34,374 nt of DNA. Source: Gammaproteobacteria bacterium (GTDB lineage: Bacteria; Pseudomonadota; Gammaproteobacteria; JAJPIJ01). The notes beneath the pieces were generated by a model. That model was given only the letters and a program-made list of their open reading frames with translations, was not told where the DNA came from and made no database searches. A program made the position numbers and the translations under genes. This document shows positions 1-34,374 of the stretch, piece by piece. How positions within the stretch are numbered: the first letter of the stretch is position 1; every line of letters begins with the position of its first letter. The stretch lies in the NCBI GenBank assembly GCA_021324815.1, contig JAJPIJ010000041.1:1-34374 (forward strand). The letters are read 5' to 3'.

Positions 1-75
1 AACCGGCAACGGTTGCACGAAACGCTCGACTATGTGAGCCCGGTGCGGTATGAAGAGCGGAGGGTTGTCTCTTAA
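1..75 (+). CDS. IS3-family transposase OrfB, C-terminal fragment
   Basis: The first 24 codons read in frame 1 and end at a TAA stop at 73-75. The segment contains RLHETLDYVSPVRYEE, which matches the end of the DDE integrase domain of IS3-type OrfB proteins, where a motif of the form N-R-x-R-L-H-x-x-L-x-Y-x-S-P is typical. The catalytic residues lie upstream of the window, so whether the transposase is intact is unknown. The family assignment rests on this short motif and on the terminal repeat that follows it. Confidence 0.65.
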   Translation, partial: NRQRLHETLDYVSPVRYEERRVVS

Positions 76-105
76 CTACGTGTCCGTGGAAACGGGTACA
101 CCTCA
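1..105 (+). mobile_element. Right end of an IS3-family insertion sequence (partial)
   Basis: The window opens inside a transposase C-terminus (1-75). It is followed at 81-105 by a segment that starts TGTCCGTGG and ends GGTACACCTCA, which looks like the right terminal inverted repeat of an IS3-type element; its reverse complement begins with TGAGGTGTACC. The left end lies outside the window, so the repeat pair and the target duplication cannot be verified. The element ends about 65 bases from the 3' end of the tRNA gene on the opposite strand. Confidence 0.6.
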
Positions 106-169
106 CATCTTTTAGTGAAGAAAACTTAAGTGGTCTGTGTCGAATAGTTTTCCTTGAGGAAAAGAATAG

Positions 170-243
<74 letters not shown>

Positions 244-270
244 ATAGCAGTCATTTTAAGTAAATCCAAT

Positions 271-297
271 AAAAAAAGCCGCACAAAGTGCGGCTTT
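271..297 (-). terminator. Rho-independent terminator downstream of rpoD
   Basis: On the minus strand a 10 bp stem (AAAGCCGCAC/GTGCGGCTTT) with a TTT loop runs into seven Ts. It lies 244 bases beyond the rpoD stop and 28 bases before the tRNA, so it probably ends the rpsU-yqeY-dnaG-rpoD transcript. Confidence 0.8.
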
Positions 298-299
298 CA

Positions 300-540
300 G
301 ATTTCTCGCGGGGCCTGTCCTGAGCCCACCCGTTCGTGGAAACCCTTCGATATGCTCAGGGCGAACGGGCGAGGCGGTTGAAGAGGGATCGAAATGACAG
401 GACGCACCCTCTCCCCAGCCCTCCCCCTCAAGGGGAGAGGGAAATTTTGGTTGCCCCCTCACCCTAACCCTCTCCCGCGAGGGGAGAGGGTGATTAAGGT
501 TGTCCGTCGCCCTTCGATACCTCAGGGCGAACGGAATGTT
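300..540. repeat. Nest of four palindromic repeats, two families
   Basis: No gene is seen here. Four hairpins occupy the space after rpoD. Family A has CCGTTCG arms around a TCGAT-containing loop, at 329-370 and 504-534. Family B has arms of CCCTCTCC and GGGGAGAGGG, at 407-441 and 468-490. Family A recurs at 4494-4524. Both families look like the short dispersed REP-type palindromes common in proteobacterial intergenic DNA. Copy number in the genome cannot be judged from this window. Confidence 0.7.
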
Positions 541-2406
<1,866 letters not shown>

Positions 2407-2646
2407 AGGGGTTTGATGCTCGCTAAGTCACTGTATATGTTGGGGATAATGAACTACCGTGAAGCCTTACAGCCAACAAGGGTTACTTAAGACAATAAGT
2501 CTAGTCCAAGATTCCATATGCGCCACCGCAACTTCACCCCTGTGCCCAAAAAAAGGGCGCGCATTCTACTACAGACCGGCGCCGCCAACCTAGAACCTCC
2601 TGCAAAGAATGCCGTGCGCGCGTCGAGAGGCTCGGGGCGGACGGTC

Positions 2647-4404
2647 TCAGGGTGATTTTTTGGACGGCTTGCCCGATTTGAACCGGCCCCGCAGGGCGTT
2701 CTTTTCCTCCTCGGACAGTTCGCTGGGCCGCTTGTCGGGCGCCGCCACGGCGTCCTTTTTGCCGGCCAGCGCGCAAAGTTTGCTGACCGCCGCCTTGAAT
2801 TCGTGCTCCGCGCCCTCCTCATCGGCGGGGATTTCATCCATGAGCAGTTTGCGCAGGTGCGACACCTCCTCGCGGTCGCGCCAGTGCTCCAGCACGGCGG
2901 CGCTGTTCATCCCCGGCTGGGCGCGCGCCAGCTCCCACAATTCCTGAAGCAGCGGCACGCCGGGCAGGGTCAAGTTGCGCAGATCGGGTGGCGGCTCCAG
3001 TTTGACTGCCAGCGGCGGCTTGTGCAGCAGCAGGCGGATGGCGGCGCGCACCAGCGACGGCGAGCGGCGCGCGGACCCGGCGGATGGCGGATATGCCGGC
3101 ACCCGCTTGACCGACTTGGCGCCGACCAGCGCCGCCACCGTCGGCACATCCATGCCGGCGAGCTTGGCCAGCCGCTGCGCCAGCAGCTGCTTGTAGGCGC
3201 CGGCCGGCACGCCGGCCAGCAGCGGCTTGGCGAGATCGACCAATCTTGCCCGGCCTTCATCGGTGTTGGGATTGATCTGCGCGAGCAGGGAGTCGAACAG
3301 GAAATCCGACAGCGGCGTGAAGCGTTTCGGGTTGTTGAACACCGCCGGGCCGTCCTTGCGCACGAGGCTGTCCGGGTCCTCGCCCGCGGGCATGAACAGG
3401 AAACTGACGTGGCGCCCCTCGCGCAGCACGGGCAGGCTCACCTCCAGCGCCCGCCACGCCGCCTTGCGGCCCGCCTCGTCGCCGTCGAAGCAGAACACCA
3501 CCTCCGGCGTGGTCTTGAACAGCCGCTCCAGGTGATCGGGCGTGGTGGCGGTGCCGAGCGTGGCCACCGCATTGGTGACGCCGTGCTGGTGCAGGGCGAT
3601 GACGTCCATGTAGCCCTCAACCACGAACAGACGCGGCAACTGGCGGCTGGCCTTGCGCGCCTGGAACAGGCCATACAGTTCGCGGCCCTTGTGGAACAGC
3701 GGCGTCTCCGGCGAGTTCAGGTACTTGGGCTCTTCATCACCCAGCACGCGGCCGCCAAAGCCGATCACCCGGCCGCGCTGATCGAGGATGGGAAACATGA
3801 TGCGCTCGCGGAAGCGGTCATAGTGGCCGCCGTCATCCTTGCGGATGAGCAGGCCGGCGGCCTCCAGATCGCGGATTTTTTCATTGTCGGTGCCGAGCGC
3901 CTTGAGCAGGTTGTCCCAGCCCGCCGGGGCGAAGCCCAGTTGAAAGGCCGCCGCCGTGCGGCCATCCAGGCCGCGGCCTTTCAAGTATTCCTTGGCGCGC
4001 TCCGATTGCGGGTGGTCCTTGAGTTGCGCGGAATAATGTTGCTGCGCCTGCGCCAGCAGGGCGTAGAGGCGCTCGACGTCGCCGGTCCTGCCTTTAAAAC
4101 CCGCCTCCACCGGCACGGTCATGCCGGCGCGGCCAGCCAGTTCATGCACCGCCTCGGGGAAATCCATGTGCAGGTAGTCCATCAGAAAGCCGATGGCGGT
4201 GCCGCTCGCGCCGCAGCCAAAGCAGTAGTAGAACTGCTTGTCGGGGCTGACCGAAAACGACGGCGTACGCTCGTCGTGAAAAGGGCAGCGGGCCTGGTAA
4301 TTGCGTCCGGCCTTTTTCAGCGGCACGTGCTCGTCGATGACATCGACGATGTCAACGCGCGCAATCAGATCGTTAATGAAGGACTCTGGAATTCTCCCCG
4401 CCAT
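2647..4404 (-). CDS. dnaG: DNA primase DnaG
   Basis: The protein synthesises RNA primers for replication and works with the DnaB helicase. The start at 4404 gives MAGRIPESFINDLIARVDIV, which aligns with the E. coli start (MAGRIPRVFINDLLAR). The frame is open 20 codons further upstream, but that sequence is proline-rich and unlike the family. The zinc-binding motif uses C40, H43, C61 and C64 (ARCPFH, YYCFGCG). The TOPRIM domain (about 255-340) shows LFVVEGYMDVIALHQHGV and the acidic pair FCFDGDEAGR. The C-terminal helicase-interaction region is more divergent. The length of 585 residues is normal. A palindromic terminator-like element (4488-4524) separates it from yqeY, which may limit primase expression. 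Confidence 0.97.
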   Translation of the reverse strand: MAGRIPESFINDLIARVDIVDVIDEHVPLKKAGRNYQARCPFHDERTPSFSVSPDKQFYYCFGCGASGTAIGFLMDYLHMDFPEAVHELAGRAGMTVPVEAGFKGRTGDVERLYALLAQAQQHYSAQLKDHPQSERAKEYLKGRGLDGRTAAAFQLGFAPAGWDNLLKALGTDNEKIRDLEAAGLLIRKDDGGHYDRFRERIMFPILDQRGRVIGFGGRVLGDEEPKYLNSPETPLFHKGRELYGLFQARKASRQLPRLFVVEGYMDVIALHQHGVTNAVATLGTATTPDHLERLFKTTPEVVFCFDGDEAGRKAAWRALEVSLPVLREGRHVSFLFMPAGEDPDSLVRKDGPAVFNNPKRFTPLSDFLFDSLLAQINPNTDEGRARLVDLAKPLLAGVPAGAYKQLLAQRLAKLAGMDVPTVAALVGAKSVKRVPAYPPSAGSARRSPSLVRAAIRLLLHKPPLAVKLEPPPDLRNLTLPGVPLLQELWELARAQPGMNSAAVLEHWRDREEVSHLRKLLMDEIPADEEGAEHEFKAAVSKLCALAGKKDAVAAPDKRPSELSEEEKNALRGRFKSGKPSKKSP

Positions 4405-4487
4405 CCGCGAAGCATAGCAAGCCTGCGGCGGCTGTGGAGGGGGAGCAGCGGGAACCATCCGCATCCCACCTCGAAACTATCAGAATA

Positions 4488-4524
4488 TAAAAACCGTTCG
4501 CCTGAGGTATCGAAGGGCGAACGG
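4488..4524 (-). terminator. Palindromic repeat acting as terminator/attenuator between yqeY and dnaG
   Basis: On the minus strand a 9 bp stem (CCGTTCGCC/GGCGAACGG) with a loop containing TTCGATACCTCA is followed directly by TTTTTATA. It begins 17 bases after the yqeY stop. It belongs to the same palindrome family as the copies at 329-370 and 504-534, but only here is a T tract next to the stem. In E. coli a terminator between rpsU and dnaG lowers primase output; a similar role here is inferred. Confidence 0.6.
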
Positions 4525-4541
4525 CATTTTTGGGAGGGGCA

Positions 4542-4985
4542 CTACGATAAACGTTGCCTGACTTTGGCGGAGACTGTACCCATGTCCGCCTTGCCGGCCA
4601 GTTTCGGCTTGAGGACGGCCATCACCCTGCCGATGTCCTTGATGCCGGCCGCGCCGGTCTCGGCGACGGCGGCGGCGACGGCGGCGTCCACCTCGGCCTC
4701 GGAGAGCTGCGCCGGCAGGTAGGACTGGATGAGCTGCATCTCGAAGGTTTCCTGATCGACGAGGTCCTGGCGTCTGGCCTGGCTGTACTGGGCGATGGAT
4801 TCCTTGCGCTGCTTGATCATTTTCTCCAGCACGGCGAGCGTCCGGGCGTCGTCGAGTGTGATGCGCTCGTCCACTTCGCGCTGCTTGATGGCGGCGGTGA
4901 TGAGCCGCAGCGCCCCGAGGCGGCGCCTGTCCTGCGCCCGCATCGCGGCCTTCACATCTTCATTGATGCGTTCTTTGAGCATCAT
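4542..4985 (-). CDS. yqeY: GatB/YqeY family protein
   Basis: This 147-residue protein belongs to the YqeY family, which resembles the C-terminal tRNA-binding domain of the amidotransferase subunit GatB. Its cellular role is not well established. Recognisable segments are LKERINEDVKAAMRAQD at the start, LGALRLITAAIKQREVD in the middle and DIGRVMAVLKPKLAGKADM near the end, a signature of the family. The usual length is about 148 residues. Two adjacent ATG codons (4985 and 4982) could both serve as the start; the upstream bases carry no clear ribosome binding site. It lies between rpsU and dnaG, an arrangement common in gammaproteobacteria outside the enterics. Confidence 0.93.
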   Translation of the reverse strand: MMLKERINEDVKAAMRAQDRRRLGALRLITAAIKQREVDERITLDDARTLAVLEKMIKQRKESIAQYSQARRQDLVDQETFEMQLIQSYLPAQLSEAEVDAAVAAAVAETGAAGIKDIGRVMAVLKPKLAGKADMGTVSAKVRQRLS

Positions 4986-5035
4986 CGGGGGACAATGCAG
5001 CCCGGGGAGCCGGGCAACGTGGTACAGAACAATGA

Positions 5036-5323
5036 TTAGCGCCGGCGGTCACCGCCACGCCCGCCGCGGGCGGCCAGCCGCGCCGCCGCCTCGCGTTGCT
5101 TGAGCAGCTTCTGTTGCGGGGTGGTCGCGATGGAGGTGCGGGAGACCTTCTTCTGCCAGCGTTTGACCGCCGCCGCCGCCTTGCGCTTGCGCATCTGGGT
5201 GGGCTTTTCATAAAACTCACGGCGGTGGATTTCGGCCAGGATACCGGCCTTTTCACAGGCGCGTTTGAAACGGCGCAGGGCGACGTCAAACGGTTCGTTG
5301 TCGCGAATCTTTACTGTCGGCAT
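5036..5323 (-). CDS. rpsU: 30S ribosomal protein bS21, with C-terminal extension
   Basis: The small-subunit protein bS21 helps mRNA selection during initiation. Residues 1-60 are canonical: [19 protein letters not shown] and [18 protein letters not shown]. The family is usually about 70 residues; this one has 95. The extra tail, after about residue 70, is basic and ends with [10 protein letters not shown]. The start at 5323 has a strong ribosome binding site (AAGGAAGAAGG). It is the first gene of the rpsU-yqeY-dnaG-rpoD operon and sits divergent to tsaD. The tail is read from continuous frame with no sign of a frameshift. Confidence 0.95.
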
Positions 5324-5387
5324 TCAGTACCTTCTTCCTTTCAATTCAGCGATTCAATGGTGCAGGCGGCCCCCGCCTTGGGCAAGG

Positions 5388-5423
5388 GCCGGCCATTGTA
5401 GTGAGGCGGCCGGTTAAATGCAA
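5388..5423 (-). promoter_or_regulatory. Predicted sigma-70 promoter of the rpsU operon
   Basis: On the minus strand TTGCAT (5418-5423) and TACAAT (5395-5400) are separated by exactly 17 bases. This predicts a transcript start near 5388 and a leader of about 64 nt before rpsU. The -10 box matches consensus at five of six positions; the -35 box at three. Confidence 0.6.
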
Positions 5424-5435
5424 AAATAGCTTCTT

Positions 5436-6449
5436 ATGAAGGTATTGGGCATCGAAACGTCATGTGACGAGACCGGGGTGGCGGTCTACGACGCCGAACG
5501 CGGCCTTTTGGCGCACCGGCTGTACACGCAGGTCGCCATGCACGCGGCCTACGGCGGGGTGGTGCCGGAGCTGGCCTCGCGCGATCACGTGCGCAAGACC
5601 GTGCCGCTCATCCGCGAGGTGCTGGCGGCGGCGGGCCTGGCGATGAAGGACCTAAGCGGCGTGGCCTACACCGCCGGGCCGGGGCTGATCGGCGCGCTGC
5701 TGGTCGGCGCCGCCATCGGCCGCGCGCTGGCCTGGTCGCTGAACATCCCGGCCATCGGCGTGCATCACATGGAGGGGCACCTGCTCGCGCCCATGCTGGA
5801 GGACGACCCGCCGCCGTTTCCGTTCGTGGCGCTGCTGGTCTCCGGCGGCCACACGCAGTTGTTCCGCGTCGACGGCGTCGGCCATTACACTCTGCTCGGC
5901 GAATCGCTGGACGATGCCGCCGGCGAGGCCTTCGACAAGACCGCGAAGACCCTGGGGCTGGGCTATCCCGGCGGGCCGGCGCTGGAAAAGCTGGCGAGGC
6001 AGGGCAGGGCGGGCCGTTTTCGCTTCCCGCGCCCGATGACCAACCGGCCCGGGCTCGATTTCAGCTTCAGCGGCTTGAAGACGCACGCGCTCAACACGTT
6101 CGCCGGAAGCGGCGGCGACGCCCAGAGCAAGGCCGACATCGCACGGGCCTTTTCCGAGGCCGTGATCGACACGCTGGCGATCAAATGCCGCCGCGCGCTG
6201 AAACAGACCGGCTTGAGGACGTTGATCGCGGCGGGCGGCGTCAGCGCCAACGCGGCGCTGCGCGAGCGGCTGGCTTCCATCGCGCGCGAAATGAAGGGCC
6301 GCGTGTATTATCCCAAGCCGGAGTTCTGCACCGACAACGGCGCCATGATCGCCTACGCCGGCTGGCGGCGGCTCGCCGCCGGTCAGCGCGAACCGCTGTC
6401 GTTTAAGGCCCATCCGCGCTGGCCGATGTCAGAGCTGCCCGCGGTTTGA
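5436..6449 (+). CDS. tsaD: tRNA N6-adenosine threonylcarbamoyltransferase TsaD
   Basis: TsaD transfers threonylcarbamoyl to A37 of tRNAs that read ANN codons, working with TsaB, TsaC and TsaE. The protein has 337 residues, the same as E. coli TsaD. The N-terminus [19 protein letters not shown] is the family signature. The metal-binding histidines are in VHHMEGHLL (H111 and H115), followed by the nucleotide-binding segment [11 protein letters not shown]. Near the end [13 protein letters not shown] is also conserved. It is transcribed away from rpsU, a common arrangement in this class. There is no clear Shine-Dalgarno sequence before the ATG. Confidence 0.97.
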
Positions 6450-6534
6450 GCGGTTCCCAGGGCCTCCATCAAAAAGCATCGCTCACCCGCGGTCTGTCCC
6501 GGGATGTCGAGGGATGTCGCGGGGTGGACAATCT

Positions 6535-7122
6535 TCATTTTTTACCGAGGCGGTCCTCGGTGCCGGCCAGCAGATTGCGGAGGTTGGAGCGGTGGCGCCA
6601 GTAGAGCAGCGCGGCCATGCCCGCCGCCGCCGATAAATAAGATTGCGGGTAGTTCCACCACCATGCGAGCGCCGGCGCGACGGCCGCGGCGGTGAGCGCC
6701 GAGAGTGATGAAATCCTGAACATCACGGCCATGAGCAGCCAGACGGCGATGAAGCCCAGACCCAGCGGCCAGGCCAGCCCCAGCAGCACGCCGATGAAGG
6801 TGGCCACCCCCTTGCCGCCCTGAAAGCGGAAGAACACCGGATAAAGGTGGCCCAGGAAGGCCGCGAAGGCCGTCAGCGCCATGAGGACGGCGTCCGCGTT
6901 CAAGGCGCGTGCCAGCAGCACGGGCAGCAGACCCTTCAGGCTGTCGCCGATGAGCGTGGCCGCCGCCGCGCCCCTGCCCGCCACGCGCAGCACGTTGGTG
7001 GCCCCGGGATTACCGGAGCCGGCGGTGCGCGGGTCCGGCGCGCCGATGAGGCGGCAGACAAGGATCGCCGTGGAAATCGATCCGCACAGGTAGCCGAAAG
7101 GGATGACGAGCGCGCTCCACAT
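6535..7122 (-). CDS. plsY: Glycerol-3-phosphate acyltransferase PlsY
   Basis: PlsY uses acyl-phosphate to acylate glycerol-3-phosphate in the first step of phospholipid synthesis, at the inner membrane. The chosen start at 7122 gives MWSALVIPFGYLCGSIST and about 195 residues; an ATG at 7140 adds six residues and is almost as likely. The frame is also open to 7209, which would overlap folB and adds sequence unlike the family. Conserved segments are YLCGSIST, SGNPGATNVLR and FRFQGGKGVATFIG, which form the active site and phosphate-binding loops. Five or so hydrophobic spans are visible. It faces tsaD tail to tail and is divergent from folB, as in many gammaproteobacteria. Confidence 0.94.
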   Translation of the reverse strand: MWSALVIPFGYLCGSISTAILVCRLIGAPDPRTAGSGNPGATNVLRVAGRGAAAATLIGDSLKGLLPVLLARALNADAVLMALTAFAAFLGHLYPVFFRFQGGKGVATFIGVLLGLAWPLGLGFIAVWLLMAVMFRISSLSALTAAAVAPALAWWWNYPQSYLSAAAGMAALLYWRHRSNLRNLLAGTEDRLGKK

Positions 7123-7201
7123 GGCGGCATTGGACGGCATCCGCGCTTGACAGGTCAAGAGCGCTTCGGTCTGATGTGTCCTCCGGGAGCAGGGGCGGGG
7201 C

Positions 7202-7555
7202 ATGGACATTCTCTACATCCACGATTTGCGCATCGACACCGTCATCGGCGTGTACGATTGGGAGCGGCGCATCCGGCAGACCGTGGTGTTCGACATCGAT
7301 CTGGGCGTCGACGTGCGCAAGGCCGCCGCCTCCGACGCCATCGGCGACGCCGTCGATTACGGCGAGGTGGCGCAACGGGTCATCGCCTTCGTCGGGGCCA
7401 GCCACTTCACGCTGGTGGAGACGCTGGCGGAGAAGGTGGCGGAACTCATCCAGAACGAATTCAAGGTGCCGTGGCTCAGGCTCAAGCTCAACAAGCAGGG
7501 CGCGGTGCGCGGCGTGCGCGACGTGGGCGTGGTCATCGAGCGCGGCAAAAAGTGA
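7202..7555 (+). CDS. folB: Dihydroneopterin aldolase FolB
   Basis: FolB converts 7,8-dihydroneopterin to 6-hydroxymethyl-7,8-dihydropterin and glycolaldehyde in folate synthesis. The protein has 117 residues, the usual size. The start MDILYIHDLRIDTVIGVYDW contains the conserved glutamate-side strand and turn of the family; DAVDYGEVAQRV and LVETLAEKVAELI carry the conserved tyrosine and the pterin-binding glutamate. LNKQGAVRGVRDVGVVIER is the typical C-terminal strand pair. It is divergent from plsY and is followed after 11 bases by a lipoprotein gene on the same strand. Confidence 0.95.
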   Translation: MDILYIHDLRIDTVIGVYDWERRIRQTVVFDIDLGVDVRKAAASDAIGDAVDYGEVAQRVIAFVGASHFTLVETLAEKVAELIQNEFKVPWLRLKLNKQGAVRGVRDVGVVIERGKK

Positions 7556-7566
7556 GGGGGGAGGAC

Positions 7567-8001
7567 ATGAGCATCAGCGTGAGAGACGTGCTGTGGACGC
7601 TGGCATTGGCGGTGGCGCTGGGCGCCTGCGCCCGCATAGAGGCGACCAAGCGCGCGGACGCGCTGGAGGACGCCACCAAAACCTACGGTCAGTTGCTGCG
7701 CTGGGGACAGTATGGCGACGCCGTCAAATACATCCTGCCGCGCAAGGGCGAGCCCAAACAGCCGGACCTGAACGCGCTCAGGGACATCCGCGTGTCCTCC
7801 TATGAAATTGCGGACATGGTCGTGAGTCCGGATCAGAAGGAGGCCGCGGTGACGGCGGTGATAGGTTTCTACAATGAGCGATCCGGCGTCATTCACACGC
7901 TGGAGGATCACCAGGTGTGGTGGTACAGCGACGAGGGCAAGCACTGGTTCCTCGATTCCGAGCTGCCGGACTTCACCGGAGCGCTGAAGAAGAGGCAGTA
8001 G
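7567..8001 (+). CDS. Predicted lipoprotein of unknown function
   Basis: I do not recognise a named family. The product has 144 residues. Residues 9-20 are a hydrophobic signal sequence ending in a lipobox, L-G-A-C with the lipidated cysteine at 21. The mature part is soluble, with a short helix-rich start (DATKTYGQLLRWGQYGDAVK) followed by strand-rich sequence and VWWYSDEGKHWFLDSELPDF near the end. That pattern of an N-terminal helix pair and a tryptophan-rich sheet is compatible with a small periplasmic NTF2-like fold, but this is inference. The ribosome binding site GAGGGGGGAGGA precedes the ATG. It lies between folB and a MidA-type methyltransferase gene, close enough for co-transcription. 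Confidence 0.82.
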   Translation: MSISVRDVLWTLALAVALGACARIEATKRADALEDATKTYGQLLRWGQYGDAVKYILPRKGEPKQPDLNALRDIRVSSYEIADMVVSPDQKEAAVTAVIGFYNERSGVIHTLEDHQVWWYSDEGKHWFLDSELPDFTGALKKRQ

Positions 8002-8009
8002 CCGCCGCT

Positions 8010-9197
8010 GTGTTGCCGGGATCGTCGCAGGCGTTCCCGCCGCCGATCGGCGAGGCGGCGGCGCACAGCCGGCTGCTGCGCGATCGCATCGCCGCCGCCA
8101 TCATTGCCGCCGGCGGCGCCATTCCCTTCCGCGAGTTCATGCGCATGGCGCTCTACGAGCCGGGCCTGGGCTATTACGCCGCCGGCGCGGCCAAATTCGG
8201 CGCCGGCGGCGATTTCATCACCGCGCCAGAAATCTCGCCGTTGTACGGCCGCTGTCTTGCACGACAGGTCGCACAGGTGCTCAAGGCCCTGGGCGGCGGC
8301 GACGTGCTGGAATTCGGCGCCGGCGGCGGGCGGCTCGCCGTCGATGTGCTGCGCGCCCTGGCCGGAAGCAGCGCGCCGCCGGCGCGTTATTGCATCCTCG
8401 AAGTGAGTCCCGATCTGCGCGCGCGCCAGCGGGAATTGATTCGCGCCGAACTGCCCGGGCACCACGGGCGGGTGATATGGCTGGATCGATTGCCGGCGGC
8501 ATTCACCGGCGTCGTGCTGGCGAACGAGGTGCTGGACGCCATGCCGGTCACGATGTTCCGCAAGCAGGAACACGGCTGCGCCGAGATGCACGTGATTTGT
8601 GAGGACGGAAACCTCCGCTGGCAGGCGAAGGAAGCCGCGCCGGATTCCGAGCCGGCGCTGACGCTCGCCATGCTGGAGCGGGAATGCGGCGTGTTCGCCG
8701 CCGGCTACACCTCCGAGTACAACCCGTGGCTGGCAGGCTGGTGGCGCGCGCTCGGCGACTGTGTGCGACGGGGGCTGGTGTTGATCGCGGACTACGGCTA
8801 CCCGCGCCGCGAGTACTACCACCCGCAACGCGCACGGGGCACGCTGCTGTGCCACTACCGCCATCACGCGCACGATGATCCGTTCCTGCACGTGGGCCTG
8901 CAGGACATCACCGCCTCGGTGGATTTCACCGCGGTGGCCGAGGCGGCACATTCGGCGGGTTTCACGGTCGCCGGTTACAGCACGCAGGCGCACTTCCTGC
9001 TCTCGCTCGGGCTGCTGGAATGTTTCGAGGCGGCGGTGCGCGCGCATCCCGACCACGCGCCGTTGCTGTCGCAGCAGGTGCAAAAACTGACCCTGCCGGG
9101 TGAGATGGGCGAGCGCTTCAAGGTGCTTGCCGCGACCAAGGATTTGGATTTATCCCTGCGCGGCTACACGGTCTTCAACGCCCTCGAGCGCCTGTAG
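8010..9197 (+). CDS. SAM-dependent methyltransferase, MidA/NDUFAF7 family
   Basis: The protein belongs to the MidA family (DUF185); the mitochondrial homologue NDUFAF7 dimethylates an arginine of a complex I subunit. The substrate in bacteria is uncertain. Motifs seen are GDFITAPEIS (about residues 67-76), the SAM-binding LEFGAGGGRLA (about 100-110), LANEVLDAMPV, and the C-terminal IADYGYPRREYY. I chose GTG at 8010, nine bases after the lipoprotein stop, which gives 395 residues; no ATG lies between the previous gene and the conserved domain. TTG at 8013 is an alternative. Its last 23 bases overlap the convergent methyltransferase gene at 9175. Confidence 0.92.
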   Translation: MLPGSSQAFPPPIGEAAAHSRLLRDRIAAAIIAAGGAIPFREFMRMALYEPGLGYYAAGAAKFGAGGDFITAPEISPLYGRCLARQVAQVLKALGGGDVLEFGAGGGRLAVDVLRALAGSSAPPARYCILEVSPDLRARQRELIRAELPGHHGRVIWLDRLPAAFTGVVLANEVLDAMPVTMFRKQEHGCAEMHVICEDGNLRWQAKEAAPDSEPALTLAMLERECGVFAAGYTSEYNPWLAGWWRALGDCVRRGLVLIADYGYPRREYYHPQRARGTLLCHYRHHAHDDPFLHVGLQDITASVDFTAVAEAAHSAGFTVAGYSTQAHFLLSLGLLECFEAAVRAHPDHAPLLSQQVQKLTLPGEMGERFKVLAATKDLDLSLRGYTVFNALERL

Positions 9198-9834
9198 GTT
9201 CATGAGCTTGTACGGTTGAACGCGGCTGGTATTCGAACAAAAGTTTCATGCCGGTCTTGCGGACGGGGAATCGCCTGGCGAGCGTGAAGCCGTATTGATT
9301 GAGCAGCCGCCGCAGGTTTTTTTCGGTGTAGAGGGCGACGTGCACCGGCGGCGCAAACCCGCCCCACTCGGCGATGTTCACCGGCAGGTTGGGGCTGCCG
9401 AGGTCGGGCGTGGTGATGAAGAGACGGCCGCCGGGCGCCAGCGTGGCGGCAAAGAGTTTCATCAGCTCGTGGGGGTTGGTCAGGTGCTCGATGACCTCCG
9501 AGCAATGGATGAAGTCGAATTTTTTCCCCGGCCGGAAATTGTCGTAGGACATGCATTCGAACCGGCACAGCGGAAATTCGCGGCGCGCATAGGCGATGCT
9601 GCCGGCGTCCACGTCAAGGCCGACGGCCTCCGCGGCGCCGAGCCGGCGCGCGGCGTGGACGAAGAAACCGCCGCCGCAGCCGACGTCGAGCACGCGCTTT
9701 TTGAACAGATACGGCCACAGGCGCAATGCGCGCAGCAGCGACTTGCGCCTGCGCGAACCGGCGTGCGGATAGAATTTCTGATTGATCTCCCGCCATCCCT
9801 GGTAGGCCTCGTTGAGCCGGCGCTGATCCGGCAT
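9175..9834 (-). CDS. Class I SAM-dependent methyltransferase (main part of a frameshifted gene)
   Basis: The 219-residue reading frame holds a complete Rossmann-type methyltransferase. VLDVGCGGGFFVHAARRLGA is motif I, GLDVDAGSIAYAR is motif post-I, and IHCSEVIEHLTNPHELM follows as in UbiG-like and Methyltransf_23 proteins. The substrate is unknown. In relatives, a zinc ribbon of the form CPLC...RCxxCG stands in front of this domain. Here that part is present but in another frame (9868-9970), because of one extra base near 9867. Removing it would give a 264-residue protein starting at 9970 with an ATGA overlap to cca. As it stands the domain may be translated from the ATG at 9834. Confidence 0.75.
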   Translation of the reverse strand: MPDQRRLNEAYQGWREINQKFYPHAGSRRRKSLLRALRLWPYLFKKRVLDVGCGGGFFVHAARRLGAAEAVGLDVDAGSIAYARREFPLCRFECMSYDNFRPGKKFDFIHCSEVIEHLTNPHELMKLFAATLAPGGRLFITTPDLGSPNLPVNIAEWGGFAPPVHVALYTEKNLRRLLNQYGFTLARRFPVRKTGMKLLFEYQPRSTVQAHEPTGARGR

Positions 9835-9867
9835 CGGGTTCAGAAAGGCGAAGCCGCAGTCCGCGCG

Positions 9868-9970
9868 AGCGGTCGTGGCGGTGGCCTTTTATTTCCAGAT
9901 AAAAGCCGACCCGCGATGAATTGCACAGCGGGCAGGCTTTGAGAGTAATGCCCCCCGGAGCTTCATTCAT
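9868..9970 (-). pseudogene. Out-of-frame N-terminal zinc-ribbon part of the methyltransferase gene
   Basis: The frame starting at the ATG at 9970 reads [19 protein letters not shown] and continues to GHRHDR before leaving the family pattern. If the G at 9867 is omitted the frame continues as RCADCGFAFLNPMPD into the downstream methyltransferase, which restores the second CxxC pair. Its ATG overlaps the TGA of cca (ATGA), so it was built for coupled translation. The break could be a real mutation or an assembly error. Confidence 0.75.
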
Positions 9971-11175
9971 TGCGTCAGCGCGCGGATGGCCTCGGCGCGC
10001 AACTGGTGCAGCTCGCCGGCGAAGGCCTCCCCCACCAGGCCGCGCTCGAGCAGCGGCTTGGTGTCCACCGCCACGGCCGCCTGCCGCGCGCGGCGCAGCA
10101 GTCCGGCCTGCGGGTAGGGCTGGTCTTCGAGACCGAGCCGGCCGCGGCGGTCCGCCTCGCAGGCCAGCATGAACTGTTCGAAGCGCTCCGGGCGGCGGAA
10201 GGCGTCGGCCGATTCCAGCAATTTGAGCAACTTTTCCGCCCGCAACTCGTCGGCGCGGTGACAGAGGCCGTGGTAGCGGGCGACGATGATCGCGAGCTCC
10301 CGGTAATCGTTCGGCACGCGGCAGCGATCGCACAGCTCCTCGATCAGCCGCGCGCTGCGCTCCTCGTGGCCGTGATGGCGCGGCAGAAATTCGGCGGGCG
10401 TGGTGCCCTTGCCGAGGTCGTGCGTGAGCGCCGCGAACCGGACGCGCGGATCGGGGCTCAACCGCGCCGCCTGATCCAGCACCAGCAGGATGTGCACGCC
10501 GGTGTCCACCTCCGGGTGATAATCGGCGCGCTGCGGCACGCCGAACAGCCGGTCGATCTCCGGGAACAGCGCGGCCAGCGCGCCGCACTCGCGCAGCACC
10601 TCGATGTAGCGTCGCGGACGCGGCTCGGCGAGCGCCCGCGCGGTCTCCTGCCAGACGCGCTCGGCGGTGAGATCGTTGAGTTCGCCGCCCGCGGCCATGG
10701 CGCGCATCAGCGCCATGGTTTCCGGCGCGACGGCGAAATCAAGCTGCGCCGCGAAGCGCGCCACGCGCAGCACCCGCAGCGGATCCTCGGCGAACGCGGG
10801 CGAGACATGGCGCAGGATTTTGGCCTGGAGATCGGCCTGCCCGCCGTGGGGATCGATGAGCGCGCCGTGTTCGTCCTCGGCCATGGCGTTGATGGTGAGG
10901 TCGCGGCGTTGCAAATCCTCCTTGAGCGTCACCTCCGGGCTGGCGTGCACGGTGAAGCCCTTGTAGCCGCGCCCGGACTTGCGCTCGGTGCGCGCCAGCG
11001 CATATTCCTCGTGCGTCTGCGGATGCAGGAACACGGGGAAATCCCTGCCGACCGGCGTGTAACCCAGCGCCTCCATCTGCGCCGGCGTGGCGCCGACCAC
11101 CACCCAGTCGCAGTCCCTGACCTTCAAACCCAGCAATCGGTCGCGGACAGCGCCGCCCACCTTGTAAATTTTCAT
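9967..11175 (-). CDS. cca: CCA-adding tRNA nucleotidyltransferase with HD domain (multifunctional CCA protein)
   Basis: The enzyme adds or repairs the 3' CCA of tRNAs. The 402-residue protein begins with the class II nucleotidyltransferase signature [16 protein letters not shown] and the catalytic aspartates D21 and D23 (RDCDWVVVG). [12 protein letters not shown] and the tRNA-binding RFAAQLDF follow. The C-terminal HD phosphohydrolase domain has [12 protein letters not shown] and ALTHDLGKG (H252, D253), as in E. coli Cca, which has added phosphatase and phosphodiesterase activities. It starts 15 bases after the NDUFA9-like gene and overlaps the next ORF by ATGA. The tRNA at 170-243 has no encoded CCA, so the enzyme is needed. 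Confidence 0.97.
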
Positions 11176-11190
11176 CGGCGCGGGGCGCGT

Positions 11191-12159
11191 TCAGACGGCA
11201 AGGCTGGCGCGATGACGGAATTCGTCGTAGCGCCGCCGCTGTCCGGAAGGGAGCAGATAGTCCGGCGCGATCGCCTCGAGCGGCGCCGGCGTGATGCCAA
11301 GCGCGGCCAGCGCGCCGCCGTCCGCGCAGACGCTGTCGATCCCGAGGGAGCGCAGATTGTCGCGCGACAGGGGCTTGCCGGGGACGTATTCGAAAATGCC
11401 GGCCTGCAACTTCGACAGGAAATCCGGCAGCGGCACGATGAAGCGCCGCACGCCGATGGTCCGCGCGGTATAGGCCACCAGTTGTTGCAGCGTGTAGATC
11501 CGCGGGCCGCACAGATCATAGCGTTGCCCGTGGCAGTACGGATTGTCGAGCGTTCGCGCCATCGCCTCCACGACGTCGTTCACCCACACCGGCATGAAGC
11601 GCGCCCGCGGGCAGGCCAGCGGAAAAACAAGCGGCGTCCAGCGCAGCAGCCGCGCGAAGCGGTTGAGAAAGCTGTCGCCGGCGCCGAAGATCACCGAGGG
11701 CCGGAAGCTCGTCACCTGCAGGCCGTGGCGCGCCGCCTCGTGCACCAGGTCCTCGGCCTGGCCCTTGCTGCGCAGGTAATGACTGGGGCCGGCGGGACTG
11801 GCGCGCAGAGCGCTCATGTGCAGCAGGCGGCGCAGTCCCAGTTCGCGGCAGGCGGCGACGACTTTCCCCGCCAGTTCGACGTGCGCGTGGTGGAAGCCGC
11901 GGCCGTCGTCGCCGCGCTCGTTCAGGATGCCGATCAAATTCACGACGACGGTGCAGCCCGAAAGCTGCGCGCGCAGCACGGCGGGATTGTGCACGTCCGC
12001 CTCGACGAGCCTCAGGGTCGGGATCACCAGCAAATCGCGGTGCCTCTCCCGGCGGCGCGTCAGCACCTTCAGCCGGTGGCCGTCCCGCGCCAGTCGGTTG
12101 ACGAGGTGGCGGCCCACGAAACCCGTGCCGCCCAGCAGGGCGATCTGATGAATGTGCAT
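11191..12159 (-). CDS. NAD(P)-binding protein, complex I NDUFA9 subunit family (atypical SDR)
   Basis: The protein resembles the NDUFA9 group of extended or atypical short-chain dehydrogenases. In bacteria the role is not established; a redox or quinone-related role is suggested only by the family name. The N-terminal dinucleotide motif is ALLGGTGFVGRHLVNRLA (glycines at 10, 11, 13 and 16). NLIGILNE, LHMSALRAS and YLRSKGQAED hold the family's S-x-Y-x-x-x-K positions. The length is 322 residues. It lies 13 bases after slt and 15 before cca, all minus strand, so it is probably the middle gene of an slt-NDUFA9-cca operon. Confidence 0.9.
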   Translation of the reverse strand: MHIHQIALLGGTGFVGRHLVNRLARDGHRLKVLTRRRERHRDLLVIPTLRLVEADVHNPAVLRAQLSGCTVVVNLIGILNERGDDGRGFHHAHVELAGKVVAACRELGLRRLLHMSALRASPAGPSHYLRSKGQAEDLVHEAARHGLQVTSFRPSVIFGAGDSFLNRFARLLRWTPLVFPLACPRARFMPVWVNDVVEAMARTLDNPYCHGQRYDLCGPRIYTLQQLVAYTARTIGVRRFIVPLPDFLSKLQAGIFEYVPGKPLSRDNLRSLGIDSVCADGGALAALGITPAPLEAIAPDYLLPSGQRRRYDEFRHRASLAV

Positions 12160-12172
12160 GCGCGGTCCCGGT

Positions 12173-14137
12173 TCAGTTCACGCTGCAGAACGCGGGGTTG
12201 CCGTTGGCGGGCGGGACGGCCGCCAGGCGCTTCAACAGCGGCGTCACCGCCTGCTTCAGGCGCATCTCGTACACGGCGGCGTGATACAGCAGGCTGCGCA
12301 CGTAGCGCCGCGTCTCCGTGATTGGGATCGTGTCCACCCAGATTTCCGCCGGTGTGCAGTGATCCTCGGGCAGCCATTGCAGCACCCGCCTGGGCCCCGC
12401 GTTGTAGGCCGCCGCCGCCATCGCCAGGTTGCCGTCGAACCTGTCCAGCATGGCGCGCAGGTAGGTGCTGCCGAGGAACACGTTGGTCTTCGGCGACAGC
12501 AGTTCATTCTTGCCGCGGTAGGGATATTTCAGTTTCCTCGCGGTTTGCCGGGCGGTGGCCGGCATGAGCTGCATCAGCCCCAGCGCGCCGGCGGACGAGC
12601 GGATGTCCTCGCTGAAGGCGCTTTCGCTGCGTATCAGGCTGTAGAGCACCGGCAGTTCCAGGCCGTGGGTCTCGGCGGCCTGCTCGAGCAGCGGCTTGTA
12701 GGGCAGCGGATAGCGCAGTTCCAGATCGCCGTACTCGTGGGCCTTGTTCAGCGCCAGCAGCGTGCGGTCATACCAGCCCTGCTGATAGGCGGCGATGGCC
12801 GCCACCCCGAGCCCCTGCGCATCCAGCGGCTGGATGGCGTACTGCCACTCGCGCCGCGCCTCGGTGCTCAAACCCAGTCGCCGCAATTCCAGCGCGCGCT
12901 GCACGGCCGGCTGCTTCAAAAAGGACTCCACCTCCTCCGTGGGCCGTTCCAGCGGCCGGTGCGTGATGGTGTAGAAGACGCCGAGCCGCTCCGCCGCGCG
13001 CATGCCGTAATAATCGTGCTCCTGCGCCAGCGCTTGATACTCGGCGTGCGCCGCCGCTGTGTCGCCGGTCTCCTCCAGCGCGCGCGCGTGCCAGTAGCGC
13101 CAGCACAGCGCGTCCATGTCCGGCGCCGGCGGGCGCTCCGTCCATTGCCGCAGCCGCCGCCAGTCGCGCCGCTGCAGCGCCGTCATCAGCTGCGCCAGCT
13201 GCACCTTGTCGGTGATTGCGCCTGCGGGGACCTCGTCCAGGAAGCGCGCTGCGTTGTCGAGACGCTGCCGGGCCGCCGCGATTGCGATGGCCGCGGTGAT
13301 GGCGCCCCGTTCCCCGTCGCTGTAGGCGTAACGCCCGCGCAACCTCTGCCAGCGGGCGTGCGCCTGATCGGCGTCCCGCGACGCCAGCCGCTCGACGCCC
13401 TCGCGCACGATGTCCCGCACGCGCGGGTGGTCGGCTTCCAAGGCGGCATCCCCGAGCGTGGCCTCGGGTTTGGCGCGCATTTCGCGCCACAGGGCCAGCC
13501 AGCGCCTGTCCGCCGCCGGCAGCGAATTGGCGAGGGCGGCGGCCTCCTTCGCATGATTGTTGCGCGCCAGGGCGACGGCGCGCCGCCAGCGCAAATCCGC
13601 GGCCGCGGCGTGATCGCTGTGTTCCAGCAGCGCGGCCATCGCCGCGTCGCAGGATTTGGGCAGGACTTCGTCGCCGGCCCACAGCGACAGCAGATCGCCG
13701 CGCAACTCCTCCCGCCATCCGGAGGCCAGCCGCGCGTCCAGGTAATGGCAGCGCAGCGCCGGGTCCCTTTGCGGCCGGTAATCGCGCAGGAAATCGTCGC
13801 GCGCCTGCCGGCGGGCCAGCAGCGTCAGCCAGTCGGCGCGCAACTGCTCGCCGAGGACCGAGCCGCCGTCCGCCGACATGAACGCACGCACCTTCTCCGC
13901 CGGGGTCCGCTCCAGCTCGTGATCCAGCATGGCGTACTCCAGGTACGGGTAGAGCACGTAGCCCTCGAGGCCGGCCGAGAGTGTCCGGCCGCGCGCGTAG
14001 TCCTCCTTTTGAAAGGCGTGATAGGCGTCGAGAAAACGTTCGCGTTCGCCGGCGGCGGGCGCCGCCAGCGGCAGCAGGCACAACAGGGCCCCGAGTACGG
14101 CGCGGCCGGGGCTGCGCGAACGGTCGGAGATGCTCAT
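12173..14137 (-). CDS. slt: Soluble lytic murein transglycosylase Slt
   Basis: The enzyme cleaves the MurNAc-GlcNAc bond of peptidoglycan in the periplasm with formation of 1,6-anhydro ends. The 654-residue protein has a signal peptide (RAVLGALLCLLPLAAPAAG), a long alpha-superhelical U/L domain, and a C-terminal SLT domain. The catalytic glutamate is E505 in SLIRSESAFSEDI, followed by GALGLMQLMPATA and MAAAAYNAGPRRVLQWL, the standard goose-lysozyme-like motifs. Length and order match E. coli Slt70 (645 residues). It is the first gene of the minus-strand operon that continues with the NDUFA9-like gene and cca. Confidence 0.95.
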   Translation of the reverse strand: MSISDRSRSPGRAVLGALLCLLPLAAPAAGERERFLDAYHAFQKEDYARGRTLSAGLEGYVLYPYLEYAMLDHELERTPAEKVRAFMSADGGSVLGEQLRADWLTLLARRQARDDFLRDYRPQRDPALRCHYLDARLASGWREELRGDLLSLWAGDEVLPKSCDAAMAALLEHSDHAAAADLRWRRAVALARNNHAKEAAALANSLPAADRRWLALWREMRAKPEATLGDAALEADHPRVRDIVREGVERLASRDADQAHARWQRLRGRYAYSDGERGAITAAIAIAAARQRLDNAARFLDEVPAGAITDKVQLAQLMTALQRRDWRRLRQWTERPPAPDMDALCWRYWHARALEETGDTAAAHAEYQALAQEHDYYGMRAAERLGVFYTITHRPLERPTEEVESFLKQPAVQRALELRRLGLSTEARREWQYAIQPLDAQGLGVAAIAAYQQGWYDRTLLALNKAHEYGDLELRYPLPYKPLLEQAAETHGLELPVLYSLIRSESAFSEDIRSSAGALGLMQLMPATARQTARKLKYPYRGKNELLSPKTNVFLGSTYLRAMLDRFDGNLAMAAAAYNAGPRRVLQWLPEDHCTPAEIWVDTIPITETRRYVRSLLYHAAVYEMRLKQAVTPLLKRLAAVPPANGNPAFCSVN

Positions 14138-14236
14138 GGCGCCATTTTCGGCGTTGCCGGCGGCGCCTGCAACTCCGGGGCCGGTGTGTCGCCTTCGCTT
14201 CGGTTACAATTTCAACATGCCGGTGATGGTTTGCTC

Positions 14237-15025
14237 ATGACGCTGTTTCTGCTTTATGCCCTGGTGGGCGTCGCGGCCGGGTTCTTCGGCGGCCTGTTCG
14301 GGCTGGGCGGCGGCATCGTGGTGGTGCCGGCGCTGTACTTTTTGTTCAAGACGGCGGCCTTTCATGCCGAGGTGATGATGAACATGGCGGTCGGCACCTC
14401 GCTCGCCACCGCGGTGTTCACCGCCACCACCTCCACCTGGGCGCACCACCGCCGGGGCGCGGTGCAGTGGCCGGCGGTGCGGCTGCTCGCGCCCGGCGTG
14501 CTCGCCGGGGGGCTGCTCGGTGCCTTCGCCGCCAGCGGAATTCCCCCGGACGGCCTGCGCGTGTTCTTCGGCCTGTTCGAAATCGCGGTGGCCTGGCAGT
14601 TGCTGCGCAACTGGCGGCCCAGGCCCAGCCGCCGCCTGCCCTCGTCCGCCGTCATGATCGGCGTGGGTGTTTTGTTCGGCGCGCTCTCGGCACTGCTCGG
14701 CATCGGCGGCGGCACGCTGACGGTGCCGTTTCTGTACTGGTGCAACACCGGCATGCGCCAATCGGTCGCCACCTCGGCTGCCGTGGGCCTGCCCATCACG
14801 CTCGCTGGCGCGGTGGGGCATGTGCTGGCCGGCTGGGGGCAGCCGGCGCTGCCGCCGGGGAGCACCGGCCATCTCTACTGGCCGGCGCTGGCGGCCATCG
14901 CCGCCACCAGCGTTTTCGCCGCCCCCCTGGGCGCGAGGGTCGCCCACAGCGTGCCGGTGGCCACGCTCAAGCGCGCCTTCGCCATGGTGGTGGCACTGAT
15001 CGGCGCGCGCATGCTGTGGGGCTGA
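14237..15025 (+). CDS. TauE/SafE (TSUP) family permease
   Basis: The 262-residue membrane protein belongs to the TSUP family, members of which export sulfite, sulfoacetate or other organic anions. The substrate here is not evident. The two related halves each start with a glycine-rich motif: GGLFGLGGGIVVVPAL (about 18-33) and SALLGIGGGTLTVPFL in the second half. About eight hydrophobic spans are visible. I chose the ATG at 14237, which begins directly with the first span; a TTG two codons earlier is possible. It is divergent from slt with about 100 bases between, and it heads a plus-strand run of closely spaced genes. Confidence 0.93.
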   Translation: MTLFLLYALVGVAAGFFGGLFGLGGGIVVVPALYFLFKTAAFHAEVMMNMAVGTSLATAVFTATTSTWAHHRRGAVQWPAVRLLAPGVLAGGLLGAFAASGIPPDGLRVFFGLFEIAVAWQLLRNWRPRPSRRLPSSAVMIGVGVLFGALSALLGIGGGTLTVPFLYWCNTGMRQSVATSAAVGLPITLAGAVGHVLAGWGQPALPPGSTGHLYWPALAAIAATSVFAAPLGARVAHSVPVATLKRAFAMVVALIGARMLWG

Positions 15026-15032
15026 GGAAGAA

Positions 15033-15599
15033 ATGACGACGACGCCGGCGCCCGGACAAGCGGAGGCCCTCTTGCGCGGCCGGCGCACGACGCATGCGTT
15101 CAAACCCGGCTGTCCGCCGCGTGAATTGATCCTGCAGGCCATCGAACTGGCGCGCTGGGCGCCGAACCACCGCCTGACCGAGCCGTGGCGTTTTCACCTG
15201 CTGGGCCGGCGCACCGTCGAGGCGATCATCGACTTGAACGCGGCCTTGGGCGCGACCGGCCAGGACGCCGCGGCGGTCGAGGCCAAGCGCCGGCGCTGGC
15301 TCTCGGTGCCCGGCTGGCTGCTGGTGACCTGCGAGAAATCGGCGGACGCGGTGCGGATGCGCGAGGACTATGCGGCCTGCGCCTGCGCGGTGCAGAACCT
15401 CATGCTGTACCTGTGGAGCCGGGGCGTGGGCACGAAATGGAACACCGGCCGGGTGACGCGCGATCCGCGCTTTTTCGAGTGCGTCGGCGTGGATGCGGCC
15501 CGCGAGGAGGTGGTGTCGCTGCTCTGGTACGGTTACCCGGCGGAGGTCACGCAGACCCGGCGGCGGCCGCTGGAAAATTTCTTGCGCGAGCGGCCGTGA
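15033..15599 (+). CDS. Nitroreductase family protein (FMN-dependent)
   Basis: The 188-residue protein fits the small nitroreductase group typified by YdjA. LLRGRRTTHAFKPG is the phosphate-binding start of the FMN site, and ELARWAPNHRLTEPWRFHLL is the second conserved flavin contact. DYAACACAVQNLMLYLWSRG and the end segment GYPAEVTQTRRRPLENFL also fit. The natural substrate is unknown. The ribosome binding site GAGGAAG overlaps the stop codon of the permease gene seven bases upstream, so the two genes are probably translated from one mRNA. Confidence 0.92.
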   Translation: MTTTPAPGQAEALLRGRRTTHAFKPGCPPRELILQAIELARWAPNHRLTEPWRFHLLGRRTVEAIIDLNAALGATGQDAAAVEAKRRRWLSVPGWLLVTCEKSADAVRMREDYAACACAVQNLMLYLWSRGVGTKWNTGRVTRDPRFFECVGVDAAREEVVSLLWYGYPAEVTQTRRRPLENFLRERP

Positions 15600-15604
15600 C
15601 GACG

Positions 15605-16624
15605 ATGCTTCCCGCGCATGTTCCACTGGCGGTGGCCACGCGCGGCGATACGGTGGAATGCGTGCACTACGGTTCCATCGCCGTCGCCGATACGCAGGGG
15701 GGGTTGCTGTGGTCCGCGGGCGACCCAAAGGCGCAGGTGTTCGGCCGCTCGGCGCTGAAGCCGTTTCAGGCCCTGCCGCTCCTGGCCCATCCGCAATCCG
15801 CGCGCTATGACTTCACCGCGAAGGAAATCGCGATCCTCTGCGCCAGCCACTCCGGCGAGCCGCGCCACGCGGAGGCCGTGCTCTCCGTGCTCGGCAAGGC
15901 CGGCTGTTACCTGCGCGACTTGCAATGCGGCGTGCATCCGCCGCTGTACCTGGAGGCGCTCGAGCAGCGGGCGCGCGCCGAGGACATCTACACGCCGCTG
16001 CACCACAACTGCTCCGGCAAGCACGCCGGCATGCTCGCGTTCGCGCGGCTGCTCGGCGCGGAGCTTGGGACCTACCTTGAGCCGGCCCATCCCGTGCAGC
16101 AGGCCATCCGCGACTGCGTCGCGCATTTCACCGGCGTGCCCGCGGCGGGGCTGGCCGTCGGCGTGGATGGCTGCAGCGCGCCGAATTACGCGGCGCCCCT
16201 GGCCGTGCTCGCCATGGCCTACGCCCGGCTCGCCGATCAATCGCCGGACGCGCGCTATGGCGACGCGCCGGCGCGCGTGTACGGGGCGATGACACGGCAC
16301 CCCGAACTCGTGTCGGGTCTCAAGCGCTTCGATCTTGCGCTGACGCATACCGGCCACGGCGACTGGGTCTCCAAGGGCGGCGCCGAGGGCGTGCAATGTC
16401 TGGGCGTGCGCAGGCGCGGTTTTGGCGTGGCCGTCAAGGTGGCCGACGGCGCCGCCCGCGCCGCGCAGGTCGCCACCGTGGAGGTGTTGCGGCAATTGGA
16501 GCTGTTGCCAAAGCCGGAGGATACGCCGTTGCGCGACCACCAGCGGCTGGTCCTGCTCAACGTGCGCGGCATCAAGACCGGCGAGGTTTATCCGGTGTTC
16601 ACGCTGCAACGCGGGGCGGGCTGA
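15605..16624 (+). CDS. L-asparaginase, Rhizobium etli ReAV type (asparaginase II family)
   Basis: The enzyme hydrolyses L-asparagine to aspartate and ammonia. This family is unrelated to the classic E. coli type and has a zinc-linked serine/lysine site. The 339-residue protein carries GRSALKPFQ (S49, K52), CASHSGEP (S81), HNCSGKHAGML (C136, K139) and VDGCSAPNY (C190), each one position after the ReAV residues as I recall them (S48, K51, S80, C135, K138, C189). I chose ATG at 15605. GTG at 15596 is in frame and overlaps the nitroreductase stop, so it is an alternative. The stop overlaps the next start (TGATG). Confidence 0.9.
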   Translation: MLPAHVPLAVATRGDTVECVHYGSIAVADTQGGLLWSAGDPKAQVFGRSALKPFQALPLLAHPQSARYDFTAKEIAILCASHSGEPRHAEAVLSVLGKAGCYLRDLQCGVHPPLYLEALEQRARAEDIYTPLHHNCSGKHAGMLAFARLLGAELGTYLEPAHPVQQAIRDCVAHFTGVPAAGLAVGVDGCSAPNYAAPLAVLAMAYARLADQSPDARYGDAPARVYGAMTRHPELVSGLKRFDLALTHTGHGDWVSKGGAEGVQCLGVRRRGFGVAVKVADGAARAAQVATVEVLRQLELLPKPEDTPLRDHQRLVLLNVRGIKTGEVYPVFTLQRGAG

Positions 16625-17067
16625 TGCTGCTGCGCCGGCGGACCATTGACGTGTCCACGCGCGGCCGCGGCGCCCATGAAATCACCCCCGCCGTGCGCGA
16701 GCTGGCGCGCGGCATCCGTGGCGGGGGGATGTGTCATCTGTTCGTGCGGCACACCAGCGCCTCGCTCATGATCTGCGAGAACGCCGATCCGCAGGTGCTG
16801 CGCGACCTGGAAAAGTTCCTGGCACGGCTGGCGCCGGACGGCGATCCGCTGTTTCGCCACGACGCCGAGGGCGCGGATGACATGCCGGCGCACGTGCGCT
16901 CGGTGCTGACGCACACCAGTCTCAGCCTGCCGCTGGGGGCGGGTGAATTGCTGCTCGGCACCTGGCAGGGGGTGTATCTCTACGAGCACCGCCTCGCGCC
17001 GCACCGCCGTCAGGTGATCGCGACCCTGTGGAGCGTGGATGAAAAGGGGGAGGGGGGGTCCGGCTGA
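16624..17067 (+). CDS. YjbQ/UPF0047 family protein
   Basis: The 147-residue protein belongs to the YjbQ family, which is described as having weak thiamine-phosphate synthase activity; the true role is unclear. Conserved elements are LFVRHTSASLMICEN (40-53), MPAHVRSVLTHTSLSLPL and the signature GTWQGVYLYEHR (112-123). The ATG at 16624 overlaps the asparaginase stop by one base, so translation is probably coupled. coq7 follows 22 bases after the stop. Confidence 0.93.
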   Translation: MLLRRRTIDVSTRGRGAHEITPAVRELARGIRGGGMCHLFVRHTSASLMICENADPQVLRDLEKFLARLAPDGDPLFRHDAEGADDMPAHVRSVLTHTSLSLPLGAGELLLGTWQGVYLYEHRLAPHRRQVIATLWSVDEKGEGGSG

Positions 17068-17089
17068 GCCGCCTGCTATGATAGCCGCC

Positions 17090-17743
17090 ATGGAAAACAC
17101 GGCAGCGCGGGAATGGGGCGCGTGCGATGCGTTCATCGCCGCGCTGGATGCGGCGGTGAAGACGCTGTTCGGCCCGCTGCCGCCCGCCACGCGCGCCGCG
17201 CCCGATCAGCCGCTGCCGGAATCCGATCTCGACGCGGAGCAGCGCCGGCTGTCCGAGGGCCTGATGCGCGTCAATCACAGCGGCGAGATCTGCGCGCAGG
17301 CGCTCTACACGGCGCAGGCGCTGACCGCGCGCGACCCGGTGGTCCGGGAGCGCATGCAGCAGTCCGCCGCGGAGGAGAATGATCATCTGCACTGGTGCGC
17401 GCGGCGCGTGCGCGAGCTGGGCGGGCACCTGAGCCGGCTCAATCCGCTGTGGTATCTGGGATCGTTCGCCATCGGCGCCATGGCCGGCCTGGCCGGCGAT
17501 CGTTGGAACCTGGGGTTTGTCGCCGAGACCGAGCGGCAGGTGGTGGCGCACTTGCAGGACCACCTGCAACGGCTGCCGGCGGCGGATCACAAAAGCCGCG
17601 CCCTCGTGGCGCAGATGGAACAGGACGAGTCCCGCCACGCCACCAAGGCCATCGAAAGCGGCGCCGCGGAGCTGCCGCCGCTGATCAAGGACCTGATGAC
17701 GCTGCAGTCGCGCGTGATGACCACCGTCGCCTACTGGATATGA
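17090..17743 (+). CDS. coq7: 2-nonaprenyl-3-methyl-6-methoxy-1,4-benzoquinol hydroxylase (Coq7)
   Basis: Coq7 hydroxylates C6 of the ubiquinone precursor as a membrane-bound di-iron enzyme. The 217-residue protein shows the ferritin-like ligand pattern: E66 in [12 protein letters not shown]96 and H99 in EENDHLHW, E148 in AETERQV, and E180 and H183 in [27 protein letters not shown] is the hydrophobic membrane-association segment. I chose ATG at 17090; ATG at 17078 adds four residues and cannot be excluded, and neither has a clear ribosome binding site. It supports aerobic ubiquinone synthesis of the Coq7 type rather than UbiF. Confidence 0.95.
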
Positions 17744-17750
17744 ATCGATC

Positions 17751-18449
17751 ATGATCACACTGCGCCGCGGCCGCGAGCGGGGCCATGCGAATCACGGCTG
17801 GCTCGACTCCTATCACAGCTTTTCCTTCGCCGACTATTACGATCCGGCGCACATGCATTTCGGCAGCCTGCGCGTGATCAACGAGGATTACGTGCAGCCC
17901 GCGCAGGGTTTCGCCACCCACGGCCACCGTGACATGGAGATCATCACCTACGTGCTCGAGGGTGCGCTGGAGCACAAGGACAGCTTGGGCAACGGCTCCG
18001 TCATCCGGCCCGGCGACGTGCAGCGCATGAGCGCGGGCACCGGCGTCCTGCACAGCGAGTTCAACCCCTCCGCGACGGAGCAGGTCCACCTGCTGCAAAT
18101 CTGGATCCTGCCCGACCGCAAGGACCTGCCGCCGAGTTACGAACAGCGCCACTTCGATCGGGAGGAGCTGCGCGGCGCCTTGCGGCTGATCGCCTCGCCG
18201 GACGGGGCGGCGGGGTCGGTGCGCATCCACCAGGACGCGCGCCTGTATGCCGCGCTGCTGGACGAGGGCGGGGAAATCACGCACGCCACCGGCAAGGGCC
18301 GCCGGGTGTACGTGCACCTCGCGCGCGGAGGAGTGTCGCTGAACGGCCGGGAGCTCCAGGCGGGTGACGCCGCCATGCTCGTTGACGAGCGGATGGTGCG
18401 TTTGAACAAGGCCGGCGCCGCGGAACTGCTGCTGTTCGATCTGGGTTGA
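17751..18449 (+). CDS. Pirin family protein
   Basis: The 232-residue bicupin resembles E. coli YhhW, which has quercetinase activity in vitro; the native substrate is unknown. The metal site of the N-terminal cupin is visible as H57, H59, H101 and E103 in [11 protein letters not shown] and [26 protein letters not shown] and [15 protein letters not shown] are also typical. It begins seven bases after the coq7 stop. Its stop overlaps the region of the next gene closely, with the antiporter ATG 14 bases downstream, so it lies inside the same run of genes. Confidence 0.94.
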
Positions 18450-18463
18450 GCGGCCGGCCCGCG

Positions 18464-20251
18464 ATGCTCGCGCAGATCGCCATCCTGCTCGCGGCCGCCG
18501 TCCTCGTCGTGCCGCTGTTCAGAAAGCTCAGGCTCGGCGCGGTGCTGGGTTATCTGGCCGCGGGCGTCCTGATCGGGCCGTGGTGCCTGCGCCTCATCAC
18601 CGACGTCGACAGCATCCTGCATTTCTCCGAGTTCGGCGTGGTGCTGCTGCTGTTCATCATCGGTCTGGAGCTGCAGCCCTCGCGGCTGTGGGTGTTGCGG
18701 CGGCCGGTGTTCGGCCTGGGATCGGCGCAACTGCTGCTGACCGCCGCCATCATCGGCGCGCTGGCGCTGCCGACCGGCCAGCACTGGCGGGCCGGCGTCG
18801 TGATCGGGCTGGGTCTGGCCATGTCCTCCACCGCGTTCATCCTGCAGACGCTGGCGGAGCGCGATGAACTGACCACGCGGCACGGCCGCGAGGCCTTCGC
18901 CATCCTGCTGTTTCAGGACCTGGCGGTGATCCCGCTGCTGGCGCTGCTGCCCTTGCTTGCGCCCGGCGGCGGCGCCGGAATCAGCGGCGGGTGGCTCAAG
19001 GCCGGCGGCGCCGTCGCGGCCATCGTCGTCATGCTGATTATCGGCCGGCAGGTGCTGCGCGGGCTGTTCCGGGGGGTCGCCCAGTTCGGCAACCGCGAAC
19101 TGTTCACGGCGGCGGCGCTGCTGGTGGTGATCGGCACGGCGCTGATCATGAACCGGATCGGCCTGTCCATGTCGCTGGGGGCGTTTCTCGCCGGTGTGCT
19201 CTTGGCGGACTCCGAGTTCCGTCACGAGATCGAGGCCGACCTCGAACCCTTCAAGGGCCTGCTGCTGGGATTGTTCTTCATCGCCATCGGCATGTCGGTC
19301 AACCTGGGGCTGATCCGGGAGCGGCCGCTGTGGCTTGTCGGCGTCGCCGCGGCGATGCTGCTCATCAAGTTTGCGGTGTTGTACGCCGTCAGCCGCCGCG
19401 CGGGCGGCGATCACGCCGCGGCCCGCCATCTGGCGGTGGCGCTGGCCCCGGGCGGCGAGTTCGCCTTCGTGCTGTTCCAACTGGCGGGCGGCAGCGGGAT
19501 CATCGACGCCGGGCTGGAGCAGTCGCTGATCGTGGCGGTCACGCTGTCCATGATGCTGGCACCGCTGCTCTACGTCATTCAGGACCGCTGGCTGGAACCG
19601 TGGCTCAAGCAGGCCGCCGAGCCGGAATACGATCGCATTGACGAGCCGGGCAACCCGGTGGTCATCGCCGGCTTCGGCCGCTTCGGCCAGATCACGGCCC
19701 GCATCCTGCGCATGCGCGGCATACCCTTCACCGCGCTCGAGATCAGCCCGACCCAGGTCGACTTCGTGCGCAAGTTCGGCAGCAAGATTTACTACGGCGA
19801 CGCCTCGCGGCTGGAGCTGCTGCGGGCGGCGAAGGTGGAGCAGGCGAAACTCTTTCTGCTCGCCATCGACAACGTCGAGAGCTCGCTCAAGGTGGCGGAG
19901 GTGATGCGCCGCCATTTTCCGCAGGTGCCCATCTACGCGCGGGCGCGCAACCGGTTTCACTGCTACAAGCTCATGGATCTCGATGTCGCCATCCTTTACC
20001 GCGACACCTATCTCTCCAGCCTGGAGATGGCGCGCGCGGTGCTGCAGGGGCTGGGCATTGCAGAGGCGGAGGCCCGCCGGACGGTGGCGATGTTCCGCGA
20101 GTACGACGAGGCGCTGCTGCTGCGTCAGCACGCGATCTACCAGGACGAGACGGCGTTGATCCAGAGCGTCAGGCAGGCGGCGGAGGAATTGAAAAGCCTG
20201 TTTGAATCCGACCCCCGCACCCCGGCGGACGGGACCGGTCCCCGCCCTTGA
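18464..20251 (+). CDS. Monovalent cation:proton antiporter, CPA2 family (KefB/KefC type)
   Basis: The 595-residue protein has an Na+/H+ exchanger membrane domain of about twelve spans (residues 1-380) and a C-terminal TrkA-N domain. The membrane part has the conserved FQDLAVIPLLA (Q151, D152) and GLELQPSRLWVLRR. The nucleotide-binding motif is VVIAGFGRFGQITARIL (GxGxxG at 403-408), followed by GDASRLELLRAA, as in glutathione-gated KefB and KefC. No gene for a KefF or KefG ancillary protein is adjacent, so glutathione gating is unproven. ATG at 18464 was chosen; TTG at 18446 overlaps the pirin stop. The stop codon lies inside the hsp20 promoter. Confidence 0.93.
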   Translation: MLAQIAILLAAAVLVVPLFRKLRLGAVLGYLAAGVLIGPWCLRLITDVDSILHFSEFGVVLLLFIIGLELQPSRLWVLRRPVFGLGSAQLLLTAAIIGALALPTGQHWRAGVVIGLGLAMSSTAFILQTLAERDELTTRHGREAFAILLFQDLAVIPLLALLPLLAPGGGAGISGGWLKAGGAVAAIVVMLIIGRQVLRGLFRGVAQFGNRELFTAAALLVVIGTALIMNRIGLSMSLGAFLAGVLLADSEFRHEIEADLEPFKGLLLGLFFIAIGMSVNLGLIRERPLWLVGVAAAMLLIKFAVLYAVSRRAGGDHAAARHLAVALAPGGEFAFVLFQLAGGSGIIDAGLEQSLIVAVTLSMMLAPLLYVIQDRWLEPWLKQAAEPEYDRIDEPGNPVVIAGFGRFGQITARILRMRGIPFTALEISPTQVDFVRKFGSKIYYGDASRLELLRAAKVEQAKLFLLAIDNVESSLKVAEVMRRHFPQVPIYARARNRFHCYKLMDLDVAILYRDTYLSSLEMARAVLQGLGIAEAEARRTVAMFREYDEALLLRQHAIYQDETALIQSVRQAAEELKSLFESDPRTPADGTGPRP

Positions 20252-20275
20252 AAATCCGGTCTCCCGCCCCATCTA
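20247..20275 (+). promoter_or_regulatory. Sigma-32 (heat-shock) promoter for hsp20
   Basis: CTTGAAA at 20247-20253 and CCCCATCTA at 20267-20275 are separated by 13 bases. Both match the E. coli RpoH consensus (CCCTTGAA, 13-17 bases, CCCCATNTA) almost perfectly; the extended -35 element CCGCCCTTGAA also fits. A transcript start near 20282 is expected, giving a leader of about 50 nt. The -35 box overlaps the antiporter stop codon. Confidence 0.88.
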
Positions 20276-20318
20276 TTCCTCCATCAGGGCATGATGGGCA
20301 TGCCCGGCAACGATTTTT

Positions 20319-20329
20319 ATGGAGGTGAT
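20319..20329 (+). promoter_or_regulatory. Very strong Shine-Dalgarno sequence of hsp20, possibly masked
   Basis: GGAGGTGAT at 20321-20329 is a nine-base match to the 16S anti-Shine-Dalgarno, with GGAGG seven bases before the ATG. Bases 20319-20325 (ATGGAGG) are perfectly complementary to CCTCCAT at 20278-20284, with a GC-rich hairpin-forming stretch between them. That could form a temperature-sensitive lock, if transcription begins early enough to include 20278. Confidence 0.6.
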
Positions 20330-20332
20330 ATT

Positions 20333-20779
20333 ATGACGCTGGTTCGTTATCAGCCGTTGAGCATATTCAACCAGTTGCATCAGGAACTGAACCGCCTGTT
20401 CGACACCGACGGCGAGTTGACCGTGGGCGGCGCTGCCACGCTGATGCCCTCGCAATGGGCGCCGGCGGTGGACATCAAGGAGGAGCCGGAGCGGTACGTG
20501 ATCTATGCCGACCTGCCCGGCGTGGCCATGAAGGACGTGGACATCACCCTGGAGAAGGGCGTCCTGTCCATCAAGGGCGAGCGCAACATCGAGAGCAAGG
20601 AGGAAAATGACGGCTTCGTGCGCGTGGAGCGCAGCCGGGGCAGCTTCTACCGGCGCTTCAGCCTGCCGGATTCCGCCGACGCGGATCGGGTGGAGGCCAG
20701 GGGCAGGGACGGCGTGCTGGAGATTGTGATCCCCAAGCGCGAAAAGGAACTGCCGCGCAAGATCGCGATCAAGTCGTAA
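20333..20779 (+). CDS. Hsp20/alpha-crystallin family small heat shock protein
   Basis: This 148-residue chaperone binds unfolding proteins and prevents aggregation. The N-terminus MTLVRYQPLSIFNQLHQELN is the usual helix of proteobacterial class A/IbpA-like proteins. The alpha-crystallin domain (about 40-140) contains APAVDIKEEPERYVIYADLPG, GVLSIKGERN and YRRFSLPDSAD, and it ends with the VLEIVIPK tail motif. The start at 20333 is fixed by the strong ribosome binding site. Expression should rise on heat shock from the promoter at 20247-20275. A hairpin at 20799-20829 follows the stop. Confidence 0.96.
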   Translation: MTLVRYQPLSIFNQLHQELNRLFDTDGELTVGGAATLMPSQWAPAVDIKEEPERYVIYADLPGVAMKDVDITLEKGVLSIKGERNIESKEENDGFVRVERSRGSFYRRFSLPDSADADRVEARGRDGVLEIVIPKREKELPRKIAIKS

Positions 20780-20798
20780 TTGATCGATACTTGAATCA

Positions 20799-20840
20799 CA
20801 CCCCGGATGGATATGCGCCGTCCGGGGTGCTTGTCTTGGG
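20799..20840 (+). terminator. Terminator-like hairpin after hsp20
   Basis: A 9 bp stem (CACCCCGGA at 20799-20807, TCCGGGGTG at 20821-20829) with a 13-base loop is followed by CTTGTCTTG. The T tract is weak, so termination would be partial, or the hairpin protects the mRNA end. Confidence 0.55.
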
Positions 20841-20913
20841 AAGGCGGCGCCTTTGCCGGGGCCGGGACGCCGGCGCATCCGCACGACGAACGCAATACGA
20901 GGATGGTAAAAAA

Positions 20914-22296
20914 ATGAACTTCCGGCAACATGTCTTGAGCCCCGCCGTGCTGGCGCTGGCGGCGCTGCTGTCCGCGGATCCGGCGCAGGTGTCCATCGCC
21001 GCCGCCCCGCCGCCGGCGGTGGGCACGGAACCCATGCCCAGCCTGGCGCCGATGATCGAGCGGGTGACACCCGCCGTGGTCAACATCGCCACCGAGGGTC
21101 ACGTCGAAATCGAGCTCAATCCCCTGTTCAATGATCCGTTCTTCCGCCGCTTTTTCAACATCCCCGACCGTCCGCTCCAGCGCAAGACCCAGTCGCTGGG
21201 TTCCGGCGTCATCATCGACGCCCAGCGGGGACTCGTGGTGACCAACAATCACGTCATCGCCAACGCCGACCAGATCCGGGTCAAGCTGCGCGACGGCCGC
21301 GTGCTGGAGGCGAAGATGGTCGGCACCGATCCGGAAACCGACGTCGCCGTCATCAAGATTCCCGCGAAGGATCTGACCGCGCTGCCCATCGCGGACTCCG
21401 ACAAATTGCGCGTCGGTGATTTCGTCGTGGCCATCGGCAATCCCTTTGGATTGGGGCAGACGGTGACCTCCGGCATCATCAGCGCGCTGGCGCGCAGCGG
21501 TCTCGGCATCGGCGAATACGAGGACTACATCCAGACCGACGCCTCCATCAACCCGGGCAACTCCGGCGGCGCGCTGGTCAACCTGCGCGGCGAGCTGGTC
21601 GGCATCAACACCGCCATTTTCTCGCAATCCGGCGGCAACATCGGCATCGGATTCGCCATCCCCGCCAACATCGTCCGCCAGGTGGTGGAACAGCTGGCAC
21701 AGTACGGCCGGGTGAAGCGCGGCATGCTCGGCGTGCAGCTGCAGGATTTGAACGCCGATCTGGCGCAGGCCTTCGGCATCGGCGACACCAAGGCCGCGGT
21801 GGTGGTCGCGGTGGAGGCCGGCTCGCCGGCGGAGAAGGCGGGCCTGCAGCCGGGGGATGTGGTGATCGACGTCAACGGCAAGCACGTCGATTCCGCCACC
21901 GAGGCCCGCAACCAATTCGGCCTGCTGCCGGCCGGGGAAAAGATCAGGCTCGACATCCTGCGCAACGGCAAGCCCCAGCAAATCAACGCCGAGCTGACCG
22001 AGCGCAGCGAACAGTCGGAGGGCGTCCGGGACGAGCGGCTGGCCGGCGCCACCGTGGGTGACATCGACAGCGATTCGCCGCTCTACGGCAAGGTCGAGGG
22101 CGTATTGATCGTCGACGTGGAGCGCAACAGCCGCGCCTGGCGCAACGGCCTGCGCGCCGGCGACGTCATCACCTCGGTGAATCGCCGGCCGGTGACCAGC
22201 GTGAAGGAACTGCTGGCCGCGGTGGGTCCCGGCAAGAAACAACTGGTGGTGGGCATCCGTCGCGGCAACAGCGCCGCCTTGTTCGTTCTGAAATAA
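20914..22296 (+). CDS. Do-family periplasmic serine protease (DegP/DegQ/MucD-like)
   Basis: The 460-residue protein is a trypsin-fold protease with two PDZ domains for quality control of envelope proteins. A signal sequence covers about residues 1-31 (VLALAALLSADPAQVSIAAA). The catalytic triad is H113 (TNNHVIA), D143 (ETDVAVIK) and S217 (NPGNSGGAL). PDZ1 begins near 270 (GMLGVQLQDL) and PDZ2 near 380 (GVLIVDVERNSRAWRNGL). The start ATG at 20914 follows a purine-rich stretch. An earlier ATG at 20903 is out of frame. It lies downstream of hsp20, so this is a stress-response pair, but it has no visible sigma-32 box of its own. Confidence 0.95.
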   Translation: MNFRQHVLSPAVLALAALLSADPAQVSIAAAPPPAVGTEPMPSLAPMIERVTPAVVNIATEGHVEIELNPLFNDPFFRRFFNIPDRPLQRKTQSLGSGVIIDAQRGLVVTNNHVIANADQIRVKLRDGRVLEAKMVGTDPETDVAVIKIPAKDLTALPIADSDKLRVGDFVVAIGNPFGLGQTVTSGIISALARSGLGIGEYEDYIQTDASINPGNSGGALVNLRGELVGINTAIFSQSGGNIGIGFAIPANIVRQVVEQLAQYGRVKRGMLGVQLQDLNADLAQAFGIGDTKAAVVVAVEAGSPAEKAGLQPGDVVIDVNGKHVDSATEARNQFGLLPAGEKIRLDILRNGKPQQINAELTERSEQSEGVRDERLAGATVGDIDSDSPLYGKVEGVLIVDVERNSRAWRNGLRAGDVITSVNRRPVTSVKELLAAVGPGKKQLVVGIRRGNSAALFVLK

Positions 22297-22302
22297 CAGT
22301 TG

Positions 22303-23169
22303 TTACAGGGAACTGGCGGCGGCGGTATTGCCCGACCGATACCGCGTCGTGCGCACCTGGCGGGTGGTGCTCAACTGCAGCTGCTTGAGCAGGGCCAGGT
22401 TGACGTAATTGATGTCCGGCTCGATCCCGGACACCCGCTTGAAGGGATGCTCCGGTTCGCCGAGGTGGTTGACGACCAGCGCCGCGCCGGGAAACGGCTG
22501 ATGGCGGGTGAAGTAATGGGTGGTGATGATGGTGCGGATGTGCGCGCTTGTGGCCGCCTTCAAGCCGTTGACGGTGTCCTCGAAGGCGATGCAGGCGCTG
22601 GGCGGCAGCTCCAACTTGTTCAACACATGATGATACACCGCGGCCGACGGTTTCTTTTCCTCCACCACGTCGCAACTCGCCACCACGCTGAACCACGCCT
22701 GCCAGTCCGCGCCAAGGTTCATCTCCAGCAGCGTCTTGACGTTGACGTAGGCCGTGCTGGTGGCGATGGCCAGATGAATTTTTTGTTCGCGCGCCTCGTT
22801 GAGCAGGCGCCGCACGCCGGTGCGCAGGGGGATGTGGCCGGCGCGCAGCATGCGGCCGTAGTGGATGCTTTTGGCGCGATGCACCTCGGCGGCGAATTCC
22901 GGCAGCGTGGAACGATCATGATGCACGCCGGTGCGGGCGGCGTAGTGAAGTATGCGCTCGCGGCCGCCGGAGATCGCGAGGAGTCCGGCGTACAGATCGG
23001 GCGTCCATTCCCAGTCCAGTCCGAAGTCGTTGAACGCTTCGTTGAAGGCCTGCCGGTGGAATTCCTCGGTGTCGGCCAGCGTGCCGTCGACGTCGAAGAT
23101 CAATGCCCGCAGGTCCGGCGTGTGCGGAAATTCCCAGCTGGGAGCGGGGGAGTGTTCGTTAAAGCTCAT
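22303..23169 (-). CDS. HAD-superfamily hydrolase, CbbY-like
   Basis: The 288-residue protein is a HAD phosphatase of subfamily IA. Motif I is LIFDVDGTLADTE with the nucleophile D26 and the acid D28; IATSTAYVNVK gives motif II, KPSAAVYHHVL motif III, and CIAFEDTVNGLKAA motif IV. The length and sequence resemble the CbbY group, which acts on sugar bisphosphates such as xylulose-1,5-bisphosphate in autotrophs. No Calvin-cycle genes are in the window, so the substrate is open. The C-terminal 50 residues are divergent. It converges on the Do-protease gene with six bases between the stop codons. Confidence 0.88.
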   Translation of the reverse strand: MSFNEHSPAPSWEFPHTPDLRALIFDVDGTLADTEEFHRQAFNEAFNDFGLDWEWTPDLYAGLLAISGGRERILHYAARTGVHHDRSTLPEFAAEVHRAKSIHYGRMLRAGHIPLRTGVRRLLNEAREQKIHLAIATSTAYVNVKTLLEMNLGADWQAWFSVVASCDVVEEKKPSAAVYHHVLNKLELPPSACIAFEDTVNGLKAATSAHIRTIITTHYFTRHQPFPGAALVVNHLGEPEHPFKRVSGIEPDINYVNLALLKQLQLSTTRQVRTTRYRSGNTAAASSL

Positions 23170-23220
23170 TGCCAGGAATGTTCCATGCTTCCTTGATTAT
23201 AAACGGTAGCTTCAAAATTC

Positions 23221-24447
23221 TCACTTGCCTTGATCGACCGGCAGCCGGGGAGTCTCCGGCTGCTCCAATTCCACCTGCTCGATGCGGGCGAAGCGGTTGC
23301 TGATCTTCCTTGCCGAGGTGCTGACATCCTGCACATCCTCATTGGCCTGCTTGATATGACGCGCGAGCTGTTCCATTCGTTCCCGGAAGCGATCAAAGTC
23401 CTTGGCCAGTTCCCTTAAGTGTTCCTGAATGATGTGCACCTGTTCGCGGGTGGCGGCGTCCTTGAGCACGGCGCGGGCGGTGTTGAGCACGGCCCACAGC
23501 GTGGTCGGCGACACCATCCACACCCGCGCGTTGTGGGCCTCCTCGACCAGATCGAGATGGTGGGATTGAATCTCGGCGAACACCGCCTCGGCGGGAATGA
23601 ACATGACGGCGCCGTCGGCGGTGGTGCCGGGGATGATGTATTTCGCGGCGATGTCCTGAATGTGTTTTCTGACGTCCACTTTGAACTGGCGCTCGGCCGC
23701 CCTGCGCTCGGCCTCCGGCAGCGCGGCCTGCGTGTACTGGCGGTAGGACTCCAGGGGAAACTTGGCGTCGATGGGCACAAGCCCGGTCGGCGCGGGCATG
23801 AACAGCGCGCAGTCCACGCGATTGCCGTTGGGCAGCGTGTACTGCATGGCAAAGCTTTTCTCCGGCAGCAGGTTGCGCACCAGCGCCGCGAGCTGCACCT
23901 CGCCGAAGGCGCCGCGCGCGCGCTTGTCGGAGAGCACCTCCTGCAGACTCACCACGCTGCCGGACAGTTCGGTGATGCGCTTCTGCGCCTCGTCGATGAT
24001 GGCCAGCCGTTTCACCACGTCGGCGAAGGTGGCGGTGGTCTTCTCAAAACCCTCGGAGAGGCGCTTCTCGACCTGGCCGCTGATGTCGAGCAGGCGCTTG
24101 TCGGTGGCCTGCGTCAGCGCGTCCACGCGCCGGCCCAGCTCCTGGGAGTAGCGCAGCAGGGCCTCGGTCACCTGTGTTTGCAGCAGGGTGAGCCCGCCCT
24201 GCAATCCGTCGTGCAGGGTCTTGCTGGTCTGCAAATGGCCGTCGGCGAGCCGCTGGCCGACGGTCTCCTTCAACGACTCCAGGCGCTCTCCGGTCTGCGT
24301 CAGGCGGCGGTTCAACTCCTCCAGCCGGGTGTCGAGCCGCCACAGCAATTCGCGCTGCCGTCCGCCCGTAAGCATGGCCACCAGCAGCCACAGTGACGCG
24401 GCCAGCAGGACGAGTAAAATGAGATCATGTAACCACGGGGCCAGCAT
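23221..24447 (-). CDS. rmuC: DNA recombination protein RmuC
   Basis: RmuC limits inversions at short inverted repeats and has a predicted nuclease-like core. The 408-residue protein begins with one membrane-spanning helix (LILLVLLAASLWLLVAML, about 9-26), followed by a long coiled coil (about 30-170) and the conserved core: RARGAFGEVQLAALVRNLLP, VDCALFMPAPTGLVPIDAKF and GAVMFIPAEAVFAEI. A second helical region with REQVHIIQEHLRELAKDFDR ends the protein. It is divergent from the radical SAM gene. The HAD-hydrolase gene follows on the same strand after 51 bases. Confidence 0.95.
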   Translation of the reverse strand: MLAPWLHDLILLVLLAASLWLLVAMLTGGRQRELLWRLDTRLEELNRRLTQTGERLESLKETVGQRLADGHLQTSKTLHDGLQGGLTLLQTQVTEALLRYSQELGRRVDALTQATDKRLLDISGQVEKRLSEGFEKTTATFADVVKRLAIIDEAQKRITELSGSVVSLQEVLSDKRARGAFGEVQLAALVRNLLPEKSFAMQYTLPNGNRVDCALFMPAPTGLVPIDAKFPLESYRQYTQAALPEAERRAAERQFKVDVRKHIQDIAAKYIIPGTTADGAVMFIPAEAVFAEIQSHHLDLVEEAHNARVWMVSPTTLWAVLNTARAVLKDAATREQVHIIQEHLRELAKDFDRFRERMEQLARHIKQANEDVQDVSTSARKISNRFARIEQVELEQPETPRLPVDQGK

Positions 24448-24510
24448 GTGAGGACCATCATACCCGGTTGGCGGGCGAAGATGATCCCCTATTGAGGAGG
24501 CGGCACGGCG

Positions 24511-25578
24511 ATGAAGGTCATTCCCATCCCCAAAGGTCGCGGGGCGGGATCACAGCCCGATCCGCGTTATCTCTCCACGTCGCGCGAGGCCTTTGATGAC
24601 GGCTGGGGCACGGCTGATGAACCCCTGCCGCCGCTGCCGACCACGGTCACCGAGGAGCGGGCCCGGAGCATCCTGAGCCACAACGACTCGCCGGACATCC
24701 CGTTTAATTCCAGCATCAATCCCTACCGCGGCTGCGAGCACGGCTGCATCTATTGCTACGCCCGCCCGACGCATGCCTATCTTGACCTCTCGCCGGGCCT
24801 GGATTTTGAGACGAAGCTGTTTGCCAAAAGCAACGCCGCCGAATCGCTGCGCCGGGAGCTCGCCAGGCCCGGCTATCGCGCCGGCGTCATCGCCCTGGGC
24901 GCGAATACGGATCCCTACCAGCCGATTGAACGCAAACACAAAATCACCCGCTCCATCATCGAGGTGCTGTCCGAATGCAATCATCCGTTCACGATAGTCA
25001 CCAAATCGGCGCTGGTGGAGCGCGACATCGATCTGCTGGCGCCGATGGCCGGGCGTGGGCTGGTGGAGGTGTACGTCAGCGTCACGACGCTGGACCGGAC
25101 GCTCGCGCGCCGCATGGAGCCGCGCGCAGCGGCACCGCAGCGGCGTATCGATACGCTCCGTACGTTGAGCGCCGCCGGCATCCCCGCCGGCGTCATGTTC
25201 GCGCCGGTGATCCCGGCGTTGAACGATCAGGACATGGAAAAGGTGCTGGAGGCCGCGCGCGACGCCGGGGCGCGGCACGCGGGCTACGTCGTGGTGCGGC
25301 TGCCGCACGAGATCAAGGACTTGTTCAAGGAATGGCTGCGCCGGCACTATCCGCTGCGCGCGGAACACGTGGTGAACGTCATCCGCGACCTGCGCGGCGG
25401 GCGCGAGAACGATCCGCGCTTCGGCTCGCGCATGCGCGGCGAAGGCCATTTTGCGGAACTCATCGCGCAGCGCTTCGCGGCGGCCTGCCGGCGGCTCGGC
25501 CTGAACCGCCCGGGAAGGGGATTGGACGCCGCCCGGTTCCAGCCGCCGGGGCTGCACGGCCAGCTCAGCCTGCTCTGA
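24511..25578 (+). CDS. Radical SAM protein, PA0069 family (SplB-like)
   Basis: The 355-residue protein has the radical SAM cluster motif CEHGCIYC (C75, C79, C82) in INPYRGCEHGCIYCYARP, with a following TKLFAKSNAAESLRREL and VTKSALVERDIDLLAPM typical of the PA0069 and spore photoproduct lyase-like group. It is not the true SplB. Function is unknown. The ATG at 24511 follows GAGGAGG at suitable spacing. It is divergent from rmuC with 63 bases between. The C-terminus, LGLNRPGRGLDAARFQPPG, is typical of the family. Confidence 0.92.
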   Translation: MKVIPIPKGRGAGSQPDPRYLSTSREAFDDGWGTADEPLPPLPTTVTEERARSILSHNDSPDIPFNSSINPYRGCEHGCIYCYARPTHAYLDLSPGLDFETKLFAKSNAAESLRRELARPGYRAGVIALGANTDPYQPIERKHKITRSIIEVLSECNHPFTIVTKSALVERDIDLLAPMAGRGLVEVYVSVTTLDRTLARRMEPRAAAPQRRIDTLRTLSAAGIPAGVMFAPVIPALNDQDMEKVLEAARDAGARHAGYVVVRLPHEIKDLFKEWLRRHYPLRAEHVVNVIRDLRGGRENDPRFGSRMRGEGHFAELIAQRFAAACRRLGLNRPGRGLDAARFQPPGLHGQLSLL

Positions 25579-25603
25579 ACCGCGGGCTTAGAGCGGGGGG
25601 CAT

Positions 25604-26122
25604 TCAGTTGATGGTCACCTGCTCGGCGGGGGCGGCGGGGGCGGCGGGCATGCTGGCCTCCAGTTCCCAGCCGGCCTTTTGCACGGCGTCGGTGAGCAGG
25701 CGCGTCAGCGCATGCAGCAGCGTGCGGCTCATGTTGAGTTCTATGCCCTGGCCCTGCTCCGGATGCAGGCAGAGAACCGATTGTCCCTGTGTCGTGGTCC
25801 TGGTCTGGATGCGCGAAAGCAGTACCGGCGTCTCGCCGAGCGGGAATTTGGCCTGTTCCTCACGGAAGGTTTGCGAAAACGAGGACTGGCTCAAGGCGCT
25901 CTCGTGCTGGAACGCCAGGATGGCCTGGCGCGCCCGCGCGTCCTGGGCCTGGCTGATTTGGGGATCGCCCTGCAGTAGCTGCGACAGCACCGGCCAGAGC
26001 AGGCGGACGTAACGGCGCGTCAGCCAGAAGCGGAATTCGCTATGATCGCTACTGTTGATGCGCAGCAATACGCGGTCCTCCAGCGGGACGTAGCGGCATT
26101 GAATCTGGTTGAGTTGCGCCAT
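25604..26122 (-). CDS. Hypothetical protein, family not recognised
   Basis: The 172-residue product has no motif that I can name. It starts MAQLNQIQCRYVPLEDRVLL, which looks like strand-forming sequence, followed by RFWLTRRYVRLLWPVLSQLL, probably helical. The C-terminal 20 residues are rich in alanine and proline. It has no signal peptide and no membrane span. Codon use matches the neighbours, so it is likely to be a genuine chromosomal gene. It converges on the radical SAM gene and is divergent from zapE (90 bases between starts). No functional link can be read from this. Confidence 0.78.
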   Translation of the reverse strand: MAQLNQIQCRYVPLEDRVLLRINSSDHSEFRFWLTRRYVRLLWPVLSQLLQGDPQISQAQDARARQAILAFQHESALSQSSFSQTFREEQAKFPLGETPVLLSRIQTRTTTQGQSVLCLHPEQGQGIELNMSRTLLHALTRLLTDAVQKAGWELEASMPAAPAAPAEQVTIN

Positions 26123-26212
26123 CTCGCGTATCGTATGAAAAAAAGACGTTCCCCGTCGTTGACCATCATTTTATAGCATTCGCAGACCCGGACGCAGGCC
26201 TCCCCTGATTGC

Positions 26213-27307
26213 ATGACTCCCTTAGAACGCTATCGGCAGGATTTGCTTCGCAACGGCTTCACCGATGACCCTGTTCAGCGGCGGGTGATCGGACACCTGG
26301 AACAGTTGTATCAATCCCTGTGCGCGCCGCCGGCGGCGCCCCGCCACCGCTGGTGGCACGGTCTCCTGGGGAACACACCGGCTCCGGCCCTGATTTCCGG
26401 ACTTTACCTCTGGGGCGGCGTGGGCAGGGGCAAGACCCATCTGGTCGATCTTTTCCATGACTGCCTGCCGTTCAGGGAGAAGACACGCCTTCATTTCCAC
26501 AGCTTTATGCACCGCATCCACCGCGAGCTGAAATCGCTGAAGAAAATCCACCATCCCCTGCGGCACGTCGCCCGCGGCCTGGCGCGGGAAGCCCGCGTCC
26601 TGTGCCTGGATGAGTTTCACGTCGCCGACATCACCGACGCCATGCTGCTGGGCAACCTGCTGCGGGCCCTGTTCGACCAGGGCGTGACACTGGTGGCGAC
26701 GTCGAACGAAGCGCCCGACCTTTTGTACTGGGGGGGCTTGCAGCGGGAGCGTTTTCTGCCCGCCATCCGTCTCATCAAGACGCACACCCGGGTGGTGCAC
26801 ATGGACAACGACACCGACTACCGCCTGCGGGCGCTGGAGCAGGCGGAGATTTATCACGCGCCGCTGGACGCGGCGGCGGAGGAGAGTCTCCGGCGTGGTT
26901 TTGACAGCGTCGCGCCGGAAGCGGGCGCGGCCGGCGGCGCGGTGGAAATCGAGGGTCGCATGATCCCCACGGTGCTCCATGCCGACGGCGTGGCCTGGTT
27001 TGAATTCGAGGCGCTGTGCGGCGGGCCGCGCTCGGCTGCGGATTACATCGAGATCGCCCGCTGCTTCCAGACCGTCCTGCTCGCCAATGTGCCGCGGATG
27101 GACGACCGTCACAACGACGCGGCGCGCCGCTTCATCCATCTGGTGGATGAGTTCTATGACCATGGCGTCAAGCTGATCATCTCGGCCGCCGCGCAGCCCG
27201 AAACGCTCTACACGGGCGAACGTCTCACAAAGCTGTTCGAGCGCACGAAGAGCCGGCTGGTGGAGATGCAATCCAAGGAATATCTCACCCGCGAGCACTT
27301 ATCATAG
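26213..27307 (+). CDS. zapE: Cell division protein ZapE (AFG1-like ATPase)
   Basis: ZapE is an ATPase that acts on the Z-ring during constriction in E. coli. The 364-residue protein has Walker A GGVGRGKT (68-75) and Walker B LCLDEFHV (D133, E134), and it starts MTPLERYRQDLLRNGF as in the family. HFHSFMHRIHRELKSL and NEAPDLLYWGGLQRERFLPA are the AFG1-type segments. The length is typical. A putative small RNA gene begins about 64 bases after the stop, so the 3' end is tightly bounded. No terminator for zapE itself is seen. Confidence 0.95.
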   Translation: MTPLERYRQDLLRNGFTDDPVQRRVIGHLEQLYQSLCAPPAAPRHRWWHGLLGNTPAPALISGLYLWGGVGRGKTHLVDLFHDCLPFREKTRLHFHSFMHRIHRELKSLKKIHHPLRHVARGLAREARVLCLDEFHVADITDAMLLGNLLRALFDQGVTLVATSNEAPDLLYWGGLQRERFLPAIRLIKTHTRVVHMDNDTDYRLRALEQAEIYHAPLDAAAEESLRRGFDSVAPEAGAAGGAVEIEGRMIPTVLHADGVAWFEFEALCGGPRSAADYIEIARCFQTVLLANVPRMDDRHNDAARRFIHLVDEFYDHGVKLIISAAAQPETLYTGERLTKLFERTKSRLVEMQSKEYLTREHLS

Positions 27308-27310
27308 ATT

Positions 27311-27365
27311 TATAAATCAATTAGTTATAATTGTTACTTGACAAAATATTTAAGTAAGCTATGCT
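27311..27365 (+). promoter_or_regulatory. Strong sigma-70 promoter with AT-rich upstream element
   Basis: A perfect -35 box TTGACA (27338-27343) and TATGCT (27360-27365) are separated by 16 bases. The 27 bases before the -35 are almost entirely A and T, as in an UP element. This predicts a start near 27372 and drives the putative RNA at 27372-27549, with no ORF downstream until 27666. Confidence 0.75.
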
Positions 27366-27371
27366 ACTTCA

Positions 27372-27549
27372 TAAGCTTGCGAAGATTTCTGATTGAGGGG
27401 CATTACCGTTGAGGTTACCCCTGTGGCACGGGATCCGCACCACAATGCGGATTCTCGACAACCGGTTCTCCGTGGGCACCTAATGACAGGACCTCCTCGT
27501 AGCCTGTCACCAGGAGTTGGGGCTGCACCTTGCAGCCCCTTCTTTTTCT
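27372..27549 (+). ncRNA. Putative structured small RNA, about 178 nt, family unknown
   Basis: The segment lies between a strong promoter and an intrinsic terminator. I recognise no known family. Stem-loops that can be drawn by eye are: GGGG...CCCC with an ACC/GGT inner part (27397-27421), ATCCGCA/TGCGGAT with a CCACAA loop (27433-27452), and TGACAGG/CCTGTCA (27484-27509) whose 12-base loop shows CCTCCT, an anti-Shine-Dalgarno motif. The terminator hairpin closes the molecule. AGGAG at 27512-27516 could pair with the CCTCCT loop. Two short ORFs (12 and 22 codons) lack ribosome binding sites. It may be a trans-acting regulator of the downstream sulfite reductase or of other mRNAs. It does not look like 6S, SRP or RNase P RNA. 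Confidence 0.65.
27519..27549 (+). terminator. Rho-independent terminator of the putative small RNA
   Basis: A 9 bp GC-rich stem (GGGGCTGCA/TGCAGCCCC) with loop CCT is followed by TTCTTTTTCT. The downstream sulfite reductase gene has its own -10 box after this, so the terminator probably ends a separate transcript. Confidence 0.85.
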
Positions 27550-27574
27550 AGCCTATTCCGGTACTTGAAATAAC

Positions 27575-27618
27575 TTCATGGCATATCGATAGAGCCATTA
27601 AGTCCTTTTAACTATAAT
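27575..27618 (+). promoter_or_regulatory. Predicted promoter of the sulfite reductase operon with an overlapping inverted repeat
   Basis: A perfect TATAAT is at 27613-27618, with no good -35 box. Just upstream an interrupted inverted repeat, TT-n-ATGGC (27575-27582) and GCCAT-n-AA (27594-27601), with 11 bases between, overlaps the -35 position. That layout suits activator-dependent transcription; the activator is unknown (CysB is a guess only). Confidence 0.55.
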
Positions 27619-27665
27619 GCCGGGCTGCTACCTTAACTGCCCCCAAGATGGGGGTGGGCTGGGCC

Positions 27666-29342
27666 ATGTATCGTTACGACCATTACGATCAGATCATCGT
27701 CAACGAGCGTGTCGCGCAATTCCGCGATCAGACGCGGCGTTATCTCGCCAAGGAACTGACCGACGACGAGTTCCGGCCGCTGCGCCTGCGCAACGGCCTC
27801 TACATCCAGCGCTTCGCGCCGATGCTGCGCATCGCCATACCCTACGGCCTGCTGAATTCGAAGCAGTTGCGCATGCTGGCCTACATCGGCCGGCGCTATG
27901 ACAGGGGCTTTGGCCATTTCACCACCCGCCAGAACATCCAGTTCAACTGGCCGAAGCTCGAGACCGTGCCGGACATCCTGGCGCACCTGGCCAGCGTGCA
28001 GATGCACGACATCCAGACCTCCGGCAACTGCGTGCGCAACATCACCGCCGACCATCTGGCAGGCGTGGCCGCCGACGAGCTGGAGGATCCGCGTCCCTAT
28101 GCCGAAATCGCGCGCCAGTGGTCCACGTTCCATCCCGAATTCTCCTGGCTGCCGCGCAAGTTCAAGATCGCCTTCAGCGGCGCCACCGAGGATCGCGCCG
28201 CCGTGCAATGGCACGACATCGGCCTGTATCTGGTCAAAAACGCCGCCGGCGAAATCGGCTTCAAGGTGCTGGTCGGCGGCGGCATGGGCCGCACGCCCAT
28301 CATCGGCGTCGTGATCAGGGAATTCCTGGAGAAGAAGTACCTGTTGTCTTATCTCGAGGCCATCCTGCGCATCTACAACCTCGAGGGCCGCCGCGACAAC
28401 ATCCACAAGGCGCGCATCAAGATCCTGGTGCGGGCGCTGGGGACGGAGAAATTCCGCGCCCGCGTGGAGGAGGAATTTGCCCGCATCAAGGACAACGTGA
28501 TCCTGGATCAAAAGGAGATCGACCGCGTGAAGGCCTTCTTCGCGCCGCCCGCCTACGATCCCACGGCGTCGCAGGACCAGAGTTTCGATCAACATCGGAA
28601 CGGCAATCCGCTGTTCAACACCTGGGTCAAACGCAACACCCGCGCGCACAAGGTGGCCGGCTATCGCGTCGTTTTTCTGTCGCTGAAGGCGCCGACGGTC
28701 GCGCCCGGCGATGTCACTTCGGATCAAATGGACGCCATCGCCGATCTGGCCGATCGCTACAACTTCGGCGAGATCCGCGCCACGCACGATCAGAACCTGC
28801 TGTTCTCCGACGTGCGCCAGGGCGATCTCTACGCCCTGTGGAAGGAATTGCAGAAGCTCAATCTGGCCACGCCCAACATCGGCACGCTGACCGACATGAT
28901 CTGCTGCCCGGGGCTCGACTTTTGCTCGCTGGCCAACGCCAGCTCGATCTCGATCGCCAAGCAGATCAACGAGAAATTCACCGACCTCGATTACCTCTAC
29001 GATCTGGGCGAGATCCAGTTAAAGATGTCCGGCTGCATGAACGCCTGCGGCCATCATCACGCCGGCCACATCGGCATTCTGGGCGTGGACAAGAGCGGCC
29101 AGGAATATTACCAGCTCACGCTGGGCGGTTCGCCCGGCAACGACGCCGCGCTGGGTGATCGGCTGGGGCCGTCGGTGGCCAAGGCCGAGGTCGCGAACGT
29201 CATCGGCAGGCTCATCGACGTGTTCGTGGAGAATCGCGAGGGCGAGGAACGCTTCATTGACTGCTACCGCCGCATCGGCATGGCGCCCTTCAAGATGCGC
29301 GTGTACGGCGGCAACGTCGAGGAAGAAAAGGAAGCCGCCTGA
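27666..29342 (+). CDS. cysI: Siroheme- and 4Fe-4S-containing sulfite reductase (nitrite/sulfite reductase family), CysI type
   Basis: The 558-residue hemoprotein reduces sulfite to sulfide in assimilation, with six electrons. The cluster and siroheme ligands are visible as C414-x5-C420 (CCPGLDFC) and C457-x3-C461 (GCMNACGHHHAGHIG). RPLRLRNGLYIQRFAPMLRI and GFGHFTTRQNIQF carry the conserved siroheme carboxylate-binding arginines. It resembles Pseudomonas CysI (PA1838 type), which uses a different electron donor from the enteric CysJI enzyme. I chose ATG at 27666; ATG at 27648 adds six residues. Its stop overlaps the next ATG (TGATG). The enzyme could be a nitrite reductase, but the DUF934 partner favours sulfite. 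Confidence 0.92.
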   Translation: MYRYDHYDQIIVNERVAQFRDQTRRYLAKELTDDEFRPLRLRNGLYIQRFAPMLRIAIPYGLLNSKQLRMLAYIGRRYDRGFGHFTTRQNIQFNWPKLETVPDILAHLASVQMHDIQTSGNCVRNITADHLAGVAADELEDPRPYAEIARQWSTFHPEFSWLPRKFKIAFSGATEDRAAVQWHDIGLYLVKNAAGEIGFKVLVGGGMGRTPIIGVVIREFLEKKYLLSYLEAILRIYNLEGRRDNIHKARIKILVRALGTEKFRARVEEEFARIKDNVILDQKEIDRVKAFFAPPAYDPTASQDQSFDQHRNGNPLFNTWVKRNTRAHKVAGYRVVFLSLKAPTVAPGDVTSDQMDAIADLADRYNFGEIRATHDQNLLFSDVRQGDLYALWKELQKLNLATPNIGTLTDMICCPGLDFCSLANASSISIAKQINEKFTDLDYLYDLGEIQLKMSGCMNACGHHHAGHIGILGVDKSGQEYYQLTLGGSPGNDAALGDRLGPSVAKAEVANVIGRLIDVFVENREGEERFIDCYRRIGMAPFKMRVYGGNVEEEKEAA

Positions 29343-29824
29343 TGCACGTCATCAACAAGGCATTGCAGATTGTCGACGACGACTGGCAGTTGGTCGCTGA
29401 TGAGGCAGATCTGCCCGCGGGCGCCGTCATCATCAGCGTCGCCCGGTGGCGGAAGGAACGCGACCTGCTGCTCGTGCGCAGCGGCAAACTGGGTTTGAAG
29501 GTGAGCGGCGATACGCCGCTGACGGACATCGCCGGCGACCTTCAACATTTTCCGCTGATTGCGCTCGAATTCCCCAAGTTCGGCGACGGCCGCTGCTTCT
29601 CACAGGCGCGGTTGCTGCGCGAGCGTCACGGTTACACGGGCGAGCTGCGCGCGGTGGGCGACGTGCAACGCGATCAACTTTACTTCATGCGCCGCTGTGG
29701 CATTGACTCCTTCGCCGTGCGCGCCGACAAGGACATCGAGGACGCCTTGAACGCCTTCAAGGAATTTACCGTCCGTTATCAGCCTGCGGGCGACGACGCG
29801 CAGCCAATCTATCGTTACCGCTGA
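29342..29824 (+). CDS. DUF934 protein, partner of the sulfite reductase
   Basis: The 160-residue protein belongs to DUF934, found next to sulfite reductase genes in many proteobacteria and inferred to assist sulfite reduction, perhaps in cluster assembly or electron supply. LIALEFPKFGDGRCFSQARLL and FMRRCGIDSFAVRADKDIEDA are the recognisable segments. No cofactor motif is visible. Its ATG overlaps the cysI stop by one base, so translation is coupled. Confidence 0.92.
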   Translation: MHVINKALQIVDDDWQLVADEADLPAGAVIISVARWRKERDLLLVRSGKLGLKVSGDTPLTDIAGDLQHFPLIALEFPKFGDGRCFSQARLLRERHGYTGELRAVGDVQRDQLYFMRRCGIDSFAVRADKDIEDALNAFKEFTVRYQPAGDDAQPIYRYR

Positions 29825-29839
29825 GAGTTTGTTGTAAAG

Positions 29840-30112
29840 CTACTGCGCTTGCCATAACTGCGTTACTCACGCCCTCAAAATCCTCATTTACTGACGTGTC
29901 AGCTCCGGTTTTTCGGGCGTTCGCGCCTTGTTCTGGCGCGGCTGCGACCCGGCGCGCGAAGCGGCGAATGCGGGAGCAGCCGCAAGCGACCTGGTTCAAT
30001 TTTGAACGCAGCCGCCTGCACCCCTTCCCGAAAGAGCTGCTCCGCAGCCTCGTGTCCGGGGCGCCTCGTAACGTTTTTCAACAGTCTGGAACATCCCGCT
30101 TTTTCGACTCTA
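29840..30112. repeat. Composite intergenic repeat-like sequence, no gene
   Basis: No ORF with convincing coding character was found here. The segment from about 29840 contains CTGCGTTACTCACGCCCTC and a hairpin CGCGCC/GGCGCG at 29922-29940, and further on CGTTTTTCAACAGTCTGG at 30071-30088. These phrases look like dispersed intergenic repeats of proteobacteria as I recall them. It is bounded by the DUF934 gene on the left and a pyk 3' end copy on the right. Confidence 0.45.
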
Positions 30113-30113
30113 G

Positions 30114-30166
30114 ACGGCGAGGAGGGTGATGGAGGGGTGTTCAGCTGCGGATCGCCGTGAAAGCCG
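30114..30166 (-). repeat. Direct repeat copy of the pyk 3' end (left copy)
   Basis: The 53 bases are nearly identical to the last codons of pyk at 30823-30876. Against that copy there are three base substitutions and one missing base. Read in the pyk frame, each substitution is silent (Phe TTT for TTC, Asp GAT for GAC, Leu CTG for TTG). It lies 11 bases past the toxin stop codon. It is a fragment only; no upstream pyk sequence accompanies it. Confidence 0.8.
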
Positions 30167-30177
30167 AAAATTGTGAT

Positions 30178-30522
30178 TCAGAGTCCAAGAACCAGCCGCA
30201 GACCTTCATCGACTTCCATCTGCTTGGCGGGGACCAGCCGGCCGGCGCGGCCTGTTAGAAAAGTTTTGTCCAGCGTGACGATCTGGGAGACGTTGACGAC
30301 GGAGTCCTTGCGCAGTCCACTCTGGCGCCTTGTAAGCAATACGTTGCCGGGGGCCTCCGCCAGTCGCAAGTTCGAGGTAAGGATGGCGACGACGACAGTA
30401 TTGATCCGGCTGCTGTTGAAGGGATCAGTCTGGATGATGAGAACGGGGCGGCGGAAACCCGGTTCGGAACCGGCTGGCTTGCGAAGTGACGCCCACCAGA
30501 TTTCGCCTCTTTTTATGTCCAC
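30178..30522 (-). CDS. Type II toxin, MazF/PemK family endoribonuclease
   Basis: The 114-residue protein has the MazF/PemK fold signature: KRGEIWWASLRKP near the N-terminus, RRPVLIIQTDPFN, NTVVVAILTSNLRLAEAP and SVVNVSQIVTLDKTFL. Members cut mRNA at short sequence motifs. It begins with GTG at 30522, directly after the antitoxin TAG stop at 30523-30525, so the two are translated together. The 3' end is 11 bases from the left pyk repeat copy. It is one half of a toxin-antitoxin module. Confidence 0.9.
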   Translation of the reverse strand: MDIKRGEIWWASLRKPAGSEPGFRRPVLIIQTDPFNSSRINTVVVAILTSNLRLAEAPGNVLLTRRQSGLRKDSVVNVSQIVTLDKTFLTGRAGRLVPAKQMEVDEGLRLVLGL

Positions 30523-30765
30523 CTACCACCTTTCCTCTGGTATCGACTCCGCCTGCATCCGTTTCAGGTCGGTTGGCAGGGCGCCGCCTTCTCCGCGATC
30601 CCCGTAGACAGTATTGAGCTTGCTGACGATCGTCTCCGTGGAATGCCGGGCGACAAAATCCGCAATGGCTGTGCGGTAGAGTTCACTCCGGTTCACGCCC
30701 AGCCGCCGGGCGAGCCGTTCGGCCGCCTTGAACTGGCTGTCCGGTATGGAAATGGCTGTTTTCAT
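30523..30765 (-). CDS. Ribbon-helix-helix antitoxin (CopG/MetJ type) of the MazF-like pair
   Basis: The 80-residue protein starts MKTAISIPDSQFKAAERLAR, the beta strand and first helix of a ribbon-helix-helix DNA-binding domain, followed by GVNRSELYRTAIADFVARH. The remaining C-terminal half (about 48-80) is the toxin-neutralising tail. It is the first gene of the pair. The start lies only 8 bases after an 18-base palindrome (30774-30791), which it probably binds to repress its own operon. No Shine-Dalgarno sequence is evident before the ATG. Confidence 0.88.
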   Translation of the reverse strand: MKTAISIPDSQFKAAERLARRLGVNRSELYRTAIADFVARHSTETIVSKLNTVYGDRGEGGALPTDLKRMQAESIPEERW

Positions 30766-30773
30766 ATAACAAA

Positions 30774-30791
30774 GTATAACTCAGGTTATAC
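30774..30791. promoter_or_regulatory. Palindromic operator and promoter of the toxin-antitoxin operon
   Basis: GTATAAC-TCAG-GTTATAC is a perfect inverted repeat. On the minus strand TATACT (30773-30778) could serve as the -10 box, with a poor -35. The predicted start is then at or within a few bases of the antitoxin ATG at 30765, which implies a leaderless or nearly leaderless mRNA. Confidence 0.6.
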
Positions 30792-30818
30792 CGCGGTTAA
30801 AAGTGGCGTGGCTAATTT

Positions 30819-32270
30819 TCAAACGGCGAGGAGGGTGATGGAGGGCGTGTTCAACTGCGGGTCGCCGTGGAAGCCGCGGATGAGCAGGATGTATTCGCCC
30901 GCTTTGGCCAGTCCCAATTCCCGCACCACGCGCCGGCCGGTCTGAATGGCATTGGCCTCGCTCACCTCCGGTATCAAAACGGGGATGATGCCCCACATCA
31001 GATTCATGCGCCGACAGGTCGCGGGATTGGCGCTGACGCCGGCAATCGGCGCCCACGGCCGCGAGGCGCTCACCGTCACCGCCGACATGCCGCTGTTGGT
31101 GAGGACCACCACCGCCCGCGCGTCGAGGTCATAGGAGAGTCGCGCCGCCGCGTCCGCCACCGCGTCGCCGAAGGGGATGGGGCCCTTCTGCTTGATGGCG
31201 CTGATCTTGGTGCGCTTGCGCTGCCAGAACTGGAAGGCCTCGGCCTGTTTGGCGATGCGCGCCATCATCTCCACGGCGGCGACGGGATGTTTGCCGGCGG
31301 CGGTCTCGGCGGAGAGCATGACCGCGTCGGCGCCGGCCGAGACCGCATGCGAGACGTCGGTGACCTCGGCGCGGGTGGGCCGGACGTTCTCGATCATCGA
31401 CTCCAGCATTTGGGTCGCGACGATCACCGGTTTGTTTTTCGAGCGGGCCATGTTGATGAGCTGGTTCTGCGCGGTGGGCACCTGCTCGGCGTTCAACTCC
31501 ACGCCCAGATCGCCGCGCGCCACCATGATGGCGTCGGCGGCCTCCAGTATGGCCGAGGCGTTGTCGAGGGCCTCCGGCTTTTCAATCTTGGCGATGATGC
31601 CGGCATGTGATTTGCGGCTTTTGATGAGCGCGCGCAGTTCCTTGAGATCGGAGGCACGACGCACGAAGGACAGGGCCAGATAGTCCACGCCCAGCTTGAG
31701 CGCGAACTCGGCGTCGAGACGATCCTTGTCGGTGAGCGAGGGCGCGGAGACCTGCACGTGCGGCAGGTTGATGCCCTTGTGATTCTTGAGAATCCCGCCA
31801 TGAATCACCTTGCATCTGACTTCGGTGCCCTCCACGCGCTCGACCTGCAGCTCCAGCGCGCCGTCATTGATCAGGATGCGATCGCCGGGCTTGACGTCGC
31901 GGGCCAGTGCTTCGTATTGGGAGGGGATTAAACCGGCCTCCCCCAACACGTCGCGGGTGGTGACGGTGACGGTTTCACCGGCGGTCAGCGTGATTTGCCC
32001 GTCGCGGAATTTGCCGGTGCGGATCTTGGGGCCGCACAGGTCGGCGAACACCGCGATGGGCTGCTTCAATTCAGCGGCGATGGCGCGCACGCGCTCATGG
32101 ATGCGCGCGTGGCCGTCGTGATCGCCGTGCGACATGTTGAGGCGGATGACGTTGGCGCCTGCCTCAATCAGTTTGCGGATTACATCAGGTTCGGAGGAGG
32201 CCGGGCCGAGGGTGGCGATGATCTTGGTGCGCCGGTACTTGAGCAGCTGGACATCGGTGATGACGGTCAT
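30819..32270 (-). CDS. pyk: Pyruvate kinase
   Basis: Pyruvate kinase converts phosphoenolpyruvate and ADP to pyruvate and ATP. The 483-residue protein begins with KYRRTKIIATLGPASSE and carries NMSHGDH, FADLCGPKIRTG, and the active-site lysine and metal site segment GIIAKIEKPEALDN, followed by ADAIMVARGDLGVE. TRAEVTDVSHAVSAGADAVM and a normal C-terminal domain follow. The C-terminal GFHGDPQLNTPSITLLAV is of particular interest because its coding end is copied at 30114-30166, on the other side of the toxin-antitoxin genes. Here the gene is intact. Confidence 0.96.
   Translation of the reverse strand: MTVITDVQLLKYRRTKIIATLGPASSEPDVIRKLIEAGANVIRLNMSHGDHDGHARIHERVRAIAAELKQPIAVFADLCGPKIRTGKFRDGQITLTAGETVTVTTRDVLGEAGLIPSQYEALARDVKPGDRILINDGALELQVERVEGTEVRCKVIHGGILKNHKGINLPHVQVSAPSLTDKDRLDAEFALKLGVDYLALSFVRRASDLKELRALIKSRKSHAGIIAKIEKPEALDNASAILEAADAIMVARGDLGVELNAEQVPTAQNQLINMARSKNKPVIVATQMLESMIENVRPTRAEVTDVSHAVSAGADAVMLSAETAAGKHPVAAVEMMARIAKQAEAFQFWQRKRTKISAIKQKGPIPFGDAVADAAARLSYDLDARAVVVLTNSGMSAVTVSASRPWAPIAGVSANPATCRRMNLMWGIIPVLIPEVSEANAIQTGRRVVRELGLAKAGEYILLIRGFHGDPQLNTPSITLLAV
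30823..30876 (-). repeat. Direct repeat copy of the pyk 3' end (right, resident copy)
   Basis: This is the resident end of the intact pyk gene, repeated at 30114-30166. The two copies flank the toxin-antitoxin genes in the same orientation, with a repeat unit of 709 bases. Confidence 0.8.
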
Positions 32271-32302
32271 CTTGTCGTTCTCTCACTTACTGCCACCAGC
32301 TG

Positions 32303-32340
32303 AAATCCCCCCTCGCCCCCCTTTGACAAAGGGGGGGATT
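32303..32340. repeat. Intergenic C-rich/G-rich palindromic repeat between pyk and ssb
   Basis: The sequence AATCCCCCC...CCCCCCTTTGACAAAGGGGGG forms a strong stem (CCCCCCTTTG paired with AAAGGGGGG) and looks like another dispersed intergenic repeat. It lies between the ssb and pyk genes, both on the minus strand, and could limit read-through, but no T tract follows. Confidence 0.5.
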
Positions 32341-32385
32341 ATGGGCGGATTTGCACATTACTTTGCCGCTGCGCCTGTACGCGGA

Positions 32386-32847
32386 TCAGAACGGGATGTC
32401 GTCGTCGAAATCATCCTTGGGCGCGGATGCCGGTGCGGCGGAGGGTTTGGGCGCGGCGCCGGTGCGAGGCGTATCGTTGTTGACGCGGCTGTCAGGGGAA
32501 CCGCCGCCGCCGCGCCCGCCCAGCATCTGCATCTCGTTGGCGATGATCTCGGTGGTGTAGCGGTCCTGGCCTTCCTTGTCCTGCCACTTGCGGGTTTGCA
32601 GGCGTCCCTCGACGAAGACTTGCGAGCCTTTCTTGAGGTATTCGCCCACGATCTCGGCGAGCTTGCCGAAGAACACCACGCGGTGCCATTCGGTGCGCTC
32701 CTGGTTCTCTCCCGTGGCCTTGTCCTTCCAGTTCTCCGAGGTGGCGATGCTGACGTTGGCCACGGCGCTGCCGCTGGCGGTGTATTTCACTTCCGGATCG
32801 TTGCCCAGATTGCCGATGAGAATGACTTTGTTAATCCCCCTCGCCAT
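32386..32847 (-). CDS. ssb: Single-stranded DNA-binding protein Ssb
   Basis: Ssb coats single-stranded DNA in replication and repair and recruits partners through its acidic tail. The 153-residue protein has the OB fold ([54 protein letters not shown]) and a flexible glycine- and proline-rich linker. The C-terminal peptide DDFDDDIPF is the conserved binding tip. It lies next to an MFS transporter gene and uvrA; the order uvrA, MFS, ssb is also seen in Pseudomonas. Confidence 0.97.
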
Positions 32848-32885
32848 GCGTATTCCCCCTTATCGAGTTTTGACACAGGTTATCA

Positions 32886-34049
32886 TCATTTACGGCATTT
32901 GCGGATAGCCAGCACTGCCCAGAGCAGGGAGGCCGCAGAGCAGAACCACAACACGGCCGGATTGCCGAAGTGCTCGCTGATCAGGCCGCCGCTGGCGCCA
33001 CCCAGAAAAATGCCGAGATACTGGCTGGTGGAGAAGACGCCCAGCGCCGCGCCCTTGCGCGCCGGCGGCGCCGCCCGCGACACCCGGCTGGGCAGGTTGC
33101 CTTCCAGAAAGGTGAAGGCGCTGAAAAAAGCGAGCAGCCCCAGCGTCAGTTCCAGGGCGCTGCCGTGCCACAGGGCCATGGCCCCGAACGCCAGCGGCAG
33201 CACGGCGACCGCGCCCGCGAAAATCGCATCCGCCCGCGGGCTGCGATCCACATGACGCAACAGCGGCAGCACGAGAATTGTCGCCCCCAGGAGCGCCGGC
33301 AGGTAGACGTGCCAGTGGTGCTCGCGCGGCAGGCCGGCTGCATCGCGCAACAGCACCGGCACGGCCACGAACATCGCCATCTGCACCAGATGCAGCAGCA
33401 GGATGCCGCCGTTCAGAAAGGCGAGATTTGGGTCCAACAGCACCTCCGAAAATGAACCCGCGCCCTCGGCGGGCGCCGCTTCCGGCACGGTCGGGACGCC
33501 GTGCAGCACGGCGACCGCGCCCAGGCTGAGGATGCTTGCCAGCCAGAAGAGGCCGTTCATGCCCAGGTGCGGGTCGAGCGCCGGCCCCAGCACGAAGGCG
33601 AGCGAAAACGAGGTGCCGATGCTGATGCCGATGATGGCCAGCGCCTTGGTGCGCTGGCTGTCGCGGGTGGCGTCGGCGGCGAGCGCCATCAGCGCCCCGG
33701 CGACGGCGCCGGCGCCCTGCAGGGCGCGCCCCGCGATCACCGTGTAAATGCTGCCGGCCAGCGCGGCGATGCCGGTGCCGACGGCGCTCAGCAGGAGGCC
33801 CATGACGATGATGGGTTTGCGGCCGTAACGGTCGGAAAGCGCGCCGAAGGGGATTTGCAGAATGCCCTGGGTCAGACCGTGCGCCCCCAGCGCCAGCCCG
33901 ATGAGGGTGGCCGTGGCGCCGCGATAATCGGCGGCGTGCAGGGCCAGCACCGGCGTGATCATGAACAGGCCCAGCATGCGCAGAAAGAAAATGCCGGCGA
34001 TATTGAGGCTTGCGCCCAGCTCGGCGCGTGTCATCTTTTCGGCGGTCAT
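32886..34049 (-). CDS. MFS transporter, drug:H+ antiporter type (YajR-like)
   Basis: The 387-residue protein has about twelve hydrophobic spans. The loop between spans 2 and 3 carries the MFS signature GALSDRYGRKPIIVMG. GAVAGALMALAADATRD and GISIGTSFSLAFVLGPAL resemble motif C-type segments. The substrate cannot be predicted. It lies between ssb and uvrA. The transporter and ssb are on the same strand with 38 bases between them, while uvrA is divergent. Confidence 0.93.
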   Translation of the reverse strand: MTAEKMTRAELGASLNIAGIFFLRMLGLFMITPVLALHAADYRGATATLIGLALGAHGLTQGILQIPFGALSDRYGRKPIIVMGLLLSAVGTGIAALAGSIYTVIAGRALQGAGAVAGALMALAADATRDSQRTKALAIIGISIGTSFSLAFVLGPALDPHLGMNGLFWLASILSLGAVAVLHGVPTVPEAAPAEGAGSFSEVLLDPNLAFLNGGILLLHLVQMAMFVAVPVLLRDAAGLPREHHWHVYLPALLGATILVLPLLRHVDRSPRADAIFAGAVAVLPLAFGAMALWHGSALELTLGLLAFFSAFTFLEGNLPSRVSRAAPPARKGAALGVFSTSQYLGIFLGGASGGLISEHFGNPAVLWFCSAASLLWAVLAIRKCRK

Positions 34050-34132
34050 GAATTCAAGGCTACGGGGCTTTGCGTCGAGGGTGAAACTAACCGTATAGTA
34101 CCAGTTTGTCTTCGATTTTTGGTGAAAGTTAC

Positions 34133-34374
34133 ATGGATTTAATCCGCATCCGCGGCGCCCGCACGCACAACCTGAAGAACATCGATCTCGACCTGCCGCG
34201 CGACCGGCTGATCGTATTCACGGGCCTGTCCGGATCCGGCAAATCCTCGCTCGCCTTCGACACGCTGTACGCCGAGGGCCAGCGCCGCTACGTGGAATCG
34301 CTGTCGGCCTACGCGCGGCAGTTCCTGTCGATGATGGAGAAGCCCGACGTCGATCACATCGAGGGCCTGTCGCC
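34133..34374 (+). CDS. uvrA: Excinuclease ABC subunit UvrA, N-terminal part (partial)
   Basis: UvrA finds DNA lesions for nucleotide excision repair together with UvrB and UvrC. The first 80 codons are present and continue beyond the window. [20 protein letters not shown] is the typical start. The first Walker A is GLSGSGKS (31-38), and [18 protein letters not shown] follows as in all UvrA proteins. The ATG at 34133 has a weak GTGAAAG ribosome binding site. No convincing LexA box is visible in the 83-base gap to the MFS gene. Confidence 0.96.

Follow-up and report, generated by a model that had tools for sequence, protein, structure and literature searches.

The nearest precedent for the locus described here is the SgrS RNA of Yersinia, which persists without sgrT (PMC4021124). 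The hairpin and terminator of SgrS matter for its binding to Hfq, and the conserved region that pairs is located 5' of the terminator (PMC4021124). Two further points of comparison are the 3'-UTR-derived RNAs SdhX, NarS and FarS, which occupy the 3' end of an mRNA from at or near its stop codon to its terminator, and the Vibrio MalH/MicX locus, whose RNA arises by processing in one species but from its own promoter in another (PMC9438474).

The subject of this study is a 34,374-nucleotide stretch of the genome of an uncultured gammaproteobacterium (hereafter the window), in which a promoter, a hairpin and a terminator lie between the unrelated genes zapE and cysI. We put the probability at roughly 0.6 that positions 27338-27549 are a free-standing sRNA gene, derived from a zapE-downstream unit whose 3' UTR doubles as a regulatory RNA and which lost its ORF in the genus of the window. 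The unit resembles SgrS/SgrT in having its own promoter, a small ORF on the 5' side and a short conserved region, hairpin and terminator on the 3' side, and in that the ORF is lost in some lineages while the RNA stays (PMC4021124). The sequences are unrelated, however, and the locus follows zapE while SgrS lies next to sgrR; moreover, the ORF of the relatives has 60-85 codons against about 40 for SgrT and is missing in several separate lineages. The module shares with SdhX, NarS and FarS its place at an mRNA 3' end, but the window is without the parent ORF and the promoter drives the predicted RNA directly. As in MalH/MicX, a single locus has a (predicted) processed form in the relatives and a (predicted) promoter-driven form in the window; unlike MalH/MicX, the ORF has been lost, the promoter is ancestral, and sequence and locus differ. 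Given the SgrS and MalH/MicX precedents the kind is already known, and it is the family that would be new and the repeated ORF loss that is notable. A literature search for an sRNA at zapE/cysI found none.

Layout of the zapE-cysI interval

The features of the interval are listed below; G000 is the genome of the window, G001 the congener used for all pairwise identities, and G002 and G003 belong to the sister genus.

26213-27307, + strand: zapE-like ATPase gene (ORF; homologues 5' of the module in nearly all loci)
27311-27337, + strand: AT-rich stretch 5' of the -35 box (A/T-rich consensus common to 26 loci)
27338-27365, + strand: sigma-70-type promoter, TTGACA-N16-TATGCT (spacing and hexamers alike in relatives with and without the ORF)
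27372-27462, + strand: fast-changing 5' part of the predicted transcript (41/88 identities to G001; site of the ORF in G002 and G003)
27463-27483, + strand: conserved box with CTCCGTGGG at 27468-27476, a candidate seed (21/21 identities to G001)
27484-27509, + strand: hairpin 1, TGACAGG-ACCTCCTCGTAG-CCTGTCA (26/26 identities to G001; covariation)
27519-27549, + strand: intrinsic terminator with T-tract (sequence, conservation in G001, covariation)
27613-27618, + strand: TATAAT of a separate cysI promoter, outside the RNA (sequence; flanks conserved in G001)
27666-29342, + strand: cysI-like sulfite reductase gene (ORF; downstream neighbour here, not in many relatives)

A preliminary description of this DNA had proposed a TTGACA/TATGCT promoter behind an AT-rich stretch and a terminator ending a 178-nt interval, and both are where it placed them. 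The -35 hexamer (27338-27343) and the -10 hexamer (27360-27365) are separated by 16 nt and match the consensus at 10 of 12 positions, while the terminator stem (27519-27539) is followed by TTCTTTTTCT; the predicted transcript spans 27372-27549 (178 nt) and its conserved 3' module 27463-27549 (~87 nt). Neither signal exceeds chance by itself, with one promoter-like site observed against 0.4 expected and one terminator-like site against 1.1, so that comparison with other genomes was needed to decide; it is their conservation in relatives that makes the two significant. The interval folds better than 200 of 200 shuffled versions (z -3.86). Its longest reading frame has 52 codons, in keeping with the earlier judgement that it holds no credible ORF, and the claim that it resembles no known RNA family holds as well: a search of the window against Rfam 15 returned nothing at gathering score, and no gathering-threshold match falls on the module in the window or in seven relatives, SgrS included. 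The matches BSnc119, RefA5 and mir-4529, obtained at a relaxed E-value, are at chance level. 6S RNA was considered for its length and shape and rejected, as the 6S gene of this genome (RF00013) sits at G000:C35:56216-56402. The hairpin occurs once per genome, which disposes of a multi-copy element.

Conservation within the genus

The congener has the same layout of zapE, promoter, hairpin, terminator and cysI, and conservation along the unit is uneven. The 3' module is identical at 85 of 87 positions (98%), against 41 of 88 (47%) over 27372-27462 (Fisher p = 1.6e-15) and 230 of 364 (63%) at third codon positions of zapE (p = 6e-13); box, hairpin 1 and linker, the part 5' of the terminator, agree at 56 of 56. 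For comparison, zapE is 81% identical overall and the promoter region 78%. Judged from these identities, strong selection within the unit acts on the 3' module only. The preliminary description had taken the whole interval as the feature; the 3' ~87 nt are conserved, but the larger fold over 27372-27462 is not, the elaborate structure of the 5' half being absent from G001, and we therefore leave it out of the feature. Past the terminator, toward cysI, identity is again 92% and 86%, and this stretch is probably the cysI promoter. It contains an inverted repeat, ATGGC-N11-GCCAT (27578-27598), between the terminator and the cysI TATAAT, which is possibly a regulator site of cysI.

Distribution across Gammaproteobacteria

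A covariance model (R1) built from four members of the window's family was searched against 369 genomes of the class, and found zapE-adjacent modules in G215, G315, G094, G073 and G202 and, weakly, in G123. Between them, the covariance models recover the module on the 3' side of zapE in the sister genus as well as in three other gammaproteobacterial families. Homologues of the kind that the preliminary description had proposed to look for, with promoter and module, do exist in these relatives. A second model (R2) found the module in 24 of 36 genomes of the order of G215; the R2 score of G123, itself one of the seeds, is not independent, and the E-values of the covariance searches are rough throughout. 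Past that order, in samples of the class and phylum, R2 found little, its other matches lying near 1e-5 and looking like plain terminators. Most weaker matches of the first class-wide search, and the matches of the wider searches, were likewise set aside as ordinary terminators without box, hairpin 1 or zapE. Most of the genomes compared are draft assemblies.

The zapE-like gene is the constant upstream neighbour of the promoter-module unit in the compared loci, and the genes on the 3' side differ, being cysI, an EF-G-like gene or others, some of them on the opposite strand; the unit is thus tied to zapE rather than to cysI. Behind an A/T-rich element, the promoter departs little from TTGACA-N16-TAnnCT, and its TTGA does not vary across 26 loci. 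Such uniformity is unusual (27311-27365 in the window, and relatives) and hints at a shared regulator or high expression.

The small ORF of the relatives

G002 and G003, of the sister genus, have a 70-codon ORF flanked by the same promoter and module, and in most relatives an ORF of 60-85 codons (YGDGxVYLP...GYxTRKGR) lies between the TTGACA-N16-TAnnCT promoter and the module. Nearly every locus in the order of G215 carries an ORF of this family whose end reaches the module or falls just within it. On the evidence of these arrangements, the module of ORF-bearing relatives is the 3' UTR of a small-protein gene, from which it follows that the free-standing form is derived, by ORF loss. This amends the preliminary description, which had judged a free-standing RNA likely; its rejection of a leader is supported. 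A search of G000 and G001 for the ORF gave no match, and no relocation elsewhere in the genome was found. In some families the zapE-associated ORF is present without a recognisable module; as the module also occurs without the ORF, the two separate in both directions.

The products make up a small protein family (60-85 aa, YGDGxVYLP...GYxTRKGRxLLA), encoded after zapE in many Gammaproteobacteria, at L008:2097-2312 and about 30 further loci. Comparison with Pfam, NCBIfam and PDB gave no convincing match; the predicted structure (pLDDT 84) has a vague likeness to winged-helix regulators (MarR/MntR, TM about 0.57, not significant). At loci L053 and L057 (G073 and G202), which belong to one family, the ORF has diverged strongly, no longer has the YGDG motif and extends into the module.

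Apparently repeated loss of the ORF

The ORF is missing, with promoter and module kept, in G000/G001, G094, G123 and G387. Five relatives with the same genus code as G094 retain it. In G387 the module lies at another locus, not adjacent to zapE, with a TTGACA box shortly 5' of it. This is also the shortest form (L110:1334-1463), with only a few tens of bases between TTGACA and module and an EF-G-like gene downstream. In a ZapE tree the ORF-less rows (G000 with G001, G094, G123) fall in three separate places, which would imply at least three independent losses, though absence of the ORF from single draft genomes could partly reflect assembly, and G387 is only 62% complete. At locus L117 (G394) the small ORF looks frameshifted and the module is intact, a case of either a decaying ORF or an assembly error. 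We lean, by a little over even odds, towards a previously undescribed gammaproteobacterial sRNA family, a 3'-UTR RNA that has been freed repeatedly, with at least three and perhaps four lineages dropping the ORF and keeping promoter and module.

Compensatory changes in the two helices

As to the covarying base pairs that the preliminary description proposed to look for, both helices show compensatory changes. Across 30 distinct sequences 93.6% of cells pair and 8 of 16 pairs are changed on both sides, values that none of 500 shuffles reaches; with related sequences and an alignment fitted to the model, these figures back the hairpins but fall short of a formal test of covariation. Hairpin 1 has two-sided changes in five of its seven pairs, with variants such as GACAGG/CCTGTC, GACGGG/CCCGTC, GACCGG/CCGGTC and GACGTT/AATGTC. 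Its 12-nt loop, ACCTCCTCGTAG (27491-27502), is invariant in the window's family and variable outside it. Of the conserved box, GTGGG is kept in most relatives.

Proposed function and alternatives

The ancestral unit 3' of zapE would have comprised a promoter, a small-protein ORF and a 3' UTR with hairpin and terminator, and this 3' UTR may have doubled as a regulatory RNA, as it presumably still does in most relatives in a 3'-UTR-derived or dual-function form. Once the ORF was lost in the genus of the window, the stretch separating promoter and module would be free to drift, and a primary sRNA of about 178 nt would have the module as its 3' portion. The protein is gone while promoter and tail are kept, and so the tail probably works alone as a regulatory RNA. 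Most likely the ~87-nt module is a trans-acting sRNA that binds Hfq and pairs with mRNAs through the parts left unpaired, namely the CTCCGTGGG box, the linker and, in the window's family, the ACCTCCTCGTAG loop, probably masking their ribosome binding sites. The combination of box, hairpin, U-tract terminator and hfq matches the anatomy of Hfq-dependent sRNAs such as SgrS, and the module is probably Hfq-dependent as well: hfq is present in all seven genomes checked, and an intrinsic terminator with U-tract together with hfq in the genome is what a trans-acting sRNA of this class should have. The position expected of a 3'-UTR-derived sRNA, 3' of an ORF and sharing its terminator, is found in most relatives and not in the window.

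By sequence, the best seed candidates would be the CTCCGTGGG box and, in the window's family, the CCTCCT loop; in the window's full-length fold most of the box is paired, which makes the loop the more accessible of the two there. sRNAs with C-rich, anti-Shine-Dalgarno-like loops exist, and in the window's family alone an exposed CCUCCU could in the same way base-pair with ribosome binding sites; unlike those RNAs, this one has no Rfam match, a loop that is not conserved outside the family and a single copy per genome. The CCTCCT that had been noticed in the hairpin loop is indeed there (27492-27497) and is predicted to be mostly unpaired (mean 0.78). As the general functional element it is not supported, since it is invariant only in the window's family and other, mostly short, loops replace it elsewhere. 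Nor was the suggested pairing with ribosome binding sites borne out: searching for complements of the loop turned up no target at a start site, the near-complete complements examined lying inside longer coding frames.

The sRNA reading has its difficulties. Families differ in which unpaired sequence is most conserved, the ORF stop codon of some relatives overlaps part of the CTCCGTGGGTGA box, and a conserved 3' UTR could serve termination and mRNA stability only. A rival view sees leftover punctuation: with the ORF lost, the terminator would shield the downstream gene from zapE and from the old promoter, and the hairpin would do no more than stabilise the 3' end. No part is better conserved across all families than the terminator, and zapE transcripts could otherwise run into cysI; yet a mere insulator needs no promoter, and the promoter is kept in the ORF-less loci, nor does insulation sit well with the 56 identical positions 5' of the terminator or the covariation of hairpin 1. 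On balance we regard it as unlikely. We give still less credence to a module that acts on a protein, for instance one that binds or titrates an RNA-binding protein, or an old cis element of the mRNA retained as a decoy: conserved boxes, a loop variable outside the window's family and the lack of a pairing target in the loop-complement search would all suit protein recognition, but no known recognition motif was identified and the 12-nt loop is invariant within that family.

It is highly improbable that the element is a cis-acting leader or attenuator of cysI or another downstream gene. The cysI gene does follow after 116 nt on the same strand, and a terminator closes the unit, but cysI has a separate promoter-like box after that terminator, the window and seven relatives give no Rfam riboswitch match, and linkage to the downstream gene is not conserved, that gene being variable and sometimes on the opposite strand while zapE is constant, which largely refutes the idea. 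A very small peptide gene in place of an RNA is hardly credible, because the frames of 24-52 codons in the interval either cross hairpin and terminator or sit in the middle part, where the congener has unrelated sequence.

Significance

The origin of stand-alone sRNA genes is still argued mostly from single cases. For an RNA that belongs to no Rfam family, this work provides a covariance model, and the related genomes present a series that runs from promoter, ORF and module, through a module after a decayed-looking ORF (G394), to promoter and module without an ORF. Together with several apparently independent losses, the series makes the idea that a 3' UTR can turn into a free-standing sRNA testable within one family. 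If the proposal is true, these bacteria would hold a natural series from an mRNA tail to an independent sRNA gene.
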